A stretch of 64,000 nucleotides of DNA, from assembly GCF_004116625.1 (NCBI RefSeq), contig NZ_NXIE01000005.1:1-64000 (forward strand). Reading direction: 5' to 3'. The position numbers and the translations under genes are program-made. The stretch is from Halarcobacter mediterraneus (lineage in GTDB: Bacteria > Campylobacterota > Campylobacteria > Campylobacterales > Arcobacteraceae). Shown piece by piece: positions 1-64,000 of this stretch. How positions within the stretch are numbered: position 1 is the stretch's first letter; each line of letters opens with the position of its first letter. The notes under the pieces are model-generated. The model ran no database searches. It worked only from the letters and a program-made list of their open reading frames with translations, and was not told the origin of the DNA.

Positions 1-11
1 GTATTTTTACT

Positions 12-63
12 AAAGCTTACCTTTACCAACTTACCCAAGTTGTTTATGGTAAGCTTTTTTTTT
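12..63 (+). terminator. Rho-independent terminator of a gene left of the window
   Basis: A perfect 10-bp stem (12-21 with 48-57) encloses a second perfect 6-bp stem (27-32 with 37-42) and runs into a T tract at 55-63. The gene it ends lies outside the window. The nested form is unusual, but the T tract makes a terminator the simplest reading. Confidence 0.7.
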
Positions 64-125
64 ACCTTTTTTCTCTCTTTTCTTTCTTCTTTTATGGGTC
101 TTTATTAAGCTTTTTGCTATATTTT

Positions 126-131
126 TATACT
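126..131 (+). promoter_or_regulatory. -10 box for tRNA-Thr(GGT)
   Basis: TATACT lies about 16 nt before the mature 5' end of the tRNA, within AT-rich DNA. No -35 is evident, as is usual in Campylobacterota, where the -10 is the main conserved element. Confidence 0.5.
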
Positions 132-146
132 TATTATTGCTTTTAT

Positions 147-222
147 GCCTGCATAGCTCCAACGGTAGAGCATTTCCATGGTAAGGAAGAGGTTACTGGT
201 TCAAATCCAGTTGTAGGCACCA
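147..222 (+). tRNA. tRNA-Thr(GGT)
   Basis: Full cloverleaf: 7-bp acceptor stem (147-153 with 212-218, one G-T pair), D arm, anticodon stem around the loop ATGGTAA giving anticodon GGT, T arm, and an encoded discriminator A plus CCA (219-222). It reads ACC and ACU codons. It stands alone between terminators, and a second Thr tRNA (TGT) occurs at 16186. Confidence 0.95.
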
Positions 223-239
223 GTAATGAGATTAATAAA

Positions 240-269
240 AGTGTTAGATAATACTAACACTCTTATTTT
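240..269. terminator. Bidirectional terminator between tRNA-Thr and cyclophilin gene
   Basis: Perfect 8-bp stem (240-247 with 254-261), A-rich on the left and T-rich on the right. It can therefore end both the tRNA transcript on the plus strand and the cyclophilin transcript arriving on the minus strand. Confidence 0.75.
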
Positions 270-782
270 CTATTTTTTAGATTCAGCTATTTTAATAGAG
301 TTTATTTTATCCCCTTGTCTTATTGAGTCTAAAACTTCAAAACTTTCTTTATCATCTTTTTCAATTTCACCAAATACTGTATGTTGTTTATCTAAGTGAG
401 GTTGAGATTCAAAACATATAAAAAATTGGCTACCTCCAGTATTAGGACCAGCATGAGCCATTGATAAACTTCCTTTATTATGTATTTGTTTTTCTGCATC
501 AGTCTCACAAGCTATTGCCCATTCTGGACCTCCAGCACCTGTTCCATCAGGACATCCACCTTGTGCCATAAAACCAGGTATAACTCTATGAAAATTCAAT
601 CCATCATAAAAATTATCATTTGCTAAGGTTGCAAAATTTGCTACAGTATTAGGTGTTTCTTTATAAAAAAGTTTTATATTTATAATCCCTTTATCTGTAT
701 CTATTATTGCATATTTAAATTTTGATAATTCATCATTTGAATAGTCATATTCTTTTAGTTCATTTTTCCCAAATCCAAACAT
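270..782 (-). CDS. Cyclophilin-type peptidyl-prolyl cis-trans isomerase
   Basis: A 170-residue protein that isomerises Xaa-Pro bonds during folding. The cyclophilin signature is plain: FHRVIPGFMAQGG near residues 64-76, then GGSQFFICF, LDKQHTVFGEI and a closing DSIRQGD segment. There is no signal peptide, so a cytoplasmic enzyme of the PpiB or eukaryote-like short class is expected. About 25 extra residues precede the domain (MFGFGKNELKEY and on), rich in charged residues. The stop at 270-272 sits against the shared terminator, and the start lies 11 nt after the stop of ftsI on the same strand, so the two may be cotranscribed. The exact paralogue name cannot be assigned from sequence alone. 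Confidence 0.92.
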   Translation of the reverse strand: MFGFGKNELKEYDYSNDELSKFKYAIIDTDKGIINIKLFYKETPNTVANFATLANDNFYDGLNFHRVIPGFMAQGGCPDGTGAGGPEWAIACETDAEKQIHNKGSLSMAHAGPNTGGSQFFICFESQPHLDKQHTVFGEIEKDDKESFEVLDSIRQGDKINSIKIAESKK

Positions 783-793
783 ATTAATCCTTT

Positions 794-2668
794 TTATTTT
801 TTTGAAATTATATCTTTTTTTGGTGTAAGATAGTTTAATTTTATTAAGTTATCGACAATTTCTTTAAATACTGGTACGGCAGACCATGAAGCATAATAAT
901 AGTACCAATTCTTACCCCTTGATACAGGATCAATCACTGTTACACCAATCGTATATGAATTTTGCCCATCATTAACAAACCCAAAAAATGAAGATATATA
1001 TTTTCTTAGATATTTACCACCTCTAGCAATTTGTGCAGTTCCTGTTTTACCTCCAATTTCAAGACCTTCAATTTTAGCTGATCTCCCCGTTCCTTGTTCA
1101 ACAGTTTTTACTAGCATTCTTTTTATTTCCTTTGCGGTTGATTCCTTTATTATTCTTTTACTTTCTAAATTGTCTTTTTTGAATTTTTCATCGTCTACCT
1201 CAATATACGAGACAATTTTAGGTGTAACTGTTTTACCTCCATTATTAAAGATAGAATAAACTTTCATTATTTGCATAAAAGTGGAGGTCATACCTTGACC
1301 ATAAGAAACTGTTGCTTTAAATACATTATCTTCTTTTTCTTTGTCATTTGCTGCAAATTGCCACACTTTTGGCATTACACCTTTTTTTTCATAGGGAAGA
1401 TCAATACCAGTTTTTCTGGTAAATCCAAATCTCTTCATTCCTTCAAAAAATTCTGGCCCCGAAAGTCTTTGTGCTAGCTGTAAGGTACCTATATTTGATG
1501 AGTACATAACAATATCATCTACTGTTAAATAATGTTTCTTGAATCTGTGATCATCTTTAATATAGAATCTATCAACTTTATATCTGCCTTTTGGATATTC
1601 ACCTTTTTTGTTTGGTTTACCTTTTGTATTATGTGCAAAAAATAATTCATTTTTTTTAATTCTTCCTTTGTCCATAACTAAAGCAACAGCAACAGGTTTA
1701 ACTACAGACCCTGGTTCAAATTGGTATTCTATTGCATTTACATTTAAAGAAGGAATATCTTTTTGATAAATTCTTTCAGGATTAAATCTATTTGATGATG
1801 CTAATGACAAAACTTTTCCTGTTTTACTATCCATAATTGAAATGATAATTTCTTGGGCTTCTAATTTTTCTTTATATATATCTAAAATCATTTCATTATT
1901 TTTTTGAAGTTTTAATGGAATATTTAATACGAGGTTTGCCCCATCTACTCTTTTTTTTATTGTAGAATTTTTATCAAATGATATATAGGATAGTACATCT
2001 CTATTTCCACTTAATACACCATCTTTTGTATTATTTAATAAATCATCAAATTTTTTCTCAAGACCTTTTATCCCTTTTACTTTTGTTTTCCCTTCTTCTG
2101 ATTCATATTTCCTAATATATCCTACTACAGGAGTTAAAGTATCTTCATATGAATATACTCTTTTTTCTCCACTTTCTACAATACTTAGGCCTCTTAATAT
2201 TCTTCCTCCATCTACATTTCTTGCTTTAAATACTCCAAGTTTTCTAAGTTTGAAGCTCAATTCTTTTAAATTCTTTGCAGTTTTAGAATCAATATTATAC
2301 GAGAGAACTAGGTACCCGGGATTATTTTTTACTTCATTGAGTTTGTTTTGCAATTTTTTAAAAGAAATATTACTATAAATAGAAAATAGTTTTAGAAATA
2401 ATTCTTTTTTATTTTTATCAAGATATCTTGTGTCAATTGAAGCTTTGTATATTTTCTTAGAAGCAGTAATCTTAAAATTATCAGCACTTATAATATTCCC
2501 TCTTACTGATAATTCATTTTTAGATGTTTTTAAACTAGGAAGTCGTCTTTCATCATTTATTTTGTAATAAACAGAAATAAGTAAGATTAAAAGCAGAAAA
2601 AGTATGAAGAAAAAAAGAATTACAATTTTTTTGATTTTATTATCATTTTCATTAAGTTTTGAAGACAT
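794..2668 (-). CDS. ftsI: Penicillin-binding protein, FtsI/PBP2-3 class transpeptidase
   Basis: Class B penicillin-binding protein that cross-links septal peptidoglycan. One N-terminal membrane helix (about residues 15-35) is followed by a dimerisation domain and a transpeptidase domain with all three active-site motifs: SVVK at 321-324, SSN at 390-392 and KTG at 541-543. I place the start at 2668, giving 624 residues. The longer frame from 2710 would run into ftsW on the other strand, and the 2668 ATG has a GGAT element about 7 nt upstream. It faces ftsW, its cognate SEDS glycosyltransferase, across only 28 bp, which supports the FtsI reading over a cell-elongation PBP2. That assignment rests on context as much as on sequence. 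Confidence 0.9.
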   Translation of the reverse strand: MSSKLNENDNKIKKIVILFFFILFLLLILLISVYYKINDERRLPSLKTSKNELSVRGNIISADNFKITASKKIYKASIDTRYLDKNKKELFLKLFSIYSNISFKKLQNKLNEVKNNPGYLVLSYNIDSKTAKNLKELSFKLRKLGVFKARNVDGGRILRGLSIVESGEKRVYSYEDTLTPVVGYIRKYESEEGKTKVKGIKGLEKKFDDLLNNTKDGVLSGNRDVLSYISFDKNSTIKKRVDGANLVLNIPLKLQKNNEMILDIYKEKLEAQEIIISIMDSKTGKVLSLASSNRFNPERIYQKDIPSLNVNAIEYQFEPGSVVKPVAVALVMDKGRIKKNELFFAHNTKGKPNKKGEYPKGRYKVDRFYIKDDHRFKKHYLTVDDIVMYSSNIGTLQLAQRLSGPEFFEGMKRFGFTRKTGIDLPYEKKGVMPKVWQFAANDKEKEDNVFKATVSYGQGMTSTFMQIMKVYSIFNNGGKTVTPKIVSYIEVDDEKFKKDNLESKRIIKESTAKEIKRMLVKTVEQGTGRSAKIEGLEIGGKTGTAQIARGGKYLRKYISSFFGFVNDGQNSYTIGVTVIDPVSRGKNWYYYYASWSAVPVFKEIVDNLIKLNYLTPKKDIISKK

Positions 2669-2696
2669 ATTTATCCATAATATAATATAATAGCGA
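2669..2696. promoter_or_regulatory. Compact divergent promoter between ftsI and ftsW
   Basis: The 28 bp hold two overlapping TATAAT boxes on the plus strand (2681-2686 and 2686-2691), and their complements give TATTAT or TATATT boxes on the minus strand. A start site from the plus-strand boxes would fall at about 2692-2698, on or next to the ftsW ATG. The minus transcript would keep about a dozen leader bases including GGAT. Confidence 0.55.
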
Positions 2697-3917
2697 ATGA
2701 ATTTTAACAAAAATCAAATTAAATCTAATAGAGTTTATGAAGCAGATTACATTTTATTTTTACTTGTGTGTACATTAATTATCATAAGTATCCTTTTTTC
2801 ATACTCTTTAAGTATTTATACTATTCAATATTATGAATATAATCAATATCACTTTTTTTTAAGACAACTTTTTGTAGGACTATTATCAATATTTTTAATG
2901 TGGGGATTTTCTTTAATTGATCCTGATAAAATAATTAATAAAATAGGACTATTTTTATTTATTAGTTTTTTTATTTTGATGGCAATTATGCCTTTTCTTC
3001 CTTCATCAATTGTTACTGCATCAGGGGGTGCAAATAGATGGATTAGGCTACCTGGTTTTTCTTTATCTCCTGTTGAGTTTTTTAAAATAGGTTTTATATA
3101 TTTTCTTTCTTGGTCTTTTCATAGAAGATTAATTGAAATTCCTAAGAAAATTTCTTTAAAAGAAGAGTTTATTTTATTATTACCATATTTTTTAAGTTTT
3201 ATTATTGTTGTTTTTATTATTGCTTTTTTACAAAAAGATTTAGGTCAAGTAGTACTTTTAGGTGGTATATTATTTATTCTATTGATTTTTGCAAACAGAA
3301 GTTATAAGGTTTTCTTAAGTCTGGGTTTATTTGGATTTATTGCTTTAATAGGATTAATAATCGCAGCTCCTCATAGAATTCATAGAATTTATTCTTGGTG
3401 GGCAATGGTTCAAGATGGTATTTTAATGGTTCTACCTTCATGGGCAGATAATTATTTAAGAATTGAAGATTTGCCAGAACCCTATCAGGTTTCTCACTCA
3501 TTAAATGCTATGAATAATGGTGGAATATTTGGACAAGGATTGGGACTTGGTGATATTAAACTTGGTTTTTTAAGTGAAGTTCATACTGATTTTGTTCTTG
3601 CTGGAATCACTGAAGAATTAGGATTTATTGGTTTAGCTTTCATAACTTTAATTATATTTTTAATTGTACTTAGAATATTTAAAATAAGTGGAAGAGTTGA
3701 GAATAAGATTTATCATTTATTTACAATTGGTGTTGCTTTAATGATTATTATTGCGTTTTTAATAAACTCTTATGGAATTTCAGGAATGATACCTATAAAA
3801 GGAATTGCAGTTCCTCTTTTAAGTTATGGTGGTTCTTCAATGTTATCCATGTCAATAGCTATTGGTATGGTACTATCAATAAGTAAGTCTGTAGACTTAT
3901 CAAAAAGGGTAAAATAA
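2697..3917 (+). CDS. ftsW: SEDS-family septal peptidoglycan glycosyltransferase
   Basis: A 406-residue integral membrane protein of the FtsW/RodA/SpoVE family, which polymerises lipid II glycan together with a class B PBP. About ten hydrophobic helices are visible. Family landmarks include GGANRWIRLPGFSLSPVEFFK near residues 111-130, QKDLGQ near 180, and a C-terminal GIAVPLLSYGGSS signature. It lies opposite ftsI and 1 nt before murG, forming a division and lipid II unit. No Shine-Dalgarno element precedes the ATG, and the putative -10 boxes are only a few bases away, so a leaderless transcript is possible. FtsW rather than RodA is chosen from the murG and ftsI neighbours. Confidence 0.93.
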   Translation: MNFNKNQIKSNRVYEADYILFLLVCTLIIISILFSYSLSIYTIQYYEYNQYHFFLRQLFVGLLSIFLMWGFSLIDPDKIINKIGLFLFISFFILMAIMPFLPSSIVTASGGANRWIRLPGFSLSPVEFFKIGFIYFLSWSFHRRLIEIPKKISLKEEFILLLPYFLSFIIVVFIIAFLQKDLGQVVLLGGILFILLIFANRSYKVFLSLGLFGFIALIGLIIAAPHRIHRIYSWWAMVQDGILMVLPSWADNYLRIEDLPEPYQVSHSLNAMNNGGIFGQGLGLGDIKLGFLSEVHTDFVLAGITEELGFIGLAFITLIIFLIVLRIFKISGRVENKIYHLFTIGVALMIIIAFLINSYGISGMIPIKGIAVPLLSYGGSSMLSMSIAIGMVLSISKSVDLSKRVK

Positions 3918-3918
3918 A

Positions 3919-4947
3919 ATGAGAAACAAATCTGTTGTTATCACAGGTGGAGGAACAGGAGGTCATTTAAAGGTAGCTGATGCTTTTATTGAGGAGTTCT
4001 CAAAAAGAGGATTTTCAGTTATTTTTATTGGCTCTTCAAATGGTCAAGACTCAAAATGGTTTGAAGAAGATAAAAGATTAAAAAAAGCTTTTTTTCTAGA
4101 TACGAAAGGTGTTGTTAACAAAGGAATAGTAGGAAAAATAAAGTCAATTTCTCAAATTTTATCTCATATAAATAAGTGTAGATCTATTTTTTCAAAATAT
4201 AAAATAAAAAGAGTTATTAGTGTTGGGGGGTATTCTGCTGCCCCTGCATCTTTTACTGCTATTTTAAATGGAGATTGCCATTTATTTATTCATGAACAAA
4301 ATTCACTTATGGGAAAATTAAATAAAATTACATCAAGGTTCGCAACTGAAGTTTATTCTTCATATGAACCAAATTCTGCAATAAAAGACTACCCTGTAAG
4401 TGATGAGTTTTTTGATAATGCAAGAATTAGAGATGAGTTAAAAACAATAATTTTTTTAGGTGGTTCTCAAGGTGCAAAAGCAATTAATGATTTTGCAATG
4501 AGCATAGCTAAAGATTTGAAAAAGATAAATATTGAGATAATTCATCAAACAGGGAAAGATGATTACGATAGAGTAAAGAAGTTTTATGATAAAGAAAATT
4601 TAGAAATAGATGTATTTGCATTTTCAAAAGAATTAGCCGCAAAAATGAATAAAGCAGATTTTGCAGTAAGTAGAGCAGGTGCCTCAACTTTATGGGAACT
4701 TTGTGCTAATTCTTTACCTACACTTTTTATTCCATATCCTTATGCAGCACAAGATCATCAATATACAAATGCCAAATTTTTAGAAGAGAAAGGTTTATGT
4801 TATATTTTAAGAGAACATGAACTGAGTCGTGAAAAATTTATAGAAATACTTAAAAAAGATAATTATTCTGTAAGTAAAAAATTAGTTGACTCTATTAGAT
4901 ATAATGCAATAGAGTCAATTGTTGATGATATTTTAGAGAAAAGCTAA
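3919..4947 (+). CDS. murG: UDP-GlcNAc:lipid I N-acetylglucosaminyltransferase
   Basis: The 342-residue GT-B enzyme converts lipid I to lipid II on the inner face of the membrane. The N-terminal glycine loop GGGTGGH sits near residues 10-16. The C-terminal domain shows LGGSQGA (near 182), [11 protein letters not shown] and a [10 protein letters not shown] donor-binding segment. It follows ftsW by 1 nt, with an AAAGGG ribosome site inside the end of ftsW, so the two are translationally close. Its last 15 nt overlap the end of uppP on the other strand, leaving no room for a separate terminator. Confidence 0.97.
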
Positions 4948-5700
4948 AAGTAAAAGACCAAAAATTATTCTATAAATTCCAAAAGCTATGAAAGTAAAGT
5001 TTTCTAGAAATTTAAGGAATAATTTTATTGCTAGAAATGCAATAAGGAAAGAGACTACAAAACCTATTACTAGATTTATTAAGTTTCCTGACATTAATAA
5101 TTCTTCATGATGTTTAAGAATATCATATCCTGTTGTTGCACACATTACTGGAAAAGCAAGAAGAAATGAAAATTCAGCACTTGCTTTTCTATTTAATCCT
5201 ACTAACATAGCTCCAATAATACTTGAACCTGCTCTTGATGTTCCTGGGATTAAAGCAAAAATTTGAGCTAAGCCAATATATAAAGATTGTTTATATGAAA
5301 TATCTTCTACATCTGAGGTTATGTGTTTTGATTCATCATAAAATTTTTCTACAATTAGAAAAATAATCCCTCCAATAATAAACATCCATGCTACTATTTC
5401 AATGGAAAACATTGCTTTTACTTGTTCTGAAAAAATAAATCCAATTATTGCAATTGGCAAAAAAGCTATAAAAACTTTAGTCCATAAATTAAAATGAGAA
5501 AAAGTAAATTTTGATGGATAATTTAAAATAACTGCAAGAATTGCTGCAAATTGAATTATTACTTCATAGGCTTTGTTTACATGAGTTTGGTCTATTCCTA
5601 AGAATTCACTTGCAACTATTAAGTGTCCTGTTGAGGAGATTGGTAAAAATTCAGTTACTCCTTCAATAACACCTAATATTATTGAATCATATATTGTCAT
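4933..5700 (-). CDS. uppP: Undecaprenyl-diphosphatase, UppP/BacA family
   Basis: A 255-residue membrane phosphatase that recycles undecaprenyl diphosphate to the monophosphate carrier used for wall synthesis. Family motifs are clear: [13 protein letters not shown] at residues 13-25 and [10 protein letters not shown] near 153, both forming the active site in the membrane. About eight hydrophobic helices are present. The start overlaps the stop of mqnA by 4 nt, so it is probably translated from the same minus-strand message. It converges on murG with a 15-nt overlap. Functional linkage to the ftsW-murG block is through the lipid carrier. Confidence 0.95.
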
Positions 5701-6353
5701 TTTAAACCTCTTGATAATTGCAGAAATTTTTTAAGGGCCTTTTTTTCTTTGTTAGTTATATCATAATCTATTCTTTTTAAATATTCTAAAATATTTTCAC
5801 AAGAGATATTTGATCTATTTGAATACTCTTTTAGAATATATTGTGGAATTTTAACTTCTCTTTTTTTAAAAGTTTTCATAATATTTTTTAAATATTTACC
5901 ATTTTTTCGATATGTTAATGCTGCAAAAACAAAAGGAAGATTATACTTTTTTTTCCATTCAAGGGCTAAATCAATAATCTCTATATCTGGGTTTTCATGG
6001 AAAAACTTAAGTGCTTTATCTCCAATTAAAACTTCTCCTTTCAAATTTAATACTTTGGCTAAAGCATTAGAAGTTTCACTTTGATAATCAGCTTTATTTT
6101 CTCCTGGTATTAAAATTACTGACCTAACATCTTTTCTTGCAATAATTCCATAATCTAATCTTTTTTCTCCTCTTGAAGCTATTGAAGAGATGAATGCTGA
6201 ATCGACTTTTGAGGTTTTAAGTTTTTTATTTATTTTTGAAGGATAAGATTTTTTATAGTTAATAATTGCTTTAATTTGACTAGATTGTATTCTTTTCTTC
6301 AAAAAAACATGAACGGGTAATAAGTTTATAAAATCTATTTTAGCGAAAATCAT
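5697..6353 (-). CDS. mqnA: Chorismate dehydratase of the futalosine menaquinone pathway
   Basis: A 218-residue protein of the MqnA/MqnD periplasmic-binding-like fold. MqnA dehydrates chorismate to 3-enolpyruvylbenzoate, the first step of the futalosine route to menaquinone used by Campylobacterota. The opening [16 protein letters not shown], the central [11 protein letters not shown] and the [10 protein letters not shown] and [11 protein letters not shown] segments fit the family. The length is slightly short but complete. It is first in a two-gene minus-strand operon with uppP. MqnD is the main alternative, but the [10 protein letters not shown] start and the order of segments fit MqnA better. 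Confidence 0.8.
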
Positions 6354-6382
6354 TTGTTCGTCCTATCTTAAATTAAATTTGA

Positions 6383-6412
6383 TATAATACTTAAATATTA
6401 GTAAATAAGGGG
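6383..6412 (+). promoter_or_regulatory. Promoter and ribosome site for moaD
   Basis: A TATAAT box at 6383-6388 and an AAGGGG ribosome site at 6407-6412, 5 nt before the moaD ATG. The 64-bp gap to mqnA must also hold the minus-strand promoter, which I cannot place with confidence. Confidence 0.6.
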
Positions 6413-6417
6413 TTAAT

Positions 6418-6639
6418 ATGGTTAAAGTAGAATTCTTAGGACCAATTAATAAAGATTCTTTAGATTTAGATATTTCAAATTTAAATGAATTAAGTACAAT
6501 TTTAAAAGAGGAAGAAGAAACTTCTAAATGGCTTGAAAGTTGTGCTATAGCTGTTAATGATACATTAGTCTCAACAAAAGATTTTGTTTTAAATGATGGG
6601 GATAAAGTTTCTTTATTACCACCTGTATGTGGTGGCTAA
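6418..6639 (+). CDS. moaD: Molybdopterin synthase sulfur-carrier subunit
   Basis: A 73-residue ubiquitin-fold protein ending in the diagnostic Gly-Gly (LLPPVCGG). The C-terminal glycine is thiocarboxylated and donates sulfur to precursor Z within the MoaD-MoaE complex to make molybdopterin. The ALSEL-like middle seen in homologues appears as ISNLNELSTIL. It sits 3 nt upstream of moaE, as in many bacteria. ThiS has the same fold and tail, but the moaE neighbour settles the call. Confidence 0.92.
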   Translation: MVKVEFLGPINKDSLDLDISNLNELSTILKEEEETSKWLESCAIAVNDTLVSTKDFVLNDGDKVSLLPPVCGG

Positions 6640-6642
6640 GAA

Positions 6643-7086
6643 GTGAAAAAATTACAATTATTTGAAGGAGCTTTGCCTGTTGAAGAAATAACTAATTCAT
6701 GGTATCAAGAGTTTAAGGTATCTAATTATGGAGCAATTATAACTTTTGTTGGAGTTGTAAGAGATGAAAATTCGATTGATGGTTTATCTTTTGATATTTA
6801 TGAACCAATTTTAAACTCTTGGTTTGACTCTTGGCAACAAAAAGCTAAAGAAAAAAATGCAATAGTTTTAATGGCTCATTCAAAAGGAGATGTTTTAAAT
6901 CATGAAAGTTCTTATATTGCAGCAGTATGTTCTCCAAAAAGAAGAGTTGCTTTAGAGATGATAGATCAATTTGTAGAAGATTTTAAAGCTCAAGCTCCTA
7001 TTTGGAAATATGATATTATAAATAAGAATAGGGTTTATGCAAGTGATAGAAGTACAAAAATCAAAGGTTCAGGTATATTAAGTTGA
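6643..7086 (+). CDS. moaE: Molybdopterin synthase catalytic subunit
   Basis: A 147-residue catalytic partner of MoaD, which inserts two sulfurs into cyclic pyranopterin monophosphate. The family signature is seen in GAIITFVGVVRDEN, then SYIAAVCSPKRR and KAQAPIWKYD, where the lysines of the active site lie. The start is GTG at 6643, 3 nt after the moaD stop. An ATG start would cost conserved sequence. The stop overlaps the TTG start of the next gene by 4 nt. Confidence 0.94.
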   Translation: MKKLQLFEGALPVEEITNSWYQEFKVSNYGAIITFVGVVRDENSIDGLSFDIYEPILNSWFDSWQQKAKEKNAIVLMAHSKGDVLNHESSYIAAVCSPKRRVALEMIDQFVEDFKAQAPIWKYDIINKNRVYASDRSTKIKGSGILS

Positions 7087-7898
7087 AAACTTTAAAACAA
7101 CGAGTAGATTTACATAATCATACAGCACTTTGTAATCATGCTGAAGGAACTACAGAAGAATATATAAAAAAAGCGATAGAGATAGGAATTGATGTTTTTG
7201 GTTTTGCCGACCATGCACCTATGCCCTTTGACCCAAAATATAGAATGGATATTTCTCAAAAAGTTGTTTATGAAAAAGATATCTTAACTTTAAAAGATAA
7301 ATATAAAAATGAAATTGAAATTTTACTTGCTTATGAAGTTGATTTTATGCAAAATAGAAATTTAATGCTTGATGAAGTATTAAATTCTAAAGTTGACTAT
7401 TTGATTGGTTCTGTCCATTTTATACAAGAGCAAAATGAAAACTTATGGGGTTTCGATAATCCAGAGTTTATAGGTAAATATAAAGAAAAGAATATTGATG
7501 ATATCTGGCTTGATTATTTTGAAGCAATTGAAGAAATGGCAAAATCAAAACTTTTTGATATCGTAGGGCATTTAGATTTAATTAAAGTATTTAAATACTT
7601 ACCAAATAAAGATATTAAGTTAATAGCTTTAAAAGCATTAAAAGAGATAAAAAAAGCAGGAATGGTTTTGGAAATTAATGCTGCTGGATTAAGAAAACCA
7701 ATTAAAGAGTCTTATCCTTCTAAAGAGTTGCTAGAAGTAGCATATGATTTAGATATTCCTATAACTTTCTCTTCTGATGCTCATAGTTTAGAACAAATAG
7801 GATTTAAGTATGATGAGGTATCTACGTTAGCAAGAGATATTGGATATAAAAAGTGTGTAAAGTTCAAAGATAGACAAAAAATATTTATTGACTTTTAA
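7083..7898 (+). CDS. PHP-domain histidinol-phosphatase
   Basis: A 271-residue PHP-superfamily metal-dependent phosphoesterase of the HisJ/HisK type, which removes phosphate from L-histidinol phosphate in histidine synthesis. The metal ligands are present in order: DLHNHT at 9-14, FADHAP near 41-46, the glutamate in AYEVDF, GSVHF, GHLDLI and SSDAH near 229-233. The TTG start at 7083 overlaps the moaE stop (TTGA), implying translational coupling. It is a single his gene away from other his genes. Members of this subfamily include other small-molecule phosphatases, so the substrate is inferred. Confidence 0.8.
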   Translation: MKTLKQRVDLHNHTALCNHAEGTTEEYIKKAIEIGIDVFGFADHAPMPFDPKYRMDISQKVVYEKDILTLKDKYKNEIEILLAYEVDFMQNRNLMLDEVLNSKVDYLIGSVHFIQEQNENLWGFDNPEFIGKYKEKNIDDIWLDYFEAIEEMAKSKLFDIVGHLDLIKVFKYLPNKDIKLIALKALKEIKKAGMVLEINAAGLRKPIKESYPSKELLEVAYDLDIPITFSSDAHSLEQIGFKYDEVSTLARDIGYKKCVKFKDRQKIFIDF

Positions 7899-7899
7899 A

Positions 7900-7931
7900 T
7901 ATAAAAAATATTTCATTGTATATTTTTTATA
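7900..7931 (+). terminator. AT-only hairpin after the moa operon
   Basis: A perfect 11-bp stem made only of A-T pairs (7900-7910 with 7921-7931) and a 10-nt loop, placed directly after the phosphatase stop. The pairing is exact, but the low stability makes termination uncertain. Confidence 0.4.
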
Positions 7932-7964
7932 CAGTTTTTTTATCTTATATTTTTTTTATTTGGC

Positions 7965-7992
7965 TACAATAAGTCATAACAAATTCAAGGAG
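7965..7992 (+). promoter_or_regulatory. -10 box and strong ribosome site for glnA
   Basis: TACAAT at 7965-7970 is followed by AAGGAG at 7987-7992, 8 nt before the ATG. The upstream DNA is a T-rich run (7921-7960), as is typical of housekeeping promoters in this phylum. No sigma-54 GG-N10-GC motif is seen. Confidence 0.6.
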
Positions 7993-8000
7993 TAAAAATA

Positions 8001-9428
8001 ATGGGTAAATTTGTAAATAATACAGAAGAATTTTTTAAATATTGTGAAGAAAATGAAGTAAAGTTTGTAGACTTTAGATTCACAGATTTAAAAGGTATGT
8101 GGCACCATTTAACTTATATGATGAGTGCAGTAAGTACAGAACAATTAGATAATGGAATGCCTTTTGATGGTTCTTCTGTAGATGCATGGCAACCAATTAA
8201 CAAATCAGATATGATCTTAAAGCCAGATGTAGAAACTGCATTTTTAGATCCATTTACTGCTGATTCTACAATTATTGTTTTTTGTGATGTTTATGACATT
8301 TATAAAGGGCAAATGTATGAAAAGTGTCCAAGATCAATTGCTAAGAAAGCTTTAGAACACTTGGAAGAAATTGGAATTGGAGATTCAACTGCCTTTGGTC
8401 CTGAAAATGAATTCTTTATTTTTGATGATGTAAAAATTAAAGATGAAATCAATGAGTCATACTATAGAGTAGATTCAGAAGAAGGTTGTTGGTCAGATGC
8501 AGATGATTATGAAATGGGTAATATGGGACATAGACCTAGAACAAAAGGTGGATACTTCCCAGTACAACCAACAGATTCAATGGTTGATCTAAGAGCTGAA
8601 ATGATGCAAGTACTAGAGCAAGTAGGTCTTGAAGTTATACTTGGACACCATGAAGTTGCACAAGCACAAGGTGAAATTGGTATTGTATTTGGAGACTTAA
8701 TTGAAGCAGCAGACAATGTACAAAAATATAAGTATGTTTGTAAAATGGTTGCACATTTAAATGGTAAGTCTTGTACATTTATGCCAAAACCATTATTTGG
8801 GGATAATGGTAATGGAATGCATGTACATCAATCTATTTGGAAAGATGGTAAAAACTTATTCTATAAAGAAGGTGAATATGGAAACCTTTCTGATATGGCA
8901 AGACATTATGTAGGTGGTATTTTCAAGCATGCAAGAGCAGTTGCAGCATTTACAAACCCGTCAACTAACTCATATAAAAGATTAATTCCTGGATTTGAAG
9001 CTCCTTCAATCTTAACTTACTCTTCTCAAAACAGATCAGCTTCTTGTAGAGTTCCTTATGGAGCTGGTGAAAAAGCAACAAGAATTGAAATGAGGTTCCC
9101 AGATTCAACTGCTTGCCCATATTTAGCTTTTGCAGCAATGTTAATGGCAGGACTTGACGGAATTGCAAATAAAATAGAACCTATTGGACCAATGGATGAA
9201 GATTTATTTGAAATGCCATTAGATGAAATAAGAGAAAGAAAAATCCCACAAATGCCTCATACTTTAAGAGGGTCATTAGAAGCATTAATTAGAGATAATG
9301 ATTTCTTAAAACCAGTATTTACACAAGATATGATTGATACTTATCAGCATTATAAATTTGAAACACAAGTTTGGCCAGATGAATCTAGACCAACTGCATT
9401 TGAATTTAAGTCAACTTATTCTTGCTAA
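8001..9428 (+). CDS. glnA: Glutamine synthetase type I
   Basis: A 475-residue dodecameric enzyme that makes glutamine from glutamate, ammonia and ATP. The beta-Grasp start, DGSSV near residue 56, the metal-binding FGPENEFF, and the catalytic [10 protein letters not shown] and [17 protein letters not shown] segments are all present. The loop that carries the adenylylated tyrosine in enteric enzymes (NLYDLP) reads DLFEMP here, with Phe at residue 403. GlnE-type adenylylation is therefore not possible at that site, as reported for Helicobacter. The gene is monocistronic, with its own promoter and a strong terminator. Confidence 0.97.
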
Positions 9429-9448
9429 TAAATAGAAGTTTTAATATA

Positions 9449-9484
9449 AAAAGGTAAGTTCATAAGAACTTACCTTTTTTTTTG
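9449..9484. terminator. Strong bidirectional terminator between glnA and PBP1A gene
   Basis: Perfect 13-bp stem (9449-9461 with 9466-9478), 4-nt loop and a long T tract. The A-rich 5' flank makes it work for the convergent PBP1A gene as well. Confidence 0.88.
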
Positions 9485-9490
9485 TCTTTT

Positions 9491-11485
9491 TTAAAATTGT
9501 ATTTGATTTTCTGTATTTGTATTTGAAGGAATTGATTCAAATTCTGGAAGAGGTGATTTATTTGTATAATATTCTTTCCTTCCATTAATAAAAGAAGTCT
9601 TTACATCTGCAGGTTTTATAAAGTTTCTTTGTATTTCAGGATGTATCTCTAAATATTTTTGGATAAAATGTTTGAATGCAGGTCCTGCTGTAGTACCACC
9701 TGTTTCACTTCTTCTCATTGGAGTATTATTATCTTTCCCAAAATAAACAATAGTTTGAATTGATGGAGAAAAACCACAAAACCAAGCATCGATATTATCA
9801 TTTGTTGTTCCTGTCTTTCCTCCTAAATCAATACCTTTTACATTTGCTTTTCTTCCTGTTCCTCTTGTCATTACATCATTTAGAATAGATTTTGTTAAAA
9901 AAACTTGTTCAGGAGAACTTATATATGTAAATTCTGGTTCAAAAGTTAAAGTTTCATTATTAGAATTAGTAATAGAGTTTATCATATATGGTTCTACCAA
10001 AGTTCCATTATTCGAAAAAAGAGAGTAAGCCTTACTTAGATTTATTGGAGATATAGAAAAAGAGCCTAAAGTTATTGATAAGTCTCTTGGCATATCATTC
10101 ATTCCATATCTTTGTAGACCTTTATACATTTCATCAATTCCAACATCTGTTACTAAATTAATAGTGGCTAAATTTCTTGATTTTGTAAGAGCTTCTCTTA
10201 ATGTTAGAATTCCTTTAAATGTTCCCCCATAATTTTTTGGTTTCCATTTTTTTTCTTCATCTCCAACTTTATATTCATATGTTCTTCCAATATCTGCAAC
10301 TTGAGAAGCTGGAGAATAACCTAGTTCAATAGCTGTATGATACAAAAATGGTTTTACAGCAGAACCAGGTTGTCTTTTACTTTGAATTACTCTGTTAAAG
10401 TTTGATTCTTTATAATTTATTCCTCCAACTAAAGATAAAATTTTACCTGTAGAGCTTTCAATAGAAATTAGTGCTCCATTTAATGTGTCTATAAAGTAAC
10501 CTTCTTCAACAGGGTTTCCATTTATATCTATATTATTTGCAGGATTTTTCTGAAGCCAAGCATCTCTTGCTAAAATTTTATCATAAGCTACTTTTAATGA
10601 CTCTCTACCTATTTTCTGTGCTTCAAGGTCAATTGTTAAATCTACTCTATACCCAGCAGTTTTTATATTTGGTATATCTTTTTTTAATAATTTTAATGCA
10701 TAGTCAATGACATAAGGAGCTTTGTTTTGAGTCAAAGATTCATCATATATTTTAGGAAGATAATTTATTGATTCCTCATATTGTGTTTGATTTATCCAGC
10801 CTAATGTTTTCATTCTTTTTATAACTTGATTTGCTCTTGTTAATGAATATTTTAAGTTTCTTGTAGGATCATAAAAGCTTGGAGCTTTAGGCAATCCAAC
10901 TAAAATAGCAATTTCTTTTAAATTTAATTCATATAAGTTTTTCTTAAAGTAACCTCTTGCTGCTGTTCTAATTCCATAATACCCATGTCCAAAATAGACT
11001 TCATTTAAGTATCTTTCTAGTATTTCTTCTTTTGTTAAAACTGTTTCAAGTTTTATTGCCAATAAAGCTTCTTTAATTTTTCTGATTAATTTTTTTTCTC
11101 TAGTTAATACAATACTTTTTATAAGTTGTTGAGTTAATGTACTAGCTCCTTCTACATAACCTAAAGCTTTAATATTTTTTATCATTGCTCTTGAAATAGC
11201 ATCAGGATTTATTCCCATATGTTCAAAAAACTGTGTATCTTCAATTGCAACTAAAGCTTCAACAACTCTTGCTGGAATGTCTTCATATTTTACATAAAGT
11301 CTATGCTTTTTATCAAAAATATTTGCAACAAGTTTTCCATTTTTATCAAAAAACTGAGTTGTTTTTTTTGGATTATAATTTACAATTGTATCAATATCAG
11401 TTCTGATTTGAGAATATAAATATAACAGCCATGCAGATATTGCAACTGTTACTATAACTATGAAAGCCAAAAAATATCTTATCAT
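9491..11485 (-). CDS. pbpA: Bifunctional penicillin-binding protein 1A (class A)
   Basis: A 664-residue class A PBP that polymerises and cross-links peptidoglycan in the periplasm. One N-terminal membrane helix (about 4-24) precedes the GT51 domain, with the catalytic Glu in AIEDTQFFEH near residue 82, GASTLTQQL, and NEVYFGHGYYGI. The transpeptidase domain carries SAVK at 375-378, an SRN motif and KTG at 557-559. The C-terminal tail after about 620 is low complexity. It is the last gene of a minus-strand operon with gpmI and an ABC ATPase, 1 nt after the latter. The name mrcA is also used for this family. Confidence 0.94.
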   Translation of the reverse strand: MIRYFLAFIVIVTVAISAWLLYLYSQIRTDIDTIVNYNPKKTTQFFDKNGKLVANIFDKKHRLYVKYEDIPARVVEALVAIEDTQFFEHMGINPDAISRAMIKNIKALGYVEGASTLTQQLIKSIVLTREKKLIRKIKEALLAIKLETVLTKEEILERYLNEVYFGHGYYGIRTAARGYFKKNLYELNLKEIAILVGLPKAPSFYDPTRNLKYSLTRANQVIKRMKTLGWINQTQYEESINYLPKIYDESLTQNKAPYVIDYALKLLKKDIPNIKTAGYRVDLTIDLEAQKIGRESLKVAYDKILARDAWLQKNPANNIDINGNPVEEGYFIDTLNGALISIESSTGKILSLVGGINYKESNFNRVIQSKRQPGSAVKPFLYHTAIELGYSPASQVADIGRTYEYKVGDEEKKWKPKNYGGTFKGILTLREALTKSRNLATINLVTDVGIDEMYKGLQRYGMNDMPRDLSITLGSFSISPINLSKAYSLFSNNGTLVEPYMINSITNSNNETLTFEPEFTYISSPEQVFLTKSILNDVMTRGTGRKANVKGIDLGGKTGTTNDNIDAWFCGFSPSIQTIVYFGKDNNTPMRRSETGGTTAGPAFKHFIQKYLEIHPEIQRNFIKPADVKTSFINGRKEYYTNKSPLPEFESIPSNTNTENQIQF

Positions 11486-11486
11486 T

Positions 11487-12185
11487 CTATTTCCTAAATT
11501 CTTTATTTTTAAATGTTGAGTTTATTAACTTTTTTGTATATTCTTCTTTTGGTTTAGTTAATATCTCTTTTGTTAAACCTTGTTCAAGAATATGCCCATC
11601 TTTTATAATAATAAGCTCTTTACATAAATTTCTAATAGATTCAATATCATGGGTTACAAAAAGAATAAGTAGGTTTAACTTTTTGCTTATATCTTCTATT
11701 AGATTTAATATGGTTTCTTTTGATGTTTCATCTAAGGCTGTTGTTGGTTCATCTAATAATAATAGTTTAGTATCATTGGATAAAGCAATAGCTATAACAA
11801 CCCTTTGTAATTGTCCTCCACTTAATTCCTTAGGAAATCGATTAAGAAGTGAAGTTTCTAAACCTACTAATTTTAAAAGCTCTTCTTTTCTTTTATCTTT
11901 GCAAAAGAATTGATCTTTAATTTTTGTCATAGGAGATAGTGAAGTGAAAGGATTTTGAGGAATAAAACCTATTGTTTTAGAATTAAGATCGAAATTAGAA
12001 GATATTTTTTTTTCACAAGATAAAGAAGATGGAAGTAGATTTAATATAGCTTTTAAAGTAAGAGATTTTCCACTTCCACTTTGTCCTATTAGTGCTGTAG
12101 AATCTTTTATAGAAAAACTAATATCTACTAATTTTGTATCATCACTTTTTATTAGTAGTTTTTTAATATCTACAGCTTTAGACAT
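11487..12185 (-). CDS. Orphan ABC transporter ATP-binding protein, peptide-transport type
   Basis: A 232-residue ATPase with Walker A GQSGSGKS near residues 37-44, Q loop in GFIPQNPFTSLSP, signature LSGGQLQR, Walker B LLLLDEPT and the switch His in VTHD. The PQNP(F/L)TSLSP stretch is typical of the DppD/OppD/NikD peptide and nickel group. No permease or binding protein is adjacent. It lies between gpmI and pbpA, with 2 and 1 nt gaps, so it is cotranscribed with central metabolism and wall synthesis. The partner must be encoded elsewhere, or it serves a non-transport role. The substrate is unknown. Confidence 0.85.
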   Translation of the reverse strand: MSKAVDIKKLLIKSDDTKLVDISFSIKDSTALIGQSGSGKSLTLKAILNLLPSSLSCEKKISSNFDLNSKTIGFIPQNPFTSLSPMTKIKDQFFCKDKRKEELLKLVGLETSLLNRFPKELSGGQLQRVVIAIALSNDTKLLLLDEPTTALDETSKETILNLIEDISKKLNLLILFVTHDIESIRNLCKELIIIKDGHILEQGLTKEILTKPKEEYTKKLINSTFKNKEFRK

Positions 12186-12187
12186 AA

Positions 12188-13663
12188 TTAAACTAGTGCC
12201 TCATCCATTTCTTCTGGAATATTTAAATTCATTAGTTTTAAAACAGTTGGTGCTATATTATTTAGACTACCTTCTTTTACATTTTTTACTTCATTAGCCA
12301 TTACAAAGCAATAAACATCACCAACTGTATGATTAGTAAGAGTTTTACCATTTTCATCTTTCATCTTTTCACAATTACCATGGTCACTTGTTAAAATTAA
12401 ATTATAATCTAATTCTTTTGCTTTTTCAATAATTTTACCAAGTTCCTTATCAACTGCTTCAACAGCTTTTATTCCTGCTTCGTAAACACCTGTATGACCA
12501 ACCATATCCCCATTTGCAAAGTTTACTACTATAAAGTCAGTTTCATTATCCATCGCTTTTTGTACTTCTCTACTAACTTCAGGAGCACTCATCTCAGGTT
12601 TTAAGTCATAAGTTGGAACATTTGGAGAAGGAATTAAAACTCTGCTTTCATTTAATACTGGTTCTTCAACTCCACCATTAAAGAAAAAAGTCACATGGGC
12701 ATATTTTTCTGTTTCAGCTGTATGCAATTGAGTTAACCCTGCATTTGAAATAACTTCTGCTAAAGTATTTGTAGGTGTTTCTTTTGGGAATAAAACTGGT
12801 AGAGGAAGATTTTTATCATATTGTGTCATTGTTGCAATATTTAAATTGTCTTCAAATCTTTTGAATTCAGTAAAATCTTTATTTGCAATAGCATTTGATA
12901 TCTCTCTCATTCTATCTGACCTAAAATTACAAAAAATTACACCATCATCTTTTTCAAAACCTTTATACTCATTAAATGAAGTAGGTAATAGAAATTCATC
13001 GTAAATAGCTTCTTTATAAGAATCTTCAACATAATCTAAAATATTTTTTGATGTTTTTGGTTCTGCAAATACAATTGCATCATGCCCTTTTTTTACTCTT
13101 TCCCATCTATTATCCCTATCCATTGTATAATATCTTCCTGAAATAGTTGCGATATTTATATTTTCATCACAAATATCTAGTAATTGTTGAATATATGTAT
13201 TTGCACAATTTGGAGCAACATCTCTTCCGTCAGTAATTATATGAATAAAGACCTTTTTATTTTTTTCTTTTGCAATTTTAGAAAGACTAATAATATGATT
13301 AATATGAGAATGTACTCCACCATCACTAATTAAGCCTATTAAATGGATATTATTTGAGCTTTCAATAGTTGTTTTTAAAACTTCATTCTCTTTTAATGTG
13401 TTGTCCTCTATAGCCATATTTATTTTTACTAAATCTTGATATAAAACTCTACCACTTCCTATTGTCATATGTCCTACCTCAGAGTTTCCCATTTGTCCAT
13501 CAGGTAAACCTACATAATCTCCATATGTATGAATTAAAGAATAAGGAACATTTTCAAATAAATAATTATAAGTAGGAGTATTAGCATTTGTAAATGCATT
13601 AAACTCTTTTGTTTCACTATGTCCTATTCCATCTGTAATTATTAAAATTGCTTTTTTTGTCAT
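12188..13663 (-). CDS. gpmI: 2,3-bisphosphoglycerate-independent phosphoglycerate mutase
   Basis: The 491-residue manganese enzyme interconverts 3- and 2-phosphoglycerate in glycolysis and gluconeogenesis. The alkaline-phosphatase-fold metal motif ITDGIGHS opens the protein. The phospho-serine segment MGNSEVGHMTIGSGR follows near 60, and the C-terminal TSDHGNCE and NHTVGDV segments complete the metal site. The length is close to the usual 510. It is first in the minus-strand operon gpmI-ABC-pbpA. Its promoter shares bases with that of mraY on the other strand. Confidence 0.96.
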   Translation of the reverse strand: MTKKAILIITDGIGHSETKEFNAFTNANTPTYNYLFENVPYSLIHTYGDYVGLPDGQMGNSEVGHMTIGSGRVLYQDLVKINMAIEDNTLKENEVLKTTIESSNNIHLIGLISDGGVHSHINHIISLSKIAKEKNKKVFIHIITDGRDVAPNCANTYIQQLLDICDENINIATISGRYYTMDRDNRWERVKKGHDAIVFAEPKTSKNILDYVEDSYKEAIYDEFLLPTSFNEYKGFEKDDGVIFCNFRSDRMREISNAIANKDFTEFKRFEDNLNIATMTQYDKNLPLPVLFPKETPTNTLAEVISNAGLTQLHTAETEKYAHVTFFFNGGVEEPVLNESRVLIPSPNVPTYDLKPEMSAPEVSREVQKAMDNETDFIVVNFANGDMVGHTGVYEAGIKAVEAVDKELGKIIEKAKELDYNLILTSDHGNCEKMKDENGKTLTNHTVGDVYCFVMANEVKNVKEGSLNNIAPTVLKLMNLNIPEEMDEALV

Positions 13664-13698
13664 AATATAACCTTAGTAAATTCATTAAGTAAAATTTT

Positions 13699-13706
13699 AG
13701 TATAAT
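13699..13706. promoter_or_regulatory. Overlapping divergent -10 boxes for gpmI and mraY
   Basis: The octamer AGTATAAT contains TATAAT on the plus strand (13701-13706) and TATACT on the minus strand (13704-13699). The two genes face away from each other, and no other good -10 is visible between them. The two polymerases could not occupy it together. Confidence 0.55.
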
Positions 13707-13712
13707 ATGGCG

Positions 13713-13823
13713 ATTATATCAAAACTTACTCCTATATTTGCTGAAATATATACCTTTGCCAAAAGGTAGAGAAAGTTTGCTAAACTCAAGGGATTTAAAC
13801 TTCCTGGAAATTAAGGTTTTAAT
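13713..13823 (+). promoter_or_regulatory. Structured 5' leader of mraY
   Basis: If transcription starts about 7 nt after the -10, mraY has a leader of roughly 110 nt. It contains a perfect 6-bp hairpin (13751-13756 with 13763-13768) and a 5-bp hairpin (13774-13778 with 13782-13786), then a purine-rich run and the AAGG ribosome site. It matches no riboswitch class I can recognise. The leader ends at a TTG start. Confidence 0.35.
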
Positions 13824-14885
13824 TTGTTTTATTGGTTTTATAGACATTTAGATATTAATATATTTCAATATATATCAGTTCGTGCAGGTCTTGCATTTTT
13901 TATAGCCTTTTTTCTTACAATGTTTCTGCTACCAAAATTTGTTAGGTGGGCAAAGTCAAAAAATGCTTCTCAACCTATTTATGAATATGCACCAGATTCT
14001 CATCAAGAAAAAGCAGGGACTCCTACAATGGGAGGAGTTGTTTTTATTTTTTCAACAATTATAGCTACAGTATTGACTGCAAAGTTAAACAATTTTTATG
14101 TAGTAGGAGCAATTCTTACTATAGGATTATTCTCTATAATAGGAGTAAAAGATGATTTTTCCAAGATTGCAAAAAATGCAAATAATGCAGGTTTATCATC
14201 AAGAGCAAAATTAATTCTTCAATTTCTTTGTGCTTTACTTGTGGCTGGAGTATTAATTATATATAATCATACAACTACTATTTATTCTCCATTTTATAAA
14301 TATCCATTGTTTGATATGGGACTTTTTGCAATGGCTTTTTGGGTTTTAGTAATGGTAGCAGCTTCTAATGCAGTGAATTTAACAGATGGATTAGATGGTT
14401 TAGCTACGGTTCCCTCTATTATGGCTTTTTTTACTTTATCTGCAATAGTATATGTAACAGGACATGCTATTTTTTCTTCATATCTTTTACTACCAAATAT
14501 TAAAACCTCTGGAGAATTAGCTATTGTAGGGACTGCAATGATAGGTTCTTTAATTGCTTTTCTTTGGTACAATTGCCATCCTGCACAGGTTTTTATGGGA
14601 GATAGTGGTTCTTTACCTATTGGAGCATTTATGGGATATATGGCAATTGTAGGAAAATCTGAGATACTTTTAATTATTATTGGATTTATTTTTGTTTTAG
14701 AAACAGTGTCAGTAATAATACAAGTAGGGTCATATAAGTTAAGACAAAAAAGAGTTTTTTTGATGGCACCAATACATCATCACTTTGAAGAAAAAGGTTG
14801 GAAAGAAAATAAAATCATCGTAAGGTTTTGGATAATTTCTTTTATGGCAAATTTAATAGCACTTTTAAGCTTGAAAATAAGATAA
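13824..14885 (+). CDS. mraY: Phospho-MurNAc-pentapeptide translocase (lipid I synthase)
   Basis: The 353-residue membrane enzyme transfers phospho-MurNAc-pentapeptide to undecaprenyl phosphate, making lipid I, the substrate of MurG. About ten membrane helices are present. The family motifs appear in order: KDDFSK near 112, [10 protein letters not shown] near 188, a [10 protein letters not shown] segment and the HHHFE loop in [12 protein letters not shown]. The start is TTG with AAGG about 8 nt upstream. The N-terminus it gives ([21 protein letters not shown]) matches known MraY starts, so a later ATG is unlikely. It is followed by murD after 10 nt. Confidence 0.96.
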
Positions 14886-14895
14886 AGAATAAAAA

Positions 14896-16056
14896 ATGAT
14901 AAGAGTACTTGGAAAAGGCTTAACCGCTCAAGCAATAAAAGAAACATACGAGAATGTAACTTTATATGATGATAATAATTTTAATACATATGATAAATCA
15001 TCAAATGATGTAACAGTTGTTAGTCCAGGAATACCTCCTTTTAATGAAATGGTAAAAAACTCAAGAAATATAATAAGTGATTATGATTTAATATATAATG
15101 AAATGCCATTTTCCATATGGATAAGTGGAACTAATGGAAAAACAACAACTACTCAAATGTGTCAACATATATTAAAAGAAAAAGGAAGTGTATGTGGTGG
15201 GAATATTGGAGTAGCAATATCTAAATTAGATAAAGAATCAAAAATATGGATACTTGAAACATCTTCTTTTACTTTTCATTATACAAAATATGCAAAACCA
15301 AATTTGTATTTACTTCTACCTATATCAGATGATCATGTTTCTTGGCATGGATCTTTTGAAGAATATGAGAAAGCTAAATTAAAACCCTTATATATGATGG
15401 AAGAGGGTGAAGTAGCAATTATTCCTGAAAAATATAAGAATATAGATACAGATTGTTATCTTATTACATATAAAGATAGTAATGAGCTATGTGAAAAATT
15501 TAATATAGATAAAAAACTGATAAATTTTAAAGAACCTTTTTTACTAGATGCTTTATTAGCACTAGCAGCTAAAAAGATTATATTTGATGAGGTAGATTAT
15601 AAAACAATAAATACATATAAAGTAGATGGACACAAAGTTGAAGAATTTAAAGATAAAAAAAATAGACTTTGGGTAAATGATTCTAAAGCTACAAATGTAG
15701 ATGCAACATTAAATGCACTAATACCATATAAAGAAAAAAAAATATATTTGATACTTGGAGGAGATGATAAAGGAGCAAATTTAGAGCCTTTATTTGAATA
15801 TATAAAAGATTTAAATATCGAAATATATACAATAGGAAAAAATTTTCAAAGATTAAATAGTTTAGCAGAAAAATTTTCAATAAATTTTTCATCTTGTGAA
15901 TATTTAGATAATGCAATTGAACAAATAGATAAAAAGTACGATAAAATGGGGGTTTCAATCTTGTCGCCAGCAGCTGCATCTTTAGATCAATACTCTTCAT
16001 ATAAAGAAAGAGGGCAAAAATTTAAAGAAAAAGTTTCACGCTTAAGCTTAAATTAA
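14896..16056 (+). CDS. murD: UDP-MurNAc-L-alanine:D-glutamate ligase
   Basis: A 386-residue Mur ligase that adds D-Glu to UDP-MurNAc-L-Ala in the cytoplasm. The ATP loop GTNGKTTTT lies near residues 78-86. The central domain has the LETSSF and ISDDHVSWHGS segments, and the C-terminal domain has NDSKATNVDAT and LGGDDKGAN. At 386 residues it is shorter than most MurD proteins because the N-terminal UDP-binding domain is reduced, as in other Campylobacterota. Paired with mraY in a plus-strand operon that ends close to the tRNA promoter. Confidence 0.95.
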   Translation: MIRVLGKGLTAQAIKETYENVTLYDDNNFNTYDKSSNDVTVVSPGIPPFNEMVKNSRNIISDYDLIYNEMPFSIWISGTNGKTTTTQMCQHILKEKGSVCGGNIGVAISKLDKESKIWILETSSFTFHYTKYAKPNLYLLLPISDDHVSWHGSFEEYEKAKLKPLYMMEEGEVAIIPEKYKNIDTDCYLITYKDSNELCEKFNIDKKLINFKEPFLLDALLALAAKKIIFDEVDYKTINTYKVDGHKVEEFKDKKNRLWVNDSKATNVDATLNALIPYKEKKIYLILGGDDKGANLEPLFEYIKDLNIEIYTIGKNFQRLNSLAEKFSINFSSCEYLDNAIEQIDKKYDKMGVSILSPAAASLDQYSSYKERGQKFKEKVSRLSLN

Positions 16057-16068
16057 TAATTAACTGTA

Positions 16069-16074
16069 TATAAT
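16069..16074 (+). promoter_or_regulatory. -10 box of the Phe-Thr-Tyr-Gly tRNA operon
   Basis: TATAAT preceded by TGTA, 18 nt before the mature end of tRNA-Phe and just after the murD stop. It is the best box in the gap and would drive the four tRNAs. Confidence 0.7.
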
Positions 16075-16092
16075 TTCACTCCAATTTAAGAC

Positions 16093-16168
16093 GGCTCGGT
16101 AGCTCAGTCGGTAGAGCAAAGGACTGAAAATCCTTGTGTCGGCAGTTCGATTCTGCCCCGCGCCACCA
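16093..16168 (+). tRNA. tRNA-Phe(GAA) with an acceptor-stem mismatch
   Basis: The cloverleaf is complete, with anticodon GAA in the loop CTGAAAA, a canonical T arm (16141-16157) and encoded ACCA. The acceptor arms are GGCTCGG (16093-16099) and CCGCGCC (16158-16164), which leaves a T-C mismatch at pair 4-69. Every other stem pairs. A G in place of the T would restore a perfect stem. Confidence 0.93.
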
Positions 16169-16185
16169 CTTAAATTAAACAGGAT

Positions 16186-16262
16186 GCTGGTGTAGCTCAG
16201 TTGGCTAGAGCAGCTGATTTGTAATCAGCAGGTCGGGGGTTCAAATCCCTTCACCAGCTCCA
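16186..16262 (+). tRNA. tRNA-Thr(TGT)
   Basis: Acceptor GCTGGTG pairs with CACCAGC. Anticodon loop TTTGTAA gives TGT, which reads ACA and ACG. Encoded TCCA end at 16259-16262. Confidence 0.96.
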
Positions 16263-16323
16263 TTTTTATTATGTCGTGCGTAAGTCTTAAGACCAGCGCT
16301 TGACCAGAACAATAATTTCAACC

Positions 16324-16408
16324 GGTGAGGTTGGAGAGTGGTCAAATCCTACGGACTGTAAATCCGTCGCCTTAGGCTTCGAAGGTTCAAATCCTTCCCT
16401 CACCACCA
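16324..16408 (+). tRNA. tRNA-Tyr(GTA)
   Basis: An 85-nt class II tRNA with a long variable arm (GCCTTAGGC region). Acceptor GGTGAGG pairs with CCTCACC, the anticodon loop is CTGTAAA, and ACCA is encoded. It follows tRNA-Thr as in the thrU-tyrU-glyT-tufB order of enteric bacteria. Confidence 0.96.
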
Positions 16409-16418
16409 CGCAGATGTT

Positions 16419-16495
16419 GCGGGAGTAGCTCAGTTGGCTAGAGCCTCTGCCTTCCAAGCAGATTGTCGCGAGTTCGAGTCTCGTCTCCCGCTCCA
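16419..16495 (+). tRNA. tRNA-Gly(TCC)
   Basis: Acceptor GCGGGAG pairs with CTCCCGC. Anticodon loop CTTCCAA gives TCC. TCCA is encoded at 16492-16495. It is 10 nt after tRNA-Tyr and ends the tRNA group. Confidence 0.96.
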
Positions 16496-16523
16496 TTTAT
16501 TATATTTATTGATACTGGGAGCT

Positions 16524-16562
16524 GAGTTATAACGCAAATTAAATTTTATAACTCCTTTTTTA
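16524..16562 (+). terminator. Terminator of the tRNA operon
   Basis: Perfect 9-bp stem (16524-16532 with 16546-16554) followed by a T run at 16556-16561. A GGGAG at 16517-16521 could instead pair with CTCCC downstream, so the structure may have an alternative form. Confidence 0.65.
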
Positions 16563-16666
16563 TACAAAATTACTCCCATTTAAGTTTATTTTAGTATTTT
16601 TTAAGTAAAATACCAATCCACAAAAGAATATTAACTATTTTTTTGTATTTTAATAATAATAAATCC

Positions 16667-16708
16667 CCCTCTGAATAGAGAAGCCAATGGGCTTATCTAC
16701 TCAGAGGG
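16667..16708 (+). promoter_or_regulatory. Long hairpin in the tuf 5' leader
   Basis: An 8-bp perfect stem (16667-16674 with 16701-16708) encloses a TAG-CTA pairing and a 5-bp AAGCC/GGCTT stem (16681-16685 with 16690-16694). It lies 33 nt before the tuf ATG and upstream of its AAGGGG ribosome site. It lacks a T tract, so it is more likely an mRNA-stability or control element than a terminator. The rest of the 16563-16666 gap is AT-rich and probably holds the tuf promoter around 16645-16662. Confidence 0.5.
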
Positions 16709-16740
16709 CAATACAACCAAAATTTTTTAAGGGGAATTTT

Positions 16741-17949
16741 ATGGCAAAAGAAAAATTCGAGCGAAGTAAACCGCACGTAAATATTGGTACTATTGGTCAC
16801 GTTGACCACGGTAAAACTACTTTAACAGCAGCAATCACTATGTGTTTAGGTCTTAAAAATGGTCAAGCGACTATGGATTATGATCAAATTGATAATGCTC
16901 CAGAAGAAAGAGAAAGAGGTATTACAATTGCTACTTCTCACGTTGAGTATGAAACTGAAACTAGACACTACGCTCACGTAGATTGTCCAGGTCACGCCGA
17001 TTATGTTAAAAACATGATTACTGGTGCTGCACAAATGGATGGAGCTATCTTAGTTATCGCTTCAACTGATGGACCAATGGCTCAAACTAGAGAGCATATT
17101 CTTTTATCTAAACAAGTTGGTGTACCATACATCGTTGTATTCTTAAATAAAGAAGATCAATTAGATGATGAAGATAAAGAAGAAATGTTAGAATTAGTTG
17201 AAATGGAAGTTAGAGAATTACTTTCTGAGTATGATTTCCCAGGTGATGATACTCCAATCGTTGCTGGTTCTGCATTCCAAGCTTTAGAAGAAGCTAAAGC
17301 TGGTACAGCTGGTGAATGGTCAGAAAAAATCTATAATCTTATGGCTGAAGTTGATGCTTATATCCCAACTCCAGAAAGATCAACTGATAAAGATTACTTA
17401 ATGCCTGTTGAAGATGTATTCTCAATTGCAGGTAGAGGTACAGTTGTTACTGGTGCTATTAACCAAGGTACTGTTAGATTAGGTGATACTATTGAAATCG
17501 TTGGATTAAAAGAGACTCAAACTACTACAGTTACTGGTATTGAAATGTTCAGAAAAGAAATGGATTATGCTGAAGCTGGTGATAATGCTGGTATCCTTTT
17601 AAGAGGTATCAAAAAAGAAGACGTTCAAAGAGGTCAAGTTTTAGTTAAGCCAGGATCAATTACTCCTCATACTAAATTTAAAGGTGAAGTATATATCCTT
17701 TCTAAAGAAGAAGGTGGTAGACACACTCCATTCTTCTCAGGATATAGACCACAATTTTATGTAAGAACTACTGATGTTACTGGTTCTGTTGAATTACCAG
17801 CAGGGACTGAAATGGTTATGCCAGGTGATAATGTAGAATTAACTGTTTCATTAGTTGCTCCAATTGCTCTAGAAAAAGGAACTAAGTTTGCTATTAGAGA
17901 AGGTGGTAGAACTGTAGGTGCTGGAGTTGTTGCTGAGATTATCGAGTAA
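16741..17949 (+). CDS. tuf: Elongation factor Tu
   Basis: A 402-residue GTPase that delivers aminoacyl-tRNA to the ribosome. G-domain motifs are GHVDHGKTT (P loop), the [12 protein letters not shown] switch I region, DCPGHADY and [10 protein letters not shown]. Domains 2 and 3 follow, ending [15 protein letters not shown] start at 16741 because [20 protein letters not shown] is the universal beginning and AAGGGG lies 5-10 nt upstream. The open frame extends to 16687 but runs through the leader hairpin. It is followed by rpmG after 11 nt. Codon use is more GC-rich and biased than in neighbours, as expected of a highly expressed gene. Confidence 0.99.
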
Positions 17950-17960
17950 GGAGATAACTC

Positions 17961-18131
17961 ATGGGTAACGGTGTAAGCATTAAAATCGGACTAAAATGTG
18001 AGGAGTGTGGTGATATTAACTACACTACTTACAAAAATCCAAAAACTTTTACTGAAAAGATGGCGATTAAAAAATATAGTCCAAGATTAAAAAAACATAC
18101 AATTCATAAGGAAGTTAAATTAAAGTCGTAA
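17961..18131 (+). CDS. rpmG: 50S ribosomal protein L33
   Basis: A 56-residue protein read directly from the sequence. The ATG follows an AAGGAG site at the end of tuf. It begins [20 protein letters not shown], with the first zinc-type CxxC (KCEEC) retained, and ends [12 protein letters not shown]. The position that is often Cys before PRLKKH is Ser (TAT AGT CCA), so the second half of the metal site is absent. It lies between tuf and tRNA-Trp, ahead of secE-nusG, the usual bacterial order. Confidence 0.95.
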
Positions 18132-18153
18132 GACTTTTTTAACTCCTTATTTT

Positions 18154-18229
18154 AGGTCAGTAGCTCCAATGGTAGAGCGCCGGATTCCAAATCCGACGGT
18201 TGGGGGTTCGAGTCCCTCCTGGCCTGCCA
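18154..18229 (+). tRNA. tRNA-Trp(CCA)
   Basis: Acceptor AGGTCAG pairs with CTGGCCT with one T-G wobble. Anticodon loop TTCCAAA gives CCA. The GCCA end is encoded. It lies between rpmG and secE, so it is probably cut out of the tuf-rpmG transcript. A weak AAAAGT/ACTTTT hairpin with T tract follows at 18242-18263. Confidence 0.96.
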
Positions 18230-18296
18230 CTAAATTTTTTTAAAAGTAGTTTCGACTTTTTTTAAAAGAATTTTAAGCTTAATATGGGAGTCGATT

Positions 18297-18479
18297 GTGA
18301 ATAAATTTAAAACTTATTATAAAAATGCTAAAGAAGAACTTTTCAAAGTAATTTTCCCAATAAAAGAACAAATCAGGTCAGCTTATATTTCTGTATTTGT
18401 AGTTGTTACTGTTATATCTTTATTTCTAGCATTAATTGATACAATCATGTCTTTAAGCTTATCAGCTGTAATGAATTAA
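18297..18479 (+). CDS. secE: Preprotein translocase subunit SecE
   Basis: A 60-residue single-span subunit that stabilises SecY in the translocon. An amphipathic start (FKTYYKNAKEELFKVIFP) leads to one membrane helix from about residue 29 to 55. The start is GTG at 18297, with GGAG six nt upstream. The first ATG would remove most of the protein. It precedes nusG by 10 nt. Confidence 0.93.
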   Translation: MNKFKTYYKNAKEELFKVIFPIKEQIRSAYISVFVVVTVISLFLALIDTIMSLSLSAVMN

Positions 18480-18489
18480 GGATATATGA

Positions 18490-19017
18490 ATGGCACAACA
18501 ATGGTATGCAATACAAACTCACTCTGGTAGTGAATTAGCAGTTAAAAGAGCACTTGAAAGACTTGCAGAAGAAATGGCTGATGATAGAATTTCTGAAGTT
18601 TTAGTTCCTACAGAAGATTTAATAGAAGTAAAAAAAGGTAATAAAACGATTGTAGAAAGACCTTTATATCCTGCATATGCTTTTGCTAAAATTGATTTAG
18701 ATACTGCACTTTGGCATAGAATTCAGTCTATGCCAAAAGTTGGAAGGTTCATTGGTGAATCTAAAAAACCTACACCTTTATCAAAAAAAGACATTGATTC
18801 TATTTTAGATAAAGTTCAAAATAGAGCTGCAGCTAAACCTAAGGTTTCTTTTGATGAAGGTGAAACTGTAAGAATTAATGAAGGTCCATTTGCAAACTTT
18901 AATGGTGTAGTTGAAGATTTCGATATGGCATCAGGAATTTTAAAACTTAATGTTTCTATTTTTGGAAGGAATACTCCAGTAGAAATTACTTATACTCAAG
19001 TAGAAAGAGTAGTATAA
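18490..19017 (+). CDS. nusG: Transcription termination/antitermination factor NusG
   Basis: A 175-residue factor that binds RNA polymerase and couples it to Rho or the ribosome. The NGN domain starts QQWYAIQTHSGSE and includes the RPLYPAYAF segment. A linker and a KOW domain with VRINEGPFANFNGVVEDF (about 123-140) follow. The order secE-nusG-rplK is standard. Confidence 0.97.
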   Translation: MAQQWYAIQTHSGSELAVKRALERLAEEMADDRISEVLVPTEDLIEVKKGNKTIVERPLYPAYAFAKIDLDTALWHRIQSMPKVGRFIGESKKPTPLSKKDIDSILDKVQNRAAAKPKVSFDEGETVRINEGPFANFNGVVEDFDMASGILKLNVSIFGRNTPVEITYTQVERVV

Positions 19018-19020
19018 ACA

Positions 19021-19094
19021 AATAATTTATTTTAGGCATTAGGCAATAAAACTTTTGCTTCCTTTGAGTTTTATTCCCTAATGCCTAAATTATT
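19021..19094 (+). promoter_or_regulatory. Very long hairpin between nusG and rplK
   Basis: The inner 13-bp stem (19031-19043 with 19077-19089) is perfect. It is capped by a further 9-bp stem (19045-19053 with 19067-19075) and extended outward by AT pairs (19021-19029 region with 19086-19094). It lies 31 nt before rplK and has no T tract. A double-strand RNase cleavage site, or a leader tied to ribosomal protein control of rplK-rplA, would fit. Confidence 0.6.
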
Positions 19095-19125
19095 ATAAAA
19101 CTATAAAATTTAAAAAGGAATTACG

Positions 19126-19551
19126 ATGGCTAAAAAAGTAGAAGGTTATTTAAAACTTCAAATACCAGCTGGTGCTGCAAATCCATCACCTCCTGTTGGT
19201 CCTGCACTAGGTCAAAGAGGTATCAATATCATGGAATTTTGTAAAGCATTCAATGAAAAAACAAAAGATAAAGGTGGATTTAATATCCCTGTAGAAATCA
19301 CTGTATTTTCTGATAAAAGTTTTACTTTTGTTACTAAAGAACCACCAATGACAGATTTAATTAAAAAAGTTTCTGGAATTAAAAAAGGTTCTGACAACCC
19401 ACTTAAGAATAAAATTGGAAAATTAACAAAAGACCAAGTTCTTGAAATTGTTGATATGAAAATTGCTGACTTAAATACAAACGATAAAGAGCAAGCTGCT
19501 AAAATTGTTGCAGGTTCGGCAAGATCAATGGGGATTGAAGTTGAATTATAA
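19126..19551 (+). CDS. rplK: 50S ribosomal protein L11
   Basis: A 141-residue protein of the GTPase-associated centre that binds 23S rRNA. The start [24 protein letters not shown] is the classic L11 opening with the proline-rich switch. The C-terminal domain ends [13 protein letters not shown]. It precedes rplA by 83 nt, which contain a small 6-bp hairpin (CCACTT/AAGTGG). Confidence 0.98.
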
Positions 19552-19634
19552 TTCAACAAAATAGTCTAACCACTTGACTTTAAAATAAGTGGAAGCAAAA
19601 AAATATTTATAAAATTAAAATTGCGGAGAAAAAA

Positions 19635-20336
19635 ATGGCAAAAAAAGTTTCAAAAAGATTTAAAGCATTATCTGAAAAAATTGAAGATAAAAATTATACA
19701 TTAGCTGAAGCTTGTTCTTTAGTTAAGGAATTAAAATCAGCTAAATTTGATGAGTCAGTAGAAGTTGCATTAAACTTAAATGTTGACCCAAGACACGCTG
19801 ACCAAATGATTAGAGGTGCAGTAGTACTTCCAAATGGTACTGGTAAAACTGTAAGAGTAGCAGTATTTGCAAAAGGTGCTAAAGTAGATGAAGCAAAAGC
19901 TGCAGGTGCAGATATTGTTGGAAATGATGATTTAGTTGAAAGTGTTCAAGCTGGAAACATTGATTTTGATGTTTTAATTGCAACACCTGATTGTATGGGA
20001 TTAGTTGGTAAATTAGGTAGAATTTTAGGACCAAAAGGTTTAATGCCTAATCCTAAAACTGGTACAGTTACTATGGATGTAACTAAAGCAGTTAATGATG
20101 CAAAAGGTGGACAAGTAGCATATAGAGTAGATAAAAAAGGTAACATGCAAGCAGCTGTTGGTAAAGTATCTTTCTCTGAAGAAGCTATTAAAGAAAATAT
20201 TGAAGCATTTATTGCAGCAATTAACAAAGCAAAACCTGCTTCAGCAAAAGGTAGATATATAGCTAATGCTGCAGTATCTTTAACAATGTCACCATCTGTT
20301 AAATTAGATACTTTAGAAGTTATGGATATTAAATAA
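19635..20336 (+). CDS. rplA: 50S ribosomal protein L1
   Basis: A 233-residue protein of the L1 stalk, known in other bacteria to repress its own operon by binding the rplK leader. Family landmarks include [39 protein letters not shown] and the C-terminal KGRYI segment. A GCGGAG ribosome site precedes the ATG. Confidence 0.98.
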
Positions 20337-20351
20337 GGATTTTCCTTATTT

Positions 20352-20478
20352 AATAACATTCAATAGTAGGGATATGAAATCCTTATGTTTGAGTGTTATT
20401 TCAAAGCACTGATATAAAACTAAAGACAGCTGGTAAGGAACTTCCTTCGTTTCTTGTAAGTCCCGCCTAAGTCGATGT
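20352..20478 (+). promoter_or_regulatory. Ribosomal protein L10 leader of rplJL
   Basis: A 12-bp stem with one wobble (20352-20363 with 20389-20400) encloses an AGGGAT/ATCCTT hairpin. It is followed by the hallmark AAAGACAGCTGGTAAG and CCCGCC stretch of L10 leaders (about 20422-20468). In other bacteria L10 with L7/L12 binds this RNA and represses rplJ. The leader reaches to about 20 nt before the rplJ ATG. Confidence 0.8.
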
Positions 20479-20497
20479 TTTGAAGGGAGGAAACAAA

Positions 20498-20986
20498 ATG
20501 ACTAAAACACAAAAATCAGAAGTTATTGATTTTTTAACAGGAGAATTCAAAGAATCTCAAGCAATTGTTGTATGTGATTATAAAGGTCTTTCTCATAAAG
20601 AGTTAGAAACTTTAAGAAATGATGCAAGAGAAAATGGAACTAAAGTTCAAGTTGCTAAAAACACTTTAGTAACAATTGCAGTTAAAAATGCAGAACTAGG
20701 TGATATTGAGTTAAATGGAACTAATATTTTCTTATGGTCAGAAGACCAAATTTCTGCTTGTAAAGTTGCTGATAAATTTGCATCTGCAAATAAAGAAAAG
20801 TTTGAAATTAAGTCTGGTATTATTGAAGGTCAAATTGCTGATCTTGCAACTGTTAATGCATTTGCTAAATTACCATCTAGAGAAGAACTTCTTGGTATGC
20901 TTGCTGCTACTTGGATGGCTCCAGTTACTAACTTTACAATTGGGCTTGATGCTCTTAGAAAGAAAAAAGAAGAAGAGGCTGCTTAA
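20498..20986 (+). CDS. rplJ: 50S ribosomal protein L10
   Basis: A 162-residue base of the L7/L12 stalk. The start is the ATG at 20498, giving MTKTQKSEVIDFLTGEF, with GGGAGGA directly upstream. The in-frame TTG at 20480 would translate the ribosome site itself. The conserved VVCDYKGLSHKELETLR and QVAKNTLV segments fit L10. The C-terminal helix ends in a KKKEEEEAA tail that binds L7/L12. Confidence 0.97.
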   Translation: MTKTQKSEVIDFLTGEFKESQAIVVCDYKGLSHKELETLRNDARENGTKVQVAKNTLVTIAVKNAELGDIELNGTNIFLWSEDQISACKVADKFASANKEKFEIKSGIIEGQIADLATVNAFAKLPSREELLGMLAATWMAPVTNFTIGLDALRKKKEEEAA

Positions 20987-21039
20987 TAAATTAAGCAATT
21001 AAATAAAATATTAAAATAAAAATTTAGAGGAAATATAAA

Positions 21040-21414
21040 ATGGCAATTTCTAAAGAAGACGTATTAGAGTATATCTCTGGTTTATCTGTATTAGAGTTAT
21101 CTGAATTAGTTAAAGAATTCGAAGAAAAATTTGGTGTATCTGCACAACCTGTAGCTGTAGCTGGTGCTGTAGCTGGTGGAGCTGCTGAAGCTGCTGAAGA
21201 GCAAACTGAATTTAATGTAGTATTAGCAGATGCTGGTGCTAAGAAAATTAATGTTATTAAAGTTATTAGAGCATTAACTGGTCTTGGATTAAAAGAAGCT
21301 AAAGCTATGGCTGAAGAAGCTGGTGCTGTAGTTAAAGAAGGTGTTTCTAAAGAAGACGCTGAAGCTGCAAAAGCTGAATTAGAAGGTGCTGGAGCATCTG
21401 TAGAATTAAAATAA
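21040..21414 (+). CDS. rplL: 50S ribosomal protein L7/L12
   Basis: A 124-residue stalk protein. The N-terminal dimerisation domain ([20 protein letters not shown]) is joined through a flexible Ala/Gly-rich hinge (about 40-58) to a factor-binding domain with [21 protein letters not shown]. Strong codon bias. A GAGGAAA site precedes the ATG. Confidence 0.98.
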
Positions 21415-21439
21415 TTACTCGATAGTAATTTTTTACCTG

Positions 21440-21532
21440 TATACAAGGCAATATGCCTTGTATAAGATTAGCATCTTTGAGGGCTAAGGTTAGAATTTTA
21501 AGCAAATTTTAACCCTATCCTTTAAGGATGCT
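21440..21532 (+). promoter_or_regulatory. Two hairpins between rplL and rpoB
   Basis: First, a perfect 11-bp stem with a 3-nt loop (21440-21450 with 21454-21464). Second, a long imperfect hairpin closed by AGCATC/GATGCT (21470-21475 with 21527-21532), with an inner GGTTAGAATTT/AAATTTTAACC pairing. Neither has a good T tract. The enteric rplL-rpoB gap holds an attenuator followed by an RNase III site, and this arrangement resembles it in position and order. Confidence 0.6.
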
Positions 21533-21563
21533 TTTGCGCTTTATAAACAAAGCTAAAAAGTAA

Positions 21564-30261
<8,698 letters not shown>

Positions 30262-30262
30262 G

Positions 30263-30289
30263 CATTAGGGGTATCCCTAATGTTATTTT
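30263..30289 (+). terminator. Terminator of the rpoBC operon
   Basis: Perfect 8-bp stem (30263-30270 with 30275-30282), GTAT loop, then TTATTTT. It starts one base after the rpoC stop. Confidence 0.8.
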
Positions 30290-30292
30290 AAA

Positions 30293-30682
30293 ATGGAAAT
30301 AATCTCTTTTTTTCTAATCTTTGTAGCCATTGAACTTTTTGAGTCAAATTGGCAAAAATCTGATACTCTTCATGGAATGCTTCAAAATAATTATAGCATT
30401 TATAGACAAAGCATATTTTTATTTTTTTTATTAAATCCTAGTTTTATATATTCAATATTTCTAGTAATCTTTTTAAATAATACGTCTTTTTTATTATTAA
30501 GTATAGTAGGAATAAAATTTCTAGATATATCTTTAAAACTCAATATTATGTCAAAAATAACAGAAGGCACACCATTAGAGGAAATAATACCTAATATTCA
30601 AGTAAGTAAACTATTTAGATACCTTAATGTAATTATTTATCCTTTAACTTTCATACTTTCAGAAAACTATTTTAATCTATAA
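30293..30682 (+). CDS. Small hydrophobic membrane protein of unknown function
   Basis: A 129-residue protein with about four hydrophobic stretches (near 1-14, 40-60, 62-80 and 108-124) and a short polar loop with LEEIIPNIQVSK. I do not recognise the family. The ATG lies 4 nt after the rpoBC terminator and lacks a Shine-Dalgarno element, so expression would depend on read-through or an internal start. The FESNWQKSDTLHGML segment is the most distinctive. Coding is supported by an open frame with normal composition. Confidence 0.6.
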   Translation: MEIISFFLIFVAIELFESNWQKSDTLHGMLQNNYSIYRQSIFLFFLLNPSFIYSIFLVIFLNNTSFLLLSIVGIKFLDISLKLNIMSKITEGTPLEEIIPNIQVSKLFRYLNVIIYPLTFILSENYFNL

Positions 30683-30721
30683 CAAATACTCTTTTTTAAT
30701 AATTTAGTAATTATAAAATGC

Positions 30722-30727
30722 TATACT
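30722..30727 (+). promoter_or_regulatory. -10 box for the YciI-family gene
   Basis: TATACT 23 nt upstream of the ATG, followed by an AAAGGGG ribosome site 4-6 nt before the start. Confidence 0.55.
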
Positions 30728-30750
30728 AATAAAAATGTAAAGGGGTTAAG

Positions 30751-31035
30751 ATGCAATATTTAGTAATTGCCTATGATAATGAGGGAGCTTTAGAAAAAAG
30801 ACTTGAAGTACGTGATGCTCATGTTGAAGGTACTAAAAAATTAATGAATGAAGGTAAAATAATTAATGCAGGTGCATTAATTGAAGAAGAACAGATGGTT
30901 GGTTCAACTTTATTAGTAGATTTTGCAAATGATGATGAAATAAATGATTGGTTATCAAATGAACCTTATGTTCAAAATAATGTATGGAATATGGAAGAAT
31001 TCCAAATCGTTCCTGTGAAGCTTTTAACAAAATAA
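30751..31035 (+). CDS. YciI-family protein
   Basis: A 94-residue ferredoxin-like fold protein. The start QYLVIAYDNEGALEKRLEVRDAHVEGTKKLMNEGKI fits YciI, with the conserved His and Asp in RDAHVEG. A GSTLLVDFANDDEINDWLSNEPYV segment follows. Family members are small cytoplasmic proteins of mostly unknown role; some act on muconolactone-like or chlorinated compounds. It has its own promoter and no clear operon partner. No substrate can be inferred. Confidence 0.85.
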   Translation: MQYLVIAYDNEGALEKRLEVRDAHVEGTKKLMNEGKIINAGALIEEEQMVGSTLLVDFANDDEINDWLSNEPYVQNNVWNMEEFQIVPVKLLTK

Positions 31036-31071
31036 CTATAAAATTTAAGATAATATTTTTTAGTATTTTTA

Positions 31072-31710
31072 ATGCTTAGTTTAGTTTTTTTAGCAAAAGT
31101 TTGTTATATAATTTTAATGGTATTTAGTCTTTTTTGTTTATATATTAAATATTATTTTAACAAAGATTTTGCTAAATATTTTTTTCTTTCTTCTTTGAGT
31201 TTTTTAATAGGACTTGCATTAATCAATTTAAGATATACAATTTCTGATTTTTATTCAATAGTCATTGCTAATACAATCCTTGTCTCAGGTCAAATATATT
31301 TATATATTGCGGTATTGAAACTTTTAGGTTATAAAGCTTATTGGAAAAACCAATATTTTATTCCTATAGGAGTTATCTTTATAGGGTACATACTTTTTAC
31401 CTATGTATATTTCAATCTTCCCATGAGAATATTTATTTTCTCAGTCTTTTTTATGATATCTGATGGTTTGATAGCACTAATATTTTGGAAGATAAGGAAT
31501 AAAAAAGAAATAGCAAATAAAATAAGTAGTCTAATGTTTTTTATTGGTTTTGTAATATTTCTTATTACTGCAATTAATTCATTTATTGTAGATTTAAATG
31601 TTAATTATTTATCAAACAATTATTTTTTTATGTTTTTACCTTATTTATATTTAGTTTTGTTTTTTTTGTGGATGATGTATCTATTATATTGTTATAGTAA
31701 AAAGGCATAA
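31072..31710 (+). CDS. Seven-helix membrane protein, possibly sensory
   Basis: A 212-residue protein with about seven hydrophobic helices and almost no soluble domain, ending CYSKKA. The layout resembles the membrane part found at the N-terminus of some Arcobacter-group GGDEF and kinase proteins, but no output domain follows. It ends 1 nt before the double binding-domain kinase, so the two are likely cotranscribed and may work together. The start lacks a ribosome site. The family is unrecognised. Confidence 0.65.
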   Translation: MLSLVFLAKVCYIILMVFSLFCLYIKYYFNKDFAKYFFLSSLSFLIGLALINLRYTISDFYSIVIANTILVSGQIYLYIAVLKLLGYKAYWKNQYFIPIGVIFIGYILFTYVYFNLPMRIFIFSVFFMISDGLIALIFWKIRNKKEIANKISSLMFFIGFVIFLITAINSFIVDLNVNYLSNNYFFMFLPYLYLVLFFLWMMYLLYCYSKKA

Positions 31711-31711
31711 A

Positions 31712-34672
31712 TTGAAATATTTATTTTTATTGTTATTCTTATTTTCTTTTTTATATCCTCAAAAATTAGAAAAAGTAAAGTTACAATTACAATGGAAACA
31801 TCAATTTGAATTTCCAGGTTTTTATGCAGCAAAAGAAAAAGGTTTTTATAAAAAAGCTGGATTTGATGTTGAATTCATAGAATTTGATGAAAATATGAAT
31901 ATTGTAGAAGAAGTGTTATCTGGAAATGCTGATTTTGGATTATCTTTTTCTTCTATTATAATTGATTATATTCAAGGAGATCCAATTATAATGCTTGCTA
32001 ATTTTTTTAAACAGTCTCCTTTAGTTTTGGCAACACAAAAAAATATTAAGCTACCTTCAGATTTAAAAAATAAAAAGATTATGGGACTTTTAGATAGTTC
32101 ACATAAAAGAACAGTTTTAACTATGCTAAATAAATTTGATATAAATATAAATGATTTTATACATTATCCTCGTGAATTTTCTGTAAATGCCTTTGTAGAT
32201 AAAAAAGTAGATGCAATTAGTATTTTTACAACTAATGAAATTTATGAATTAAATAAATTAGGAGTGAAATATAATATATTAGACCCAGCAGTATTTGGTT
32301 CAAAATTTTATGATTTAAACTTATTTACAAAAAAAGATAATGCAGAATATAATAGAAAAAAAGTTAAGGCTTTTAAGGATGCTTCAATAAAAGGATGGAA
32401 GTATGCCTTAGAGAATAAAGAAGAACTAGTTGATATTATTTTACAAAAATATAATACTCAAAATAAAACAAAAGAAGCACTTTTATTTGAGTCAAAACAA
32501 ATAGAAGATTTAATGTTGACAAAAGTTTACTCTATTGGAAGTATAGATTTAAATCAGTTAAATTTTATCGCAGATACTTTTACTCAATCTCAATTAATTG
32601 AAAAACTGCCAAAAAAGAGATTAGAAAAATTTATTTTTGAAGATAATATACAAGCTTTATACTTGACTGATAAACAAAAAGAGTACTTGAATTATAAGAA
32701 AAAGATTAAAATGTGTGTAGATCCTAATTGGATGCCACTTGATGGTATAAAAGAAGGTAAGCATATGGGAATAGCAGCAGATTTTATGAAAAATATCTCT
32801 AATAAAATTAAAATACCTATTAAACTTGTAATCACTGATTCTTGGAAGGAATCTCTTATAAAGGTGAAAAAAAGAGATTGCGATATATTAGCTTTATCTC
32901 AGAAAACACCAAGTAGAACTAAATATTTAAACTTTACAAGCCCATATTTAAAAACACCACTTGTTTTAGCAACAAAAAAAGGAAAATCATTTATTAATGA
33001 TATAAAAAAGATTAATAATAAAAAAATTGCAATTGTTGGAAATTATTCTATGTATGAAATCTTAAAGAATAAATATCCAGATATGAATTTAATTCAGGTT
33101 CAATCTGTAGAAGAAGGATTAAAAAAAGTACAACAAGAAAAATTTTTTGGTTTATTGGATAATTCAATAGTAATAAATAATGAAATACAAAAATACCATT
33201 TAAAAGATATAGCCATTACAGGTCAATTTCAAGAGTCTTTTAATCTAAGTATTGCTTCAAGAAATGATGAAATATTATTAAATGAAATATTAGAAAAAAC
33301 ACTAAATTCTATAGATTCTATAACAAGGGAAAAAATCTTTTATAAATGGAATAATCTTGAATATGATATAACCATTGATTATAATCTAATTGCTCAGATA
33401 CTATTTATCTCAATTGTTATTTTAGCACTTATTTTATATTGGAATTTAAAATTAAAAGAAGAAATAAAAAAAAGGAAAAAAATAGAAAGAGATTTAAAAG
33501 AGAGTGAACAAAAGTTTAAATTACTATTCAATAAGGTACCAATTTTTCTAAATTCCTTTGATTCCGATGGTAAGATTACATTATGGAATGAAGAATGTAG
33601 TAAAGTATTTGGCTGGCAGTTTGATGAATTAAAAAATTATTCAAATCCTTTAGAGTTATTTTATCCTGATAAAGTTTTATTAAATAGAGTAAAAAACTCT
33701 TTTAAAGATTTGGATAGTATTTTGTTTAAAGAGTGGACTCCTCAAACAAAAGAAGGGAAAAAGTTAGTAACTAAATGGGCTAATATCCCTTTGCATAATG
33801 GCGAAGTGATAAATGTAGGATATGATATAACTCAGCAACGAGAATATGAAATAGAATTAAGAAAGAAAAATAGTGAATTAAAAAAAGCACATAATAGATA
33901 TAAAGAGTTAAACAGTGAATTAGAAGATAAAATCAAAGCAGAAATCCAAGAAAATACAAAACATCAAGTAACAATTATGGAACAAAGTAAATTAGCTCAA
34001 ATGGGTGAAATGATAGAAAATATTGCACATCAGTGGAGACAACCTCTTGCTGAAATTAATTCTACTGTTTTGTTATTAGATGCTACATTATCAAATAAAA
34101 AAGTTTTAGATAGCGAAATAGAAGAAAAGCTTTTAGAAATAGAAAACCTGACAAAGTATATGTCTAATACAATAAATGATTTCAAGAATTTTTTTGACCC
34201 AAATAAAGAAAGAGAAGAGTTTAACATATATGAAAATATTCAAAAAACTTTAAAAATATTAAATAGAAGATTGTCCTATTATAAAATTGAAGTTGAAATA
34301 AAAGTTGATAGAAATATTTCTTTAAATGCATATCCAGATGAATTAAATCAGGTTTTATTAGTATTATTAAATAATTCAATTGATGCTTTTAGTGAAAAAA
34401 AAGTGCCATTACCTTTAATAGAAATATTTTTAAGAGATACTAAAAAAGCTTTAATTTTATACATTAAAGATAATGCTTATGGAATTAATAATAAAATAAT
34501 TGATAAAATATTTGAGCCATATTTTACAACAAAACATAAATCACAAGGAACAGGTTTAGGTCTTTATATTTCTAAAATGATTATAGAAAAAGGTTTTAAT
34601 GGACGTATCTCTGTAAAAAATGAAGATGAAGGTGTTTGTTTTATTTTGGAATTACCAAAGGGAGAATCTTAA
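31712..34672 (+). CDS. Sensor histidine kinase with two periplasmic substrate-binding domains
   Basis: A 986-residue sensor kinase. A signal peptide (1-16) precedes an NMT1/THI5-like binding domain starting QLQWKHQFEFPGFYAAKEKGFYKKAG (about 20-300). A second, SBP_bac_3-like domain (about 328-548, KIKMCVDPNWMPLDG) follows. One membrane helix (about 558-578), a PAS domain (595-705), a coiled coil and a kinase core with the H-box AHQWRQPL complete it. The phospho-acceptor is His773, and the ATP-binding DNAYGI and GTGLGLYISK segments are intact. The start is TTG at 31712 with an upstream AAAGG. It overlaps the response regulator by 1 nt. The ligand is unknown. The NMT1 class binds thiamine-precursor, sulfonate or nitrate-like compounds. 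Confidence 0.88.
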   Translation: MKYLFLLLFLFSFLYPQKLEKVKLQLQWKHQFEFPGFYAAKEKGFYKKAGFDVEFIEFDENMNIVEEVLSGNADFGLSFSSIIIDYIQGDPIIMLANFFKQSPLVLATQKNIKLPSDLKNKKIMGLLDSSHKRTVLTMLNKFDININDFIHYPREFSVNAFVDKKVDAISIFTTNEIYELNKLGVKYNILDPAVFGSKFYDLNLFTKKDNAEYNRKKVKAFKDASIKGWKYALENKEELVDIILQKYNTQNKTKEALLFESKQIEDLMLTKVYSIGSIDLNQLNFIADTFTQSQLIEKLPKKRLEKFIFEDNIQALYLTDKQKEYLNYKKKIKMCVDPNWMPLDGIKEGKHMGIAADFMKNISNKIKIPIKLVITDSWKESLIKVKKRDCDILALSQKTPSRTKYLNFTSPYLKTPLVLATKKGKSFINDIKKINNKKIAIVGNYSMYEILKNKYPDMNLIQVQSVEEGLKKVQQEKFFGLLDNSIVINNEIQKYHLKDIAITGQFQESFNLSIASRNDEILLNEILEKTLNSIDSITREKIFYKWNNLEYDITIDYNLIAQILFISIVILALILYWNLKLKEEIKKRKKIERDLKESEQKFKLLFNKVPIFLNSFDSDGKITLWNEECSKVFGWQFDELKNYSNPLELFYPDKVLLNRVKNSFKDLDSILFKEWTPQTKEGKKLVTKWANIPLHNGEVINVGYDITQQREYEIELRKKNSELKKAHNRYKELNSELEDKIKAEIQENTKHQVTIMEQSKLAQMGEMIENIAHQWRQPLAEINSTVLLLDATLSNKKVLDSEIEEKLLEIENLTKYMSNTINDFKNFFDPNKEREEFNIYENIQKTLKILNRRLSYYKIEVEIKVDRNISLNAYPDELNQVLLVLLNNSIDAFSEKKVPLPLIEIFLRDTKKALILYIKDNAYGINNKIIDKIFEPYFTTKHKSQGTGLGLYISKMIIEKGFNGRISVKNEDEGVCFILELPKGES

Positions 34673-35367
34673 TGAGTGAGAGTCAAATATATCCATATAA
34701 GGTCTTATTTGTTGAAGATGAAGAACTTTTAAGAAAAAACTATACAAGTTATTTAAAAATGCTTTTTTCAGAAGTTTATGAGGCAAAAGATGGAGAGGAA
34801 GCTCTTTTTTTATATAAAGAAAAAAAACCTGATATATTGATTGTTGATATTCATATACCAAAGATTAATGGTTTAGAATTATTAGAAATTATTAGAAAAG
34901 AAGATATTAGTACAAAAGCAATAGTTTTTACTGCACACATAAATACAGAATTTTTACTTAAAGCAACTTCCTTAAAACTAGTAAAATACTTAAAAAAACC
35001 AGTAAGTAGAAAAGATTTAAAAAACGCTTTATTCTTAGCTATTAACGAGATATCTAATTATGAAATAGTACCCATTGCAACTATAAATTTAGAGGAAGGA
35101 TATAGTTGGAATGTTCAATTAAAAGAATTGAAGAAATTCAATAAATCTATAGATTTAACAAATAAAGAAAGACTTTTTTTAGATTTATTATTTTCTCATA
35201 GAAATAAAGTATTTTCATATAATGAAATTTTTTATCATGTGTGGGAAGATTATAATGAAGAAGGCAGTTTTAATGGTCTTAAAAACCTTATTCGTCGTTT
35301 AAGAAAGAAATTACCAAAAGATTTAATTCAAAATATTTTTAATGAAGGTTACAAAATAAAAATTTAA
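34672..35367 (+). CDS. OmpR-family response regulator
   Basis: A 231-residue regulator with a receiver domain (acid pair EDEE, phospho-Asp at residue 59 in IVDIHIPK, Lys in KKPVS) and a winged-helix DNA-binding domain (LTNKERLFLDLLF to RRLRKKLPKD). I start at 34672, where ATG overlaps the kinase stop (TAATG) and GGGAG lies upstream. The longer frame from 34636 would duplicate kinase sequence. It is the cognate partner of the preceding kinase by position. An 11-nt-period direct repeat at 35402-35420, just downstream, is a candidate site for it. Confidence 0.92.
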   Translation: MSESQIYPYKVLFVEDEELLRKNYTSYLKMLFSEVYEAKDGEEALFLYKEKKPDILIVDIHIPKINGLELLEIIRKEDISTKAIVFTAHINTEFLLKATSLKLVKYLKKPVSRKDLKNALFLAINEISNYEIVPIATINLEEGYSWNVQLKELKKFNKSIDLTNKERLFLDLLFSHRNKVFSYNEIFYHVWEDYNEEGSFNGLKNLIRRLRKKLPKDLIQNIFNEGYKIKI

Positions 35368-35401
35368 TAAATTATTAATTTTTTAATAGTTTATTGTTTT
35401 T

Positions 35402-35434
35402 TGATACTTTTGTGATACTTCTTGTTTATACAAT
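35402..35434 (+). promoter_or_regulatory. Candidate response-regulator operator and promoter of the TolC-OmpA gene
   Basis: The octamer TGATACTT occurs at 35402-35409 and 35413-35420, an 11-nt period. A TACAAT -10 follows at 35429-35434, 8 nt after the second copy. Tandem half-sites one helical turn apart upstream of the -10 are typical of OmpR-family activators. The regulator gene ends 34 nt earlier. Confidence 0.5.
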
Positions 35435-35466
35435 TCTTCAAATTAACTTATTTTAGGAAGTGTAAA

Positions 35467-38037
35467 ATGAAGAAGTATCATATAATTAGTGTTATTGCAA
35501 GTGGAGTTTTATTATTAGGAACAAGCTTGAATGCACTAAGTTTAGAAGAGAGTGTTAAGGAATCTTTACATACAAATCCAATTGTAAAAGAGAGACTTAA
35601 GAACTTTAGAGAAGTTCAACAAGATTTAAATATTGCAGAATCTGAATGGTATCCATCTTTGGACTATAGAGCAACTTTTGGAAGAAATTCTGCTGGAGAA
35701 CTAAAAGATTATGACGAAGATGACAAGTATAAACATCAAATAGAAGATGAAACTTATAATAATTATACACAATCTTTAAAATTAACTCAAAATATTTTTA
35801 ATGGTTTTAGTACTACAAATAAGATTGACTATCAAAAAGCAAGAATTTTAGCTGCTGCACATCATTATATAGAAAATGCAAATGATGTTGCCTTTCAGAT
35901 GGTGGGTTCTTATTTAGACACAATTAGAACGTATAGACTTTTACAAAATGCTAAAGATAATGTTAAAGTAAATGAAAAAATCTTTGAAGATGTTCAATCT
36001 TTATTTGATACAGGACTTACAACAAAATCAGAAATGACAAAAATACATTCTTCTTTATCTTTGGCTAAATCAAATTTAGTAGTACAACAAAATAATATGA
36101 TAGACAAAGGTTTTAGATTTAAAAGACTTTTAGGAAGAAATGTAAAAGTTTCAGATTTATCTTTACCAAAACTTAATTATGTAATGCCAGAAAGTTTAGA
36201 AAGAGCAACAATATTTGCTATTAATAATAATCCTTCAATACTTGTAAGTAACTATAATATTAAGGGAGCACAAAGTCTTTATAAAGAGAAAAAAAGTAAG
36301 TATTATCCAAAAGTTGATTTAGAAATTGAGCAATTATATAATGATGTAAGTGCTAGAAACAATTATGATAGTCCAGATGATAGAACTAGAGCATACATTA
36401 CATTATCTTGGAATTTATATAAAGGTGGAGCTCATCAAGCAGATATCCAAAAAAGTAGAAGTTCAATTAATAGAGAAGTTGAAATTCAAAGAGATTTAAA
36501 AAGACAAACAATAGAGAGTTTAGAATTATCTTGGTCAGCTTATGAGATGTTAACAGAGCAGTTAAAGGAACTATATAAATATTATGAATATAGTGAAGAA
36601 ACTTTAGCAAGTTATCAAAGTGAATATGAGATGGGAAGAAGAACTTTACTTGACTTACTTTCTGCTCAAAATGATTTAATAAATTCTAAAAATCAAATTA
36701 TTAATGCTGAAACAGACAAGCTTTTTGCACAATATAGAATATTGGATGCAATGGGATTATTAGTTAGTTCAATTTTGGATGAAAATGAATATAGTAATAT
36801 TGTTTACCCAAGTAAAAAGCCTTTTGAAATTGAAGAAGATAGTTTACCTGTAAAATTAGACGTGGATAAAGATGGTGTAGTTGATAGTGTTGATATTTGT
36901 GATAATTCTTTAGTTGGAGATAATATCAAACCAACTGGATGTGTTCAAATTGAAACTGATAGTGATTTTGATGGAGTTCCTAATACTAAAGACTCTTGTC
37001 CAAATACAACTTTAGGGGCATTTGTTGATGAAGAAGGTTGTGCTTTAGAAGATGGAAAGAATAAATTTGAAGCTGAGCAAAGAATTTATTTAGATGAAAT
37101 TCCTAAGTATAATGAACAAAGTCCTAAAAAATCAGAAAAATTAGGTTTATATGATTATGAATTTAATATTGCAGCAAATAAAAATGTTGAATCAACAAAA
37201 CTTGATAAACATTTGATGTATGATAATTTTGAACTAATTAAAAGATTTGATTTTATTAATATGAATAATTTTGATGCAACTAATGAAGCGTATAACAATA
37301 ATATTAAAGATATTGCTAAAAAAATAAACTCTTATGATAGAGATGATATTACAGTAACTGTAATAGGCCATACTCAAAATATGAAGAATAGTGAAGATAG
37401 TTATAATAAAGCCTTAGACTATTCTAAGACAATAACAGAATTACTAATTGAAAATGGTGTAAATAAAGAAAAATTAGTTTCTCAATCAAGAGTAGATTAT
37501 GATAATTTATTTTTAGAAACTGATAAACATGATATTAATAATGTAGTTGCAGTTTCATTGTATATTCCTAAAACTAAAGAAACAGTTGTTTTAGATGATG
37601 ATAAAGATGGTGTAATTAATGAATTAGATAAATGTCCAAATACTGCACCAGGATATACTGTTGATGAAGAAGGTTGTACAAATAAAATTAATCTTGAAGT
37701 ATTATTTGAAAAGGATTCTTCTAAAATAAAAGAAGATACAAAAGAAAAAGTATTAGCATTTGCAAAATTTTTAGTTGATAATAAAGAGTTTAATACTGTA
37801 ATCACTGGACATGCAAGTAAAGAGAGTGAAAAAAGTTCTGCAAAGTATAACAAATATTTATCAGAACAAAGAGCAAACGTAATTAAAACTCTTTTAATTG
37901 CAAATGGAGTTAGTGAATCAAGAGTAAAAGCTCAAGGAAAAGGTTTTGAGGAACCAGTAGCTAATAATAATACAAAAGAAGGAAGAAGTTTAAATAGAAG
38001 AATAGAAGCTGAATTAATAAATATAAATAAACAATAA
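35467..38037 (+). CDS. TolC-type outer membrane channel fused to TSP3 and two OmpA-like domains
   Basis: An 856-residue outer membrane channel protein, probably the LapE role in type I secretion. A signal peptide ends near ALS (about residue 24). A full TolC/OEP domain spans about 26-445. Thrombospondin type 3-like calcium repeats (DKDGVVDSVD at 467, DSDFDGVPNTKDSCPNT, DDDKDGVINELDKCPNT near 710) separate a degenerate OmpA-like domain (587-702) from a canonical one (742-855) with TGHAS and NRRIEAEL. I start at 35467, which has AGGAAG upstream and gives a proper signal peptide; the frame upstream to 35422 adds 15 residues without one. The OmpA part should anchor the exporter to peptidoglycan. 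Usual TolC proteins stop near 450 residues. Confidence 0.9.
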   Translation: MKKYHIISVIASGVLLLGTSLNALSLEESVKESLHTNPIVKERLKNFREVQQDLNIAESEWYPSLDYRATFGRNSAGELKDYDEDDKYKHQIEDETYNNYTQSLKLTQNIFNGFSTTNKIDYQKARILAAAHHYIENANDVAFQMVGSYLDTIRTYRLLQNAKDNVKVNEKIFEDVQSLFDTGLTTKSEMTKIHSSLSLAKSNLVVQQNNMIDKGFRFKRLLGRNVKVSDLSLPKLNYVMPESLERATIFAINNNPSILVSNYNIKGAQSLYKEKKSKYYPKVDLEIEQLYNDVSARNNYDSPDDRTRAYITLSWNLYKGGAHQADIQKSRSSINREVEIQRDLKRQTIESLELSWSAYEMLTEQLKELYKYYEYSEETLASYQSEYEMGRRTLLDLLSAQNDLINSKNQIINAETDKLFAQYRILDAMGLLVSSILDENEYSNIVYPSKKPFEIEEDSLPVKLDVDKDGVVDSVDICDNSLVGDNIKPTGCVQIETDSDFDGVPNTKDSCPNTTLGAFVDEEGCALEDGKNKFEAEQRIYLDEIPKYNEQSPKKSEKLGLYDYEFNIAANKNVESTKLDKHLMYDNFELIKRFDFINMNNFDATNEAYNNNIKDIAKKINSYDRDDITVTVIGHTQNMKNSEDSYNKALDYSKTITELLIENGVNKEKLVSQSRVDYDNLFLETDKHDINNVVAVSLYIPKTKETVVLDDDKDGVINELDKCPNTAPGYTVDEEGCTNKINLEVLFEKDSSKIKEDTKEKVLAFAKFLVDNKEFNTVITGHASKESEKSSAKYNKYLSEQRANVIKTLLIANGVSESRVKAQGKGFEEPVANNNTKEGRSLNRRIEAELININKQ

Positions 38038-38048
38038 GAAGAGATAAC

Positions 38049-40202
38049 TTGATATATCATTCTCCTAAAAAAGATAATTTATTAGAATCTTTAGTTTTAT
38101 ATACAAAATTATTTCATAAACCTTATTCTTCAGATTCTTTAATGTCAGGTTTGCCAGTTGATGCAAACTTGACAGAACAATTATTATTTTCTAAAAATAG
38201 TTCTAGGTCTTTATTTTCAAGAGCTGCATCAAGAGCAGGATTAAAAACTATTTTAATAGAAAGAACACTAAAAGACATTTTACAGTTACAATTACCAGCA
38301 ATAATTTTATTATCAAATAATAATAGTTGTATTTTAGAAAGTTTTTTAGAAAATAAGAAAAAAGCAAAAGTAATTTTTCCTGGGGATGAACCTTTAGAAG
38401 AAGTTGTTGAGCTTGAAGAATTAGAAAAAGAGTATCTAGGTTATGCTTTTATGTTAAAAAAAGCCTTCGAGTATGAAGATTCAAATAACAATAAAACTTT
38501 AGACTTAAAAAATCACAAACATTGGTTTTGGAATACTTTAGGTTTTTCAAAAAAGATTTATTTAGATTGTATTTTGGCTTCTATTTTAATAAATCTTTTT
38601 GTTTTAGCAACGCCATTATTTACAATGAATGTTTATGATAGAGTAATCCCTAATAATGCACAAGAAACTCTACTTGTATTTACTATTGGAATTGTATTAG
38701 TATTTCTTTTAGATGGGGCTTTAAAATTTTTAAGGTCATATTTTTTAGAAATGGCAGGTAAAAAAAGTGATATTATTATGTCTTCTATTATTTTTGAAAA
38801 AGTAATTGATTTAAAAATGCAAGCCCACCCCAAATCAGTAGGTTCATTTGCAAATAACTTAAAAAGTTTTGATAGCATAAGATCTTTTTTAACAAATGCA
38901 ACTTTAAGTGTACTTATTGATTTCCCTTTTTCTATTTTATTTTTATTAGTAATTTTTTATATTGCAGGGATTATGGTTTTTGTGCCACTTTTCATCATCA
39001 TTCTTATTCTTCTTTATGCACTTATTATAAAAAAACCATTACAAAAAAGTATTGAAAGTACTTATGAAGCAAGTGCTAAAAAAAATGGAATATTAGTTGA
39101 ATCTTTACATAATATAGAAACAATAAAAGCACAAGGACTATCAAGTAATGTTCAATATGATTGGGAAGAGTCAACAGGAGAAATAGCAAATAAAAGTTTA
39201 AAGTCAAAACTTATTTCTTCTTCTATTCCAACTGTTACAGGATTATTAATTGGATTGAATACTGTATTAATTATTGTAATTGGAGTATATCAAATTCAAA
39301 ACTTTGAACTCACAATGGGAGGTTTAATAGCTGCAATGATTCTTTCTTCTAGAGCAATTGCACCTATGGGACAAATAGCGGCATTAATTTCAAATTATGA
39401 AGATGCAAAAACTTCTTACAAAATGTTAGATGAAATTGTTAATAAACCTTTAGAAAGACCCCTTGCTAAAGAGTTTGTAAAAAGACCTTCTTTAAAAGGA
39501 GATATAGAATTTAGAAATGTGAGCTTTAAATATCCAGATTCAGAAGCTTATGCTTTAGATAATGTTAGTTTTACAATAAAAGAAGGAGAAAAGGTTGCTT
39601 TTATTGGAAAAATAGGTTCAGGAAAAAGTACAATCACAAAACTTATTTTAAAACTATATGAACCAGACAGTGGTTCTATTTTAATAGATGGAATTGATAT
39701 TTCTCAAATTGACCCAGCAGATTTAAGAAAGAGTGTATCTTATGTTCCTCAAGATATTCATCTTTTTAGGGGAACTATTAAAAATAATATTCTTGGAGCC
39801 TATAGATTTGTTGATGATGAGTGGTTATTAAAATGTTCTAAAACAAGTACAACAGATGATTTTGTAAAACTTCATCCTCTGGGGTATGATATGCAAATAG
39901 GAGAAAGGGGATTAGGACTTTCAGGAGGACAACGTCAAAGTGTAGCAATAGCAAGAGCTTTAATAGGAAATTGTGATACTTATTTATTTGATGAACCAAC
40001 AAATGCTATGGATCAAACAACTGAATCAAAAGTATTAAAAAATTTAAAAGAAGATATTGAAAACAAAACTTTAATTTTAATAACACAAAAAATGAATATG
40101 CTTGATTTAACTTCAAGAATTATTGTTATGAATCATGGTAAAAAAGTTTTAGATGGAAATAAAAAAGAAATTCTTCAAAAATTAGGAACAGTAAATGGCT
40201 AA
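38049..40202 (+). CDS. lapB: Type I secretion ABC exporter, LapB type
   Basis: A 717-residue exporter. An N-terminal C39 peptidase-like domain (about 1-140) lacks the catalytic Cys, as in the non-cleaving RTX/LapB class. Six membrane helices (about 165-430) follow, then the nucleotide-binding domain with Walker A GKIGSGKST, LSGGQRQ, Walker B YLFDEPT and the switch region ITQKM, where a His is usual. It energises secretion of the adhesin. The start is TTG at 38049; the first ATG would remove much of the peptidase-like domain. The last 8 nt overlap the next gene. Confidence 0.92.
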   Translation: MIYHSPKKDNLLESLVLYTKLFHKPYSSDSLMSGLPVDANLTEQLLFSKNSSRSLFSRAASRAGLKTILIERTLKDILQLQLPAIILLSNNNSCILESFLENKKKAKVIFPGDEPLEEVVELEELEKEYLGYAFMLKKAFEYEDSNNNKTLDLKNHKHWFWNTLGFSKKIYLDCILASILINLFVLATPLFTMNVYDRVIPNNAQETLLVFTIGIVLVFLLDGALKFLRSYFLEMAGKKSDIIMSSIIFEKVIDLKMQAHPKSVGSFANNLKSFDSIRSFLTNATLSVLIDFPFSILFLLVIFYIAGIMVFVPLFIIILILLYALIIKKPLQKSIESTYEASAKKNGILVESLHNIETIKAQGLSSNVQYDWEESTGEIANKSLKSKLISSSIPTVTGLLIGLNTVLIIVIGVYQIQNFELTMGGLIAAMILSSRAIAPMGQIAALISNYEDAKTSYKMLDEIVNKPLERPLAKEFVKRPSLKGDIEFRNVSFKYPDSEAYALDNVSFTIKEGEKVAFIGKIGSGKSTITKLILKLYEPDSGSILIDGIDISQIDPADLRKSVSYVPQDIHLFRGTIKNNILGAYRFVDDEWLLKCSKTSTTDDFVKLHPLGYDMQIGERGLGLSGGQRQSVAIARALIGNCDTYLFDEPTNAMDQTTESKVLKNLKEDIENKTLILITQKMNMLDLTSRIIVMNHGKKVLDGNKKEILQKLGTVNG

Positions 40203-41574
40203 TTTAAAAGAAATAAAAGAAGCTTTTTTTAACAAAAATACTCCTAAGATAAATAAAAATTTAACTAAACATGATTATGAATATATGAAAAGTTTAAGTT
40301 CAGCTGTAATTTATAATCGACCTAAAAAGTTACATTGGGTTCTTATATCTTTTGTTATAACTATTTTTTCTTTTATTATTTGGGCATCATTTGCACAAAT
40401 AGATGAAATAGCAAGAGGTCATGGGAAGGTTGTTCCTAGTGGACAAAATCAAATTATACAAAATCTAGAAGGTGGAATAGTTTCTGAAATTTTGGTAAGA
40501 GAGGGAGATTTTGTAGAAAAAGACCAAATTCTATTACGAATTAGTAATGAAAAATCTTCTTCAACTTTAATATCAAATGAAATAAAAACACAATACTTAA
40601 AAGCACAAATAAAAAGACTTGAAGCTCAATTAAAAGAAGAACCTTTTGAATATCAAGAAAGTGAAAATAAAACTTTAAATGATTTTTTTAAAAATGAAAA
40701 AGAGTTATATCTAAGTAATATGAATCAAATAGATTCTAAAGTTCAAATTTTAAAAGAACAAAATAAACAAAAACAAAGTGAGCTAAAAGATGTACGACAA
40801 ACAATTAAACATTTAAAGTTTTCTGTTGATGCAATTGAAAAAGAAGTTAAAATGACCGAACCTATGGTAAAAAGAGGGATTCGTTCAGAAGTAGATTTCT
40901 TAAAACTACAAAGAGAAGAGAGTGAAGCTAAACAAAAACTTCAAAGTGCAATTCTTTCTGTTAATCGAATAAAATCAGAAACAAGTGAAATAGAAAAAAA
41001 GATAAAGGAAACTCTTGAAGTTTTTAAATCTCAAACCCAAGAAAAGTTAAATGAAGCTGTAACTTCATTAAAAGATTTAGAAGCAAATGCAGTAGCTTCT
41101 CTTGATCAAGTATCAAGAACTATTGTAAAGTCTCCCTCAAATGGAATTGTTCAAACTCTTCATATAAATACTATTGGGGGATCAATTAAACCTGCACAAG
41201 ATTTAATAGAGATTGTACCTACTGATTATAATTTAATTGTTGAGGTGAAAATTCTACCTTCAGATATTGCATTTATATATCAAGGGCAAAAAGCAATAGT
41301 GAAGTTTTCAGCTTATGATTTTTCTATTTATGGAGGATTAGAAGGGGAGGTTATAAATATTTCACCTGATACAATCACAGAAAAAGATGATAAAACTTAT
41401 TATTTAGTAAGAATCAAAACAGAAAAAAACTATATTGGAACAGAAGAAAAACAAATGAAGATTATTCCTGGAATGGTAGCTGATGTTGATATTATCACTG
41501 GCAAAAAAACCATTTTAGATTATATTTTAAAACCAATATTAAAAACCAAGCAATATACCTTTACGGAGAGATAA
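40195..41574 (+). CDS. lapC: Type I secretion membrane-fusion protein, LapC/HlyD type
   Basis: A 459-residue periplasmic adaptor linking the ABC exporter to the TolC channel. It has one membrane helix (about 50-70), a lipoyl-type half-motif (GHGKVVPSGQNQIIQNLEGGIVSEILVREGD near 82-112), a long coiled coil (about 140-300), the second lipoyl half (VKSPSNGIVQTL) and a beta-barrel domain. The C-terminus carries the PGMVADVDIITGKKTILDY signature of HlyD. It overlaps lapB by 8 nt and the following regulator by 1 nt. Confidence 0.93.
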   Translation: MANLKEIKEAFFNKNTPKINKNLTKHDYEYMKSLSSAVIYNRPKKLHWVLISFVITIFSFIIWASFAQIDEIARGHGKVVPSGQNQIIQNLEGGIVSEILVREGDFVEKDQILLRISNEKSSSTLISNEIKTQYLKAQIKRLEAQLKEEPFEYQESENKTLNDFFKNEKELYLSNMNQIDSKVQILKEQNKQKQSELKDVRQTIKHLKFSVDAIEKEVKMTEPMVKRGIRSEVDFLKLQREESEAKQKLQSAILSVNRIKSETSEIEKKIKETLEVFKSQTQEKLNEAVTSLKDLEANAVASLDQVSRTIVKSPSNGIVQTLHINTIGGSIKPAQDLIEIVPTDYNLIVEVKILPSDIAFIYQGQKAIVKFSAYDFSIYGGLEGEVINISPDTITEKDDKTYYLVRIKTEKNYIGTEEKQMKIIPGMVADVDIITGKKTILDYILKPILKTKQYTFTER

Positions 41575-42173
41575 TGAAAATAGTAGTTTATAGTAGTGAT
41601 ATTGCACTAATTGTTAGATGGGAAAAGTTGTTAAAAGATTATGAACTTAGTATTCTGACAGAAGAAAAAGAACTCTTTTTAGTAAAAGACTCTTTGCTAA
41701 TAATAAATTCAGAATTAAATTCTAAAAATTTAAACTATATCATAGAGTCTATGATAAAAAATAAAAATAAAATACTTATTTTAGATAGAACACCCGAATA
41801 TAAACAAGCACAGAGTTGGCTTTCTAAAGGTGTGAATGGCTATGGAAATTCTCTAATGAGTTCTTCTTTTCTAATTTCAGCAGTAGAAGCGATTTCTAAT
41901 GATTATATCTGGTTGCCTCCTCATATTACAACTGAGTTTTTAAAAAATATGACAATTAATAAAAATAAGAAAAATTTAGAGGAAGAATTATTTTCAGGCT
42001 TGACAAATGCTGAAAAAAAAGTAGCAACTCTTTTAAAAAATGGTTATACAAATATAAATATAAGTGAAGAGCTTAATATTTCAATAAATACTGTGAAAAC
42101 ACATATCAAACATATTTATGAAAAACTTAAAGTAAAGGATAGATTATCCTTTGCTTCTTTATTTACAAATTAA
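41574..42173 (+). CDS. LuxR-type regulator with degenerate receiver domain
   Basis: A 199-residue protein. The first 120 residues have a receiver-like alternation of strands and helices, but the acid pair and phospho-Asp are missing (VKDSLLIINSELNS where the Asp would be). The C-terminus is a canonical LuxR helix-turn-helix: LTNAEKKVATLLKNGYTNINISEELNISINTVKTHIKHIYEKL. Phosphorylation-independent control is therefore likely. It sits between the adaptor and the adhesin, so it probably controls the adhesin or its own operon. CsgD-like regulators have a similar design, but I cannot claim orthology. Confidence 0.88.
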   Translation: MKIVVYSSDIALIVRWEKLLKDYELSILTEEKELFLVKDSLLIINSELNSKNLNYIIESMIKNKNKILILDRTPEYKQAQSWLSKGVNGYGNSLMSSSFLISAVEAISNDYIWLPPHITTEFLKNMTINKNKKNLEEELFSGLTNAEKKVATLLKNGYTNINISEELNISINTVKTHIKHIYEKLKVKDRLSFASLFTN

Positions 42174-42190
42174 AATATAAATCTATTAAT

Positions 42191-42206
42191 TCACCCCTTT
42201 GGGTGA
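42191..42206 (+). promoter_or_regulatory. Short hairpin upstream of the adhesin gene
   Basis: Perfect TCACCC/GGGTGA stem with a 4-nt loop, 18 nt after the regulator stop. There is no T tract. It is the only GC-rich patch in an A-rich 99-nt gap, so it may be a partial terminator or stability element that lets the adhesin be expressed at its own level. Confidence 0.4.
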
Positions 42207-42272
42207 TATACAAAATAAAAAAAAATCACTAAAATTTAAAAATAATAAATAATAGAATAAAAAGGAAAAGCC

Positions 42273-50519
<8,247 letters not shown>

Positions 50520-50522
50520 GGG

Positions 50523-50555
50523 AATAAAGAGATAAATTTTATTTATCTCTTTATT
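50523..50555 (+). terminator. Hairpin after the adhesin gene
   Basis: A perfect 14-bp stem (50523-50536 with 50542-50555) starting 4 nt after the adhesin stop. The T tract is short (TTATTTATTA), so it may stop only part of transcription and let some reach the protease and receptor genes. Confidence 0.55.
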
Positions 50556-50575
50556 TATTAGGATAAAATTACTCT

Positions 50576-51178
50576 ATGAAAGTTTTTATACTCATTTTAT
50601 TTTTTGTATTTTCTATTTCTCAAGCGGATTTTAATTCTACAGATCTAATAAAGAAAGTAGAAAAAAAATATAATAGATTTGCAAAAAATAGGTTTATTGC
50701 TTTAAATAGAACAATAAAAAGAGCATCAAAAAAAAATGAGTTAAAAAAATTAGAAATGATAAATGACTTTTTTAATTCTGTTCCTTATGGTGATGATAAA
50801 GATATTTATGGAGTAAGTGATTATTGGGCTACACCTTATGAATTTTTAGGAAAAGATAAAGGTGATTGTGAAGATTATGTTATAGCTAAATATTTTGTAT
50901 TAAAGTATTTAGGTGTTTCTACCAAAAAGATGTTTTTATCTTATGTTAGATTAGAAGGTTCAAATGAAGCTCATATGGTTCTTTCCTATTTTGAAACACC
51001 TACTTCAGAGCCTTTGATTTTAGATAGTATTAGAAAAAGAATTTTTAAAGCTTCAAAAAGAAAAGATTTAAAACCAATATACAATTTCAATCCAAATATT
51101 TTAAAAAATGGTAAAAAAACAGCTGCCCATAGAAAATGGGATAAATTATTAAAAAACTTTAGGGAGAATAAAATATGA
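50576..51178 (+). CDS. lapG: LapG-type periplasmic cysteine protease (BTLCP family)
   Basis: A 200-residue transglutaminase-like protease with a signal peptide (MKVFILILFFVFSISQA). The catalytic triad is visible: Cys98 in KGDCEDY, His133 in EAHMVL and Asp150 in LDSIRK. LapG homologues cleave the retention module of a LapA-class adhesin to release it, and are held inactive by LapD. Its place just after the adhesin and overlapping the LapD-like gene by 4 nt (ATGA) supports that role. Confidence 0.93.
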   Translation: MKVFILILFFVFSISQADFNSTDLIKKVEKKYNRFAKNRFIALNRTIKRASKKNELKKLEMINDFFNSVPYGDDKDIYGVSDYWATPYEFLGKDKGDCEDYVIAKYFVLKYLGVSTKKMFLSYVRLEGSNEAHMVLSYFETPTSEPLILDSIRKRIFKASKRKDLKPIYNFNPNILKNGKKTAAHRKWDKLLKNFRENKI

Positions 51179-53073
51179 GTCTATTTAAACAAATTTCAAT
51201 TTTACTATCAATTGTTTTTACAATATTATTTATATTAATAGCAAGTATAAGTTTTAATGAGATAAAAGACTCTGCTCAAAAGTCATTATATCAAAATGTT
51301 CAAAATAGTGTATCAAATATAAGTTTATCCATAACAAATGCACAAGCTGATATTAGTACAATTAAAACTGTATTAAATGCAAGTTTTGACAATGGTAATT
51401 ATGAAAAAATAATATTTAAAGATTTAGATAATAATATAGTACATCAAAGAGGAAAAAAAGAAGAATCCCTTGAAAAAAAGTTTCCTCTATGGTTTTTAAA
51501 TTTTGTAAATATTGATGAAGTTTCTGCTTCTTCGACAATCTCACAAGGTTGGACAGTATTAGGTACACTTGAAGTTTTTGCTGATAGAGATATTTTTTAT
51601 AATCAAATTTATGCAATTTTCATAAATCTAATTATTACTTTAGTTATAACTTTTATTGTATTTTTATTTGTTCTTTCTTTACTTTTTAAATCTATTTTAA
51701 AACCTTTAAGTATTATAAAAGAGCAAAGTGACTCTATTATGCAAAATAAGTTTATCTTTCAAAAAAAGATACCTTTTACTTTAGAGTTCAAATCTGTAAC
51801 AATAAGTATAAATAGTATGGTTGAAAAAATTCAAAATATGTTTAATCATGCAAATGAGATATTGAAAAAGAACAAAGAGTTATTGTATGTAGATGAATTA
51901 ACAAAGCTATATAATAGAAGATATTTAATATTAAAAACAAGTGAATATTTAGAAGAAAATAGCATAAATCATTTAGGTTACATAATCTCAATAGTTTTAA
52001 CAAGAATTGATTTATTAAATAAAAAAGTAGGATATAAAAAAGCTGATAAACTATTTATAGAAATGGCAAATATTATGAAAGAATTAACATTAGTTAATGA
52101 ATCTAATATCATATCTAGAACTAATGCTGCTGAATTTATAATTATTCTGCCAAGGACCAAAGAAAATGATGCAAAAAATATTGCAAAACAATTATCTATA
52201 AGCTTGAATAAAATATTAAAAAATATAAAAGATGAAGATATAAAACTTTATATGGGGCTTTGTACTTTTGAAGGTGAAAGAAATCATAGTGATTTACTTA
52301 GTAAAATAGATTATACTCTTTCTCAATCAAAGATTTTACAAGATAAAGATTATTTTTATATGAAAAATGATGATGTTTATGAGACAAGAGACAATTGGAG
52401 AGAATTAATAAATACAGCATTAAAAGAAAATGATTATTTTAATATTTTATATAGAGATGTTCTTGATATTGATTCTAAAGAGATTGTTTATAAAACAATT
52501 AGTTTTGAAATCAAAACAAAAAATAAGACATATTCATATGGTGAATTTATAGCTTCGGTAATTGAATTAAATTTATTAGAAGAAGTATACTTAAATATTA
52601 TTTCAAAAGTGTTAAATATTCATAGATATAATAAGAAAATATCAATTCAAATACCTAGTAATTTTATTGAAAATATATCTTTTGAAAAATTAAGAAATAT
52701 TTTTGATAAAAATAATAGTTTTAAAAATATCATTTTTGAATTAGAAGAAGACTCTTTTGTAAAGTATTATTATAACTCTTTAGCTTTTATAAATATTATT
52801 GAAGAATATGGTTTTGATATTGCTATTTTTAATTTTATGGGAATAAGTGATGATTATAATTATTTAAAATCAAAAAAAATAGAATATATAAAAGTAAATC
52901 AAAAGTTTTTAGAAACAGTAGAAAATCTAGATGCTTTAAATATGGTTAAGATGTCTTTAGGTATAAAATTAATTGCAACATCAATTAATACTAAAGAAGA
53001 ATTAAATGCTTTAAAAAACAAAGATATAAAATTAATTGCAGGGAAGATTACAGAAGGAATACTTTACAAGTAA
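51175..53073 (+). CDS. lapD: LapD-type c-di-GMP receptor with degenerate GGDEF and EAL domains
   Basis: A 632-residue inner membrane receptor. Helix 1 (about 8-28), a periplasmic LapD_MoxY-like domain (30-145, with the W in GWTVLGTLEVFADRD), helix 2 (about 148-172), HAMP, then GGDEF and EAL domains. The GGDEF site reads RTNAAEF (315-321), and the EAL start reads SFEIK (443-447), so neither cyclase nor phosphodiesterase activity is expected. The known role is to bind c-di-GMP and sequester LapG. The start overlaps the lapG stop. It overlaps the convergent regulator gene by 10 nt. Confidence 0.92.
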   Translation: MSLFKQISILLSIVFTILFILIASISFNEIKDSAQKSLYQNVQNSVSNISLSITNAQADISTIKTVLNASFDNGNYEKIIFKDLDNNIVHQRGKKEESLEKKFPLWFLNFVNIDEVSASSTISQGWTVLGTLEVFADRDIFYNQIYAIFINLIITLVITFIVFLFVLSLLFKSILKPLSIIKEQSDSIMQNKFIFQKKIPFTLEFKSVTISINSMVEKIQNMFNHANEILKKNKELLYVDELTKLYNRRYLILKTSEYLEENSINHLGYIISIVLTRIDLLNKKVGYKKADKLFIEMANIMKELTLVNESNIISRTNAAEFIIILPRTKENDAKNIAKQLSISLNKILKNIKDEDIKLYMGLCTFEGERNHSDLLSKIDYTLSQSKILQDKDYFYMKNDDVYETRDNWRELINTALKENDYFNILYRDVLDIDSKEIVYKTISFEIKTKNKTYSYGEFIASVIELNLLEEVYLNIISKVLNIHRYNKKISIQIPSNFIENISFEKLRNIFDKNNSFKNIIFELEEDSFVKYYYNSLAFINIIEEYGFDIAIFNFMGISDDYNYLKSKKIEYIKVNQKFLETVENLDALNMVKMSLGIKLIATSINTKEELNALKNKDIKLIAGKITEGILYK

Positions 53074-53738
53074 TCCTTCTTAATAAGTTTATATCCAACT
53101 CCTCTTATATTTACAATCATTCCACTTTTTAGTTTCTTTTGAAGTTTATGAATCATACTTCTCATACTAACTGCTTCCATTTCTTTATTATCCCAAACAT
53201 ATTCATGTATCATCTCAGATGTTACAGTTTTATCAAGATTATTTATAAACAAAGTTAAAAGAAGTTTTTCTTTTTGAGTTAAAACTATTTCATGTTCATG
53301 TTTATATAAGGTTTGGTCTTTTAAATCAAAACTTATTCCAAAACCTAAATCAATAATATCTTTATCCACATCATTTTTTAAAATAGTTTTTATATGATAT
53401 TTAATATGTAATATAAGTTCTTCTAGCTCAAAAGGTTTTTTTAAATAATCATTGCAACCTAAATCATAAGCTTTTGAAATATTATCAATTTCTAACTGGG
53501 CACTTACAATTATAACAGGTAAGTTTTTATTGATTTTCCTTATTTGTTCTAAAACTTCGTGTCCTGAAAATCCAGGAACATTTATATCTAAAATATATAA
53601 ATCGTATCTGTTATTTAAAATTTGTGTCATGGCTTCATAACCATCATGTACACTAGTAACAAAAAAACCTCTATCTTCCAAAGCATTATAGATAAGTTTG
53701 TTAAGTGAAAAATCATCTTCTAGTAAAAATATTTTCAT
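53064..53738 (-). CDS. OmpR-family response regulator
   Basis: A 224-residue regulator. The receiver has an acid pair EDD (7-9), phospho-Asp51 in LDINVPG and Lys in KKPFE. The winged-helix effector spans about 130-220 (LTQKEKLLLTLF to IRGVGYKL). It overlaps its partner kinase by 4 nt, with the kinase first. The closest candidate target by arrangement is urtA, whose promoter carries an 11-nt-period direct repeat; lapE-like and self-control are alternatives. Confidence 0.92.
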   Translation of the reverse strand: MKIFLLEDDFSLNKLIYNALEDRGFFVTSVHDGYEAMTQILNNRYDLYILDINVPGFSGHEVLEQIRKINKNLPVIIVSAQLEIDNISKAYDLGCNDYLKKPFELEELILHIKYHIKTILKNDVDKDIIDLGFGISFDLKDQTLYKHEHEIVLTQKEKLLLTLFINNLDKTVTSEMIHEYVWDNKEMEAVSMRSMIHKLQKKLKSGMIVNIRGVGYKLIKKDYL

Positions 53739-54793
53739 AGTACTTTCTTTATTAGAGAATTAATATTAAATATAAACTTAGTTCCTAGATTTTTTGTACT
53801 TTCTACATCTATTTCTATCTTGTATTTATCACAAATTTCTTTTACAATATTTAAACCTAAGCCTAGACCTTGTTTCTTAGTTGATTGTTGATAATAAGCA
53901 TTAAATACTTTTGATGTATCTTCTATACCTATACCAAAATCTTCTAGTATAATTAAATAATTACTATCTTCTTTTCCAAAAAATAAATTAATTTCTCCAT
54001 TTTCTTTACTATATTTTATTGCATTGCTAAGGGTATTATCTATAACTCTTTCTAGTTCATATTTATTTATAGTTATCTCGATATTTTCACTATATTCTAA
54101 ATTAATATGAATATTTTTAGTATTTGCTAACTCATCAAAAAATTGAACTCTTGAACTTATAAATTGTAATAAATTTATTTGTGAAGGTTTATATTCTCTA
54201 TTTTCTTTTTTAATTTTATAAGATAAGTCTCCATAAATTGAAGAAAGAGTTTTTATAGAAGCTTTTATGGCTTCCACTTCTTTAGAAAATCCATATTGTT
54301 TTTCTATTAGTTCACTATTTAAAGAGATAATAGAAACAGGAGTATTCATTTCATGCATTATTTTTTTTACAAATAAATCTTGTTGTGCAAGAAGTTTTTC
54401 AATAAGTATTTTATTTTCATAAATCTGTAATTGTGTTTTTATTCTTGCTAATATTTCTTTTTCTTCAAAAGGTTTTGTTATATAGTCAACTCCACCTTCT
54501 TCAAAAGCTTTTATTTTATCCTCTAAATTATCTAAAGCAGAAATAAATATTATAGGAATATCTTTTAATTTTTCTTCTTTTTTAAATAATCTACATAATT
54601 CATAACCATCAATATTTGGCATTTTTATATCTAAAAGTATTAAATTGAAAGTATTCAGTTTAGCAGCTTGAAGTGCCATCATTCCATCAGGTGTTGCCCT
54701 AATATCATAATTTTGTCCTTCAAGAATCTTTTTTAGGTATTGTAAGTTTTCTAATTTATCATCAATAATCAATATAGTATATTTTTTAGTCAT
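53735..54793 (-). CDS. Cytoplasmic receiver-histidine kinase
   Basis: A 352-residue protein with no membrane helix. A receiver domain comes first (Asp55 in LLDIKMPN, Lys in KPFEE), followed by a coiled linker and a kinase core with phospho-acceptor His147 in MHEMNTPVS. The ATPase domain has N-box NTLSNAIKYS and GLGLNIVKE. The H-box with Asn-Thr-Pro replaces the usual Leu-Arg-Thr-Pro form. As a soluble REC-kinase it must be fed by another phosphodonor, plausibly the hybrid kinase read divergently 71 bp away. Confidence 0.9.
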   Translation of the reverse strand: MTKKYTILIIDDKLENLQYLKKILEGQNYDIRATPDGMMALQAAKLNTFNLILLDIKMPNIDGYELCRLFKKEEKLKDIPIIFISALDNLEDKIKAFEEGGVDYITKPFEEKEILARIKTQLQIYENKILIEKLLAQQDLFVKKIMHEMNTPVSIISLNSELIEKQYGFSKEVEAIKASIKTLSSIYGDLSYKIKKENREYKPSQINLLQFISSRVQFFDELANTKNIHINLEYSENIEITINKYELERVIDNTLSNAIKYSKENGEINLFFGKEDSNYLIILEDFGIGIEDTSKVFNAYYQQSTKKQGLGLGLNIVKEICDKYKIEIDVESTKNLGTKFIFNINSLIKKVL

Positions 54794-54864
54794 TTTACCT
54801 CAAGTAAATCTATGATTTTTAGTTATTATAACTTAAAAAAAGAGAAAGAAAATAGACAAGCTGT

Positions 54865-57492
54865 ATGAAACTTAAACAACTATTTATTCTTTTACTAATT
54901 ATCAATAGTCTGGCACTTATTAGTGTTGTATTTATATTAAGTGAGTATCAAAAAGCAGTTAATCAACTAGAAGATGCTTATAAAATGCAACATCGTTCTT
55001 TAATCCTTGCTGATGAGTTAAGACAAAGTTCTGATGACTTAACAAGAATGGCAAGAAGTTATGTTCTAACTGGAAATGAAATGTTTAAAGAACAGTTTCT
55101 TACAGTTTTAGATATTAGAAATGGAAAGAAACCTAGACCTAAATATTATAATAGAATATTTTGGGACTTTTATACTCTTGATGGAAGTAATCCTAAACTT
55201 GATGGTGCAAAAATACCCCTTAGAACTCTTATGAAACAAGCAGGCTTTCAAGATGAAGAGTTAGAGTTATTATATACTTCTCAACAAGAATCTGACGATT
55301 TAACATATCTTGAAACAAAAGCAATGAATGCAATAAAAGGAATTTTTCAAGATAAAGATGGAAACTATACAATAAAAAAAGAGCCTGATTTTAAGCTTGC
55401 AAGACAAATAATGTATGGGAAACAATACCATAAAGCAAAAATAGCTATTATGAAACCCTTAAATGAGTTTTACAAAGCTTTTGAAAGTCGAACACAAAAA
55501 AGAGTAAATGAATCTCACCAAACTGTTAAAAATATGGAAACTTATTTATCTTTATCTGTTTTATTTTTGATTGTTCTTTTTGTATTTTCTTTTGTATTTA
55601 TTATTTTACATAGAATTATTCATCCAATTGAAATATTAAATAAAGGAATGCTCAAGTTATCAAAAAATAATATGGATATTGATTTACCTCAAAAAGTCTT
55701 TATGGATGAGGTAAGTGAAATGATTGCAGCTGTTGAAGTATTTAAAGATAATGCAATACAGTTAATGGAATCTCAAAAACAAAATGAAAGACTTCTTGAT
55801 TTAGCTGGTGAAGGTATTTTTGGACTTGATGCAAAGGGTAGATTTATTTTTGTAAATCCTACCGCTTCTGAAATACTAGGATACAAATCAAAAGAGTTAA
55901 TTGGAGAGTATTTAAATAAAACTATTGGGAAACATCTCTTTAAAAAAGGAGCTCAGCAAAAAGAGAGATTAATGCTTATTCAAAAAGAAGAACAATCTTT
56001 TCTTTCAAAAACTGGACAGCTTTTTCCAATAGATTATGTAAGTACTCCTATTTATACAAGTAATTCAACTGTTTTAGAAGGTTCCGTTGTTGTATTCTCA
56101 GATATAACCAAAAGAAAAGAGTATGAGAACCAACTAAAAAAAGCAACCCTTGAAGCACAAAATGCAAATAGAACTAAATCTATTTTTCTTACAAATATGT
56201 CCCATGAACTAAGAACACCATTAAATGCAATTTTGGGATTTACTAATATTTTAAAAAAGTCAAAGAATATTGAAAAGTTGGAAAAACAAAATATAGATAC
56301 TATTTATAGTAGTGGGCAACATCTTTTATCTTTAATAAATGAGATATTAGAGTTTGCAAAAATTGAAGCAGGAAAAATAATAATAAATTCAAATGACTTT
56401 AATTTATTTAAATTTTTAGATGAAATAAGATTAATGTTCACTTCAAAATGTGAAGCAAAAGGTTTAGAATTTTCATTAAATATACATAAGAGTGTTCCAA
56501 AGTATATTAGATGTGATGAAAAAAGATTAAGACAAATTTTAATAAATATTTTAGGAAATGCTTTAAAATTTACTCAAAAAGGTTTTATTTCTACACATAT
56601 AAAAGCTAATAAAGAAAGATTATATGTAGAGGTTTGTGATACAGGGATTGGAATGTCTAAAGAATCAATAGAAGTAATTTTTAAACCCTTTGAACAAATA
56701 GAAGAAAAAAAGCATAAACATGATGGAACAGGATTAGGTCTTGCAATTACTAAGGAACTTATTGAAAAGATGAAAGGTGAAATAAAAGTTCAGAGTAAAG
56801 TAAATTGTGGAAGTACTTTTAACTTTAATATAGAAATACAAAAAATTGATTCCTTAGAAGATGAAGAAAAAATAGAAGAAACTATAGTAAAAATTAGAAA
56901 TGATAAAAAGTTAAAAGTGCTAGTTGCCGATGATATTAAAGCAAATAGAGACTTACTTACACAACTTTTAAGTTCTTATGGCATTGATACAGTTCAAGCA
57001 AGTGATGGACAAGAAGTTTTAAAATGTATAAAAGAATCAACTTTTGATTTAATATTTATGGATATTCTTATGCCAAATTTAGATGGGCTGGAAACTACAA
57101 AAATTTTAAAAAAGCAAGATTCTACTAAAGATATTCCTATTATAGTAATTTCAGCTAATGTTTTTGAAGAAGATAAGCAAAAAGTTTTAGATAGTAAAGC
57201 AGATTCTTTTTTACCAAAACCTTTTGAAGAAAAAGATATCTTAAATAGTTTAAAAAAATTTTTAGATATTGAATTTGAAAATGAGAAAACAATAGAAGAA
57301 ACAATTGTTTTAGAAAAAGACTTAGCTATAAAAATAGATGAATTTGCTATAAAACTTGATGCAGATGCAATTTTAAAAACCCTTGAAGATAATCAAATTA
57401 CGGGCTTCACTAAAGATGCAATAATAACATTAGTAAATCAATTCAAGTTTAATAAAATATCAGAAATATGTTCTAGCCTGTATAAAAGTTAA
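54865..57492 (+). CDS. Hybrid sensor histidine kinase upstream of the urea transporter
   Basis: An 875-residue hybrid kinase. Helix 1 (about 5-27) leads to a periplasmic helical sensor domain (about 28-225; motifs SYVLTGNEMFKEQFL and IFWDFYTLDG). Helix 2 (about 228-250), HAMP and a PAS domain (305-420) follow. The kinase core has His447 in MSHELRTPLN and GTGLGLAITK, and a C-terminal receiver has phospho-Asp733 in FMDILMPN. The last 80 residues have an HPt-like helical character without a clear His. It is 108 nt before urtA on the same strand, so urea or amide sensing is the natural guess. No dedicated response regulator follows. Confidence 0.9.
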   Translation: MKLKQLFILLLIINSLALISVVFILSEYQKAVNQLEDAYKMQHRSLILADELRQSSDDLTRMARSYVLTGNEMFKEQFLTVLDIRNGKKPRPKYYNRIFWDFYTLDGSNPKLDGAKIPLRTLMKQAGFQDEELELLYTSQQESDDLTYLETKAMNAIKGIFQDKDGNYTIKKEPDFKLARQIMYGKQYHKAKIAIMKPLNEFYKAFESRTQKRVNESHQTVKNMETYLSLSVLFLIVLFVFSFVFIILHRIIHPIEILNKGMLKLSKNNMDIDLPQKVFMDEVSEMIAAVEVFKDNAIQLMESQKQNERLLDLAGEGIFGLDAKGRFIFVNPTASEILGYKSKELIGEYLNKTIGKHLFKKGAQQKERLMLIQKEEQSFLSKTGQLFPIDYVSTPIYTSNSTVLEGSVVVFSDITKRKEYENQLKKATLEAQNANRTKSIFLTNMSHELRTPLNAILGFTNILKKSKNIEKLEKQNIDTIYSSGQHLLSLINEILEFAKIEAGKIIINSNDFNLFKFLDEIRLMFTSKCEAKGLEFSLNIHKSVPKYIRCDEKRLRQILINILGNALKFTQKGFISTHIKANKERLYVEVCDTGIGMSKESIEVIFKPFEQIEEKKHKHDGTGLGLAITKELIEKMKGEIKVQSKVNCGSTFNFNIEIQKIDSLEDEEKIEETIVKIRNDKKLKVLVADDIKANRDLLTQLLSSYGIDTVQASDGQEVLKCIKESTFDLIFMDILMPNLDGLETTKILKKQDSTKDIPIIVISANVFEEDKQKVLDSKADSFLPKPFEEKDILNSLKKFLDIEFENEKTIEETIVLEKDLAIKIDEFAIKLDADAILKTLEDNQITGFTKDAIITLVNQFKFNKISEICSSLYKS

Positions 57493-57521
57493 ACATAAAA
57501 TAATAAACCTTTATAAAAAAA

Positions 57522-57552
57522 CAACACTAAAGCAACACTACTTTTTTATACT
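57522..57552 (+). promoter_or_regulatory. Candidate operator and promoter of urtABCDE
   Basis: The octamer CAACACTA occurs at 57522-57529 and 57533-57540, an 11-nt period. TATACT follows at 57547-57552, and an AAAGGAG ribosome site lies before urtA. The arrangement copies that before the TolC-OmpA gene, with a different octamer. Confidence 0.5.
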
Positions 57553-57600
57553 TCTTCCAAAGAATATCTCAAAAGATATTTTAATTTCAAAGGAGAAAAA

Positions 57601-58881
57601 ATGAAAAAGTTGTTTGCTAAATCTTTATCCATTGCAGCATTAGTTGCAATGACATCACTGGCTCAGGCTGCTGATACTATCAAAGTTGGTGTTTTACACT
57701 CTTTATCTGGAACAATGGCAATTTCAGAAACTACTCTTAAAGATACAGTTTTAATGCTTATCGAAGAACAAAATAAAAAAGGGGGAGTTTTAGGGAAAAA
57801 ACTTGAGCCTGTTGTTGTTGACCCAGCTTCAAACTGGCCACTTTTTGCTGAAAAGATGAGAGGTTTATTAACTCAAGATAAAGTTGATGTAACATTTGGT
57901 TGTTGGACTTCTGTTTCTAGAAAATCTGTTCTTCCAGTTGTTGAAGAGTTAAATGGACTATTATTTTACCCAGTACAATATGAAGGTGAAGAGTCTTCTA
58001 AAAATGTATTCTATACAGGTGCTGCGCCAAACCAACAAGCAATTCCAGCAGTTGATTACTTAATGAACGAAGTTGGTGTTAAGAGATGGGTTTTAGCAGG
58101 AACTGATTATGTTTATCCAAGAACAACAAACAAAATTTTAGAGTCTTACTTAAAATCTAAAGGTGTTGCGGCGTCTGATATTATGATTAACTATACTCCT
58201 TTTGGACATTCAGATTGGCAAAGTATTGTAAGTGATGTTAAGAAGTTTGGTTCAGCTGGTAAGAAAACAGCTGTTGTTTCTACAATCAATGGTGACGCAA
58301 ATGTTCCATTTTATAAAGAGTTAGCAAACCAAGGTATTAGTGCAGAAAACATTCCAGTTGTTGCTTTCTCAGTTGGAGAAGAAGAGTTATCAGGTATTGA
58401 TACAAAACCTTTAGTTGGTCACTTAGCAGCGTGGAACTACTTCCAAAGTGCAGAATCTGATTTAAATTATGACTTTATTGATTCATGGAAAAAATTTATA
58501 AAAGATGATAAAAGAGTTACAAATGACCCTATGGAAGCTACATATATCGGTTTCAACCTTTGGGTAAAAGCTGTTGAAAAAGCTGGTACTACAGATGTAG
58601 ATGCAGTAAGCAAAGCTATTATTGGTCTTGAAGTTCCTAACTTAACTGGAGGTACAGCTAAAATGCTTAAAAACCACCATTTAACAAAACCAGTATTAAT
58701 TGGTGAAATTCAAGAAGATGGTCAATTTGAAACTGTGTACTCAACTGATGGTGAAGTTGCAGGTGATGCTTGGTCTAATTTCTTACCTTCATCAAAAGAT
58801 GTAATTGCTGACTGGACAGAACCAGTAAACTGTGGTAATTACAATACTGTAACTAAAAAATGTTCAGGTCAAAACTACTAA
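57601..58881 (+). CDS. urtA: Urea/amide ABC transporter substrate-binding protein
   Basis: A 426-residue periplasmic receptor of the urea-binding branch of the branched-chain amino acid family. A signal peptide ends at AQA-ADTIKVG. Family traits are LHSLSGTMAISE near 31, VTFGCWTSVSRKSVLPV, NGLLFYPVQYEGEE and AAWNYFQS. It leads a complete urtABCDE cluster. A hairpin follows the stop, so it should be expressed above the permease genes. Confidence 0.95.
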   Translation: MKKLFAKSLSIAALVAMTSLAQAADTIKVGVLHSLSGTMAISETTLKDTVLMLIEEQNKKGGVLGKKLEPVVVDPASNWPLFAEKMRGLLTQDKVDVTFGCWTSVSRKSVLPVVEELNGLLFYPVQYEGEESSKNVFYTGAAPNQQAIPAVDYLMNEVGVKRWVLAGTDYVYPRTTNKILESYLKSKGVAASDIMINYTPFGHSDWQSIVSDVKKFGSAGKKTAVVSTINGDANVPFYKELANQGISAENIPVVAFSVGEEELSGIDTKPLVGHLAAWNYFQSAESDLNYDFIDSWKKFIKDDKRVTNDPMEATYIGFNLWVKAVEKAGTTDVDAVSKAIIGLEVPNLTGGTAKMLKNHHLTKPVLIGEIQEDGQFETVYSTDGEVAGDAWSNFLPSSKDVIADWTEPVNCGNYNTVTKKCSGQNY

Positions 58882-58896
58882 AAAACTAAAAAAAGA

Positions 58897-58932
58897 GAGG
58901 AGTTTTCACTACTAATTTCTCCTCCTTTTTTA
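58897..58932 (+). terminator. Partial terminator between urtA and urtB
   Basis: GAGGAG (58897-58902) pairs with CTCCTC (58919-58924) across a 16-nt loop, then a run of T. It fits an attenuator that raises the ratio of receptor to permease. Confidence 0.55.
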
Positions 58933-58946
58933 TAAAAGGTACTTAT

Positions 58947-60548
58947 ATGAAAATCAATATAATAAAAATAATTTTTCTTAATTTATTTTTTTTATCATCT
59001 TTATTTGCAAATTTTGAGCAAGATATTACTAAATTACAAACAAATAGTTTAAAAACAAAACAAAAAGTAGTTGTTGATCTTGTTGAAAAATATTCAGAAG
59101 ATGATAGAACAAATCTATTACTTACAAAAATGAAAGATGGGGATTTATATTATATAAAATCTTCAAAAAAGTTTGTTATTTTAGAAAAAAAAGAAGGTAA
59201 AATTTTTCACACAAAAAACTTTTTAACGGGTGAAAAAGTTAAACCAAAAAGTAGAAGAGACTTTAGTAAAGTAAAAACAAACAATAAATTAAGAAGTATT
59301 ATAAAAAGTAAACTTGCTCAGATGAATCTATTTTCAAAAAAACAAGAAAAAAGACTTATTTCAGCAAAAAATATTTTAAAAAATTTAGATAAAGAGTTAG
59401 AACCTCTTGTTCAAAAAGCTTTACTTAAAGAAAAAGATGATGATGTTAAAAAGCTTTTAGAAGAAGCAAATACAATCTTAAAAGCTAAATATTCAAGTGG
59501 AGAAGAGCAATTAACAGCAGTAAAAGAGCTAGGTGATTATCTTTCAAACCAAACAATGATTGCATTAAAAGAGATTATCAACAATGAAAATAACTCAAAG
59601 GAGTTAATCAAAACAGCAAAATCTTCTTTAGGTTCTGTTGAGACTATTAGATCATATTATGCAGTTGTAGAAAAAGCATTTTTTGGTTTAAGTATGGGTT
59701 CTGTTTTATTACTTGCAGCTATTGGGCTTGCAATTACATTTGGAGTAATGAAAGTTATTAATATGGCTCATGGTGAAATGATGATGATTGGAGCTTATAC
59801 AACATATACACTTCAACAAGTTATGCCGAACTTAATAGAATACTCTATAATTGTGGCTATTCCTGCTGCATTTATTGTAAGTGGAATAGTGGGTATTATT
59901 ATTGAAAGACTTGTAATTAGACATCTATATGGAAGACCACTTGAAACCTTATTGGCTACATTTGGGATTAGTTTAATTTTGCAACAAATAGTAAGAACAA
60001 TCTATTCTCCACTAAATCAAGAGGTTAAAACTCCCCAGTGGATGAGTGGTGCATTAGAGATTAATAGTGCCCTATCACTTACATACAATAGATTATATAT
60101 CATCATATTTGCAGTATTAGTTTTCTTTGGAATATTAATGGTTCTAAATAAAACTTCTTTAGGATTAAAGGTGCGAGCTGTAACACAAAATAGACAAATG
60201 GCTCAAGCAATGGGGATTAAAACATCTTGGATAGATGCCATGACTTTTGGTATAGGTTCAGGAATTGCTGGAATTGCTGGAGTTGCATTATCACAACTTA
60301 CAAATGTAGGTCCAAATCTTGGACAAGCCTATATTGTTGACTCCTTTATGGTTGTTGTATTTGGTGGAGTTGGTAACCTTTGGGGAACACTAATTGGTGC
60401 ACTAACACTTGGAGAAATCAACAAATTTATAGAACCAGTAGCAGGGGCTGTTTTAGCAAAAGTTATCATCCTTGTATTTATTATTTTATTTATTCAAAAA
60501 AGACCTAGAGGGCTTTTCCCTCAAAAAGGTCGAGATGCACAAGACTAA
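58947..60548 (+). CDS. urtB: Urea ABC transporter permease UrtB
   Basis: A 533-residue permease. The first 235 residues are a signal-bearing periplasmic helical domain typical of UrtB (LTAVKELGDYLSNQ and similar), followed by a LivH-like core of about eight helices starting at FFGLSMGSVLLLAAIGLAITFGVMKVINMAHGEMMMIGAY. The conserved GRPLETLLATFGISLILQQ lies near 330. It precedes urtC by 10 nt. Confidence 0.95.
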   Translation: MKINIIKIIFLNLFFLSSLFANFEQDITKLQTNSLKTKQKVVVDLVEKYSEDDRTNLLLTKMKDGDLYYIKSSKKFVILEKKEGKIFHTKNFLTGEKVKPKSRRDFSKVKTNNKLRSIIKSKLAQMNLFSKKQEKRLISAKNILKNLDKELEPLVQKALLKEKDDDVKKLLEEANTILKAKYSSGEEQLTAVKELGDYLSNQTMIALKEIINNENNSKELIKTAKSSLGSVETIRSYYAVVEKAFFGLSMGSVLLLAAIGLAITFGVMKVINMAHGEMMMIGAYTTYTLQQVMPNLIEYSIIVAIPAAFIVSGIVGIIIERLVIRHLYGRPLETLLATFGISLILQQIVRTIYSPLNQEVKTPQWMSGALEINSALSLTYNRLYIIIFAVLVFFGILMVLNKTSLGLKVRAVTQNRQMAQAMGIKTSWIDAMTFGIGSGIAGIAGVALSQLTNVGPNLGQAYIVDSFMVVVFGGVGNLWGTLIGALTLGEINKFIEPVAGAVLAKVIILVFIILFIQKRPRGLFPQKGRDAQD

Positions 60549-60558
60549 GGTGGAGAAG

Positions 60559-61689
60559 ATGAAACGAAAACCAATATTTTTACAAATTTTAGAAAATGAC
60601 AAAGGTGGTAAAATAGTATTAGGAATACTTGCATTAGTAGTTATTTATGTTGCTTTTGCAAACCTTGTTTTACCACAAGATTCACTATTTTATGTTTCAA
60701 CATATACAGTTACACTACTTGGTAAATATTTAGCTTTTGCATTGCTTGCATTAGCTTTAGATTTAGTTTGGGGATATATAGGAATTTTAAGTCTTGGACA
60801 TGGAGCTTTTTTTGCCCTTGGTGGATATGCAATGGGTATGTATCTTATGAGACAAATAGGTGATAGAGGTGTTTATGGAAATCCAGATTTACCAGACTTT
60901 ATGGTATTTATGAACCTAAAAGAGTTACCTTGGTTTTGGTATGGTTTTGATAATCCTATTTTTACATTTATTATGATTATGTTAGTTCCTGGACTTTTAG
61001 CTTTTGTATTTGGATACTTAGCATTTAGATCAAGAGTTACAGGAGTTTATTTATCAATCATCACTCAAGCTATGACTTATGCTCTTATGTTAGCATTTTT
61101 TAGAAATGATATGGGCTTTGGTGGAAACAACGGACTTACAGATTTTAAAGATATTTTAGGATTTGACTTGCAAGCTGACAGTACAAGAATTGCACTGCTT
61201 ATTATCTCTTTTATTGCTCTTTTTGTAGGATATCTAATCGCAAGATTTATAATAAACTCAAGACTTGGAAGAGTTTGTATAGCAATCAGAGATGCAGAGA
61301 GTAGAACAAGATTTATTGGATACAAAGTTGAGCAATATAAACTTTTTATTTTTATAGTAAGTGCTGCTATGGCAGGTGTTGCAGGAGCTTTATATGTACC
61401 ACAAGTTGGGATTATCAATCCAAATGTATTTTCACCCCTATTTTCAATTGAATTAGTAATCTGGGTTGCAATTGGTGGACGTGGAACTTTATATGGTGCC
61501 ATAGTTGGAGCATTTATTGTAAATTATGCAAGTACATATTTTACCTCTGCCCTTCCAGAAGTTTGGTTATATGCTTTAGGTGGTATATTTGTTGTAGTAA
61601 CTTTATTCTTACCAAAAGGTGTAGTTGGACTTATCTCAAAATTAAATTTGAGAAAAGATAAAAAGGAGCTTTCAAATGCTATTGCTTAA
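60559..61689 (+). CDS. urtC: Urea ABC transporter permease UrtC
   Basis: A 376-residue LivM-like permease with about ten helices. Landmarks are LDLVWGYIGILSLGHGAFFALGGYAMGMYLMRQ and IRDAESRTRFIGYKVEQYKLF. I start at 60559, which has GGTGGAG 4-10 nt upstream. The open frame reaches back to 60472 inside urtB, but those codons are a shadow of urtB. The end overlaps urtD by 14 nt. Confidence 0.94.
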   Translation: MKRKPIFLQILENDKGGKIVLGILALVVIYVAFANLVLPQDSLFYVSTYTVTLLGKYLAFALLALALDLVWGYIGILSLGHGAFFALGGYAMGMYLMRQIGDRGVYGNPDLPDFMVFMNLKELPWFWYGFDNPIFTFIMIMLVPGLLAFVFGYLAFRSRVTGVYLSIITQAMTYALMLAFFRNDMGFGGNNGLTDFKDILGFDLQADSTRIALLIISFIALFVGYLIARFIINSRLGRVCIAIRDAESRTRFIGYKVEQYKLFIFIVSAAMAGVAGALYVPQVGIINPNVFSPLFSIELVIWVAIGGRGTLYGAIVGAFIVNYASTYFTSALPEVWLYALGGIFVVVTLFLPKGVVGLISKLNLRKDKKELSNAIA

Positions 61690-62464
61690 ACATGATAATG
61701 AACAAAATGTAGGGGAGTTAAAAAAAGGTGATAGAATCCTTTATTTAGATGATGTTACAGTTAGTTTTGATGGTTTTAAAGCTTTAAACTCTTTATCTTT
61801 ATCAATAGAGTATGAAGAATTAAGATGTATTATTGGAGCAAATGGTGCAGGTAAATCCACTATGATGGATGTAATTACAGGGAAAACACAACCTGATAAA
61901 GGGGATGTTATTTTTGGTAAGGCTGCAAACCTTTTAGAAATGGATGAACCAACAATTGCTGAAATTGGTATAGGAAGAAAGTTTCAAAAACCAACAGTAT
62001 TTGAAGGTCACTCAATTTTTGAAAACCTTGAACTTGCAATGAAAGATGATAAAAGATTTTTCAAAACTTTATTTGCAAAACTTAGTGGTGAGCAAAAAGA
62101 TAAAATAGAAGAGACTATGGAATTAATTGGTCTAAAAGAGCATTATCATAATCCAGCTTCTATTCTTTCACATGGACAAAAACAGTGGCTTGAAATAGGA
62201 ATGTTACTTATGCAAAGCCCAAAGCTTCTACTTGTTGATGAACCAGTTGCAGGTATGACTCCAGGAGAGGTTGAAAAAACAGGTCAAATCTTAACTGAGC
62301 TTTCAAAAAATCATTCAGTAGTGGTTGTTGAGCATGATATGGAGTTTATTAGAAGTATTGCAAAAAAAGTTACAGTACTTCATGAGGGTTCAGTTTTAGC
62401 TGAGGGTTCTATGAAAGATGTTCAGAACAATGAGAAAGTTAGACGTGTGTATTTGGGAGAATAA
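61676..62464 (+). CDS. urtD: Urea ABC transporter ATPase UrtD
   Basis: A 262-residue LivG-like ATPase. Walker A GANGAGKST lies near 60. The signature is LSHGQKQW and Walker B is LLLVDEPVAG, with the switch His in VEHDME. The start at 61676 has AAGGAG 9 nt upstream inside the end of urtC. It overlaps urtE by 1 nt (TAATG). Confidence 0.95.
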   Translation: MLLLKHDNEQNVGELKKGDRILYLDDVTVSFDGFKALNSLSLSIEYEELRCIIGANGAGKSTMMDVITGKTQPDKGDVIFGKAANLLEMDEPTIAEIGIGRKFQKPTVFEGHSIFENLELAMKDDKRFFKTLFAKLSGEQKDKIEETMELIGLKEHYHNPASILSHGQKQWLEIGMLLMQSPKLLLVDEPVAGMTPGEVEKTGQILTELSKNHSVVVVEHDMEFIRSIAKKVTVLHEGSVLAEGSMKDVQNNEKVRRVYLGE

Positions 62465-63162
62465 TGATGATAAATATTAAAAATCTAAACCAATTTTATG
62501 GACAAAGTCATACTCTTTGGGATTTAAACTTAGAGATTGAACCAGGGAAATGTACTTGTCTTATGGGAAGAAATGGAGTTGGTAAAACAACTTTAGCAAA
62601 AGCAATTATGGGGTTACTTCCAGTTAAAAGTGGCCAAATTATTTATGAAGACAAAGATATTAGTAAACTTGGAAGTGAAAAAAGAGCAGGGCTTGGTATA
62701 GGTTATGTACCACAAGGAAGAGAGATATTTTCTCAACTAACTGTTAAAGAGAATCTAGAAATAGGATTACTAGGAAACAGAAATGGCTTAAAACAAGTTC
62801 CTGAAAAGATATATGAACTATTCCCAGTTTTAAAAGATATGTTAAAAAGAAAAGGTGGTGACCTTAGTGGTGGACAACAACAACAATTAGCAATTGGAAG
62901 AGCTCTTTGTTTAGAACCAAAACTTTTAATCCTTGATGAGCCAAGTGAAGGTATTCAACCAAATATAGTCCAACAAATTGGAGGAGTTATTGATTACCTT
63001 ACAAAAGAGGAAAAGATAACTGTTATTTTAGTTGAACAAAAACTACCATTTGCAAGAAGACATGGAGATGATTTTTATTTACTTGATAGAGGAAGTGTTG
63101 TTGCAAAAGGTGAGATTGAAGATTTAAGTGAGACAATAGTAGAACAATATCTATCAGTATAA
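62464..63162 (+). CDS. urtE: Urea ABC transporter ATPase UrtE
   Basis: A 232-residue LivF-like ATPase. Walker A is GRNGVGKTT near 36-44. The segment GYVPQGREIFSQLTVKENL is typical of UrtE. LSGGQQQQ and LLILDEPSEGIQPNIV complete the motif set. Two ATG codons in tandem (62464 and 62467) are possible starts. No urease or amidase gene follows within the window. Confidence 0.95.
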   Translation: MMINIKNLNQFYGQSHTLWDLNLEIEPGKCTCLMGRNGVGKTTLAKAIMGLLPVKSGQIIYEDKDISKLGSEKRAGLGIGYVPQGREIFSQLTVKENLEIGLLGNRNGLKQVPEKIYELFPVLKDMLKRKGGDLSGGQQQQLAIGRALCLEPKLLILDEPSEGIQPNIVQQIGGVIDYLTKEEKITVILVEQKLPFARRHGDDFYLLDRGSVVAKGEIEDLSETIVEQYLSV

Positions 63163-63183
63163 ATTGATTAATTAAACTCAAAA

Positions 63184-63239
63184 GATAAAGGGATTCTATT
63201 AATCCCTTTATCAAAATGGTTTTAAACTAAAACCATTTT
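63184..63239. terminator. Pair of hairpins between urtE and the TSUP gene
   Basis: A perfect 12-bp stem (63184-63195 with 63201-63212) ends the urt operon. A second perfect stem (63213-63223 with 63229-63239) overlaps the last codons of the convergent TSUP gene and, with the A and T flanks, can end that message. Confidence 0.75.
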
Positions 63240-64000
63240 AATACCAACACATAATAAGAATATAGCAAAAGCAAGTTTTAACTGTTTTACATTTAATTTA
63301 TATGCCAGTTTTACACCATAGGGTGCAAAAAACATTGTCATTGGAACTAGTACTATAAATGCCAGCCAATTAACATAACCTGTAGAGGCTAATGGCAGAT
63401 TCTGCACATTCCATCCCACAATAATATATCCAATAGTTGCAGGTACACTAATAATCAAACCAAACAATGAAGCTGTACTAACAGCTCTATGAATTGGAAA
63501 TGAGAATAAAGATAATAAAGGAACCATCAAAGTTCCCCCACCAATACCCAGTAATGAAGCAAAACCACCAAGAAGTGTAGCAAAAATAGATTGCCCAAAT
63601 TTACCTGGAAGAGATTCTGCTATTACAAGTTTCTTAAAACTACTAATAATCATATTAAGAGATACAAGTAAAAGTAGAATACCAAACATAAATTTTAAAT
63701 TTGTTCCATCTATAAATTTAGATGAAAATGCTCCAATTAAAACTCCAAGAATCACAAATGGAATCCATTTTTTAGATAAATCCCAATCAATCCCACCTTT
63801 TTTATGGTGAGATCTAGCTGATATTATTGAAGTTACAACAATAGTTGATAAAGATGTTCCAATAGATAATGGCATAGCAATTGAGATATCAATATTCATA
63901 TATATAAAAATATGATAAAGCATAGGAACAATTACAATCCCTCCACCAACACCAAGTAATCCTGCAAGCAAGCCAGCTACTACGCCACTTGCCAACAAAA
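63222..64000 (-). CDS. TSUP-family (TauE/SafE-like) membrane permease, 5' end outside window
   Basis: At least 258 residues with about eight hydrophobic helices. The two-fold repeat of the family is clear: LAGLLGVGGGIVIVPML near the start and LGGFASLLGIGGGTLMVPLLSLF in the middle. Family members move sulfite, sulfonates or other small anions. A TTG at 63998 keeps the frame open, but the visible sequence begins inside the first helix, so the true start probably lies beyond the right edge. The substrate is not inferable, though closeness to urt could be chance. Confidence 0.88.
   Translation of the reverse strand, partial: LLASGVVAGLLAGLLGVGGGIVIVPMLYHIFIYMNIDISIAMPLSIGTSLSTIVVTSIISARSHHKKGGIDWDLSKKWIPFVILGVLIGAFSSKFIDGTNLKFMFGILLLLVSLNMIISSFKKLVIAESLPGKFGQSIFATLLGGFASLLGIGGGTLMVPLLSLFSFPIHRAVSTASLFGLIISVPATIGYIIVGWNVQNLPLASTGYVNWLAFIVLVPMTMFFAPYGVKLAYKLNVKQLKLAFAIFLLCVGIKMVLV

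Follow-up and report, generated by a model that had tools for sequence, protein, structure and literature searches.

Here we report a secretion channel that carries two OmpA-like domains in the same polypeptide, encoded in an operon of Halarcobacter mediterraneus. The analysis started from a stretch of 64,000 nucleotides, referred to below as the window. The operon opens with a sensor kinase that contains NMT1 and solute-binding domains (31712-34672) and a response regulator (34636-35367), both recognised with Pfam, followed by the fused channel gene (35467-38037), a type I secretion system (T1SS) ABC transporter of the LssB/LapB type (38049-40202; TIGR03375, 858 bits, cut-off 693), a HlyD/LapC-type adaptor (40195-41574; TIGR01843, 392.9 bits, cut-off 208.65) and a LuxR-type regulator with a GerE domain (41574-42173). 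Downstream lie a 2748-aa repeat adhesin (42273-50519) with a retention-module-like N-terminus (42273-42554), a LapG-type protease (50576-51178) and a LapD-type receptor (51175-53073). All genes from the kinase to lapD are on the plus strand and tightly spaced. On the complete plasmid pACLO of Arcobacter cloacae, the genes from the kinase to lapD follow in the same order, with a fused channel that is 67% identical. The pACLO cluster adjoins an integrase gene.

The fused gene is a single open frame from the ATG at 35467 to the stop at 38037, with no internal stops in its translation of 856 aa, and has an AGGAAG 6 bases 5' of the ATG. A probable signal peptide (aa 1-23; 35467-35535), judged by eye to end in SLNA before LSL, precedes the TolC channel domain (aa 24-435; 35536-36771). 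The chain continues, also on the plus strand, with a TSP3 block (36859-37044; DxDxDG at aa 465 and 498; Cys 478, 492, 511 and 525), a linker to the fusion junction modelled mostly at low confidence (aa 527-560; 37045-37146), OmpA copy 1 (37204-37566), a TSP3 unit separating the two OmpA copies (37594-37680; DDDKDG at aa 710; Cys 723 and 737) and OmpA copy 2 (37702-37998). Pfam found two stretches each of OEP (PF02321, 1.2e-50), OmpA (PF00691, 1.5e-25) and TSP_3 (PF02412, 1e-7), and NCBIfam placed aa 23-433 in the type I secretion TolC family (TIGR01844, 237.0 bits, cut-off 225.15). The original prediction of a TolC channel that runs into TSP3 repeats and two OmpA-like domains was thus confirmed in its order and coordinates.

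Cut out of the chain, copy 1 (37129-37581) passed the PF00691 cut-off of 27.2 bits narrowly (30.9 bits, 3.6e-7) and copy 2 (37582-38034) clearly (70.6 bits, 1.5e-19). Alignments of the two copies matched each other in a profile-profile comparison (probability 98.9, E 3e-17), and the copy-1 profile matched YiaD/OmpA domains of known structure at 1e-6 at best. The full AlphaFold model was middling (pLDDT 75, pTM 0.48, 26 rows), with pLDDT below 50 at aa 535-584, and a model of the C-terminal part reached a pLDDT of 83.5. With Foldseek, the first half of the model matched Escherichia coli TolC (1ek9) at 3e-19. Copy 1 was modelled as strand-helix-strand-helix-strand-strand in the C-terminal model, with an extra short helix in the full model, and copy 2 matched OmpA/Pal domains with Z scores of 14-18 among the best 50 matches listed. 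The OmpA fold predicted for aa 742-855 therefore stands on both the bit score and the structural match of copy 2.

OmpA-like domains bind diaminopimelate (DAP) through the motif TD(x)7NxxLSxxRA, in which Asp, Asn and Arg are critical according to the available part of PMC5104382. Although both copies belong to PF00691 by its cut-off, neither combines the Asp and the Arg, and no OmpA domain of the fused gene has the full DAP residue set. In the window, copy 1 has the Asp replaced by Gln and the Arg by Tyr. Among all 13 proteins of the fused clade (12 named loci and the window), its Asp site is Gln, Lys, Arg, Pro or Glu and its Arg site Tyr or Phe, which, together with the low score, bears out the expectation that the first copy is degenerate. 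The second copy had been called canonical, and here the prediction failed: its Asp is replaced by Ser in 13/13 proteins, with Asn and Arg kept in all of them. Judged from the aligned residues, this conserved Ser beside a retained Asn and Arg looks like constraint rather than decay.

The protease and the receptor belong to the broad families of the Lap system and fall below the equivalog cut-offs. The LapG-type protease matches PF06035 (52.7 bits, cut-off 27) and scores 161 bits against a cut-off of 320 with the LapG equivalog (NF045674); its likely triad, picked by eye, is Cys98, His133 and Asp150. The LapD-type receptor contains PF16448 (LapD_MoxY_N, 92.4 bits, cut-off 25), GGDEF and EAL domains, with signature motifs of the latter two that look degenerate by eye, and scores 230 bits against an equivalog cut-off of 1020. 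Neither Pfam nor NCBIfam named a retention module in the N-terminus of the window adhesin, which may resemble one: the profile of its family weakly matched 5ix9 'Antifreeze protein' (4.6e-4, the best of 10 matches; the next was at 0.029), the N-terminal domain of a Marinomonas ice-binding adhesin. The N-termini of three gammaproteobacterial adhesins gave no clear match to this profile. The motif [TPA]AA[GAS], presumably the LapG cleavage pattern, was not found at aa 61-260 of the window adhesin, unlike in several Sulfurimonas adhesins, where it lies at aa 119-153; another site may serve. We therefore call the cluster Lap-like rather than a member of the Lap family.

A survey of 100 genomes, including that of H. 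mediterraneus, yielded a match to the fused protein at 1e-30 in 36 genomes and the complete fusion in 13. The proteins of the 12 other genomes are 847-916 aa long and 55-80% identical to the window protein. Occurring in 13 genomes, the fusion is no artefact, and the intact frames here and in the 12 others rule out a frameshift that splits two separate proteins.

The same 100 genomes were searched for the adhesin N-terminus (E 1e-4), for a strong full-length LapD (E <1e-20) and for a strong copy 1 (E <1e-20). The adhesin N-terminus was present in 28 genomes (12/13 with the fusion vs 16/87 others) and strong LapD in 20 (12/13 vs 8/87). The single miss in both cases was G035, a draft of about 220 contigs. 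Fisher's exact test gave p values of 3e-7 for the adhesin N-terminus and 1e-9 for LapD, which are overstated by the kinship of the genomes; within the genus of H. mediterraneus, both features occurred in 5/5 genomes with the fusion and 0/11 others (p 2e-4). In 8/12 genomes, strong LapD and the fused gene share a contig and lie no more than 21 kb apart; strong LapD is more than 100 kb away in two (G025, G041) and on a different contig in two (G011, G057). All 16 genomes of the genus also encode another LapD-like protein of about 745 aa, which matches more weakly and in two pieces. Together with the operon, these counts agree with the predicted link of the fusion to an exporter of retention-module-type adhesins, and the co-occurrence tracks inheritance of the gene cluster as well as function.

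The arrangement of OmpA domains around related channels was compared in 81 loci, consisting of the window and the best 80 of 124 loci that encode a relative in a named scan; some genomes are shared between the named loci and the 100-genome set. Loci were classed by the OmpA domains on TolC and the position of a separate OmpA gene. Class A, in which TolC has two OmpA domains, comprises 17 loci, namely the 13 of the fused clade and L069, L071, L111 and L112. One OmpA domain on TolC is combined with a separate gene downstream in 20 loci (class B) or upstream in 11 (class D) and stands alone in 16 (class F). TolC without an OmpA domain is followed by a separate gene in 12 loci (class C), and 5 loci have no OmpA (class E). 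A copy-1 gene lies beside one class E locus at a contig end (L065) and one class F locus (L062). An OmpA domain is found on TolC or in a gene no more than 1.3 kb away in 76/81 loci, in a scan biased towards TolCs with such extensions because its query alignment held the first TSP3 block.

On a quick tree of the TolC domains, the 12 named fused loci and the window formed one clade (SH-aLRT 100), with the split loci L061 and L064 as its sister (SH-aLRT 99). The fused locus L041 and the split locus L061 come from the same genome, UBA4036, so the two forms can coexist. Other parts of the Campylobacterales TolC tree also contain TolCs with two OmpA domains, and the two-domain state requires at least three changes on this tree, gains and losses being counted alike. 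A separate gene immediately 3' of tolC encodes the OmpA pair in L061, L064 and many Sulfurimonas loci, and its product has an N-terminal hydrophobic stretch of its own. The G-x-YD of this separate protein aligns with the fused protein from about aa 560 onward. Since the alignment sets in where the mature form of the separate protein begins, the fused chain consists of TolC and TSP3 followed by the mature partner. In a tree of the OmpA domains, the copy-2 domains of the fused proteins formed a single clade (100/99). Descent of copy 2 from the TolC-attached OmpA of class B, suggested by groupings of 93/85 and 83/77, was not adopted, as the test did not reject a grouping with the split sister loci (p-AU 0.219).

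Pocket residues were tallied across the loci other than L001-L035. In class B, the Asp is present in 5/20 TolC-attached OmpA domains vs 17/18 separate ones, and the other classes differ less sharply. TolC-attached domains have it in 7/10 cases in class D, 6/14 in class F and 6/7 among the other fusions of class A; separate proteins have it in 11/11 cases in class D and 5/7 in class C, where the exceptions are the split sister loci L061 and L064, both with Ser. Of the other PF00691 genes of the H. mediterraneus genome (n=5), three have Asp at this site, one Ala and one Ser. Ser was also considered as a mark of exporter-linked OmpA proteins, and the plasmid genes gave a hint only: it was found in 6/7 exporter-linked vs 1/7 unlinked genes (Fisher p 0.029) in a hand-picked sample of 4 of 20 entries from one listing and 10 of 40 from another. 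A fifth record fetched from the list of 20 plasmid entries was the fused Arcobacter gene; 6/7 exporter-linked genes are from Vibrionaceae, and L129 is unannotated, with a tolC deduced from a joined match only.

The C-terminus of TolC is periplasmic. The channels form trimers (PMC8277102, available part), and in a trimer of the fused protein three C-terminal arms, each built of TSP3 spacers and two OmpA folds, would hang beside the tunnel in the periplasm. At roughly even chances, we read the protein as a channel in the role of LapE whose arms place the loaded channel in the envelope, with copy 2 directed to the wall and copy 1 to a protein. A periplasmic channel partner of the OmpA family, separate in many relatives, would have been fused at its mature N-terminus to the outer-membrane channel, and the arms would hold the channel in place while the adhesin plugs it. 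Copy 2 would touch peptidoglycan via its variant pocket (Ser for Asp beside the retained Arg and Asn), and copy 1 would be a protein-contact or structural domain. As far as the domains go, anchoring to the wall by the OmpA arms is plausible. By Rosetta-stone reasoning, which is no demonstration of binding, the natural fusion suggests that the OmpA component of such systems has the channel as its partner.

Several observations speak against such arms. The DAP Asp is gone from both copies, and the available part of PMC5104382 provides a precedent in the Treponema OmpA-like domain Tp0624, which has a natural Asp-to-Ala change and does not bind DAP. Sites without Asp are not specific to exporters, as 2/5 of the other OmpA-domain genes in the same genome have Ser or Ala, and OmpA domains attached to TolC in the other classes frequently retain the Asp. 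Finally, such adhesins also occur without this fusion, in 20/30 genomes with other TolC arrangements.

It is possible, though on the doubtful side, that the OmpA folds do not bind the wall at all and form a scaffold on the channel that docks the parked retention module, LapG or the HlyD adaptor. This would fit the pockets, since both DAP residues are gone from copy 1, and the Asp from copy 2, in 13/13 proteins, and also the occurrence of copy 1 alone as small proteins 3' of tolC in five Sulfurovum-type loci (L086, L097, L099, L101, L106), 4/5 of which contain the adhesin N-terminus. Moreover, the adhesin N-terminus is present in 16/18 genomes with strong copy 1 vs 12/82 without it. However, this association is one-sided, as retention-module-like adhesins occur without copy 1, and the retention of Asn and Arg in 13/13 copy-2 domains is unexpected under drift.

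Copy 1 as an absolute mark of retention-module systems was rejected: the adhesin N-terminus was found in those 20/30 genomes, which were drawn from genomes with class D, E, F or otherwise-fused loci (11 D, 14 F, 3 E, 2 otherwise fused), and 7 of the 20 also have a copy-1 locus. The 30 did not include L100 (class E) and L103 (class F), whose loci contain the adhesin N-terminus, and a search of the genomes of six further loci (L071, L062, L057, L042, L043, L044) gave 4 matches. Among loci with more than 1.5 kb of sequence after hlyD, the adhesin N-terminus was found in the flank in 10/11 cases in class B, 7/7 in C, 6/10 in A, 1/3 in E, 0/9 in D and 1/12 in F; in many D, E and F loci an adhesin-like gene is convergent, with its N-terminus beyond the surveyed flank.

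We consider it rather unlikely that the pockets have been retuned (Asp to Ser in copy 2, copy 1 fully altered) for a ligand other than DAP, e.g. the retention module or LapG, which would make the arms a latch or sensor on the plugged channel. A conventional wall anchor, in which a canonical copy 2 binds diaminopimelate and fixes the exporter, is still less probable: copy 2 has the OmpA fold with Arg and Asn, and 3td5, the structure of an OmpA domain with a bound DAP peptide, ranks high among the matches listed, but Ser occupies the Asp site throughout the fused clade and Tp0624 offers the contrary example (PMC5104382, available part). A chance or assembly fusion through read-through, a frameshift or a chimaeric contig, for which no support was found even though many records are drafts, is so improbable that it can be set aside in view of the intact frames of similar length and sequence in 13 genomes and the fused gene on the complete A. 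cloacae plasmid.

Channel arms that place the loaded exporter in the envelope would give a setting to an OmpA component that is common in related systems. OmpA-family genes adjoin tolC in Lap/Bpf-type loci of two phyla, and the original prediction that other T1SS adhesin loci encode OmpA separately holds for Shewanella, Vibrionaceae plasmids, Marinomonas and many Sulfurimonas. In the bpf locus of Shewanella, the OmpA-like protein SO4321 is encoded between aggABC and bpfG and has a role in biofilm formation whose mechanism is not known, as stated in the available part of PMC4523816. SO4321 resembles the OmpA pair of the window as an OmpA-like protein in an exporter locus (PMC4523816, available part) and differs from it, compared by description, as a separate gene beside an AggA that lacks the fusion. 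The window protein and the other Campylobacterales TolC-OmpA fusions tie such a partner to the channel itself. The fused protein also offers a single chain for testing wall binding and adhesin retention, and its conserved loss of the DAP Asp is a warning against annotating peptidoglycan anchors from the family name alone.

In the plasmid loci of Salinivibrio, Vibrio fluvialis, V. harveyi and V. crassostreae, the OmpA gene lies immediately 3' of tolC. These Vibrionaceae OmpA proteins have Ser at the Asp site like copy 2 of the window and, unlike it, are separate proteins of about 200 aa. Genes for a transglutaminase-like cysteine peptidase and an EAL protein, which we read as LapG and LapD, adjoin tolC-ompA or lie nearby on Vibrionaceae plasmids; in V. 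harveyi and V. crassostreae, the stretch read contained tolC-ompA without them. In Marinomonas, one gene intervenes between tolC and ompA. The copy-1 profile had no match in the four gammaproteobacterial OmpA proteins tested, that of Marinomonas among them.

A search of the open-licence literature on TolC-OmpA and Lap loci (titles and abstract openings) found no TolC-OmpA fusion, which does not prove its absence, and the term 'OmpA' was not found in the text of PMC13090378, PMC12153261 and PMC6890996 or in the available part of PMC8277102. The Lap system of Pseudomonas fluorescens (LapE/LapBC, LapA, LapG, LapD), as partially described in our sources, matches the window in having a giant adhesin, a dedicated T1SS and the same types of protease and receptor. 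To our knowledge, LapE of P. fluorescens has no OmpA arm. In the Lap system, the adhesin is anchored in the TolC-like channel until LapG cleaves it (PMC6890996, available part). SiiA of the Salmonella SPI-4 T1SS, whose peptidoglycan binding requires arginines 162 and 167 (PMC12607715, available part), is likewise a peptidoglycan-binding accessory of a giant-adhesin exporter, and is comparable as such to the proposed arm; by the same partial account it is a subunit of an inner-membrane proton channel, whereas the OmpA pair of the window is on the outer-membrane channel. YbjP, bound to TolC in 9tg4 and 9v52 by the titles of these PDB entries, is another accessory on a TolC channel, and is a separate lipoprotein where the window has a fused OmpA pair. 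The best Foldseek match of the C-terminal half was 5wtl, the periplasmic part of OmpA from Capnocytophaga gingivalis, in which TSP3 presumably precedes OmpA as well. Unlike the window protein, it is an OmpA protein with no secretion channel. A separate OmpA gene in such loci is already known; what appears to be new here is the OmpA pair within the channel chain of a Lap-like exporter.

The adhesin encoded in the window (42273-50519, plus strand, 2748 aa) contains no [TPA]AA[GAS] motif, the LapG cleavage pattern, in a pattern search of aa 61-260. Among eight adhesins of the fused clade, the loci that share the TolC-TSP3-OmpA-TSP3-OmpA channel (window, L036-L041 and L047; some of the adhesins are cut by contig ends), the motif follows the retention-module region in L041 only, and LRDAxF is found at aa 110 in six. 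Several Sulfurimonas adhesins carry [TPA]AA[GAS] at aa 119-153. The LapG site may be different in fused-clade adhesins. The window adhesin also has a long EP repeat linker (aa 250-297), C-terminal to its retention-module region.

A second kind of LapD-like protein, of about 745 aa and matching PF16448 in two pieces, is present among the 100 relatives (own genome included) in genomes both with and without the fused channel, and its gene often lies near a LapG-type gene. Upstream of the fused channel (35467-38037, plus strand), the window encodes a sensor kinase with two domains, one of the NMT1/THI5 type and one solute-binding (31712-34672), and similar kinases are also located upstream in a number of fused and Sulfurimonas loci. 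The Arcobacter cloacae plasmid pACLO (L116) carries an adhesin system with a fused channel, adjoined by an integrase gene.

Judging by record titles, a pair of distinct TolC-type exporter loci coexists in each of seven isolates (L048/L084, L050/L082, L052/L089, L049/L092, L079/L098, L065/L077 and L066/L105), where the first, degenerate OmpA domain (copy 1) is present at one locus and absent from the other, and UBA4036 combines a fused locus (L041) with a split locus (L061), where the OmpA pair is a separate gene directly after tolC. Copy 1 alone constitutes an entire secreted-looking protein of 189-199 aa encoded after tolC in the Sulfurovum-type loci L086, L097, L099, L101 and L106. The replacement of the diaminopimelate-binding Asp by Ser is also encountered in tolC-adjoining OmpA genes of Vibrionaceae (L118, L119, L120, L128, L129 and L131).
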